A stretch of DNA of 32,982 bases from Gammaproteobacteria bacterium 42_54_T18 (GTDB lineage Bacteria > Pseudomonadota > Gammaproteobacteria > Pseudomonadales > Ketobacteraceae). Below the pieces are notes generated by a model. The model was given only the letters and a program-made list of their open reading frames with translations, was not told where the DNA came from and did no database searches. Every line of letters starts with the position of its first letter. The first letter of the stretch is position 1. The stretch is taken from assembly GCA_002163245.1 (NCBI GenBank), contig MAAL01000058.1, positions 1-32,982 of the forward strand, in the 5' to 3' direction. This document shows positions 1 to 32,982 of this stretch, in pieces. The position numbers and the translations under genes were made by a program.

Positions 1-137
1 TTTACCTCTTCAAAACATTTTCTTATTAAATCTAAGCAAGATTTAGATGCTTCTATATTCCAGCAACCAAGAACACGATAATAAATAACATTACCGCTAG
101 TTTCTAATTGAAATTTTCCATGTTCATTAAATTTCAT
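1..137 (-). CDS. Hypothetical protein, N-terminal part only
   Basis: An open frame begins with ATG at 137 and runs off the left edge after about 45 codons (MKFNEHGKFQLETSGNVIYY..., then YRVLGCWNIEASKS). It has balanced composition and no stop, so it is probably the start of a real gene outside the window. The short beta-rich opening recalls small STAS-like or PilZ-like bacterial proteins, but too little is visible to assign a family. No strong ribosome binding site is seen upstream, only a weak purine-rich stretch. It points leftward, away from the transposon remnants at 350-6700. Confidence 0.45.
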   Translation of the reverse strand, partial: MKFNEHGKFQLETSGNVIYYRVLGCWNIEASKSCLDLIRKCFEEV

Positions 138-891
138 TCTAACAACTTTGAATTAATTCAAAAATTATAGTGAAAGTATTGATAATTAGTCAATGAGTTA
201 AGCATAATAATATTTCTTTATATTGGTGAGTTTTACACGAAATTATCAGCTAGAAATCTTGCCTTATTTAATACAGGATTTGAAATAAGTCAACTTCAAA
301 TATTTATTATCTGCTTGCAGGCTCAGTATCTATATTAAAATTAGCCTATGACCGCAATGGTGGCATTGTTCACACTCAGGCTGAACGACTTACTGGTAAA
401 AAACCACCATCAAAAGTATCAGATACTCATCTGTGGGGAACGTCCGCTCTCGTATCAAACTGCCCCTTAGCTGAGATGAATTTGGTTCATAAAAAGCGAC
501 TGCTTTTGGTAGTAGTTATCCTTTCAAACTAAGCCGTAACTGTCAGCTTATGGCTAGCTGAAGAAGTCTCCAATGATCACTAGCCTAATGTTAACAAAGT
601 GAAGGTTTGTAGATCATCAGTGTTATGATCTATGCTGCAGTGATGATCTTCTAATTGGAACTGATGTCGACAAAGCCCTCAATGAAGAAACCGCGGGAAG
701 CAAGCGCCTATGGGGAATGTATCTCTGTGTGTGGTTGCTGCAAGGAGGCTTTTCTCTTACATTGCCTAGATTGAACGCTGTAAGTCACCATAATACGAAT
801 TATCTTCATAAATACTCTCTCCTTTGTCGATGTTCTAGCGCCTTTTCAGTCATTAAGACGAAGCTATCCCTAACAATTATCCTGTCATTTT
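138..891. other. Degenerate spacer between truncated gene and IS91 element
   Basis: No convincing gene is present. The stretch contains one arm of a long inverted repeat (348-457). On the plus strand through 355-530 there is an open frame (KLAYDRNGGIVHTQAERL...) that ends in TAA near 531. The matching arm at 6591-6699 has stops in that frame, so the frame is probably not coding. The rest (458-891) is noncoding-looking sequence downstream of the IS91 transposase stop and probably includes one end of that IS, but I could not place the terminus. Confidence 0.4.
348..457 (+). repeat. Left arm of ~110-bp imperfect inverted repeat
   Basis: This block matches the reverse complement of 6591-6699. 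The first ~39 bases differ at about five positions (ATGACcGCAATGGTGGC then TTGTTC.CA.TCAGGCT.AAC), the middle is diverged, and the last ~22 bases (GGGAACGTCCGCT then TCGTATCA) differ at one. The two blocks are colinear over 109-110 bp with almost no length change. They bracket the IS91/RIT composite in opposite orientation. I do not recognise the repeat; it could be the end of an older transposon or a dispersed noncoding repeat. Confidence 0.65.
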
Positions 892-1896
892 TTATGCTGG
901 GTTAATGAGTTTATCTGGCGGTGCGCGTGGGTAGTTGATGCCGATAAGCAATTCAATGATAACCATGGGGGCATGACACTTAGGGCAGATAAAGGTGTCA
1001 GCATAATCTTCCGTTTTTGCTTCACCTTCTGTTTGCTCTGACGGCTCAGGCTCCCCAACATGCAGCAATAGCCTTGCTTGTTTCAGGTTGCGTTTTCTCC
1101 CTGCATTCGCCACTAAACCATAATGACGAATACGGTGAAACCCCGATGGCAGCACATGCAGAAGAAACCGACGTATGAATTCATCATGGCTCAGCTGCAT
1201 TATTCGCTGTCGACATTGTTCTTTAACCCGGTAATTCTTCCAGCGAAAACTCACTGACCTTTTATCCATTGAAACCAACCGACTATTGGCAATAGCCACG
1301 CGATGAGTATACCGAGCCAGATAATTCAATACCGCCTCTGGCCCAGCAAAAGGACGTTTCGCATACACTACCCATTCCATCTTTTGATGACGATTGAGCC
1401 ACTGAGTAAATGGCTCGGTATCTTCAATTGAACGGCACTCACCAAAGAACATGAGTTGATGATGTTCATACGCTTCGCGCAACCCTTCAATGTATAATCG
1501 CCGAAACAAGCGTGACAATACCCGCACCGGCAAGAAGAAGCCTGATTTACAGGAAACCCATTTTTCACCATTGAGTGATAAGCCACCGCCAGGGACAATA
1601 CCATGTACATGAGGGTGGTGCGTCATGGCACTACCCCAAGTATGCAACACGAAGGTTACCCCCACTTGTGCGCCTAAATGCTTCTTATCAGCTGCAATGG
1701 TTAATAACGTTTGTGCCGCCGTTTTCATCAAAATACCGTACATGACGTCCTTGTTGTAATACGCTAGATCAGCAATATCGGCAGGTAAACTAAACACCAG
1801 ATGATAATACTCAACGGGTAACAGTTCAGTTTTTCTTGCTTCTAACCAGCGTTTGGCTGAGCTGGCCTGACACTTTGGGCAATGCCGATTACGACA
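892..1896 (-). pseudogene. IS91-family transposase, C-terminal part (after insertion)
   Basis: This is the larger fragment of a Y2 rolling-circle transposase. Reading leftward from the junction it resumes at RNRHCPKCQASSAKRWLEAR, the end of the N-terminal zinc-binding region, then ELLPVEYYHLVFSLP. It continues through the HUH motif (HPHVHGIVPGGG) and the paired catalytic tyrosines in NYLARYTHR, with a distal Cys pair (ICPKCH) near the C-terminus, and stops with TAA at 892-894. The frame is open throughout. The N-terminal 65 codons lie 3.4 kb away at 5354-5548. An internal ATG at 1797 opens a 301-codon frame, but that would lack the zinc-finger region and is unlikely to be a native start. Confidence 0.9.
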
Positions 1897-1924
1897 TGTA
1901 ATGGGGAGCTCCCCATTACATGTC
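1893..1924. repeat. 32-bp perfect palindrome at left end of RIT element
   Basis: Two 16-base arms meet at a SacI-like centre: GACATGTAATGGGGAG followed directly by its reverse complement. The arm contains TAATGGGGAG, the same core that occurs in the terminal and subterminal repeats of the element. The palindrome exists only at the left end. At the right end the terminal repeat abuts the interrupted IS91 gene directly. It may be a remnant of an earlier recombination product or an additional recombinase binding site. Confidence 0.85.
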
Positions 1925-1952
1925 TAATGGGCACATTTTTTAATGGGGAGTA
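1921..1952 (+). repeat. RIT left terminal inverted repeat
   Basis: The 32 bases starting TGTCTAATGGGCACA and ending TAATGGGGAGTA are identical to the reverse complement of 5322-5353. The TAATGGGGAGTA part (1941-1952) recurs inverted at 2016-2027, giving a facing pair that spans 87 bp, probably recombinase binding sites. Confidence 0.85.
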
Positions 1953-2015
1953 GACTTAAATGAAACAATTATATTACCGACATTTCATATTGTTATAGAT
2001 TCATATCTCAGTTTT

Positions 2016-2027
2016 TACTCCCCATTA
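2016..2027 (-). repeat. RIT left subterminal motif (inverted TAATGGGGAGTA)
   Basis: TACTCCCCATTA is an exact inverted copy of the core in the left terminal repeat and lies just beyond the stop codon of ritC. Outer and inner copies together span 1941-2027. Confidence 0.75.
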
Positions 2028-2037
2028 AAACGCATTG

Positions 2038-3036
2038 CTATACTTTGTTATTTGATGCTTTTAACATTGCAAGTAACTTGTCCGGTGGGCGAAACGTCCC
2101 CTTACGTAGGTGCGGTGGAACAATTTGTTCAATTGCTTCCAATTTTTCACTCGGGTCGGCACGCGTATAAATTTCTGATGTTGCCAAATTACTATGACCC
2201 AACCACAATGCGACTTTTCGAATATCTTGAGTTGCTTGCAAGATTATCATCGCGCAGGCATGCCTCAATACATGTGGTGATACTCGTTTCTTAGATAATG
2301 ATGGGCAATGGCACATAGCTGTTTTAACATGACTTTTTAGCAAGTAGGCAAATCCCCAACGAGTCATGGGTTCTCCTCGCGCATTGACAAAAACCTCAGG
2401 AGTTGTTGTCTCTCCTCTGATCGCTAACCATGCTCTCAGCGCCGTAGTAGTAACCTGCCATAGAGGTAATGCTCGCTCTCGTCGGCCTTTACCATGAACA
2501 AGAATACTCTTCTGCGATGAGGTCAAATCGTTCGTTTGTAAGCCAACTAACTCTGAAACGCGTAAGCCAGCACAAATAGCTACGTGTAGCATAGCTCGGT
2601 CTCGAATTCCCATACGAGTTGTGGGATTTGGTGCATTGAGTAGTGCCTGGATTTCCTCTTGGTTTAGGTAAGATACCAACCGACTATCAGTTTTTTTAAA
2701 AGGAATTGCTAGGACAGCACGAATTTGGTCAAGTCTAGCAGGTAAGCGATATTCCAAAAACCGAAAGAATGATTTAATGGCAGCTAACCGTATGTTTCTT
2801 GTATCTGGTGAGTTTTGACGTGTCTTTTCAAGGTCTTCGAGAAAATCACTAATAAGTGTTGCTTTCAATTGCTCTAGCATCAAACTAGAGGGCGGAACTT
2901 TGTACTTTTTCGCTGCAAATTCGAAAAGCAGTAAGAAACTATAAGCATATGAATCACAAGTGTGTGGACTAAGCCCCCTCTGATGAATAAGATATTCACA
3001 AAGAAATGCTTCAATGTGCTGACTAATTATGACCAC
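2038..3036 (-). CDS. ritC: RIT tyrosine recombinase, third gene
   Basis: This 332-residue tyrosine recombinase is the last gene of the trio. It has an N-terminal SAM-like core-binding domain (about residues 5-110, LCEYLIHQRGLSPHTCDSY) and a catalytic domain with Arg in GLRVSELVGL, the H-x-x-R box in SPHVLRHACA, the GH of LGHSNLATSE and the nucleophile Tyr in IYTRADP, so all catalytic residues are visible. Translation starts at GTG 3036, overlapping the end of ritB by 10 nt, with GGGAG about 9 nt upstream, which indicates translational coupling. In known RIT elements all three recombinases are always kept together; their separate roles are not established. The stop is TAG at 2038, 10 bp from the subterminal motif. 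Confidence 0.88.
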   Translation of the reverse strand: MVIISQHIEAFLCEYLIHQRGLSPHTCDSYAYSFLLLFEFAAKKYKVPPSSLMLEQLKATLISDFLEDLEKTRQNSPDTRNIRLAAIKSFFRFLEYRLPARLDQIRAVLAIPFKKTDSRLVSYLNQEEIQALLNAPNPTTRMGIRDRAMLHVAICAGLRVSELVGLQTNDLTSSQKSILVHGKGRRERALPLWQVTTTALRAWLAIRGETTTPEVFVNARGEPMTRWGFAYLLKSHVKTAMCHCPSLSKKRVSPHVLRHACAMIILQATQDIRKVALWLGHSNLATSEIYTRADPSEKLEAIEQIVPPHLRKGTFRPPDKLLAMLKASNNKV

Positions 3037-3944
3037 GATTTTTCTCCCTTAAATAAGAAGCTTTCACAATCAATAGCGATATTACGTAACAGCTCAGGTG
3101 CAGCTTCAAGATACCAAAATGTTGAATAAACATTGGCGTGCCCCAAATAGGTAGACAGTGCTAACATGTGCTGACTCACCAATTTACGACCGTTCGAACA
3201 CTCCAGTAGCGAGTTCACAGCAAATCGATGGCGTAAGTCATGTAATCTAGGTTGGGGAACACCTGCTGGGGTCGATAACTTTGTTCTTTTCAGCAATTTT
3301 TTAAATGTGCAATACACTGAACTATAACGCAGTGGTTGTCCCACCTCTGTAACAAATACTTCATTATTGCTTGATGATACTGAACGTCGACGAACCAAAT
3401 AACGTTCCAATCCGAGTACTGCAGTGTCATGCAATGGTACCAGACGGGTCTTACGGAACTTTGTATGGTGGATCAAAAGCCCGTCGGCAGTGATGTCAGA
3501 AAGGTGTAGCTTCAATGCCTCAGAGACTCTAAGTCCTGTTGCTGACAATAGCGCAATTAAATTCGCAAAGGTATGTGGATACAAAGTGTCTGGTGGACCT
3601 AGCGCTAATGCAGTTTTAATCAGATTAGTGATCTCTGTATTGGAGTAAATAAATGGTAAGCGTCGTGTTTTATAACAGAAAAAATAACGTGATGGCGGCA
3701 ACTCATGACGTTTGTCTTCTAAACGAATATAACGAGCAAATCTACACACCGTTTTTATTCTGGTATCACGTTGAGCCACAGACACAGCTTTACTGGCCCA
3801 TTTTATCGCGGTTGAAGCACGGATGAATGATTCACCAGATTCTGCTGCAAATCGGGCATAACTAAGTAACAGACATTCATCGTTTGAGAGAACAAAACCC
3901 GTTGTACGTCGCAAAGCCAGGTATAATTTTATATCGTGTATCAT
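3027..3944 (-). CDS. ritB: RIT tyrosine recombinase, second gene
   Basis: This tyrosine recombinase has about 305 residues. The best start is ATG at 3944 (MIHDIKLYLALRR): it overlaps the TGA of the upstream recombinase frame as ATGA and has GGAGG about 7 nt before it. An ATG 18 nt further upstream gives a longer but less likely start. Catalytic features are GLRVSEALKL (Arg I), RLHDLRHRFAV (H-x-x-R), YLGHANVYST (GH) and the Tyr in FWYLEAAPEL. The overlaps on both sides (4 nt upstream, 10 nt downstream) suggest the three recombinases are made in fixed ratio from one message. Confidence 0.88.
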   Translation of the reverse strand: MIHDIKLYLALRRTTGFVLSNDECLLLSYARFAAESGESFIRASTAIKWASKAVSVAQRDTRIKTVCRFARYIRLEDKRHELPPSRYFFCYKTRRLPFIYSNTEITNLIKTALALGPPDTLYPHTFANLIALLSATGLRVSEALKLHLSDITADGLLIHHTKFRKTRLVPLHDTAVLGLERYLVRRRSVSSSNNEVFVTEVGQPLRYSSVYCTFKKLLKRTKLSTPAGVPQPRLHDLRHRFAVNSLLECSNGRKLVSQHMLALSTYLGHANVYSTFWYLEAAPELLRNIAIDCESFLFKGEKSWS

Positions 3945-5187
3945 TGGAGTGCCTCCGGCCATGGTTGGGCAATCTGTTTAAGCAGTGCAACATCAACTTT
4001 GGCGTAATAAGCAGTGGTATCCAAACGTTTATGTCGTAGCACTAAACCGATTTTATCTAATGGAACACCATTCGTAACATCTCAGTAGCCGCTGTGTGTC
4101 GAAGCACATGGGCACCTTTAATGCGTGTGTTCACACCAGCTCTCAACAAAGCTCTTTTAACCACTGATGATACACTTCCCCCTGATGAAAATTCTTGGTA
4201 AGGGACAATATTGCTAACAAAGAGTTTGTTGGTTTGTGCATTTTTGGGACGCAATTCGAGATAACGTTGTATTGCATCACCGACATCCTGAGGTAGTGGT
4301 AGACGAACTTCTGAACGACTTTTTCCCGAAACCCGAAGGCTGCCGTCATGCCATTCGATATCATCTATATTCATTTTTGCTACATCTCCAGCACGAAGTC
4401 CGAGCCGCACAAGTAACAAGATAATAGCGAGATCACGAATACGATTTAGTGAGTTGCCTTCACTCTTCTCAATCAGTTTCTCTAGTTCATCTGTGGTTAA
4501 ACTCTGGGGAAGTTCCGTCAAACGCCAGTGCGCGAATACGGGGACAGCTTGATCTAAGTCCGCGGTACAGCGACCACCGATAATGAGGTAACGCAGAAAT
4601 ATTCGTACAGAGGTTATGAGTTTCTCAATAGTGGGTGCATTACACTTTTTGGCAGATTCAAGAAAAAAAGTACGTATTTGTTTCGCATCCCACAAAGAGG
4701 GATTATCAGCTAGCTCATTCAGTAACCGGCTGGCACCAAAGCTGTATTGCCTGATTGTATCTGGTGTTAAACCGCGATGGTTGTGGAGCCAATAACGAAA
4801 ATTCACCAAATAAGTTGAATCCGTGCACTCAACAATGAGAACGGGATCAGGAGCTAAAATATTTATCTGCGTTAAATATCGATAAAAACACTTCACGCCA
4901 AAAAAAGTGTGATGATTGACTACACCCCCATTAGAGTTCTGGCATCGACAAGTAGGTAGATGACGACGAAAAGAGTCAGGAGTGGTGGTATTAACATCAG
5001 TTAAACTCTTTCCTTGGCTTAGCAAAAAGTATCCAAGGTGGGCTGCAACACGCAGATAACGTATGGCGGTTGAATGTGAATAACCTTTTTCCTTGAGCAT
5101 AGCGGCAAAACCATCTATGTAAGGCGCACTCGGTCCTGAACGTAAGCGCTTAAGAGTTTTGGGTGTAACAAAGTAATTCTCCAACAT
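3941..5187 (-). pseudogene. ritA: RIT tyrosine recombinase, first gene, frameshifted before catalytic Tyr
   Basis: The frame opens at ATG 5187 (MLENYFVTPKTLKRL) and encodes core-binding domains and the first catalytic residues: Arg in RLGLRAGDVAKM and H-x-x-R in GAHVLRHTAATEMLR. It then hits TAG at 4057. Shifting frame near 4071-4075 (one base appears to be missing in TTACGAATGG) recovers the rest of the family sequence, NGVPLDKIGLVLRHKRL then DTTAYYAKVDVALLKQ with the nucleophile Tyr, ending in TGA at 3941 that overlaps the ritB start. So the annotated-length product (376 residues) lacks the active-site tyrosine. It could be a real mutation, a sequencing error or, less likely, programmed frameshifting. 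The upstream leader 5188-5320 holds the right subterminal motif. Confidence 0.85.
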
Positions 5188-5245
5188 AACAATATCCTTA
5201 TATTTAGTTTGTGGATATTGTCAGAATAGCAGAGCAAGTGTATCT

Positions 5246-5257
5246 TTATGGGGAGTA
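5246..5257 (+). repeat. RIT right subterminal motif
   Basis: TTATGGGGAGTA differs by one base from the core TAATGGGGAGTA and faces the copy in the right terminal repeat (TACTCCCCATTA at 5322-5333). The pair spans 88 bp, almost the same as the 87-bp span at the left end. Confidence 0.7.
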
Positions 5258-5321
5258 AAAAAGTAAAGGTTTAGCCATAACATATTGAGGACATGCATAA
5301 AATTGTTTTATTTCGTAGGTT

Positions 5322-5353
5322 TACTCCCCATTAAAAAATGTGCCCATTAGACA
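5322..5353 (-). repeat. RIT right terminal inverted repeat
   Basis: Read on the minus strand these 32 bases are identical to 1921-1952. The repeat ends in GACA (5350-5353), which also borders the left side (1893-1896); the split transposase frame continues immediately at 5354. Confidence 0.85.
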
Positions 5354-5548
5354 GGAGTTGTAGGCTATCTGGTCGTGATTACACGAAGGACAATGCAGCA
5401 GATGACCACCGAGCACACGGGTTCGACAGTGTTCAATGGCTGACATCACTTTGTGCTGCGCTAACCCTAAATGACCCACATGTTCATTGCGGTAAGTTTG
5501 ACCCGCAGTTCGAAACACATCCGCCACTTCCAGTTTTGGGCGAGACAT
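5354..5548 (-). pseudogene. IS91-family transposase, N-terminal part
   Basis: ATG at 5548 opens MSRPKLEVADVFRTAGQTYR..., 65 codons reaching the first half of the IS91 zinc-binding motif (HCPSCNHDQIAYNSC) before the RIT element interrupts. The continuation RNRHCPKC is at 1896. The start lies 7 nt after the recombinase stop, consistent with co-translation of recombinase and transposase. An artefactual frame continues into the RIT end, adding LMGTFFNGE, and should be ignored. Confidence 0.88.
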
Positions 5549-5555
5549 AAATAAC

Positions 5556-6467
5556 TCACTTTGTCCCTTTATTTTTCTTCGTTTTTTTAGCTTTCTTCTT
5601 CATGATGGTGTCCAGCGGACTGGTGACTTCTTTTAATAAATCCGTGGCAACTTGCGCATACAAGGCGGTGCTATTGAGTTTGCTGTGCCCTAACAACACT
5701 TGTATCACGCAAATATCTACTTTGGCTTCCAATAAATGTGTGGCAAAACTGTGCCTCAAGGAATGCATAGAAATCTTTTTAGTGATACCTGCCGTAGAAA
5801 CGGCGACTTTGCATACCCGACTCAAATGACGGGAGGTCATATGATAAAGAGGGTTATCACCAGGAAATAACCAGCCAGCTTTTAACATCTGCCCCTGTTG
5901 ATTGGCAAAACGCCACCAGTTACGAAGGTGCTCAAGTAAGACAGGAGATAGCATGGCGTAACGGTCTCGGCGACCTTTGCCTTGTTCAACCCGTAGTGCC
6001 ATACGTTCACTGTCGACATCGCTGACCTTGAGGTTGACGACTTCACTGACCCGTAAACCAGCGCCGTAGGCCACGGCCAATGCTGCCTTAAACTTCGGGT
6101 GCATTGCCGCTTCAATGAGTTGTTTCGCTTTGTCCATGCTAAGCACTTCAGGCAATTTACGGGCGACAGGCACACTGCTGAGCTTAGACACCACCTCGGG
6201 TCTATCAAGTGTAATGTTATATAGGAAACGCAAGGCGGTCAGGGTGACATTAATCGTTTGACCTGTGGTGCCAATGTTGACTAAATGCAACTGAAATAGT
6301 CGTAGGTCTTCAGCGGTGACCTCCTCTGGTGAGCGTTGCAGATAATCACAGAGTTTAGAAATGCCTCTAATGTAGGTCATAAGACTAGCTGAGCCGAGTT
6401 TGCGCAAAGTGACTTCGTCTTCAATACGTTTAAGTAATTGTGGTGGGAAATAAGTGCTAATGTTCAT
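5556..6467 (-). CDS. IS91-associated tyrosine recombinase
   Basis: This is an intact 303-residue XerC/D-like recombinase: core-binding domain at residues 1-100, then a catalytic domain with GAGLRVSEVVNLKV (Arg I), QGKGRRDRYAML (beta-hairpin with conserved Lys), SMHSLRHSFATHLLE (H-x-x-R), LLGHSKLNST and the nucleophile Tyr in ALYAQVATDL. The C-terminal tail is lysine-rich (KKKAKKTKKNKGTK). It starts at ATG 6467 with GGAG about 10 nt upstream, which lies inside a hairpin. The gene precedes the transposase of the same IS91-type unit, and this pairing recurs in part of the IS91 family. Its job there is not known; resolution of transposition products is a reasonable guess. Confidence 0.85.
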   Translation of the reverse strand: MNISTYFPPQLLKRIEDEVTLRKLGSASLMTYIRGISKLCDYLQRSPEEVTAEDLRLFQLHLVNIGTTGQTINVTLTALRFLYNITLDRPEVVSKLSSVPVARKLPEVLSMDKAKQLIEAAMHPKFKAALAVAYGAGLRVSEVVNLKVSDVDSERMALRVEQGKGRRDRYAMLSPVLLEHLRNWWRFANQQGQMLKAGWLFPGDNPLYHMTSRHLSRVCKVAVSTAGITKKISMHSLRHSFATHLLEAKVDICVIQVLLGHSKLNSTALYAQVATDLLKEVTSPLDTIMKKKAKKTKKNKGTK

Positions 6468-6473
6468 GAGATT

Positions 6474-6509
6474 AACTCCTCTGGTTGTAGGCGAAATGCC
6501 TGAGGAGTT
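6474..6509 (-). promoter_or_regulatory. Leader hairpin sequestering the recombinase Shine-Dalgarno
   Basis: AACTCCTC (6474-6481) and GAGGAGTT (6502-6509) are perfect complements, with a smaller inner stem AGGC/GCCT between them. On the minus-strand transcript, the arm nearest the gene is GAGGAGTT, which carries the GGAG just upstream of ATG 6467. A folded leader would hide the ribosome binding site and limit recombinase synthesis, as seen for other transposition genes protected from read-through transcription. Structure is seen; function is inferred. Confidence 0.55.
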
Positions 6510-6590
6510 AGAGTATTAAAAAGCATAAATGTTAGAAGGAAATGCAGTGTTAGCCAAGAACACCATTACCGCGCGAGCGGTTTAGTTCAA

Positions 6591-6699
6591 TGATACGATA
6601 GCGGACGTTCCCAAAATATAAAACATGAGTCTATTGATGATAACTTTTTGACAATAACCTGTTAAGCCTGAATGAGAACAAAGCCACCATTGCAGTCAT
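6591..6699 (-). repeat. Right arm of ~110-bp imperfect inverted repeat
   Basis: The reverse complement matches 348-457; see that entry. It lies between the IS91-associated recombinase and the membrane-protein genes. The remaining bases to 6814 hold no gene that I can see. Confidence 0.65.
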
Positions 6700-6814
6700 T
6701 CACGTAATTGTATTGGTATCACTTAAAAATAACCTTTGTTGTTGAGGAGTAATTTTTTCCATAGTGGATTAAAAAATCATCTCAGATTAAGCCGTAACTA
6801 ATTCAATAAATGAA

Positions 6815-7861
6815 TTATATTTCATCTTTTTTTAATTTATGTTTTAAGCGTTGACGATATGTATCTTTTGCTAGTTTTTGCAAATCTTCTACCTGATCAC
6901 TCTCATCAACAATTTCACGGCCTAAGAAAGTTTCAATTGCATCTTCGAGTGAAACTACACCTGCTGTTTGGCCAAAATGGTCTTCTACAATAAAAATATG
7001 GTCATTGCGTTTAATAAATAAATCCAATAAATTTAATACTGGCAAGTTTTCTGAAACTCTCCAAATAGGAGTAGCTACTTCAGATAAAGTTAGTTTACCT
7101 TGCCCTTGTATTTCACTCTCATATAAATATGTTTTTATCACAAGACCTGTAATAGAATCAATTGTACCTTCATACACAGGGATGCGGGTAAAATTAGCTG
7201 TCCTAACATTTTTAATAGCTTCAGTTATCGTAGTTTCTTTTGGAAAAGCATGAACTACACTTCGTGGTGTCAGTATATCTTTAGTTTTCACATCTCTTAA
7301 TTTTAAAATATTTTCTAACAATTGGCTTTCTTGATTGTCTAGCGCACCATCCTTATGACTCAGTGACGCTACGGTCAGTAACTCCTCTCGGCTAATAATA
7401 TCAGGATTTCCATGAGTGAACATTCTGGTAAGCAGAGATGAGAACCAGACAAAGGGATAAACAAGCTTAACTAAAACAGAAATAATATATGCGGATGGAA
7501 CAGCTAAATTACGCCAAAAAGTAGCCCCCAGTGTTTTAGGAATAATTTCAGAAAAATATAGGATAGCTAAAGTTAATAAAAATGCGATAAGCGTTTCTTT
7601 TTCTTCACCAAAAATCCGAATAGCTTGAGCGCCAACTCCTGCTGCCCCCATAGTGTGAGCAAAGGTATTTAAGATTAAAATGCTTGATATCGAGTGTTCA
7701 AGTTTATTTCTCACCTGAGATAAAGTTTTTGCACCTTTATCATTAGCTTTGAGTTTTTGTGCTACAAAAGTAGGAGTGACTGACAACAGCACAGCTTCTA
7801 GAATTGAACATAAAAATGATATGCCGATGGCGATTACAAGGTAAATAATTAATAGGGTCAT
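6815..7861 (-). CDS. CNNM/DUF21-CBS family membrane protein (hemolysin-like)
   Basis: A protein of about 348 residues. The N-terminal half is a DUF21/CNNM membrane domain: hydrophobic segments near residues 1-22, 50-75, 90-115 and 120-145, with family signatures LNTFAHTMGAAGVGAQ and LYFSEIIPKTLGATF. A tandem CBS pair follows (about 190-310: ILTPRSVVHAFPKETTI..., TRIPVYEGTIDSITGLV, HIFIVEDHFGQTAGVVSLED), binding adenine nucleotide in relatives. The CorC_HlyC domain that ends many bacterial homologues is absent. Relatives are linked to Mg2+/Na+ or Co2+ export. The chosen start is ATG 7861 (MTLLIIYLVIAIG); a GTG at 7906 gives a 15-residue extension that would precede the first membrane segment and looks unnatural. 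Monocistronic. Confidence 0.85.
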   Translation of the reverse strand: MTLLIIYLVIAIGISFLCSILEAVLLSVTPTFVAQKLKANDKGAKTLSQVRNKLEHSISSILILNTFAHTMGAAGVGAQAIRIFGEEKETLIAFLLTLAILYFSEIIPKTLGATFWRNLAVPSAYIISVLVKLVYPFVWFSSLLTRMFTHGNPDIISREELLTVASLSHKDGALDNQESQLLENILKLRDVKTKDILTPRSVVHAFPKETTITEAIKNVRTANFTRIPVYEGTIDSITGLVIKTYLYESEIQGQGKLTLSEVATPIWRVSENLPVLNLLDLFIKRNDHIFIVEDHFGQTAGVVSLEDAIETFLGREIVDESDQVEDLQKLAKDTYRQRLKHKLKKDEI

Positions 7862-8324
7862 ATTATTGTAATTATATCCAAAATAAACAATACAATAGCT
7901 TAGCACTAACGATAAATCACTACCATATTAGTATAATAAATCAGCATGTTGGTATGTTGATTAAGGATCATAGGCGGGTATATGAGTTTTATCAGTAATA
8001 AAAAAATTCAATGAGTTAGGTGTTTTTAATAACAATGCATACATTGATTAGACATTATGGTGGAGTTTTAAAATAACCGTTTTATGTTAAATGTTAGCGT
8101 TTAGATATGACACTCCACTGGCAGCAAAGAGCTTTCAGAAGGCATAGGCTAATCTACCCTGACGGGCAACTGAGCCACCAGAGCCGCCACTCACGAAGTT
8201 GAATGGTCATTACTTCTTCGTGCACATTGGTTACTTTAGTATTAATTTATTTGCTATATATTTTCTAATTCTTCATTTTTTAAATTGTGAATAAGAATGA
8301 TATTTGATCGATTCTTAACATTAA
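7862..8324. other. Intergenic region with one copy of a dispersed repeat
   Basis: No gene is visible. The stretch is AT-rich and includes 8094-8139, a sequence that resembles 10286-10331 (shared TCCACTGGCAG followed by AAGAGCTT, with GTTAG and ATGA in register upstream). Nothing else is recognised. Confidence 0.4.
8094..8139 (+). repeat. Diverged dispersed repeat, copy 1
   Basis: It aligns without gaps to 10286-10331: GTTAG.G at the start, GA.ATGA, then TCCACTGGCAG..AAGAGCTT. Identity over the block is moderate (roughly two-thirds), highest in the TCCACTGGCAG core. The second copy sits just upstream of an integrase relic, so both may be scars of the same family of integrative element. Confidence 0.45.
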
Positions 8325-9905
8325 TTATTTATTACTCTGCTCATTATTAAAAAGATGAATTGTCTGTTCGGCAAATCCAGTACCTACCTTAGCGTAATAA
8401 TTAAAGACTACATCAACACCCGCAGCTAATAGCTCCGCTTCTTCGTCTTTATATCGAGCGACTCCAGCAGTTTTTCCCTGATAGTTAGCTAAACGAAGCT
8501 GTTTAACGACTTCCATAGCATCTTGGTAATTGGGAATTGCGAACATGATTAAATGTATTGGCGTAAGATCAGTATGGGACCAAAAATCTGGGTCTTCTGC
8601 GTCGGCCCCTATGACATTTCGGCCAAGTCGACTATGTTTTTCGACACGTTTTTTATCAACGTCTATACCGCAGACGTTTTTCTTCAGCTCATTTTTCAGG
8701 GTGTCATAGGCTCCGGTGCCTACACGGCCCATTCCAATAACTAACACTGAAGCATTTTTTGGCTGAGAAAACTGATCTTCGGTTAAACGTTCAGGTAGTT
8801 CGAAACGTTTGATTAAATCATTCCAGTTTTGGTATAACTCGTGTGCATTGATATTAATTACACTCGAGAATATAAAAGAAATAGCGACCGATACTGCCAT
8901 AATAACCAGCCACTCTTTGGCAATATAGCCTTGTGTTACACTCACCGAGCAGACAATTAAGCCAAATTCACTATAATTAGTTAAGCTTAAGGAAGATAAG
9001 AAAGCGGTTCGCGCCCGCAATTTAAGCCGTGCGAACCAAAGAAAAAATAGAACAGTCTTGAACGGCAGCGCGATCGCTATTATCAATGAGACACCAAGCA
9101 TGTCTAATGTGGGTAAAGCGGTAAATCCTATGGATAGAAAGAAGCCTATTAAAAACAAATCTTTAAAATGCAGGAGTGATTTTGCAAGCTCTATTGCTTT
9201 GTTGTGGTTACTCAACAAAGCGCCAATAGCTAATGCCCCCAGATGAGCTTCAAGTCCGACCAATTCAAACAGTTCGCTGCCAGTAAAAGCCAAAAAGAAA
9301 CCTGCTAAAGGAAGGACTTCACCATGACCGCTGCGATCGAGTAGTCTATAAAGAATGGGGGTCAATAATGGTAAGAACAACAAAGCAAATGCCCAGGCAG
9401 AAGGTGATTTATCGGTCACAAATGTAACAAATACAACCGCGGCAATATCCTGAATGATCAATATTCCAATCGTTACTTGTCCATGTCGGGCGCGCATTTC
9501 CCCTCTATCTTCGAGTACTTTAACCGCAAACACGGTACTACTGAAACTAACCGCGAATCCAATCAAAAGCGCTGATGTCCAGTCTAGTTCAATAAAATGA
9601 CTAAAGCCGATATAGGCTAAAAACATAGCATTTAAGAAGGTTAAAAACATGAAAGTGCTCATATGACCAACAGCACTAGCTAAGATTTCAGCCTTAAATA
9701 GACTTTTGATATTTAGTTTCAAGCCGATAGTAAAAAGTAAAAGCGATACACCAACGTCTGCTAGCGAGTTTAAAGATGAATCTGCCTCAATACCAATCGC
9801 GTGCAATCCAAACCCTGCAGCAAGATAACCGATGAGAGGGGGGAAGTTGATTTGTTTGACTAAGAAACCACAACTAAAAGCAATTGCAATCCAAACATAA
9901 TCCAT
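8325..9905 (-). CDS. CPA2 cation:proton antiporter with RCK (TrkA-N) domain, KefB/YbaL-like
   Basis: A 526-residue protein with a Na+/H+ exchanger membrane domain (about residues 1-365, 11-13 hydrophobic segments; conserved stretches FPPLIGYLAAGFGLH, FSSTVFAVKVLEDRGE, ILIIQDIAAVVFV, GALAIGALLSNH, LFLIGFFLSIGF) followed by a cytoplasmic RCK_N domain with a Rossmann NAD-binding motif, VIGMGRVGTGAYD, and the strand-end acid GIDVD. Members exchange K+ or Na+ for H+ across the inner membrane, gated by nucleotide or glutathione ligands. It starts at ATG 9905 (MDYVWIAIAFSCGFL). It lies in the same direction as the CNNM gene but 460 bp apart, so probably separately transcribed. Both suggest an ion-homeostasis cargo segment. 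The exact subfamily and cation are not decided by the sequence. Confidence 0.88.
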   Translation of the reverse strand: MDYVWIAIAFSCGFLVKQINFPPLIGYLAAGFGLHAIGIEADSSLNSLADVGVSLLLFTIGLKLNIKSLFKAEILASAVGHMSTFMFLTFLNAMFLAYIGFSHFIELDWTSALLIGFAVSFSSTVFAVKVLEDRGEMRARHGQVTIGILIIQDIAAVVFVTFVTDKSPSAWAFALLFLPLLTPILYRLLDRSGHGEVLPLAGFFLAFTGSELFELVGLEAHLGALAIGALLSNHNKAIELAKSLLHFKDLFLIGFFLSIGFTALPTLDMLGVSLIIAIALPFKTVLFFLWFARLKLRARTAFLSSLSLTNYSEFGLIVCSVSVTQGYIAKEWLVIMAVSVAISFIFSSVININAHELYQNWNDLIKRFELPERLTEDQFSQPKNASVLVIGMGRVGTGAYDTLKNELKKNVCGIDVDKKRVEKHSRLGRNVIGADAEDPDFWSHTDLTPIHLIMFAIPNYQDAMEVVKQLRLANYQGKTAGVARYKDEEAELLAAGVDVVFNYYAKVGTGFAEQTIHLFNNEQSNK

Positions 9906-10377
9906 AAATTATAATGCCTATGCAATTGGTAATAAGAGCTTAAGACAATAACGGTATTATCACACTTCACTTAGCATTTAACTCAATGAGCAAGTAAAAT
10001 TGATTCGTGCTTGTTAGACGCTCGAGTATAGGAAATACAGCCACAACAGTCTTATTGTAGGACAATCTAATTAAAGACGCTAAGGCCGAAGTCAATAGAA
10101 ATAAAATATTGCTAGGTCTCTAAGTGTGACACTACGGGGGAAATAGGTGCCTGTACTGATTAATTCCGCTTTAGTTTCACATTTTAGTCAACTATTATTC
10201 ACCGCTAATGCTCTGTTATTGATACAAAAACTAATCCAGATTCAATTCTGGCCAGTTGATGTTAATGTCTTCAAATTGTCAAAAGTTAGTGCTCTGAGAT
10301 GAAATTCCACTGGCAGTTAAGAGCTTGAAGCTCACAATCGACCATACTTAGTTCTCCATTAATAACGGAGATCTATC
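9906..10377. other. Intergenic region upstream of integrase relic
   Basis: No open frame of note. It probably contains the promoter of the antiporter gene near 9906-9990 and, at 10286-10331, the second copy of the dispersed repeat. A GGAG about 6 nt before ATG 10378 is the old ribosome binding site of the integrase. Confidence 0.4.
10286..10331 (+). repeat. Diverged dispersed repeat, copy 2
   Basis: Partner of 8094-8139; here the core reads TTCCACTGGCAGTTAAGAGC. It lies about 50-90 bp upstream of the decayed integrase start. Confidence 0.45.
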
Positions 10378-10809
10378 ATGTTTACTTTAACCGTTTATAA
10401 ACCAACTGAGCCTTGGAACAAAAACAAAATTGTTGGGCAAAAATTACCGCTTAAGCTTCAACAAATTTGGGCAATCAGAATCAGACTAGAATTAGTAAAT
10501 AATCTAAGAGATCTTGCACTTTTTAACCTTGCTATTGATAGTAAATTAAGAGGATGAGATTTAGTAACTCTGAAAATAAGGGATATTGCCCACGGAAAAA
10601 CTATTCAATCACGAGCTATTATTGTTCAAAAAAAGACAGGATTACCCGTTCAATTTGAACTTACCGCTCTAGGCTAAGTTGCCCATACAGCTATTAAACC
10701 TAAGGTCAGCTTTTGGCTAACTGCGGAAGGTTTTGTGTTGATACCAGTAGCTTCCGCTTAGCGCACAAATGGCTCGCAACAGATAGGGTGCAATCATCCA
10801 GAGATCTGA
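10378..10809 (+). pseudogene. Tyrosine integrase relic, truncated by IS4-family element
   Basis: From ATG 10378 the frame reads MFTLTVYKPTEPWNKNKIVG, then LPLKLQQIWAIRIRLELVNN and LRDLALFNLAIDSKLRG. This is the conserved start of a widespread proteobacterial tyrosine integrase of about 200 residues. TGA at 10555 replaces the Cys/Arg codon before DLVTLKIRDIAHG, and homologous sequence goes on in the same frame (IIVQKKTGLPVQFEL) to a second stop near 10676 and further decayed pieces (TNGSQQIG). The catalytic C-terminal half (H-x-x-R, Tyr) is absent, cut off where the IS4-family element begins. Dead gene. Confidence 0.82.
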
Positions 10810-12260
10810 AGTATATCACCCGACGTGATTTTCAACTCGTTGCACTTGTTTTGCCCCTTGAGGCACTTCTCCATTTTCTCAAAGGCCTTCTAGACACCCG
10901 TGGTTCGTGCCGACCTCGGCGAATTTTCTGACGAATACGTGAAATACCTTGAATTAAATTATCTAGCCAATAACACCTTATTAAATTGATTGAATAAACC
11001 AATTTAACCAAGCTACGCCCCAATACAAGTAAACAATTTTTAAAGTTTATTTTTTCCCGTGCAAACTCACCACAGAAGTCTTTCCAGTAATTATCTTGTG
11101 ATTTTATCGTTATCGATTTGTCTTTAGACAAATCTGGTAAATGCTTATTCGCTTCATTTTCAAATATACGTGCAATGTTGAGCATTAATAGATGTGCATA
11201 ACATTCTTGTAAAACACCACGCTCTGAATGACTGTGAAAATCCTCAATACCTATGAACTCTTTAGATATTTTATATAATTCTTCAATCCCCCACCTTGCA
11301 TGATAAGCCTTTGACAACGCAGTTATTGAATATTTTGCATCAAATAATGTGGTGCTACAGACATAGGTCTCATCATTGATAACATATTTTATTAATCGCA
11401 ATTTAATAGGCTCAAGTTCAATCTTATGACCTTGTTTTTCACTCGCATACTTAACGGCTAACGATGGCTTATAAGTAATAATGTCATCAACGCTATCGCT
11501 AGACCAAAAATTTTTAACGGCTTTATTCACGTTTCCACTTTGCATCCTACAAATTAAATGGATCCCTTTTTCAATCGCCTTTGATAACACTAAATAGCTA
11601 AAGTAACCTCGGTCTAATACGATAACATCATTACTTTTTAAACGTTCCATATGTGCTAAAAGGCAAGTTCGTTCACATCTATCAGCACTGAGTATACCGT
11701 CATAAACGAAGCTGCTTCCTAGGTGATAAAGTGTGCTAAGCAACCCTTGAGGGTAATACTGGTCTTGATTAGGTGTTTTATAACCTGATTTTAATAGTTT
11801 TCGAGGTAGATTTATTTTACAACCATCGACACCAAACACTCGATGCTCATGCCATAATGTAGGTGATATTGTTTTTCTTGATGGGCGATTAGTTCTTGGT
11901 TAATTGTAGTGAAAATATCCTCTGGCATTTTTTGCCTTGCTTCACAAACCGTCGATGCTGAAACAGGGGCTAGCTTAAGTGACCATAGCGCTTCATTTTC
12001 CCATAATTCAGCAAGAACACTTGAGTAACCCTGTTTATTTTTACTCATGACAAGTTTAAGAATAAAAATAATAAGGAGGTGTGTATCAATAATACGCTTA
12101 CGTTTTATCCAAATATTATCAAAGTCATTACATGCAGATTTTATAATAAGGGCAATAGGGCTCCAAAAATCAACAGGGGTAACTTTATTTTTAAACATTA
12201 TCAACAGCTAAGTAGGTTTTAAAGTCCTTATTATACTTTCAATCCTTAACCGAATGCCAT
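10810..12260 (-). mobile_element. IS4-family insertion sequence, ends approximate
   Basis: One transposase gene on the minus strand in about 1.45 kb, typical for IS4 members. I could not fix the terminal repeats. A possible imperfect pair is GATCTGAAGTATATCA near 10803 against GATTGAAAGTATAATA read on the minus strand near 12230-12245 (11 of 16 identical). The left boundary coincides with the loss of integrase homology, so the IS landed in, or next to, the integrase gene. Confidence 0.6.
10832..12198 (-). pseudogene. IS4-family DDE transposase with one frameshift
   Basis: The N-terminal part (ATG 12198, MFKNKVTPVDFWSPIALI...) and C-terminal part (ending at 10832) lie in different frames that cross near 11850-11860. 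Joining them as LHY...LWHEHRVFGVDGCKIN restores the family sequence and implies a 1-base deletion. Catalytic residues are present: first Asp in VFGVDGCKINLPRK, second Asp in VIVLDRGYFSYLVL, and the IS4 YREK signature Y-x2-R-x3-E-x6-K in AYHARWGIEELYKISK. The C-terminus is Arg-rich (RRGRHEPRVSRRPLRKW). As it stands the transposase is split and probably inactive, unless the shift is a sequencing error. Confidence 0.87.
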
Positions 12261-12359
12261 TGATGGGCACAAATCCCCAAGAACTGGTTATTTAATGCGT
12301 TTACTTTTATTTCATGTAATAGGATGAAAACTAACAACACTCTAACAGTTTGACTACTA

Positions 12360-12478
12360 TTCACCCGAACGAGTGAAAAAATGATTATTCCAAGCTACTA
12401 TATATATAATTCACTCATACGAGTGAAAAATGGTTGTTATAAACTGTTGTAGGGATATAATTCCCTCATACGAGTGAA
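12360..12478. promoter_or_regulatory. Three operators upstream of hipB
   Basis: The inverted repeat TTCACTC-N4-GAGTGAA occurs at 12360-12377 (one arm changed to TTCACCC), 12410-12427 (perfect) and 12461-12478 (TTCCCTC arm). Starts are 50 and 51 bp apart, close to five helical turns, so bound repressor dimers would lie on nearly the same face. The last two flank the probable promoter and the final one ends 12 bp before the hipB ATG. HipB proteins repress their own operon through such repeated palindromes, so HipB (and HipA-HipB) autoregulation is the likely role. Confidence 0.8.
12434..12461 (+). promoter_or_regulatory. Probable hipBA promoter
   Basis: TTGTTA (12434-12439) and TATAAT (12456-12461) are separated by 16 bp, between operators 2 and 3, so repressor binding would block polymerase directly. 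A second TATAAT at 12405-12410 overlaps the edge of operator 2 and might serve a weaker start. Confidence 0.55.
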
Positions 12479-12490
12479 AAAAGGGTGGCT

Positions 12491-12772
12491 ATGGAATTAA
12501 AAATAAAATCTGTGCAGCAGCTAGGTCAGTTAAGTCGAGCTGTAAGAAAAAGCCAAGGATTAGATCAAACTACGGCGGCAATCTTTTCTGGCAGTGCCAA
12601 AAATTTTGTTAGTCAGTTTGAAAATGGGAAGTCATCAGTAGAGATTGGCCGCGTATTCGATTTGCTTGAAAATTTAGGTGTTGAATTGTCAGTTAATGTC
12701 TCGGTACCTATAGATCCAGAAAATAAAGAAAAATTATTAAAATCCCTTGATAAATTAGGTTTTGATGTATGA
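12491..12772 (+). CDS. hipB: HipB-type antitoxin, XRE-family DNA-binding protein
   Basis: A 93-residue protein with a helix-turn-helix of the Cro/CI (XRE) type over residues 8-66: LGQLSRAVRKSQGLDQTTAA, then FSGSAKNFVSQFENGKSS, followed by FDLLENLGVELSV. HipB neutralises the HipA kinase by complex formation and represses the operon. The chosen start is ATG 12491, preceded by AGGGTGG; a GTG two codons upstream (12485) is possible but sits in the ribosome binding region. It ends in TGA that overlaps the hipA start (ATGA), indicating translational coupling. Three palindromes upstream are its probable operators. Confidence 0.85.
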   Translation: MELKIKSVQQLGQLSRAVRKSQGLDQTTAAIFSGSAKNFVSQFENGKSSVEIGRVFDLLENLGVELSVNVSVPIDPENKEKLLKSLDKLGFDV

Positions 12773-14073
12773 GTGAAGAAAGTGGTGTTCGCAAGCTTAA
12801 CGTCTATGTGAACGATGCTCTGGTTGGAGTCTTAAAAGATATAGGGAATATTTGGTCTTTTGAATATGATGATAATTGGGTCTCAAATAAACAAGCATTT
12901 TCGCTTTGTCCTGATATACCTCTAGAAATGGGAGAGCAGATTGATGGAAGTACAACCAGGCCTATTCAGCATTTTTTTGATAATTTACTACCCGAAGAAA
13001 ATGCGAGAAAACTCCTTGCCAAAGATCTAGATATTAAAGATGAGACTGATACCTTTTTGTTATTGCAAAAGTCAGGAAAGGAATCAGCGGGTGCTTTAAC
13101 CTTGCTACCTGAAGGCGTTGGAATACCTGACAGGCAAGTTGAAAGTTTGACCGGTGAACAAATATCGGAACGCATTGCTAACTTGCCTAAAGCCCCGTTA
13201 AACAACAAAGAACATAAGCGAATGTCACTTGCGGGGGCACAGCATAAAATGTTGGTGGTCGTTCAAAAGGGCCAGTTTTATGAGCCAAATATAGCCATGC
13301 CCTCAACTCATATATTAAAGCCGGACCATTCGGAGCCTAATGATTACTGGCAAACAACGATGAATGAATGGTTCATCATGACATTGGCAGATAAAGTAGG
13401 CCTTGACGTGCCTAACGTACTAATTAGATATACCCCTGAACCTGTATATGTAATTGAAAGGTTTGATCGTCTAGGAAAATACCCTGATCATCTAAGATTG
13501 CATATCATTGATGCGTGTCAGTTGCTGGGTCTGAGCAAGAGCTCAAAATATTCGTCCTCTAACAGTGAGATTTATAACAAGTTTATAAGTAAGGCAAGAC
13601 CAAGAGCAGTAGTTGTTACTAGAGTTTATCAATGGGTTCTTTTCAATTTATTGATTGGGAACGCTGATGCACATCTAAAAAATGTAAGTTTTTATCAAAC
13701 TGCTAACGGGGCGCAATTAGCGCCATTCTATGATCTGCTAAGTACATTAATATATGAAAAACGAAACTCAAATATATTAAGAGAACCATTATCAATCCCT
13801 ATTGGTACCAAGACTACTTTTGAAGATGTAACCTTTTATGATTTATCATTATTTGCTAGTAGTATAGGGCTTCCAGTTAAGGTAATGAAAAAAGTCACTC
13901 TGGATATGTGCAATGATATACAAGTAAACTTTGATGCTTTATATTTACTTGTATCTAAGCAAGCCCCTAGAATAGAATTGCCAGGTGAACTCCGTATGTT
14001 AAGAGAGATTAATTATAAGGTGTTACAACCAATATTGAGTAAAATTACTTGTTCAATGAGTCAGTTAAGCTAG
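12769..14073 (+). CDS. hipA: HipA-type serine/threonine kinase toxin
   Basis: 434 residues, the usual HipA length. An N-terminal HipA domain (VNDALVGVLKDIGN..., ENARKLLAKDLDI) is followed by the kinase-like C-lobe: MSLAGAQHKMLVVV (nucleotide-binding loop), STHILKPDH, NEWFIMTLADKVGLDVPNV, YVIERFDR, the catalytic-loop GNADAHLKNVSFY with its Asp and Asn, and the metal-binding Asp in LAPFYDLLST. E. coli HipA phosphorylates glutamyl-tRNA synthetase and drives growth arrest and persistence; relatives hit other targets. Nothing looks broken. Next to a partition and replication module, the pair could act as a plasmid addiction system (inference). Confidence 0.88.
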   Translation: MSEESGVRKLNVYVNDALVGVLKDIGNIWSFEYDDNWVSNKQAFSLCPDIPLEMGEQIDGSTTRPIQHFFDNLLPEENARKLLAKDLDIKDETDTFLLLQKSGKESAGALTLLPEGVGIPDRQVESLTGEQISERIANLPKAPLNNKEHKRMSLAGAQHKMLVVVQKGQFYEPNIAMPSTHILKPDHSEPNDYWQTTMNEWFIMTLADKVGLDVPNVLIRYTPEPVYVIERFDRLGKYPDHLRLHIIDACQLLGLSKSSKYSSSNSEIYNKFISKARPRAVVVTRVYQWVLFNLLIGNADAHLKNVSFYQTANGAQLAPFYDLLSTLIYEKRNSNILREPLSIPIGTKTTFEDVTFYDLSLFASSIGLPVKVMKKVTLDMCNDIQVNFDALYLLVSKQAPRIELPGELRMLREINYKVLQPILSKITCSMSQLS

Positions 14074-14428
14074 TTCTAGTCGGCTTATAGATATCTTAAA
14101 CTGCATTCCACCTTTTAATATTGCTAAGTACCGGCTGTCTGAATCTACAGGTATAAATATTTTACAACGATCACAACCTTATCCGAGTCAAATACAAACG
14201 GATGACGTTGTTGCTCATATTATGCTAAATACTTACCGTAGCTCTTATGAAATCATTGAGTAAATATTGAAAATTCATGAGCCTTAGGCTTGAATAAATG
14301 GCTTCATCAACACACCTTTAGCTACAAGTATCCTAAAGGTGTACCTCATAAGTAAGATAAACAAAATTTTTGATAAAGATGCATATTTAGGCTGCTCTCT
14401 GAACAGCGGGATTATGACGGCCATCATT
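14074..14428. other. Spacer with IS scars between hipA and the terminator-like sites
   Basis: No intact gene. A short open stretch around 14130-14262 (RLSESTGINILQRSQPYPSQ... ending TAG/TAA) is unrecognised, and 14284-14355 is an IS630-like scrap. No clear hipA terminator is visible. Confidence 0.4.
14284..14355 (+). pseudogene. IS630-family transposase scrap
   Basis: Twenty-three codons, LGLNKWLHQHTFSYKYPKGV followed by PHK and a stop, match the helix-turn-helix linker region of IS630-type transposases (typical form: ...KWLHQHGFSYKKPKGVP...). Nothing of the DDE domain remains on either side. Confidence 0.55.
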
Positions 14429-14441
14429 ATTATCCCACACC
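14429..14441 (-). promoter_or_regulatory. Ter-like 13-bp motif A, inverted orientation
   Basis: On the minus strand this reads GGTGTGGGATAAT, identical to motifs B and C. The extended match with B includes the preceding G and the following A-T. Orientation is opposite to B and C. See the Tus-like gene. Confidence 0.6.
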
Positions 14442-14532
14442 CAAAAGATTATACTTTAAAAAAGGGTGCTCCTTCTAACTCTTATGCATTACTAATAAAA
14501 GAAATAGTTCTTCAATAAAAAGTTAGTCTTAG

Positions 14533-14545
14533 GGTGTGGGATAAT
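14533..14545 (+). promoter_or_regulatory. Ter-like 13-bp motif B
   Basis: GGTGTGGGATAAT on the plus strand, 104 bp from motif A and 64 bp before motif C. It lies upstream of the Tus-like gene, probably around its promoter. Confidence 0.6.
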
Positions 14546-14596
14546 ATTTATTGATGAAAATGCAGTACTAAACTATAATAAAACTTACCTTTTTTT

Positions 14597-14609
14597 GGTG
14601 TGGGATAAT
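14597..14609 (+). promoter_or_regulatory. Ter-like 13-bp motif C overlapping the translation start region
   Basis: GGTGTGGGATAAT ends 3 bp before ATG 14613, where a ribosome binding site would be. A bound protein here would block transcription of the gene. In E. coli the TerB site likewise lies at the tus promoter and mediates autorepression. Core bases TGT-G-A recall the E. coli Ter core, but overall similarity to it is low. Confidence 0.6.
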
Positions 14610-14612
14610 TAG

Positions 14613-15521
14613 ATGGAAGAGTTAATAGTAAAAAAAATTGTTGATGATATAACACTGCTTAAATCCGCTATCAGTAATCTATGTTCTTCACTCAATCAAA
14701 GTAAAGTTAAAGCAGCAATCTTAACTCAAAGTTTTACCGATATTGAGCTTATTGAAGATCTCTCTATTCCTTACAGCAATTTCTATTATGACGATGAAGA
14801 TCAAGATGGTAACAAAGTTAATACCTATTATGGTTATATTTGTTGTCCAAGCAGTGAAAAAATAATTGACGAAGTAACGTTAGTTAATATGATGAAAGTG
14901 AATATTTCTAACTCAATAAAAAAGTTGAGACTGTTTTATAAATCGAACCCGCCAATATTTAATAAAATTATTGCTACGGTTGATCCAATCGGTAGAGTAA
15001 ATCTGAAAGAACTAACTCGACTCATAGTTTTGATTGAGTCCGATAACTCCCCTATTAAAAAAGTTTCGTTCCAACCAGAAATTATTAACAAAGGAAAAGG
15101 ACGTTGTTTAACCGGAAGTGAAATTAAATTTGTGATTAACAATTATTTTGAAGGTGTTGAAGGAAGATACGCACAAGATTTAAAACAGCTAAACAGAATT
15201 AAAAGTAATGAGCTACTTTCACCTATTGGAGCAGAAAGAAGAAAATGCAGAGTTAATATAAGTTCAGCAGATAAAACGTTCAAAGGTAAGTATTGTTCGA
15301 TTCCAATTATCATTTTAAGTAAACCATCTACTCATTTTAAAACTAACCTGCATTCTATTTTTGAAAAGTCATTTAAGAAAATTAGAGTTGATCAACAATT
15401 AGAAGAAGTACCGTTTCTAGCATTTAGATCGTTCACCAGAAAAAAAATGGGCTTTAAAACCTTTCTGTCTAACGATGATCTTGAAGAAAGAGCAGATTAT
15501 TTAAATTCTGCTTTTATTTAA
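14613..15521 (+). CDS. Tus-like replication-terminator (Ter-binding) protein
   Basis: 302 residues, close to E. coli Tus (309). Aligned by eye with Tus it matches in order: an N-terminal heptad-like helix (IVDDITLLKSAISNLCSSLN), GYICCPSSEKIIDEVTLVNM against GVLCYQ...LSQAALVSHI, PIGRVNLKELTRLIVLIES against LPGLITLNAYRTLTVLHDP, a basic linker plus helix (INKGKGRCLTGSEIKFVI against ANKHIIKNLHRDEVLAQL), and ERRKCRVNISSADKTFKGKY then CSIPIIIL against the interdomain DNA-binding strands RPVKVQPIARVWYKGDQ...CPTPLIAL. Tus stops replication forks with polarity at Ter sites and represses its own gene. Three copies of a 13-bp motif precede this gene, one touching its start. The gene points toward the plasmid origin. 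Identity is low, so the family call is probable rather than certain; another origin-linked DNA-binding protein is the alternative. Confidence 0.65.
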   Translation: MEELIVKKIVDDITLLKSAISNLCSSLNQSKVKAAILTQSFTDIELIEDLSIPYSNFYYDDEDQDGNKVNTYYGYICCPSSEKIIDEVTLVNMMKVNISNSIKKLRLFYKSNPPIFNKIIATVDPIGRVNLKELTRLIVLIESDNSPIKKVSFQPEIINKGKGRCLTGSEIKFVINNYFEGVEGRYAQDLKQLNRIKSNELLSPIGAERRKCRVNISSADKTFKGKYCSIPIIILSKPSTHFKTNLHSIFEKSFKKIRVDQQLEEVPFLAFRSFTRKKMGFKTFLSNDDLEERADYLNSAFI

Positions 15522-15734
15522 CCACTGATAATTTGTGTGAACAGCTTTTACTGTATCTTGTTTTTAAACTATTCAATAAATAACTTTTATTATTAGAGCT
15601 TTCTTATAATATGTTAGAGACTTTATTTATTTTGAATTAGAATAATAGTTAACAATAGTTAATAAATTAGTTATTAAGTTAATACGTTACGTTTATTGAA
15701 ACCCACATTTTTAAAGGCTTTAACTACCTACTGT
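15522..15734. other. AT-rich spacer left of the origin
   Basis: No gene or clear hairpin. The sequence is very AT-rich with repeated TTAATAAATTAGTTA-like stretches near 15640-15690 and may contribute to origin melting. Confidence 0.35.
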
Positions 15735-15924
15735 GTGTTTAATACCTCGATATCTTGTGATTAAAAACCCGATATGTTGTGTTTAATAGCGTGATTAAAA
15801 CCACGATCATTTGTGGTTAAAACCACGTACCAAGTGTGATCAGAACCCCGAGCTTACCGTGATCAAAACCTCGATATAATTCACAGCATATACACACCTT
15901 AATAACAGGTTTTTGCACCGTTTT

Positions 15925-15933
15925 TGTTGATAA
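15925..15933 (-). promoter_or_regulatory. Possible DnaA box
   Basis: On the minus strand TTATCAACA differs by one base from the DnaA box TTATCCACA. It lies inside the origin just before iteron 8. A single near-match can occur by chance. Confidence 0.35.
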
Positions 15934-15977
15934 ATCTGTGTTTAAAACCCCGAATGCCTACAAAATAATAAATATAT

Positions 15978-15998
15978 AATAACATACCGTATGTTATT
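15978..15998. promoter_or_regulatory. 21-bp palindrome in origin, shared with parA promoter
   Basis: AATAACATAC-C-GTATGTTATT has perfect 10-bp arms. The same half-sites AACATAC and GTATGTT, with a 13-bp spacer, overlap the parA promoter at 19417-19443. A common regulator of partition and replication is the simplest explanation. Confidence 0.6.
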
Positions 15999-16129
15999 TA
16001 AAGCATAATCACTTTTTTCTATTATCGCTCGTATATTTTCTAAAATCAGATCTTCGATGTGATCAAAACCCCGAAGTTAGCCGTTATAAACAGTACAAAT
16101 AATGCTCTTTGTGTTTAAAACCCCGATGA

Positions 16130-16993
16130 TTAGCCAATTTCCATAGCTTTTTTTTCAGATTTTAAACGACCATTTTTATCTTTAAAAACAATAATCTTTT
16201 CAACAGTTCCCGTTGTTTTAGCAGTAGCATACATAATAAAATAATCAGGGATGGATTGTTTTTTCTCAATTTCTTTAATTTTTCTTCTGAATTCTCTAAT
16301 AGGAGACTTCACACCAAACTTATTATATAAGTTCTCTAATCCTATTTCCCATTGTGTTTGATTGCCACAATGCTTTCTACAGAGTTCATACAGTCTTCTA
16401 TCGTATGGTGACCTTAATGAAAAATATTGAGTTGAATAAGTTAGTATTTGATTATTACTAACAGCATCAAAAAGAATAGAAGGTAATATTAATTCAACAT
16501 ACTTCATCCGACCTGTTTTTTCATCAGTAATTAAATCGTAATCACTAACAAAACTAAAACCCTTATCACGCTTAGAATCACCTTGTTTTGTCGTAGTGTA
16601 GACCGTTGTACCTGCTAACCTTTTTAAAGACTCTAAAACAGCTTTATACGATTTACCGTCAGTGTTTTTATTGGTGCTTTTCAAATAATCATACAAAGTT
16701 ACGTGTATCTTTTGCCCTATCGCTTGACCACGATTTTTAGCTTCTGCAATTTGACCAAAACAATATAGTAAAAGATCCTTATCGTGTATCGTTGCCCTGC
16801 CCTTTTCATTGGGGATTATTTCAATTGAAGCACCCGTTTTTTTATTATGATAAACATAAGAGTCTGTATCAACTTTTGAACTTATACTAAATAATGGAAA
16901 TTCCATTGATTGTGTGTCACCTTTCGGTGCTGCATCAATGATATTTGCGACAAATAATTCTAACTGTTCCGAGGAAACTAAATCAGAAGACAT
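16130..16993 (-). CDS. repA: Plasmid replication initiator, RPA family (PF10134-like)
   Basis: 287 residues with the conserved order of the replication initiator protein A family: FPLFSISSK, IEIIPNEKGRATIHDKDLLL, LLYCFGQIAEAKNRG, VTLYDYLKSTNKNTDGKSYK, LESLKRLAGTTVYTTTKQG, FSFVSDYDLI, VELILPSILFDAV, YFSLRSPYDRRLYELCRKHC and SPIREFRRKIKEIEK. These proteins are winged-helix iteron-binding initiators. It starts at ATG 16993, three nt after the upstream stop, with AGGAG about 10 nt before it, so it is translationally coupled to the small gene upstream. The stop lies directly beside the iteron array. RPA initiators are best known from alphaproteobacterial plasmids; a gammaproteobacterial relative with a parAB-x-repA order is consistent with the family. 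Confidence 0.88.
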   Translation of the reverse strand: MSSDLVSSEQLELFVANIIDAAPKGDTQSMEFPLFSISSKVDTDSYVYHNKKTGASIEIIPNEKGRATIHDKDLLLYCFGQIAEAKNRGQAIGQKIHVTLYDYLKSTNKNTDGKSYKAVLESLKRLAGTTVYTTTKQGDSKRDKGFSFVSDYDLITDEKTGRMKYVELILPSILFDAVSNNQILTYSTQYFSLRSPYDRRLYELCRKHCGNQTQWEIGLENLYNKFGVKSPIREFRRKIKEIEKKQSIPDYFIMYATAKTTGTVEKIIVFKDKNGRLKSEKKAMEIG

Positions 16994-16996
16994 AAT

Positions 16997-17377
16997 TTAC
17001 ACTCCTAACTGTTGACCGCTTGCTTTAAGCAAACGTTGTAAAATTGCTGTTCTAATTACCGAACTACGATCCGTTTTAGTATCTTCTTTTTCTTCTACAT
17101 ATTTAACCGTATCGTTAACCATTTTAAAAGTATCAGCAGTAATACTTAAATTAACAATCTTAGTCGTTCCTGCCTCAATAAACTCTTCTGCAATTAAATT
17201 ATGATAATTTTCTTTTTCAAAAAGTTCTTTTAGGATATCTTCAAACCAAGACAGTCTTTGTTTCTTGTTATATCCAGAATCCAAAAGGTTATCTTCAATT
17301 TTAGAGATCATTCGAATAGGAACTCTGACAGCCATTCTTTTCACTGGCTTAAGTGAATCGTTATTAGCTTTAATCAT
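16997..17377 (-). CDS. Small plasmid protein with two ribbon-helix-helix-like segments
   Basis: 126 residues between parB and repA. I do not recognise the family. Two segments each look like a strand followed by two helices: RMAVRVPIRMISKIEDNLLD...RLSWFEDILKELFE (residues 14-54) and IVNLSITADTFKMVNDTVKY...DRSSVIRTAILQRLL (residues 71-117). The second closely resembles CopG/Arc-type DNA-binding proteins. A tandem ribbon-helix-helix protein could bind an inverted repeat as a monomer. Position in the operon and coupling to repA (3-nt gap) suggest copy-number or par-rep control. The AACATAC/GTATGTT palindromes are candidate targets. It starts at ATG 17377, 10 nt after the parB stop. Confidence 0.65.
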   Translation of the reverse strand: MIKANNDSLKPVKRMAVRVPIRMISKIEDNLLDSGYNKKQRLSWFEDILKELFEKENYHNLIAEEFIEAGTTKIVNLSITADTFKMVNDTVKYVEEKEDTKTDRSSVIRTAILQRLLKASGQQLGV

Positions 17378-17387
17378 TTAAACCGCC

Positions 17388-18416
17388 CTACCCTTTTTTC
17401 AAAAAAGTAATCAAAGAATTAAAAGCAAGATTTAAGTCTTTTGATTTACTTAAATCTAAATTCTCTAAAACTGATTCAGCTTTAAATTCTTTAGTAACAG
17501 CACCAATTATTTTTTTCATAACATCAATATCAGCATCTTTACTAATTTTTATTGTTGGTTTTATTACAACTTTTTTAGCAACAACAATTCCTGATAACTT
17601 CGCTTTAAGTTCTTCATCGGATAATTGAGCGAGTGCCGCAGCTTTTTGTAGACCTTCAACTTTACCTTCTTCAATAGCTTTAATTAATGTATCAGTAGGA
17701 TATTTTATTATGACTAAATACCTTTGAGATTCAGCAACAGATAAACCAGAAACTTTTGCTAATTTTCTAACTGATATTTTTGATATTCCGTGACTACTAG
17801 CAATTAACTTTTCAAGTCTCATTGTTTTTTCAAACAATGTCATATCTTCACGATGAATATTTTCTTCCCATTGAAGAATATCAATTTCTTTTACTGTTAA
17901 TTTTTCTTCACTAATTCTTGAAGATATATATTCTTCACCCAACAATATATGAGTTAATAAACGTCTTTCACCAGATATAAGATGAAATACACTATCCTCT
18001 TGCCATACAACAATAGAATGTAATAAACGTTTAGGTGATTTAAGAACTGCAGCAAACTCAACAATTGAAGTGAAATCTCCAATTTGTTTACCTTTTAAAT
18101 TAAAATATTTTGTTACTTTTTCAACATACTCTTCAACCCAATCATAATCTTCTTCATTTTTTAAATAATTATTGATCGAAAATTTACTTTGTATTTCTCT
18201 AACTAAATTTATATCAATAGTTAGTTTTCTTGGATTGTCTTGATCTGTTTTAATGTGAGAAATAGGAAGGTTTTTTACTAATATATTTTTAACCTTACTA
18301 TCTAATTGTGAAGCCGTAGCAGAAGTCCATTTTTCACTATTACTAACCTCTGTATCTTTATCAATTGTACCTGTACCTGCACGACTATTGTTTTTTGCAC
18401 CAAATTTTTTAACCAC
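17388..18416 (-). CDS. parB: ParB-family centromere-binding partition protein
   Basis: 342 residues. N-terminal ParB/Srx domain with NILVKNLPISHI, IKTDQDNPRKLTID and the CTP-binding GERR motif in HLISGERRLLTHIL, followed by LQWEENIHREDMTLFEKTMR, the conserved ENxxREDL-type box. A helix-turn-helix follows (KISVRKLAKVSGLSVAESQR) and then a C-terminal dimerisation region. There is an unusual ~45-residue low-complexity N-terminus (KFGAKNNSRAGTGTIDKD...), likely including the ParA-stimulating segment. Translation starts at GTG 18416 with AGGA about 7 nt upstream. ParB spreads from parS by CTP-dependent clamping and drives ParA for plasmid segregation. A perfect 19-bp palindrome lies between parA and parB. 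Confidence 0.88.
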   Translation of the reverse strand: MVKKFGAKNNSRAGTGTIDKDTEVSNSEKWTSATASQLDSKVKNILVKNLPISHIKTDQDNPRKLTIDINLVREIQSKFSINNYLKNEEDYDWVEEYVEKVTKYFNLKGKQIGDFTSIVEFAAVLKSPKRLLHSIVVWQEDSVFHLISGERRLLTHILLGEEYISSRISEEKLTVKEIDILQWEENIHREDMTLFEKTMRLEKLIASSHGISKISVRKLAKVSGLSVAESQRYLVIIKYPTDTLIKAIEEGKVEGLQKAAALAQLSDEELKAKLSGIVVAKKVVIKPTIKISKDADIDVMKKIIGAVTKEFKAESVLENLDLSKSKDLNLAFNSLITFLKKG

Positions 18417-18428
18417 AATATTTCCTTA

Positions 18429-18447
18429 GTGTCTCCAGTGGAGACAC
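18429..18447. promoter_or_regulatory. Candidate parS site 1 (19-bp palindrome)
   Basis: GTGTCTCCA-G-TGGAGACAC, perfect 9-bp arms around one base, lies in the 32-bp gap between parA and parB. The same 19 bp, with T at the centre, forms the heart of a larger palindrome upstream of the operon (19512-19546). Two copies flanking parA are typical of plasmid centromeres. It differs from the chromosomal parS consensus TGTTTCACGTGAAACA. Confidence 0.7.
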
Positions 18448-18448
18448 C

Positions 18449-19396
18449 TTACTTTGCTAATTTTGAATTAAGTTCTTTTTCGCCAAATATTTCACTCAAA
18501 AGGTATTTACATAAACTTTCACTGTGTTTTAAAGCAGTGTGATGTTTACTTATTTGAAATATTGATTTTGGATCTATGCCTTTGAGGTCCCTTTCGGGAA
18601 AGGCGACAGAATTAGGAAGATACAAGTCTCTTGGAAGCATTATAGAGCTTAAACTTTCGTGAAGCATATCAAGAGTACCTTTATGAAGTTTTGTGCTTAT
18701 TTTAACTTTATTAGGTACTAATCCTATTAACTTTAATTGCTCATCATCATCTCTTGAAAAATTATCAGATTGAATAACTTGAATCATCGCATTGATGCCT
18801 TGCATTGATTTCTCTTCTGGTTCAAAAGGAATTACAGCGTGAGTTGCACAGCGAATCGCAGATCTAAAAACGGGATTTCTTGAAGGTCCAGTATCAAGCA
18901 CTACAAGATCATATTCTCCACCGACAAATTCATTAAACAAAACTTCTTTAAGTCTGTGTATAACTTTCGCTTCAATTTTCCCTGACTCATTAGAAAATTC
19001 TGTGTTGATTTTTTCTAATAGAGCAGGGTGTCCAAGTAGACAATCCACCTTACCATTAAAGCCATTTTTAGGATTAACAAAGGTTTCGTATGCTAAAATT
19101 TCTTTACCATAAAAAGTATCTGCAATTGTAGAACGTTGTTCAATTCCGTCATAATCTTCATCCCCTTCAATCCAATCAGGATGTATAGGAGGAAGCTGAC
19201 CACCAGTAGATTGAGGTGAACTTTCCATTCCAACCCAATAATCAGAACTGTTACATTGCATATCGAGGTCAACGATTAAAACATTCATATTTGCTTTTAT
19301 AGAAGCATATTCAGCAATAATTGAGGAAAGGAGCGATTTTCCTACCCCACCTTTTTGCTGAAATATTCCTAGTATATTGGGGTTCTTCGTTTGCAT
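18449..19396 (-). CDS. parA: ParA-family partition ATPase
   Basis: 315 residues. The deviant Walker A motif KGGVGKSLLSS is near residue 15, followed by VLIVDLDMQCNSSDYW (A' box) and DLVVLDTGPSRNPVFR (Walker B with catalytic region); VIPFEPEEKSMQGINAMI matches the ParA C-terminal core. There is no N-terminal helix-turn-helix domain, unlike P1 or F ParA/SopA, so operon repression must come from another protein. It starts at ATG 19396 (MQTKNPNILGIFQQ). First gene of the minus-strand par-rep operon. ParA forms nucleoid-bound gradients that move ParB-parS complexes. Confidence 0.9.
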   Translation of the reverse strand: MQTKNPNILGIFQQKGGVGKSLLSSIIAEYASIKANMNVLIVDLDMQCNSSDYWVGMESSPQSTGGQLPPIHPDWIEGDEDYDGIEQRSTIADTFYGKEILAYETFVNPKNGFNGKVDCLLGHPALLEKINTEFSNESGKIEAKVIHRLKEVLFNEFVGGEYDLVVLDTGPSRNPVFRSAIRCATHAVIPFEPEEKSMQGINAMIQVIQSDNFSRDDDEQLKLIGLVPNKVKISTKLHKGTLDMLHESLSSIMLPRDLYLPNSVAFPERDLKGIDPKSIFQISKHHTALKHSESLCKYLLSEIFGEKELNSKLAK

Positions 19397-19416
19397 TTTA
19401 TAACATCCAAGTAAAA

Positions 19417-19456
19417 AACATACAGCTATAGTATACGTATGTTATTGATGGGTCAA
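19417..19456 (-). promoter_or_regulatory. parA operon promoter with overlapping inverted repeat
   Basis: On the minus strand TTGACC (19456-19451) is followed after exactly 17 bp by TACTAT (19433-19428). Half-sites AACATAC (19417-19423) and GTATGTT (19437-19443) form an inverted repeat straddling the -10 box, so a bound protein would repress par-rep transcription. The same half-sites form a tight palindrome in the origin at 15978-15998. Confidence 0.6.
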
Positions 19457-19511
19457 CTGTAGTTTTTTATGAATAATTCATAAATAAAGGGATGTAGCTT
19501 GATTAGAATCA

Positions 19512-19546
19512 ACTTATAGGTGTCTCCATTGGAGACACCTATAAGT
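19512..19546. promoter_or_regulatory. Candidate parS site 2 (35-bp perfect palindrome)
   Basis: Perfect 17-bp arms, ACTTATAGGTGTCTCCA and its complement, flank a single T. The inner 19 bp match the site between parA and parB. It lies about 60 bp upstream of the parA -35 box and 25 bp from the IS3 insertion, which just missed it. Confidence 0.75.
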
Positions 19547-19644
19547 GCCTCGTGACGAGATACTAAATAAGTGTAGTGGTACAGTGATTTTGGCCACCTA
19601 ATTAGAGGTGCTATCATGCCCCTCATCAAACTTTAGGTGACACC

Positions 19645-19974
19645 ATGACAAAAAGAACAAGACCCAATTTCGCTCCCGAATTCAGACTTGAATGTGCTCA
19701 GTTAGTCGTTGATAAAGGTTACTCAGTTATTGAAGCTTCACAAGCAATGAATGTGGGTAAATCATCACTCGATAAATGGGTTCGTCAGTTAAAAGGTGAA
19801 CGTAATGGCATCACAAGTAAAGCAACACCATTAACACCAGATCAACTAGAAATTCGTGAACTAAAAAAACGTATTGCCAGCATTGAAGAAGAAAAGGAAA
19901 TTCTAAAAAAGGCCGTGGTGATATCAAGGGGTAGCGCAACACAGTGTTTAATCATATCAGTCGGAGTTGAATAG
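19645..19974 (+). CDS. IS3-family OrfA
   Basis: 109 residues with an N-terminal helix-turn-helix (FAPEFRLECAQLVVDKGYSV, then IEASQAMNVGKSSLDKWVRQ) and a leucine-zipper-like end (IRELKKRIASIEEEKEILKK). OrfA binds the IS ends and controls transposition. A slippery A-AAA-AAG run (about 19904-19911) is where the -1 frameshift to OrfAB would occur, but the -1 frame closes at TAG 19932-19934. The final ~18 residues (VVISRGSATQC...) do not resemble the usual OrfA end, so the orfA/orfB junction looks altered. Confidence 0.8.
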   Translation: MTKRTRPNFAPEFRLECAQLVVDKGYSVIEASQAMNVGKSSLDKWVRQLKGERNGITSKATPLTPDQLEIRELKKRIASIEEEKEILKKAVVISRGSATQCLIISVGVE

Positions 19975-21010
19975 GTCAGTATTCATCTAGGACGTTCATT
20001 CAACTTTTTCGAAATACACCGCAGCAGCTATAAGTATTGGGCAAATCAAGCTAGAAGCATTAAACCAGAAGAGCTTAAAGCACTTGTTATGGTGAAAAGC
20101 ATTTACGCGGAAAGTAATAGCTACGCTGGTGCTAGAACAATTGCAGGTATTGCTACCACAAGAGGCTTACCATTAAGCCGTTATGTAGCGACTCGCTTGA
20201 TGAAAGAGCAAGGCCTAGTGAGTTGTCAGCTCGCTAGCCACAAATACAAGAAAGCAACGCAAGCGCATGTTGCGATACCTAATACATTAGAGCGTCAATT
20301 TGCAGTAACTCAGCCCGATCAAGTTTGGTGTGGAGATATTACGTTTAGTGTGCCCGGAGTTCAGCACTAGCATGGAATGCTTTAATGAACCACGAGTCTA
20401 TCTGGAATACATGAGCAAAGCGGCAGGAGCCAAACTGTTTATGACACTATCTGGTTGTGCAGATAGTTGAGTCTGGGCGGCAGTGACTTATCGTATGCTG
20501 ATAAGGTGATGGAACTCGCTGACAACGGGGAGTGAGGCGAATTCGTTACGCCAAGATGCTCTTCTAGACTAAGTATTGGACGGATGAAGAACATGAACCG
20601 ATTAACCCGCATCTATGGGCTGTAATGTCGCCACTGCCTACACGAATTTACAGGCAGTATGATGTGGTAATAACGCTATAGGTAGCAATGTTATTACCAA
20701 TTTGATAAGTAATATATACGTGCTTATCAATGGATGAACGTTTATATCACAATTCTGCGTTTAAGCATCATCACCTTACAGAATGATAAGGTTAAAGACT
20801 GCGAACGGCATCCACCCCAATATGTTTGAGTTCAGATAGGTAAACCGGGGAAGGTTTGTTTGAATGATAAGGGAGCACGACCCCGATGACAAACAAGCTG
20901 GCGGAGCGTTCGTAGTAGTCTGAGATGGGGAAAGCCCATTACATGGCGAAGGGACGCAGTTTAATTGATTTGCGTAAGCAAATTACCTGACCTTAATGGG
21001 GTGAAGACCT

Positions 21011-22468
21011 TTGATAATCAGCGAACTGCAACGTAAATTAGCAACATGGACAGCAACCGATAAAGCGCGTCGCGTTAATCGATTGTTGCGCCTGATCAGT
21101 CACCCGCAATGGCTTTGCCAAGCGGCTGAAGTAACACTTTCCGCAAAAGGCGCTAAAACGCCGGGCGTTGATGGGATCACTAAAGTTCACTTACAGGCCA
21201 AGTTGACTGATTATTTAGATGAAATCAGAAATGATTTACTCTCAGGTAATTATCAACCAATGCCTGCCAGACGAATTTATATTCCTAAAGCGAATGGAAA
21301 GCAGCGCCCTTTAGGTATACCCACCTTAAGAGACAGAATAGTCCAACGTGCCATGCTCATGGCAATGGAGCCGATATGGGAAAATGATTTTCATTCATTA
21401 TCCTATGGTTTTAGACCTGAGCGCAGTGTTCATCATGCGATTCGTACAGTTAAGTTACAACTAACTGATACCAATATTCCACGGGGACGCTGGGTAGTTG
21501 AAGGAGATTTATCAAGCTATTTTGATACGGTTCACCATCAACTACTCATGACATGTGTACGTAAACGGATCAATTGCAGACGATTTAATGAATTGCTTTG
21601 GCGATTTATCAAGGCGGGACATATTGAACGTAACCTATTCTGTGCAACAAGCGAAGGTGTTCCACAAGGAGGCGTAATTTCTCCATTGCTGTCAAATATC
21701 ATGCTGAATGAATTCGACCAGTACTTGGACAAATGTTACTTGAGTAAGAAAGTACGTAAAGACCGCTGGTACTGGAACCGTACTATCCAAGATAAACGCA
21801 AAATTGCGCTAGAGGAAAAGAGACAATGGAAACCTGCGGTTGCTTATTGTCGTTATGCCGATGATTTTCTTGTGATTGTCAAAGGTAATAAACAGCAAGC
21901 AGAAGTGATACGCGATCAATGTCGAAACTTCCTTGAAGGTAAGCTAAAACTCACACTCAATATGGAGAAAACCCATATTACGCATGTGGATGATGGTTTT
22001 ATCCTCCTTGGGCATAGGCTCATAAGAAAACGTGGTCCTAAAGGTAATATGCGTGTGGTGTCTGGTATTCCACATGGTAAAGCTAAAGCATTTTCTCATT
22101 CATTGAGCCAAGCTTTATCTAGTGATCACAGTTGTAGTAAGGTTGACAAGGTTGAACAACTCAGTCGAAAACTTAAGGGCTGGGCACAATTTTATCGACA
22201 TACTGATTATACCGCAAAAGTTTACAGCAAAATTGATCGTATCGTTTTCTGGAAACTTGCTAAGTGGTTGGCTAGGAAATATCGTAGCTCTATTAAGTCG
22301 TTAATGATGAAATGGATCAAACGCCCGACACCAAATCAGGCTAAGACTTGGGTACTGTTTGGTAAAAGCAATCGAGGTGATTTATGTGGTGCATCACTGT
22401 TTAGGTTAGTGAGTAGCCCTAAATTACCATTTCGTTGGCGATTACCTGAATCAAACCCCCTACCTTAG
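21011..22468 (+). CDS. Group II intron reverse transcriptase/maturase
   Basis: 485 residues. RT blocks are visible: NRLLRLISHPQWLCQAAEVT (RT0), KTPGVDGIT, RRIYIPKANGKQRPLGIPTL (RT2), MEPIWENDFHSLSYGFRPER (RT2a-3), GDLSSYFDTVHH (RT3), SEGVPQGGVISPLLSNIML (RT4), CRYADDFLVIV with the YADD catalytic site (RT5), then EKTHITHVDDGFILLGHRL (RT6-7) and the maturase X domain (LKGWAQFYRHTDYTAKVYSK). No HNH endonuclease domain follows, so mobility would rely on priming at replication forks or nicks. The probable start is TTG 21011 with GGGGTGAAG 5-10 nt before it; the next start codons would cut into the RT0 region. The protein assists splicing and retrotransposition of its own intron. Confidence 0.92.
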   Translation: MIISELQRKLATWTATDKARRVNRLLRLISHPQWLCQAAEVTLSAKGAKTPGVDGITKVHLQAKLTDYLDEIRNDLLSGNYQPMPARRIYIPKANGKQRPLGIPTLRDRIVQRAMLMAMEPIWENDFHSLSYGFRPERSVHHAIRTVKLQLTDTNIPRGRWVVEGDLSSYFDTVHHQLLMTCVRKRINCRRFNELLWRFIKAGHIERNLFCATSEGVPQGGVISPLLSNIMLNEFDQYLDKCYLSKKVRKDRWYWNRTIQDKRKIALEEKRQWKPAVAYCRYADDFLVIVKGNKQQAEVIRDQCRNFLEGKLKLTLNMEKTHITHVDDGFILLGHRLIRKRGPKGNMRVVSGIPHGKAKAFSHSLSQALSSDHSCSKVDKVEQLSRKLKGWAQFYRHTDYTAKVYSKIDRIVFWKLAKWLARKYRSSIKSLMMKWIKRPTPNQAKTWVLFGKSNRGDLCGASLFRLVSSPKLPFRWRLPESNPLP

Positions 22469-22540
22469 AGATGAAATTAGGAATACTGTCACGTCTCGCT
22501 ATAGTGATGTTGCAATGGCTGTTAGCCACAATTGAGCGGA

Positions 22541-22574
22541 GAGCCGTATGCGCTGAAAGGCGCACGTACGGTTC
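22541..22574 (+). ncRNA. Group II intron domain V
   Basis: The 34-nt hairpin GAGCCGTATGCG...GAAA...CGCACGTACGGTTC is the catalytic heart of the ribozyme: lower helix GAGCCGTA/TACGGTTC, the bulge, and a GAAA-capped upper helix. It starts 72 nt after the RT stop codon; domain VI follows to 22625. Confidence 0.92.
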
Positions 22575-22597
22575 GGGGAGGAGAAGCAGAGAAATAG

Positions 22598-23068
<471 letters not shown>

Positions 23069-23112
23069 TGACTTGAATACAAATCCGTGGCCAAAATTAG
23101 TTGACCACTACA

Positions 23113-23589
23113 AAGATTAAACTTTATAGTTGAAAAGAAAATTAGATGTTTTACTAGTGAGGAAGTATATAAAATATTTAAAAAAAGGAGTAGGGGATTT
23201 ATTCGCTTTTATTGTTTATTCAAGTTTAACAAAGTCCCTTAAATATTCGTAAAATTTAAAGGGGGGGGGGGGAGGAATTAGCTATCGACATTAATTTTGA
23301 TAGTGTGGTCATACGATGAACAATAGTATTGTAAGTCAGTTGAGACTCACACATTGACGACATGTAATCTTTGATACTTATTTGAGTTATTTATGCGTTA
23401 GCCGTTAATCCGGGTAATCATTCACAAAACAAAAATAACTGCCCATTGTCCTATAGGACAAAGAAAGCGAGTGAGTGCTGTTTATATCCAAGGGTTATCC
23501 ACTTAGCCCAACCTATGTCAATATGTAGTAATGACAAAAAGTTAAAATTTTCAAAAATAGGGTATCGATTACCCCCCAAATTGGTATCA
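23113..23589. other. Spacer with a 12-G homopolymer
   Basis: No gene is supported. At 23261-23272 there is a run of 12 G in otherwise very AT-rich sequence, directly after AAATTTAAA. Open frames over 23451-23672 look random. Confidence 0.4.
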
Positions 23590-24278
23590 ATTGCTTTCAC
23601 GATGATCAAGCCTGTCTGAGTTACATCTATAAAATTAGTTGGCCAAGTGGCTTTATCTGGACTCGGTGTCATATAAATAAAACGCCATATAATTTTAAAA
23701 TGGAACGCTAAAATGCGCGGCTTGTCGTAAAGAAATTTCAGTTACTTCAGGTACAACTTTTAATAAAACTAGAACCTCACTCAAAAAGTGGATGGTGCTA
23801 TTTTCTATATTACAAATCAAAAAAATGGTGTTAGTGCATTAGGAGTACATCGTTTACTTGGGTTTTGAAGTTACCAAACATCTTGGACTTTATTGCATAA
23901 GCTATGCTCGGCAATGGTTAATCTAGAAAGAGAAAACTATCAGGGCTTGTTGAAATTGATGAAACTTTTATTGGTGGTGTTATACCAAAGAAAAAAAGTT
24001 AATTAAAAGCGTTGTTCTTGTAGCCGTAGAGTTACTTGAACCTAAAGGTTTTGGTCTGATCCGTTTAAGTCATTTCCCTGCGGCAACAAAAGAGAATATT
24101 AAACAGTTCACTTGGGATCAGATATTGTTGCACATATAACAATGCCAGGTGTCAATATAATAGAGTGGTTTCATTATTAAAAATGATGGCATACCAAGGA
24201 GCAATACAAGAAAAGAGTTCAGAGTACTACCTTGATGAATATATCTTCAGGTTTAATCGCAGAAAAGTCGAATGCTGA
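23590..24278 (+). pseudogene. IS1595/ISXO2-like transposase, decayed
   Basis: Homology to the ISXO2-type transposase can be followed through several frames: DDQACLSYIYKISWPSGF and TRCHINK (N-terminal zinc ribbon, first Cys lost), then KCAACRKEISVTSGTTFNKT and SLKKWMVLFSILQIKK. After a shift come NGVSALGVHRLLGF, a TGA, SYQTSWTLLHKLCSAMVN, then GLVEIDETFIGG with catalytic Asp residues, SVVLVAVELLEPKGFGLIRL and, at the end, YYLDEYIFRFNRRKVEC. At least three frameshifts and several stops separate these pieces. Dead copy; terminal repeats were not located. Confidence 0.8.
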
Positions 24279-24385
24279 GTAGGCAATAAAGACTGCTCCA
24301 CTAACTTATGAGAATAAAAAATATAACCACTACATCTGTGGTCAAAAGGAAGTCCCTATATATCCTCATAGTTACTCATTGGTTA

Positions 24386-25384
24386 TTAAGATTTTTTAGT
24401 TAGCGTTGTGATTACAGAAGATTGTTCTTTGTTCGTTTTCTCTAAATTAGTAATAGTAGCGTTGGCTTCTGTTAATTTAGTTTTGCTGTTGGCTAGTTCT
24501 GTGTTGTGCGTATCTTTTTCTTTAACCAAGTTATCATTGGCTGAACTTAATTCTTTTCTAATTACAGTGATTTCTGTTTTGTATTCACTGCATTCAGTTT
24601 CTATTTTAGTAATTGTTTCTTTAACTGCATTAGCTGAAGCTTCTAAATTATTAATTAGTTTGTCGTTACCCGTAATAGTGGATTCTTGGCTTGCAATGTT
24701 TTTACTTAATGAAGCTATAGAATTATTAAGCTCTTTATTATCTTTAACAAGATCTGAATTTTGAGTTTTAACTTCGTTTACATATTCCTGATTGCCTTCA
24801 AGCTTCAATTCAGCTTTAGCTATCTCGGTGCGTAAATTTTCATTAGCAGAAGTTAGCGTTTTGTTGTCTGTTCCTGCATCGCTGAGTTGTTGACGTAATT
24901 CAGTAACAATGGCTTTATTAGATTCTTGTTCAGTTACTAAATCAGCTTTAAGCTTTTCTTGAATTTTAATTACTTCAATTTGAAGCTCTTTAATTTCTTT
25001 TGCTTGTTGTTCGATAATTGCATTTTGCTTAAATAACTTTTCTTCTGAACGTTCTAACTCTTCAATAGCAATGTCTCGTTGCTCGTTTGAATCTACTGCT
25101 TGTTCTTTATATCTATATTCTGCTTCTACACCAAAACGTGTAATTTCTTTCATAAAGCTCTGTGTAAATTCAGAAGAGAATCCCAAACGGTCATAAAGTG
25201 ATTGTTGATTTGCTTCTAATTCCTTTTTCCAATTAGCAAAGTATTTGTGAACTGTACTTGTGCTGCTTATGTCGGGAAGCATTGATAGAACTAACCGTAC
25301 AGTAGGTTTTGTTCCTTTCGAATACAAGTCATTGCATATAGCTGTTACACGTTCTTGAATGCTGTTTTGTTCTGACTGCCGCAT
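24386..25384 (-). CDS. kfrA: KfrA-like plasmid DNA-binding coiled-coil protein
   Basis: 332 residues. The N-terminal ~70 residues (IQERVTAICNDLYSKGTKPT, VRLVLSMLPDISSTSTVHKY, FANWKKEL) match the KfrA N-terminal helix-turn-helix domain. Residues 95-330 form an almost unbroken alpha-helical coiled coil rich in E, K, N, Q and T with heptad spacing. KfrA of IncP and IncU plasmids represses its own gene through an inverted repeat and helps stable inheritance, possibly by forming filaments or plasmid clusters. It starts at ATG 25384. A strong inverted repeat lies beside its promoter. The protein is a fourth maintenance factor next to ParAB, HipBA and RepA. Confidence 0.82.
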   Translation of the reverse strand: MRQSEQNSIQERVTAICNDLYSKGTKPTVRLVLSMLPDISSTSTVHKYFANWKKELEANQQSLYDRLGFSSEFTQSFMKEITRFGVEAEYRYKEQAVDSNEQRDIAIEELERSEEKLFKQNAIIEQQAKEIKELQIEVIKIQEKLKADLVTEQESNKAIVTELRQQLSDAGTDNKTLTSANENLRTEIAKAELKLEGNQEYVNEVKTQNSDLVKDNKELNNSIASLSKNIASQESTITGNDKLINNLEASANAVKETITKIETECSEYKTEITVIRKELSSANDNLVKEKDTHNTELANSKTKLTEANATITNLEKTNKEQSSVITTLTKKS

Positions 25385-25418
25385 ATTTTATGCCACCATA
25401 AACTTTATTAGAGCGTGA

Positions 25419-25472
25419 ATTATACACTAAAAACAAAGCGAACACAAATAACGAACGAACAGTGTTCGTTCG
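25419..25472 (-). promoter_or_regulatory. kfrA promoter and operator
   Basis: On the minus strand TTGTGT (25447-25442) and TATAAT (25424-25419) are 17 bp apart. Immediately upstream lies the palindrome CGAACGAAC-AGT-GTTCGTTCG (25452-25472; perfect 9-bp arms), each arm itself a direct repeat of CGAA. Autorepression by KfrA is likely by analogy to RK2. Confidence 0.7.
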
Positions 25473-25517
25473 ATGTAATAAGTGTAGTATTAATAATTAG
25501 GAGGATATTGAGGTATT

Positions 25518-25541
25518 AAAAAGCTCTTTCGGGCTTTATTA
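25518..25541. terminator. Possible bidirectional terminator
   Basis: AAAGCTC-TTTC-GGGCTTT (7-bp stem with one wobble pair) has A-rich and T-rich flanks. On the minus strand it ends in TTTTT and would shield the kfrA promoter from upstream read-through. Confidence 0.35.
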
Positions 25542-26392
25542 ATTTAAATAAGATTTCGTTTTTTGGCTGTTTTGTCGAGTATTACGTCTGTTTATTGTTG
25601 TCCGTCCAACCTTAATAGCCTGGAGTCGTCGGTTAGATTAAATAATGAAAGTTCTTGCCGGTCATTATAAAGGCTTATTATATCTTCACTTGGTTTGACT
25701 CTAATTCTGGCTTTAACGTTTCATAGTGTTGTAAGCACTGCGTTTAAAAAACATTTAATAGACTTTAATTAATTTTATGAAAATACTCCTAATAATAAGT
25801 TTTTTTGATATAGATAACGTACAGGAACAAGACATAATTCAGCTAGCATCTCGTGGTGTTTTTCCTGAAGAGTGTTTAAAAAAAGAGTTCGTCAAACTTG
25901 AAAAAACCTAGGGTTCATCAGCATTTTTTTGGGCGTGTGTGTATGTCTTTAAGCACTTAAAATGAACTTAACGCTATCCTTATATTTTTTCTGTGACACT
26001 AAGGTGACTAAAAAGCGACAGATTGATTTCTTCATGTTTTTTATTTGATTTAGCCCCTAAGTATTGCCAAATGATCTATTGGTTTTGGCTCTGTTCTATA
26101 ATACTGTTGTTCATCTACAGAAGCTTTATTCTTAGAGGGCTAGAGAGAAAATTAATACTTGAGAAAAGATTACTCCCATAGCACTAACCGCAACGGTTAA
26201 CGTTAACTTAAATCTAAGCGACAACAATAAATTACCACAGAGCCTGGTTTTTGTATTTGGGTAATTAAAGTTTTATAAAATCAAATTATGAGACGCTTTT
26301 GTATAGTTGCATGATTTTCCTTTAATGGTATTTATATAAGGCAATTAACGAAATTGTTTGTTCATTACCCTTAACCATTAAATGAAACCACT
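25542..26392. other. Long spacer without recognised genes
   Basis: 850 bp of AT-rich sequence with many stops in all frames. The only coding-like piece is 25777-25911. No repeats or hairpins of note were seen. Confidence 0.4.
25777..25911 (+). CDS. Small open reading frame, possibly a gene remnant
   Basis: 44 codons: MKILLIISFFDIDNVQEQDI then IQLASRGVFPEECLKKEF and VKLEKT before TAG. The second half has natural protein-like composition, while the start is very AT-rich and lacks a good ribosome binding site. It may be the tail of a decayed gene. No family recognised. Confidence 0.25.
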   Translation: MKILLIISFFDIDNVQEQDIIQLASRGVFPEECLKKEFVKLEKT

Positions 26393-26759
26393 ATGCTAAA
26401 TTGTTTACCTGAACAAGACTTGATAGCTTTTCATGCCTTCCTGTATTTTTAGAATCAAGTTGAAAAAGCAGAGGTAACCTTTGCTTTAACGTTTTCAGCT
26501 AAAAAACACCAGCGTATATTAATGCCTTTGGCAAGAGCAAAAAATCTTCATCAGAGTGCCGATTAGCGCATTCTATTCTTACCCAAATCGTATACTCAAG
26601 CATTAACCTTAATGCAGCGCAGCTATTGATAAAAGATAGCAGACTAACGGGTATTTTTAATCTTGTAAAACACAAAGAGATTGGTATTTTCTCCCCTTAC
26701 CAACAAATCGTGATGCCGATGGGCGTTAGATCGGATGTGGTGAAAGTGCATTACTCTTA
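26393..26759 (+). pseudogene. Possible frameshifted unknown gene
   Basis: Starting at ATG 26393, MLNCLPEQDLIAFHAFLYF is followed by TAG. The same frame continues NQVEKAEVTFALTFSAKKHQ then RILMPLARAKNLHQSA to a stop. A second frame then takes over with CRLAHSILTQIVYSSINLNA, LTGIFNLVKHKEIGIFSPYQ and VMPMGVRSDVVKVHYS, ending near 26759. The pieces abut and have coding-like composition, so an old gene broken by one stop and one shift is plausible. I do not recognise it. Confidence 0.35.
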
Positions 26760-26812
26760 ATTAAATCAAGTGATTTTTGACTGGTTTTTATTGATTTTGG
26801 AAAGTTTTTCAC

Positions 26813-26836
26813 GCAGTTGCGCGTTTTAAAAAGTGT
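26813..26836 (+). repeat. 24-bp exact direct repeat, copy 1
   Basis: The sequence starting GCAGTTGCGCG and ending AAAAAGTGT is identical at 30209-30232. Copy 1 lies about 50 bp before the first exported-protein gene. Confidence 0.85.
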
Positions 26837-26884
26837 TGTTTAATGAAGTGGAATTTAAACATTGTTAACTTTTTGGAGACATCT

Positions 26885-28081
26885 ATGAAAAGCATCACCG
26901 TATTAATAACCCTAATAGCACTATCATTTCCTACCTTATTAGCCGCCAAGGTTTGGCAACAAACATTTACTGTTGAGTATGCCTTGGGTGATGGCGACAG
27001 TAAAACCACTGCAAGGGAGCTAGCTTTGGCGCAAATAAAAATCAAAGCCAGTAACAAGGCTGGTAGTTATATTCATACCACCAGTACACTGGTGAATGAT
27101 CAGCTCAGTGAAAACATTCAAGTCATCGGGGCGTCCATGGTTATGCTCTCGGGTATCAAAGAGCACTTAACCACTAAGAATAATCGAATAACGCTCTTTG
27201 TAACAGCACTTGCCCGTATTGATGAAAGTGAACTCAAACGACGAATTGCAGCGATGCAACGAGATAAGGCTAAGGCGAAGCAAATTACCCAACTGAACAA
27301 AGATAATGAAATGCTCAGTGTTGAGCTGCGCACCATTCGGTCTTTACTAGCCAAAAAGCATAGTAGCAGCACAGAAGTGGCCTCCATTTTAAATCGTCAG
27401 TCAACGCTGTTAAAGCGATTTGAACATAACGCGGCTGCAGTAAAAAGAGTTTTCACGCAAGGCACTTTATTTCAAATGGCTCAAACAAGCTCAGCAAAAT
27501 TGGAGCGAGTTAAAGCGCAGTTGGAAACCGAGTTTTTTGGCGCGCTAATGCAAACGCAAGTAAAAGCCGAGATTGTTAGTGTGATTGACAATGAACGTGA
27601 TTTTACAGTGTTGGTTAATGTGAGTTGGACAATGCCTAAATCCTTGTCGTTTAACACCCTGATAAAGCATTTGAGTGGTCGTAACTTCAATAAGGACAAA
27701 TTGTCAAAAACGGAAGACCTTACCCTTGACTCTAATAAGAATGTAGGAGGTAAAGGAAAGACCACGTTAAGTGAGTCACTCTTTAATTATCTGGGTGAAC
27801 AGCATGTTCATATTGAAATCAAGTTGGGGAGTAAGAAATTTAATGTGCCATTATTTTGGAGTCGAAAAGGTGGCTCTTTTAGTTCCTGCAAAAGCGCTTC
27901 TTCCTCTTACAATGACTTTATAAAGTCCAATGGATTACTTTGCTTGACCTTAATGCAGGATAGTCATAAAGCATTACATGGTATTGGTTATAAGCAGGAT
28001 GAAAACCCTATCAAGTTCAAACTAACTAAAAAAGAAGTACGTACTATCACCACAATCGAAACCAAAATTGTTCGCGGTTAA
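26885..28081 (+). CDS. Exported LPP20/FlgT-like protein
   Basis: 398 residues. The chosen start is ATG 26885 (MKSITVLITLIALSFPTLLA, a clear Sec signal peptide cleaved before AKVWQQ), with GGAG about 8 nt upstream; an in-frame ATG at 26843 would bury the signal peptide. The mature N-terminus has ARELALAQIKIKASNKAGSY followed by a beta-rich stretch, the pattern of LPP20/FlgT N-terminal domains found in envelope and flagellar accessory proteins. A coiled coil follows (about 105-150, ESELKRRIAAMQRDKAKAKQ...), then an unrecognised domain with two Cys residues (SSCKSAS, GLLCLTL) that could form a disulfide. It is followed by a lipoprotein gene 24 nt later, so an operon. Probable periplasmic or outer-membrane-associated role; specific function unknown. 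Confidence 0.7.
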   Translation: MKSITVLITLIALSFPTLLAAKVWQQTFTVEYALGDGDSKTTARELALAQIKIKASNKAGSYIHTTSTLVNDQLSENIQVIGASMVMLSGIKEHLTTKNNRITLFVTALARIDESELKRRIAAMQRDKAKAKQITQLNKDNEMLSVELRTIRSLLAKKHSSSTEVASILNRQSTLLKRFEHNAAAVKRVFTQGTLFQMAQTSSAKLERVKAQLETEFFGALMQTQVKAEIVSVIDNERDFTVLVNVSWTMPKSLSFNTLIKHLSGRNFNKDKLSKTEDLTLDSNKNVGGKGKTTLSESLFNYLGEQHVHIEIKLGSKKFNVPLFWSRKGGSFSSCKSASSSYNDFIKSNGLLCLTLMQDSHKALHGIGYKQDENPIKFKLTKKEVRTITTIETKIVRG

Positions 28082-28104
28082 TGATTATTTTAAAGGACAT
28101 TATT

Positions 28105-28884
28105 ATGAAAAATTTTAATTTACGTTTACTGATGATTATCGTTGCATTAAGTGTTTTATCCGGCTGTTCATCAACGAGCAATCAAGACTTAAACCAAGCA
28201 CTGATGGAGCAGCAATTTGAAATGGAAAAACTACGTCGTGCGTTTAATCAAGAAAGGCAAGATGTTGAGCAACAACAGCGTGAAGTAGAAATCAAAACGC
28301 TACCTTCTTGGGTGTTAACCCCTTTACAAGCAGATGTAACCGGATTCTATGCGGTGGGTATGGCAGAAAGTAAAAGTATTTTCTTTGTCATGAAAAAAGC
28401 CAAAATGCAGGCTGAGTTTGAGCTGGCAAAACAATACCGTCAATTGTTATCAGGCTCTGAGCGCTCATTTGAGCGAGAAAATGTGGCGGGTGAATTACAG
28501 ACTCAAACCACCGTGCTCATTGATAAATTAATCGATGAAGTACCGATTATTGGCTATGACATCGTTAAGCAAAAAATCATTGCTGTTAATGGCATGCATA
28601 CCGCTTATATATTACTCAAAATGCCATACGAGCAATATAACAAAGTACTGCAAGCACAAAAAGAAAGTCAGGCAGATACAACAATAGAGAATGCCTTTGA
28701 TGCACTGCAAACGCGACTAACCTCTCGTCGGGCAGAAATGCAACAAGTCAACGCCACGGCGCATCAACAACATATGGCGCAAGCACAGCAGGGGAATCAG
28801 TTGCTCATTGATAAGTTGAAAGTGGAGCGTCGAACCGAAGCCACAACAGCCAAGACTGATAGTGTAAATAATGTGGCAAAATAA
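28105..28884 (+). CDS. LPP20-family lipoprotein
   Basis: 259 residues from ATG 28105 (MKNFNLRLLMIIVALSVLSG, lipobox LSGC), with AAGGA about 8 nt before it; an upstream in-frame ATG at 28081 is less suitable because it displaces the signal peptide. After the lipidated Cys there is a helical stretch (MEQQFEMEKLRRAFNQERQD), then the LPP20 domain: TLPSWVLTPLQADVTGFYAV, GMAESKSIFFVMKKAKMQAE and a continuing helix/strand pattern. The C-terminus is a Q- and A-rich helix (MAQAQQGNQLLIDKLKVERR). LPP20 proteins are outer-membrane-anchored, and several act with exported partners. Here the partner is probably the product of the preceding gene. Confidence 0.75.
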   Translation: MKNFNLRLLMIIVALSVLSGCSSTSNQDLNQALMEQQFEMEKLRRAFNQERQDVEQQQREVEIKTLPSWVLTPLQADVTGFYAVGMAESKSIFFVMKKAKMQAEFELAKQYRQLLSGSERSFERENVAGELQTQTTVLIDKLIDEVPIIGYDIVKQKIIAVNGMHTAYILLKMPYEQYNKVLQAQKESQADTTIENAFDALQTRLTSRRAEMQQVNATAHQQHMAQAQQGNQLLIDKLKVERRTEATTAKTDSVNNVAK

Positions 28885-28941
28885 CCGGGATCTGGCAGTC
28901 AAAATGTCATCAATAGCAAAAGAAAAACAAAGGATATACCA

Positions 28942-29292
28942 ATGACTGTGAAATTGATGTTTATTTTATTGTGTTTTTTATCATGGCCGGTGATTGCTGA
29001 AAATAATGAAATAGTTGGCTGCGCTGGCTTGTTTCGCGGAGAAGAGGTTACGATGAAAGTCGCACTTATTCGCGCTAAGGCATCATGGGCTGAACACCAC
29101 TATGGAGGTGTTGTTTCTGGCAGGGAAACACTACTGCTTGATAATGACACTACTCAGTTAGCGCAATTGATTAAAGTGGAAAGTGCAGGCCTCGTATCAT
29201 CTCAACCCGTTTTTCACGTTAGCAATGAGCAACGTGTTAAAAACATTGACGGTAAGTCTTATATTTGTGTTCACCTTTCAACAAAGCAATAA
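28942..29292 (+). CDS. Small exported FlgT-N-like protein
   Basis: 116 residues with a signal peptide (MTVKLMFILLCFLSWPVIAE, likely cleavage after VIA). The mature part contains ALIRAKASWAEHHYGGVVSG followed by alternating strands and a final YICVHLS, resembling the same LPP20/FlgT-like fold as the two upstream products in miniature. Two Cys residues (VGCAG, YICVH) may pair. The start is preceded by AAAGGATATACCA. It lies 57 bp after the lipoprotein gene, probably in the same operon. Function unknown. Confidence 0.6.
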   Translation: MTVKLMFILLCFLSWPVIAENNEIVGCAGLFRGEEVTMKVALIRAKASWAEHHYGGVVSGRETLLLDNDTTQLAQLIKVESAGLVSSQPVFHVSNEQRVKNIDGKSYICVHLSTKQ

Positions 29293-29330
29293 ATGTGCGT
29301 TATTTTAACGCGTCTTTAAAAGGACTATTT

Positions 29331-29579
29331 ATGGATCAAACAAAAGAGTTAAGGGTATTAATCAACGCTGCCAACAGTGCTTGTCTGAGATTAAAAATAG
29401 ATAAAAAACCACAATGTCTCTTATATGTACAAAGCATTAACTCAAAACTAAAAATGGCGTATGGCGCTTATGATGGCCATCAAACAGACCAAGTCATTAA
29501 CGCTAAAAAAGCCATAACAGAGTTCCTTAGTTTTTATCGTGCTTTGCATGACTTCTCTGGTGGTGATGTATCTTTTTGA
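29331..29579 (+). CDS. Small hypothetical protein
   Basis: 82 residues from ATG 29331 (MDQTKELRVLINAANSACLR) with AAAGGA about 8 nt upstream. A longer frame begins at 29265 but overlaps the previous gene and lacks a ribosome binding site. The product looks helical and soluble with two Cys (SACLRL, PQCLLY). It contains ...YGAYDGHQTDQVINAKKAI... and ends HDFSGGDVSF. No family recognised; 38 bp after the FlgT-like gene, so probably co-transcribed. Confidence 0.5.
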   Translation: MDQTKELRVLINAANSACLRLKIDKKPQCLLYVQSINSKLKMAYGAYDGHQTDQVINAKKAITEFLSFYRALHDFSGGDVSF

Positions 29580-29840
29580 ATCATTGGGTGCACGTAAAAA
29601 ACAAACGCTTTGACGTGTCCCCTAGATAGTTGCTTTTAACGTGTGAAGGCATTCAACGATTAAACCAGTATTTTGAAGACCTTCACATTAGCAATAATCA
29701 ACCTAAGGAATAAGGCAATTTGCTCGCGTAATTTACTCGTTCAATGGCAAGAACGCTTGGAGCAAGGGTAAAGAGGCGCGTAATCCAACGTTACTTATCA
29801 TGGTAGTCAAATAACTCAGCAAGTTACTTCAGAGGTAAAA

Positions 29841-30158
29841 ATGAAAAAAATAATAAAACGACATAAATTAACATTCACTCGACTTTATCATTCAGCAAAA
29901 GAGAATGATTTAGGGCTTACGTTAGTTCGCCAATTGTCATTAGATAAGCATCAACTCAATCGAGATAGGCAAGTAGCCAGAAAGGAAGGCATTTACCTTG
30001 ATTGGCCAAACAGCCTATTTGATGGTTTCTTACTTATGGTGCCAATTTTTACCAAGAAAACACACTGTGAAATAGGTTACCAAGTTTATGCATCAAAAGC
30101 AGAAATTCCTGAGCCCTATAAATGTTTATGGCCAACGTTAGCTGAACCTGTGCAATAA
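29841..30158 (+). CDS. Small hypothetical protein
   Basis: 105 residues (MKKIIKRHKLTFTRLYHSAK...) with AGAGG about 6 nt upstream. Basic N-terminus, then a mixed region (EGIYLDWPNSLFDGFLLMVP, EIGYQVYASKAEIPEPYKCL). No signal peptide or membrane segment. Not recognised. The preceding 260 bp (29580-29840) hold no gene. Confidence 0.45.
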   Translation: MKKIIKRHKLTFTRLYHSAKENDLGLTLVRQLSLDKHQLNRDRQVARKEGIYLDWPNSLFDGFLLMVPIFTKKTHCEIGYQVYASKAEIPEPYKCLWPTLAEPVQ

Positions 30159-30208
30159 GCGACAACGGTTCAAATCACACTAAGCCTTTAAGCAACAGTA
30201 AACTCACG

Positions 30209-30232
30209 GCAGTTGCGCGTTTTAAAAAGTGT
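30209..30232 (+). repeat. 24-bp exact direct repeat, copy 2
   Basis: Identical to 26813-26836, in the same orientation, about 40 bp before the next gene (30271). The two copies bracket the 3.4-kb exported-protein module. Confidence 0.85.
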
Positions 30233-30270
30233 CATAAGCTAGGTACTCACTTTTAACATGGGCACAACTG

Positions 30271-30732
30271 ATGACACTTAATGATACACCTATTCAAATA
30301 GTTCTATTTTTACTCGTACTACTGGCTGTACTCGGATTTATTACGTGGAATCGATTTTTCTTAAACAACAACTCGAAGCGTAAAAACAAGACCAATAGTT
30401 TATCAAAAAATCAGGTTTTCACTAAACTAATAACGCTTGCTATCTTCCTCATCTGGTTGATTGGGCTTAGCGTCGGAGTAATGGCACTGGGCTTTGTAGT
30501 TAATTGGTACACTTTTGACAGCTTTTTATGGGGACCGTTTGAAATCGTGCTACTCACATTGCTTGGGATGTTATTCATTACCTCAATGGTCATAGTGCAC
30601 AGCGCTAAAAGGCAACGTAGTAAAGGGCAGGGGGATGACATTCATGAGCATCTTTTTTTAGTAACTAAGCACTTAATCGCTCAAATGACATTCATTCTGG
30701 TGGTAATACTACTCTTAATCTTAGGGAATTAA
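30271..30732 (+). CDS. Small four-helix membrane protein
   Basis: 153 residues with four hydrophobic segments: about 8-28 (IQIVLFLLVLLAVLGFITW), 50-75 (FTKLITLAIFLIWLIGLSVG), 85-110 (FEIVLLTLLGMLFITSMVI) and 133-151 (LIAQMTFILVVILLLIL). Cytosolic linkers are basic (NNNSKRKNKTN; HSAKRQRSKGQ). No known motif, so function is unknown. It starts at ATG 30271 shortly after the second 24-bp repeat, with no obvious Shine-Dalgarno except GGGC about 11 nt upstream. Confidence 0.6.
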   Translation: MTLNDTPIQIVLFLLVLLAVLGFITWNRFFLNNNSKRKNKTNSLSKNQVFTKLITLAIFLIWLIGLSVGVMALGFVVNWYTFDSFLWGPFEIVLLTLLGMLFITSMVIVHSAKRQRSKGQGDDIHEHLFLVTKHLIAQMTFILVVILLLILGN

Positions 30733-30818
30733 CTCTGTCACAAATTGAACAACAGTTTAAAAACAGGATTCGAAAATAACGTAAAACTAACTTAGCTAAA
30801 ACTTAAAGGAATTAAACA

Positions 30819-31112
30819 ATGAAAACACCCATTACCGGTATTATTAAAGACGTAAAGTTAATTGAACTCACTGAGCTTACTCTTCAGTATATTTATGGCA
30901 CTGTTGAGTGTGACAATCTAGGTCGGTGGCATCCAGGTGATTGGATGGTTAGTAGTGCAATCACGCGAATTGATAGTGAAAATATGTTAGTTCATACTCG
31001 AAATAGACTTTATAAAATTGATGCCTTGCAGGCTCCTATTTTACTGAATGCTAAGCAGTTCCTTTTGGTTAGGCAAGGAGTCTCTCCTTCCAATTTTCAG
31101 GAGCACTCATGA
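30819..31112 (+). CDS. Small hypothetical protein in operon with zinc-binding-like gene
   Basis: 97 residues (MKTPITGIIKDVKLIELTEL...) with AAAGGAAT upstream. The middle has a conserved-looking strand-rich block, YGTVECDNLGRWHPGDWMVS then HTRNRLYKIDAL, resembling small phage or plasmid proteins that describe a basic beta-barrel. Not recognised with confidence. Its TGA overlaps the ATG of the next gene (ATGA), so the two are translationally coupled. Confidence 0.55.
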   Translation: MKTPITGIIKDVKLIELTELTLQYIYGTVECDNLGRWHPGDWMVSSAITRIDSENMLVHTRNRLYKIDALQAPILLNAKQFLLVRQGVSPSNFQEHS

Positions 31113-32013
31113 AAAAATATAAAGCAGTGAAAAGACAAAAAGTCAGTGCATTCATTTGTGATGGCTGTGGCCTAGAATCGAGTATTGATGAGGGGTTCGA
31201 GTTTAGTGAGTTCATTACAATTGAACACCGTTGCGGTTATGGGGCAATTCATGGGATGGTAAAGAACTATCTGTTGATTTTTGTCAGCACTGCTTTGCTG
31301 GCATGTGTGGTGATGTTTTAACGGTAATTGACCCTGTAGATAATCAGAGCACGGATTTACCTGAAGAGTCGCTCGAATACAACACTATTTTTCAGACCAT
31401 CTCACCGCCAAAGCAAGACGCTAATGAGATGAAGAAGCAAAGTGACACCAGAATTTCAGTTCGAGATATTGTATCCACCAACACTATTTCCAACCAAGAA
31501 GAGCTTCAAATAGCCCTTAAGCGCGTCGAACAGCTTTGGGATACCCAAGGCCATTCTGCTGAAAGTAGCGAACTACACAAGCTTGCAGATTTAATTTTCG
31601 CCTACGAAAATAAAAGCTGGGATAGCTATTTTGCTGAAACACAGATGGCTGATGATGATTTTATGTCTGATAGATTGAACACTATCGAGGGTTTACCTCT
31701 TCAAATGTTGGGAGTGGCAAGTATCATATTAACTGATACACCTGTTAATAAAGACATTGATGAAGATGATTCAAGTCAATCAACCACTGATGAAAAGGAT
31801 ATAGCAGAGGTATCGGTAAATGTTATTGATGAATTACTCATGTTGCATAATGAGATACTTGAGTTTTTTGGCTCTAAAGTAGATGTAGATACTTGGATTA
31901 ATACTGAGCTGCCAGTACTATATGGAGAAAAACCATTTTCATTGCTGTCTGCAATACAAGGTCGAAAAGCATTAAAGCAAGTATTAAATAGAATGAAAAA
32001 TGGTGATGTTTAA
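31109..32013 (+). pseudogene. Zinc-finger-like hypothetical protein, frameshifted
   Basis: Frame 1 (ATG 31109, ribosome binding site AGGAG) gives MKKYKAVKRQKVSAFICDGC, then EFITIEHRCGYGAIHG. At 31253-31255 one G seems to be missing; the +1-shifted frame continues DGKELSVDFCQHCFAGMCGD and runs openly to 32013. Joined, the N-terminus has three Cys pairs (CDGCG, HRCGYG, CQHCFAGMC) and an IHGDGK turn, a plausible zinc-binding module, followed by ~230 acidic residues (ISNQEELQIALKRVEQLWDT..., CDNexcept none). The C-terminal part could also be translated from ATG 31231. The deletion falls in a G run, so a sequencing error is possible. Function unknown. Confidence 0.6.
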
Positions 32014-32040
32014 CATGAATATTTTATCGAGATAAGCTCA

Positions 32041-32262
32041 ATGATAAGTGAAAGTTCAAACTCAGATATATTGTCTATTGAAGACAGTCATCAGCCGAAG
32101 AAAGCATTGCCAAGTTACGTTGATATCGAGAAAATATCAAGATTAGCGAGGGTAGATGAAAAAAAAGGCAAAGAAATGTGGGGTTTAATGTTTAAAGCGA
32201 TTCATGAGCATAATAAAGCTCAAGTAGAAAAAGAATTTCCTACGCGTGAGTGTCCTAATTGA
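32041..32262 (+). CDS. Small hypothetical protein
   Basis: 73 residues (MISESSNSDILSIEDSHQPK..., ISRLARVDEKKGKEMWGLMF). Acidic N-terminus and a helical C-terminal half ending RECPN. ATG 32041 follows the previous stop by 27 nt, with a weak GAGATAAGCTCA before it. No family recognised. Probably the last gene of the plus-strand run. Confidence 0.45.
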   Translation: MISESSNSDILSIEDSHQPKKALPSYVDIEKISRLARVDEKKGKEMWGLMFKAIHEHNKAQVEKEFPTRECPN

Positions 32263-32441
32263 TGGCTTTCATTTGATTTAACTATCAATTCACCGCTCAT
32301 TGATAAGATTAAACACACAGGCAATATTTTCCGGCATAAAATTGTTATGTAGATACTCTAGAACGGTTCAAGTTTATGGATGAAGAGTTGTTAGAGCTAC
32401 TTCAACAAAAGCTCTTACTTCTTATTGATATAACTTAACAA

Positions 32442-32662
32442 TCAGGCTCCTTTATGCCCAAACTCTTGGCACTTCCTTGCTAACCAATGACAGCCACCAC
32501 AGGCTCCATTGCAATAGTTGTAAGCTCTGACGTAGAAAGAAATTGAATAATTTTTGGACGACTAAACTTTTTACGGAAAACTTCTCTGCCAGACGCATCA
32601 TGGCCAACGAGATGAAAGGTAGATTTTCCTATATCAATTCCAAGAATGTTAATAGTAGACAT
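32442..32662 (-). pseudogene. IS110-family transposase remnant
   Basis: From ATG 32662 (GAGGA upstream) the frame reads MSTINILGIDIGKSTFHLVG then REVFRKKFSRPKIIQFLSTS and LTTIAME, matching the DEDD RuvC-like start of IS110 transposases (Asp in GIDIGK, Glu in AMEACGGCHW). One base is lost in the codon after AME (GGAGCC), so ACGGCHWLARKCQEFGHK follows in another frame and homology ends at 32442. About 75 of more than 300 codons survive. Confidence 0.8.
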
Positions 32663-32704
32663 GATGGTTATCCTCATTTAATGTAAGCGTGAGGGGAAAT
32701 GCGT

Positions 32705-32818
32705 CTAGCCTTGTTTAACGTTCCAAGGTAACAGGTGAGTCAGGGTTTCTGGCTTGTTGGCCATTTCATCTAGACAGGTTCGTAAATAGTTATCGACCAA
32801 CAAGCCGTTGGCTTTTGC
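32705..32818 (-). pseudogene. IS66-family transposase C-terminal remnant
   Basis: Read leftward from 32818: AKANGLLVDNYLRTCLDEMA, then NKPETLTHLLPWNVKQG and TAG at 32705. This is the typical extreme C-terminus of IS66-type TnpC transposases. Homology is lost to the right of 32818; 32819-32982 contains no frame I can assign. Confidence 0.7.
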
Positions 32819-32982
32819 TGTTTATACCGAAAGAAAAACGGTTCTGTCGCAAACTCAAATTCCGTCGCCTTAATTGAAGGTTTCGCTTTCCTCAGAGGCA
32901 ACTATGCTGCAAGCGAATAAAATTGCTCCCATACCGTTTTATCTTCTGAGTAAATCATCTGTCCTTGCTTGAACATCGAGCA

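Follow-up and report, generated by a model that had tools for sequence, protein, structure and literature searches.

By sequence comparison, the analysed window (the whole 32,982-nucleotide stretch, contig MAAL01000058.1 of Gammaproteobacteria bacterium 42_54_T18), a plasmid-like piece of DNA of a marine type of bacterium, encodes a real, very diverged, plasmid-type relative of Tus that comes with its own conserved repeat sites. An earlier note on this DNA had pointed to a 302-residue gene preceded by three exact copies of GGTGTGGGATAAT, the last of them 3 bp before the start codon; all of these are present as described, and the orientation, absent from that note, shows the first copy to be inverted. 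With moderate confidence, we read the locus as an autorepressed plasmid tus gene whose product would act on a Ter sequence of its own, forming a tiny fork trap near an iteron origin. The features that enter into this reading are the following.

14429 to 14441, minus strand: Ter-like site 1, the outer, inverted copy (exact GGTGTGGGATAAT)
14533 to 14545, plus strand: Ter-like site 2, just 5' of the predicted -35 hexamer (exact GGTGTGGGATAAT)
14551 to 14579, plus strand: predicted promoter of the Tus-like gene, TTGATG-17-TATAAT, a 10/12 consensus match lying between sites 2 and 3
14597 to 14609, plus strand: Ter-like site 3, ending 3 bases before the ATG (exact GGTGTGGGATAAT)
14613 to 15521, plus strand: Tus-like gene, 302 aa, ATG start (open reading frame, Tus-family profile)
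15734 to 16127, no strand assigned: iteron array, 8 copies of an 18-nt unit (at least 75% alike; repeat family D1), the probable origin
16130 to 16993, minus strand: replication initiator of the RPA family (PF10134, E 2.1e-71)
17388 to 18416, minus strand: ParB-like partition gene (NCBIfam TIGR04285 and TIGR00180, below the curated cut-offs)
18449 to 19396, minus strand: ParA-like partition ATPase (PF13614, E 2.8e-18)

The 302-aa protein is almost certainly homologous to Tus, as judged from profile comparisons that connect the two via intermediates. No family of Pfam, NCBIfam or PHROGs, PF05472 included, matches it at E <= 0.1, and phmmer against the PDB sequences returns no chain at E <= 1. 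A profile of 38 Tus-family proteins scores its residues 4-270 at 75.2 bits (p 2.6e-25), whereas the highest score among 200 shuffles is 6.3 bits. This profile comprises the distinct members among the collected loci, the query and its close relative being left out, and the family was built from seven seeds including E. coli Tus, one of which (L002) had itself originally been found using the query protein. With the profile of the seven seeds, the query is not listed at E <= 1 under normal filters and scores 28.7 bits with the filters off. A stricter profile was made from 16 proteins, each of which either carries a Tus annotation or exceeds the cut-off of PF05472, with L002 and L007 left out. It yields 36.8 bits (p 1.3e-13), the highest of 500 shuffles being 3.9, and an hhalign probability of 94.1%. 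Removal of two Halomonas and one Methylophaga Tus from this set lowers the score to 13.5 bits (p 1.5e-6; best shuffle 2.5 bits, best unrelated open reading frame 2.6 bits) and the hhalign probability to 3.7%; the entry 'decoy_178346' among the unrelated frames is, by its position, the gene of the close relative read from an internal ATG, and hence no true decoy. These bridging Halomonas and Methylophaga plasmid proteins carry a Tus annotation, and PF05472 recognises 4 of the 11 proteins in alignment A4 at E <= 0.1 (best 2.2e-22). When the query was combined with ten relatives in a profile that left out E. coli Tus, no PDB Tus chain was found at E <= 1. Homology is thus well supported but via intermediates, since direct searches fail and the score drops without the Halomonas and Methylophaga members.

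The likeness to Tus over most of the length, which the earlier note had drawn by eye, is therefore borne out by near full-length profile matches, the by-eye likeness alone being insufficient and PF05472, NCBIfam and the PDB giving no match; in the profile check that the note had proposed, PF05472 itself gives no match, and the wider Tus-family profiles give the 75.2 and 36.8 bits above, or 13.5 bits once the bridging members are removed. Across 145 related genomes, the only BLAST match outside the query's own genome is a weak one (E 0.0033) to a 275-aa Tus-like open reading frame, L002, while PF05472 matches in 7 of the same genomes at E <= 0.1, in 4 of them above the cut-off; no PF05472 match or other Tus was found in the query's own draft genome. 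An AlphaFold2 model computed from the query and its one close relative (two sequences) had a pLDDT of 27.5 and was discarded as useless for judging the fold.

The three copies of GGTGTGGGATAAT are, we predict, very likely the binding sites of the Tus-like protein. They form an inverted pair plus one, in which site 1 opposes sites 2 and 3. In the 6.66 Mb draft genome the exact motif occurs 3 times, always at the Tus-like locus; at one mismatch there are 6 further places, compared with 10 for a reversed-pattern control at up to one mismatch, so that only the exact cluster stands out genome-wide. Within the window, the control at up to two mismatches gives a modest signal (expected 0.58; 3 matches reached in 4 of 100 shuffles). 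The best ungapped match of the motif to TerB is 7/13, a value that 58% of shuffled motifs attain on either strand, and the description of the motif as largely unlike the E. coli Ter is therefore fair. In a register chosen by eye against a Ter consensus, sites 1-3 keep 7, 6 and 7 of 11 positions; 1.3% of the 14-mers of the contig reach 7 against the same consensus.

A second instance of the locus, the single one in a collection of genome contigs, is found in Colwellia psychrerythraea ND2E, where a 188.6-kb contig encodes a protein 89% identical to the Tus-like protein; ARAGORN found no tRNA genes on this contig. The order of genes (tus-like, rep, a 126-aa open reading frame, parB and parA, all named by likeness to the genes of the window) matches that of the window, and related iteron units occupy the same place. 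The sites lie at matching positions and agree at 13/13 (site 1), 11/13 (site 2) and 13/13 (site 3), and both ND2E matches to GGTGTGGGATAAT at up to one mismatch fall at the Tus-like locus. From site 1 to the start codon, 37 of the 39 motif columns are identical between the two sequences, versus 103 of the 149 other columns, and sites 1 and 3 are separated by 155 b in each. Homologues lacking the repeats would have spoken against the earlier proposal, and the one homologue available for this comparison has them. The gene itself, with a dN/dS of 0.22 between window and ND2E, is under purifying selection. No clear similarity is seen between the two in the DNA 5' of site 1, which argues that the sites go with the Tus-like gene. 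Further close relatives were found neither in viral contigs, with peptide patterns that reach close relatives only, nor in plasmids at E <= 0.01, and among 369 genomes of the class the query's own genome was the only match.

Sites 2 and 3 flank the predicted promoter of the Tus-like gene, and the protein bound there would on this account shut down its own gene, in the way that E. coli Tus acts at TerB. The promoter match alone is no evidence, since such matches are frequent in an AT-rich stretch and also in shuffles of it (14 promoter-like sites versus 9.3). The predicted promoter is aligned in ND2E with few changes, and conserved copies of the motif stand on both sides of it. Autorepression of the Tus-like gene, which the earlier note had expected, is probable; the sites in the promoter region are conserved in the one close relative found, as such autorepression would predict.

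The placement next to a plasmid-type origin, also proposed earlier, is supported: 3' of the Tus-like gene follow the eight iterons (~0.2 kb on), the RPA-family initiator, a 126-aa open reading frame and the ParB-like and ParA-like genes. The iterons are probably the working origin; their sequence differs from the site motif. Measured from site 1, the array runs from 1.3 to 1.7 kb, and its near end is 1.1 kb from site 3. An exact terminal overlap is absent, so that the contig is unproven as a closed plasmid. Elsewhere in the window, four consecutive tyrosine-recombinase open reading frames (PF00589) adjoin a Y2_Tnp frame at 2038-6467, a reverse transcriptase/maturase of a group II intron lies at 21011-22468, and a 332-aa probable coiled-coil protein, with merely weak SMC/Rad50-like and spanin-like matches, is encoded at 24386-25384. 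An HTH gene (PF01381, 12485-12772) and a HipA gene are situated just 5' of the Tus-like gene, within 12485-14073; in a P. arctica plasmid HTH and HipA genes lie within ~1.5 kb of tus, and in pMEGA some 6 kb off.

On the basis of this arrangement, we propose that the Tus-like protein would use the three copies of GGTGTGGGATAAT as its own Ter-type sites. Given the opposite directions of site 1 and sites 2 and 3, and if each site blocks from one end only, as Ter does with Tus bound, the 91 bp separating sites 1 and 2 could be entered by forks but not left again. The oppositely oriented sites (14429 minus; 14533 and 14597 plus) lie near iterons that begin at 15734. Of the two forks that start at the iterons, the leftward one would run through sites 3 and 2 and halt at site 1, after ~1.3-1.7 kb, and the rightward one would replicate the remaining plasmid before halting at site 2. 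This would be the plan of plasmid R1 with the stopper carried on the plasmid itself, which would be useful where the host draft genome shows no other Tus. The blocking face is unreadable from the sequence because the similarity between GGTGTGGGATAAT and TerB is not above chance, and a polarity read off that similarity was rejected for the same reason; an inward-facing trap is the sensible geometry, by reasoning, since with outward blocking, forks arriving from outside would have difficulty in copying the DNA between sites 1 and 2. Polar arrest of forks at the candidate sites appears reasonably plausible to us, and effectively unidirectional replication is a tentative suggestion that may follow from it.

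The GC-skew results are mixed to negative and count against this stronger, one-way form of the reading. On the 188.6-kb ND2E contig, a draft contig lacking terminal overlap, the skew rises to ~78 kb and falls until ~162 kb, which mismatches one-way replication from a rep region at ~178 kb; it largely tracks gene orientation, that is, the coding strand. The skew of the window likewise gives no support for one-way replication. Of four replicons with a Ter-like pair, one (pMEGA) has its skew maximum there; those of P. nigrifaciens, P. arctica and G070 do not. In pMEGA (L125, L126; ~19.4-19.6 kb) the cumulative maximum is at 19,564 and the outer Ter-like site starts at 19,546; this maximum is ~12 kb from the point opposite the main rep gene.

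Inverted sites recur upstream of other tus genes. We surveyed up to 330 b 5' of 50 Tus-family genes (the 38 of the family, the window, ND2E and 10 further plasmid genes) for pairs of near-exact 14-mers, with at most one mismatch and low-complexity words excluded. Inverted pairs were present at 10 of the 50 genes, versus 0.8% of 1000 shuffles, and direct pairs at 0 of 50. ND2E is counted among the ten, and the window is not, because its motif is only 13 long. Five of the loci share a pair of TGCATG(A/T)TGGTCTA, with the outer copy inverted and the inner copy on the gene strand:

L004, G070 contig 2 (114.6 kb, 95-b end overlap): inverted Ter-like pair
L037, G170 contig 18: inverted Ter-like pair
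L055, TAC125 pMEGA (Pseudoalteromonas): inverted Ter-like pair
L056, P. agarivorans plasmid: inverted Ter-like pair
L057, S. baltica (Shewanella) plasmid: inverted Ter-like pair

These five are interrelated and hence do not represent five independent events. The outer copy of L055 reads TACATG, the two copies in G070 are the only exact ones in that genome, and the plasmid genes L112 and L113 have only the inner copy in the upstream stretch. In three whole Pseudoalteromonas plasmids the Ter-like pair is located away from the main rep gene. Four further pairs are included in the 10 of 50 and were not taken as Ter pairs: that of L035 looks like the ends of a small insertion element, that of L116 is a long inverted repeat, and those of L049 and L044 are short hairpins. 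The L116 repeat, on a Neptuniibacter plasmid, contains AGTACGCTGTAT at 197 and 117 b 5' of tus, and may be a site pair or an insertion remnant. On a Shewanella aestuarii plasmid (L060), GTATGAGGTAAC, which is close to the E. coli Ter core, stands ~16 b 5' of tus on the gene strand, as a regular-expression match made with no chance control. Over 390 genomes of the order, the inverted-pair pattern was found in one (G170), the G070 pair being wider than the pattern permits. The exact word TGCATGATGGTCTAA occurs in 39 stretches of viral contigs. Paired-motif scans of viral contigs, and scans of them using two other Tus proteins, returned no hits.

The main competitor of the fork-trap reading is that the protein is a Tus relative whose main role is now to repress its own gene from the promoter or to regulate the origin, with the sites as operators and no useful fork stopping. 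Such a role would fit the position of sites 2 and 3 on either side of the predicted promoter, and the skew of the ND2E contig, which looks two-way. It would also fit the residues of the lock or C6 cytosine pocket of E. coli Tus (F140, H144, G149, L150 and R198), which are not conserved in an alignment that is weak and unreliable in this region: F140 and H144 fall in a gap, R198 has no counterpart, and G149 and L150 are replaced by R and V; in the G149 column of the aligned set R is commonest (27), with G at 15. A repressor, however, would have no need of an inverted outer site ~110 b 5' of the promoter, yet this site is conserved at 13/13, and similar inverted pairs recur 5' of other tus genes. 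We therefore regard a purely regulatory role as rather unlikely.

The repeats could instead be the sites of some other regulator, for example the HTH protein of 12485-12772, or of Rep, and lie beside the gene by chance. Both this HTH gene and the HipA gene are indeed present upstream, but ND2E keeps the sites beside its Tus-like gene without clear similarity further upstream, where our reading of open reading frames of at least 90 aa finds transposase pieces and not HipA, and the iterons differ in sequence; this reading is accordingly highly improbable. Least credible of all is that the protein is not homologous to Tus and that the family was over-widened by its intermediates, as the lack of a direct Tus match in Pfam, NCBIfam and the PDB and the low score once bridging members are removed might suggest, because the score covers nearly the whole protein and exceeds those of shuffles and unrelated frames, and because the bridging proteins are annotated Tus and 4/11 of A4 match PF05472.

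The plasmid-type Tus relative with its proposed fork trap can be set beside several known systems. As in E. coli Tus/TerB, whose superfamily it shares by profile, a site lies just 5' of the gene and on its strand (in E. coli the TerB core is ~28 b 5' of tus, by a regular-expression match with no chance control); unlike E. coli Tus, the query is too diverged for PF05472 and its motif differs, and whereas the E. coli sites are spread over the chromosome, here an inverted pair plus one adjoins a plasmid-type origin. Plasmid R1 depends on its host's Tus, and so does R6K, whose terminus has closely spaced inverted Ter sites like those described here. According to a review (PMC10331603), the R1 sites terRL and terRR enforce unidirectional replication, terRL halting one fork almost immediately and terRR the other after most of the plasmid is copied, and R6K has a specific terminus that stops forks whichever way they travel. 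The present locus would resemble R1 in having sites of opposite polarity close to an origin; in contrast to R1, it encodes its own Tus relative, its motif differs, and one-way replication is a suggestion.

Plasmid tus as such is common and known: the Tus protein of L004 has matches in 1327 of 72,556 plasmid records at E <= 0.01. Galli 2019 (PMC6549158) describes a mobile plasmid tus and a tus adjoining the origin on Pseudoalteromonas chromids, and proposes that Tus-Ter reached chromosomes from plasmids. The present gene resembles these in being plasmid-borne, the chromid genes also adjoin an origin, and several of the plasmids have an inverted upstream Ter-like pair; they differ in matching PF05472 or being annotated Tus, in the motif TGCATG(A/T)TGGTCTA and, in the three plasmids analysed whole, in having the pair away from the main rep gene. 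According to Xie 2021 (PMC7858055), chromids replicate one way and the E. coli consensus gave no ter sites on the P. tunicata chromid; the review puts a question mark at the Pseudoalteromonas chromid ter site (PMC10331603), and a passage of PMC8347550 speculates that it lies within the tus promoter. The vicinal Ter sites examined by Toft 2021 (PMC8707476) are 74-83% identical to TerB, whereas the present motif matches TerB at 7/13 at best. In the open-licence literature searched, we recognised no publication that describes these motifs or Ter pairs accompanying a Tus encoded on a plasmid. The new parts are the diverged Tus lineage and its motif.

It is possible, and here we speculate, that the specificity of this Tus branch, which profile databases miss, changed to GGTGTGGGATAAT and that a self-contained three-site trap, built around its own promoter and adjoining an iteron origin, turned its carrier into an essentially one-way plasmid, with the marine-plasmid pairs at tus promoters being ancestral to the chromosomal trap. 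A protein-site pair so far from that of E. coli would test the co-change of Tus and Ter, and also the ancestral status of the cytosine lock. The inverted Ter-like pairs that precede tus on marine plasmids offer candidate sequences for the chromid ter site.
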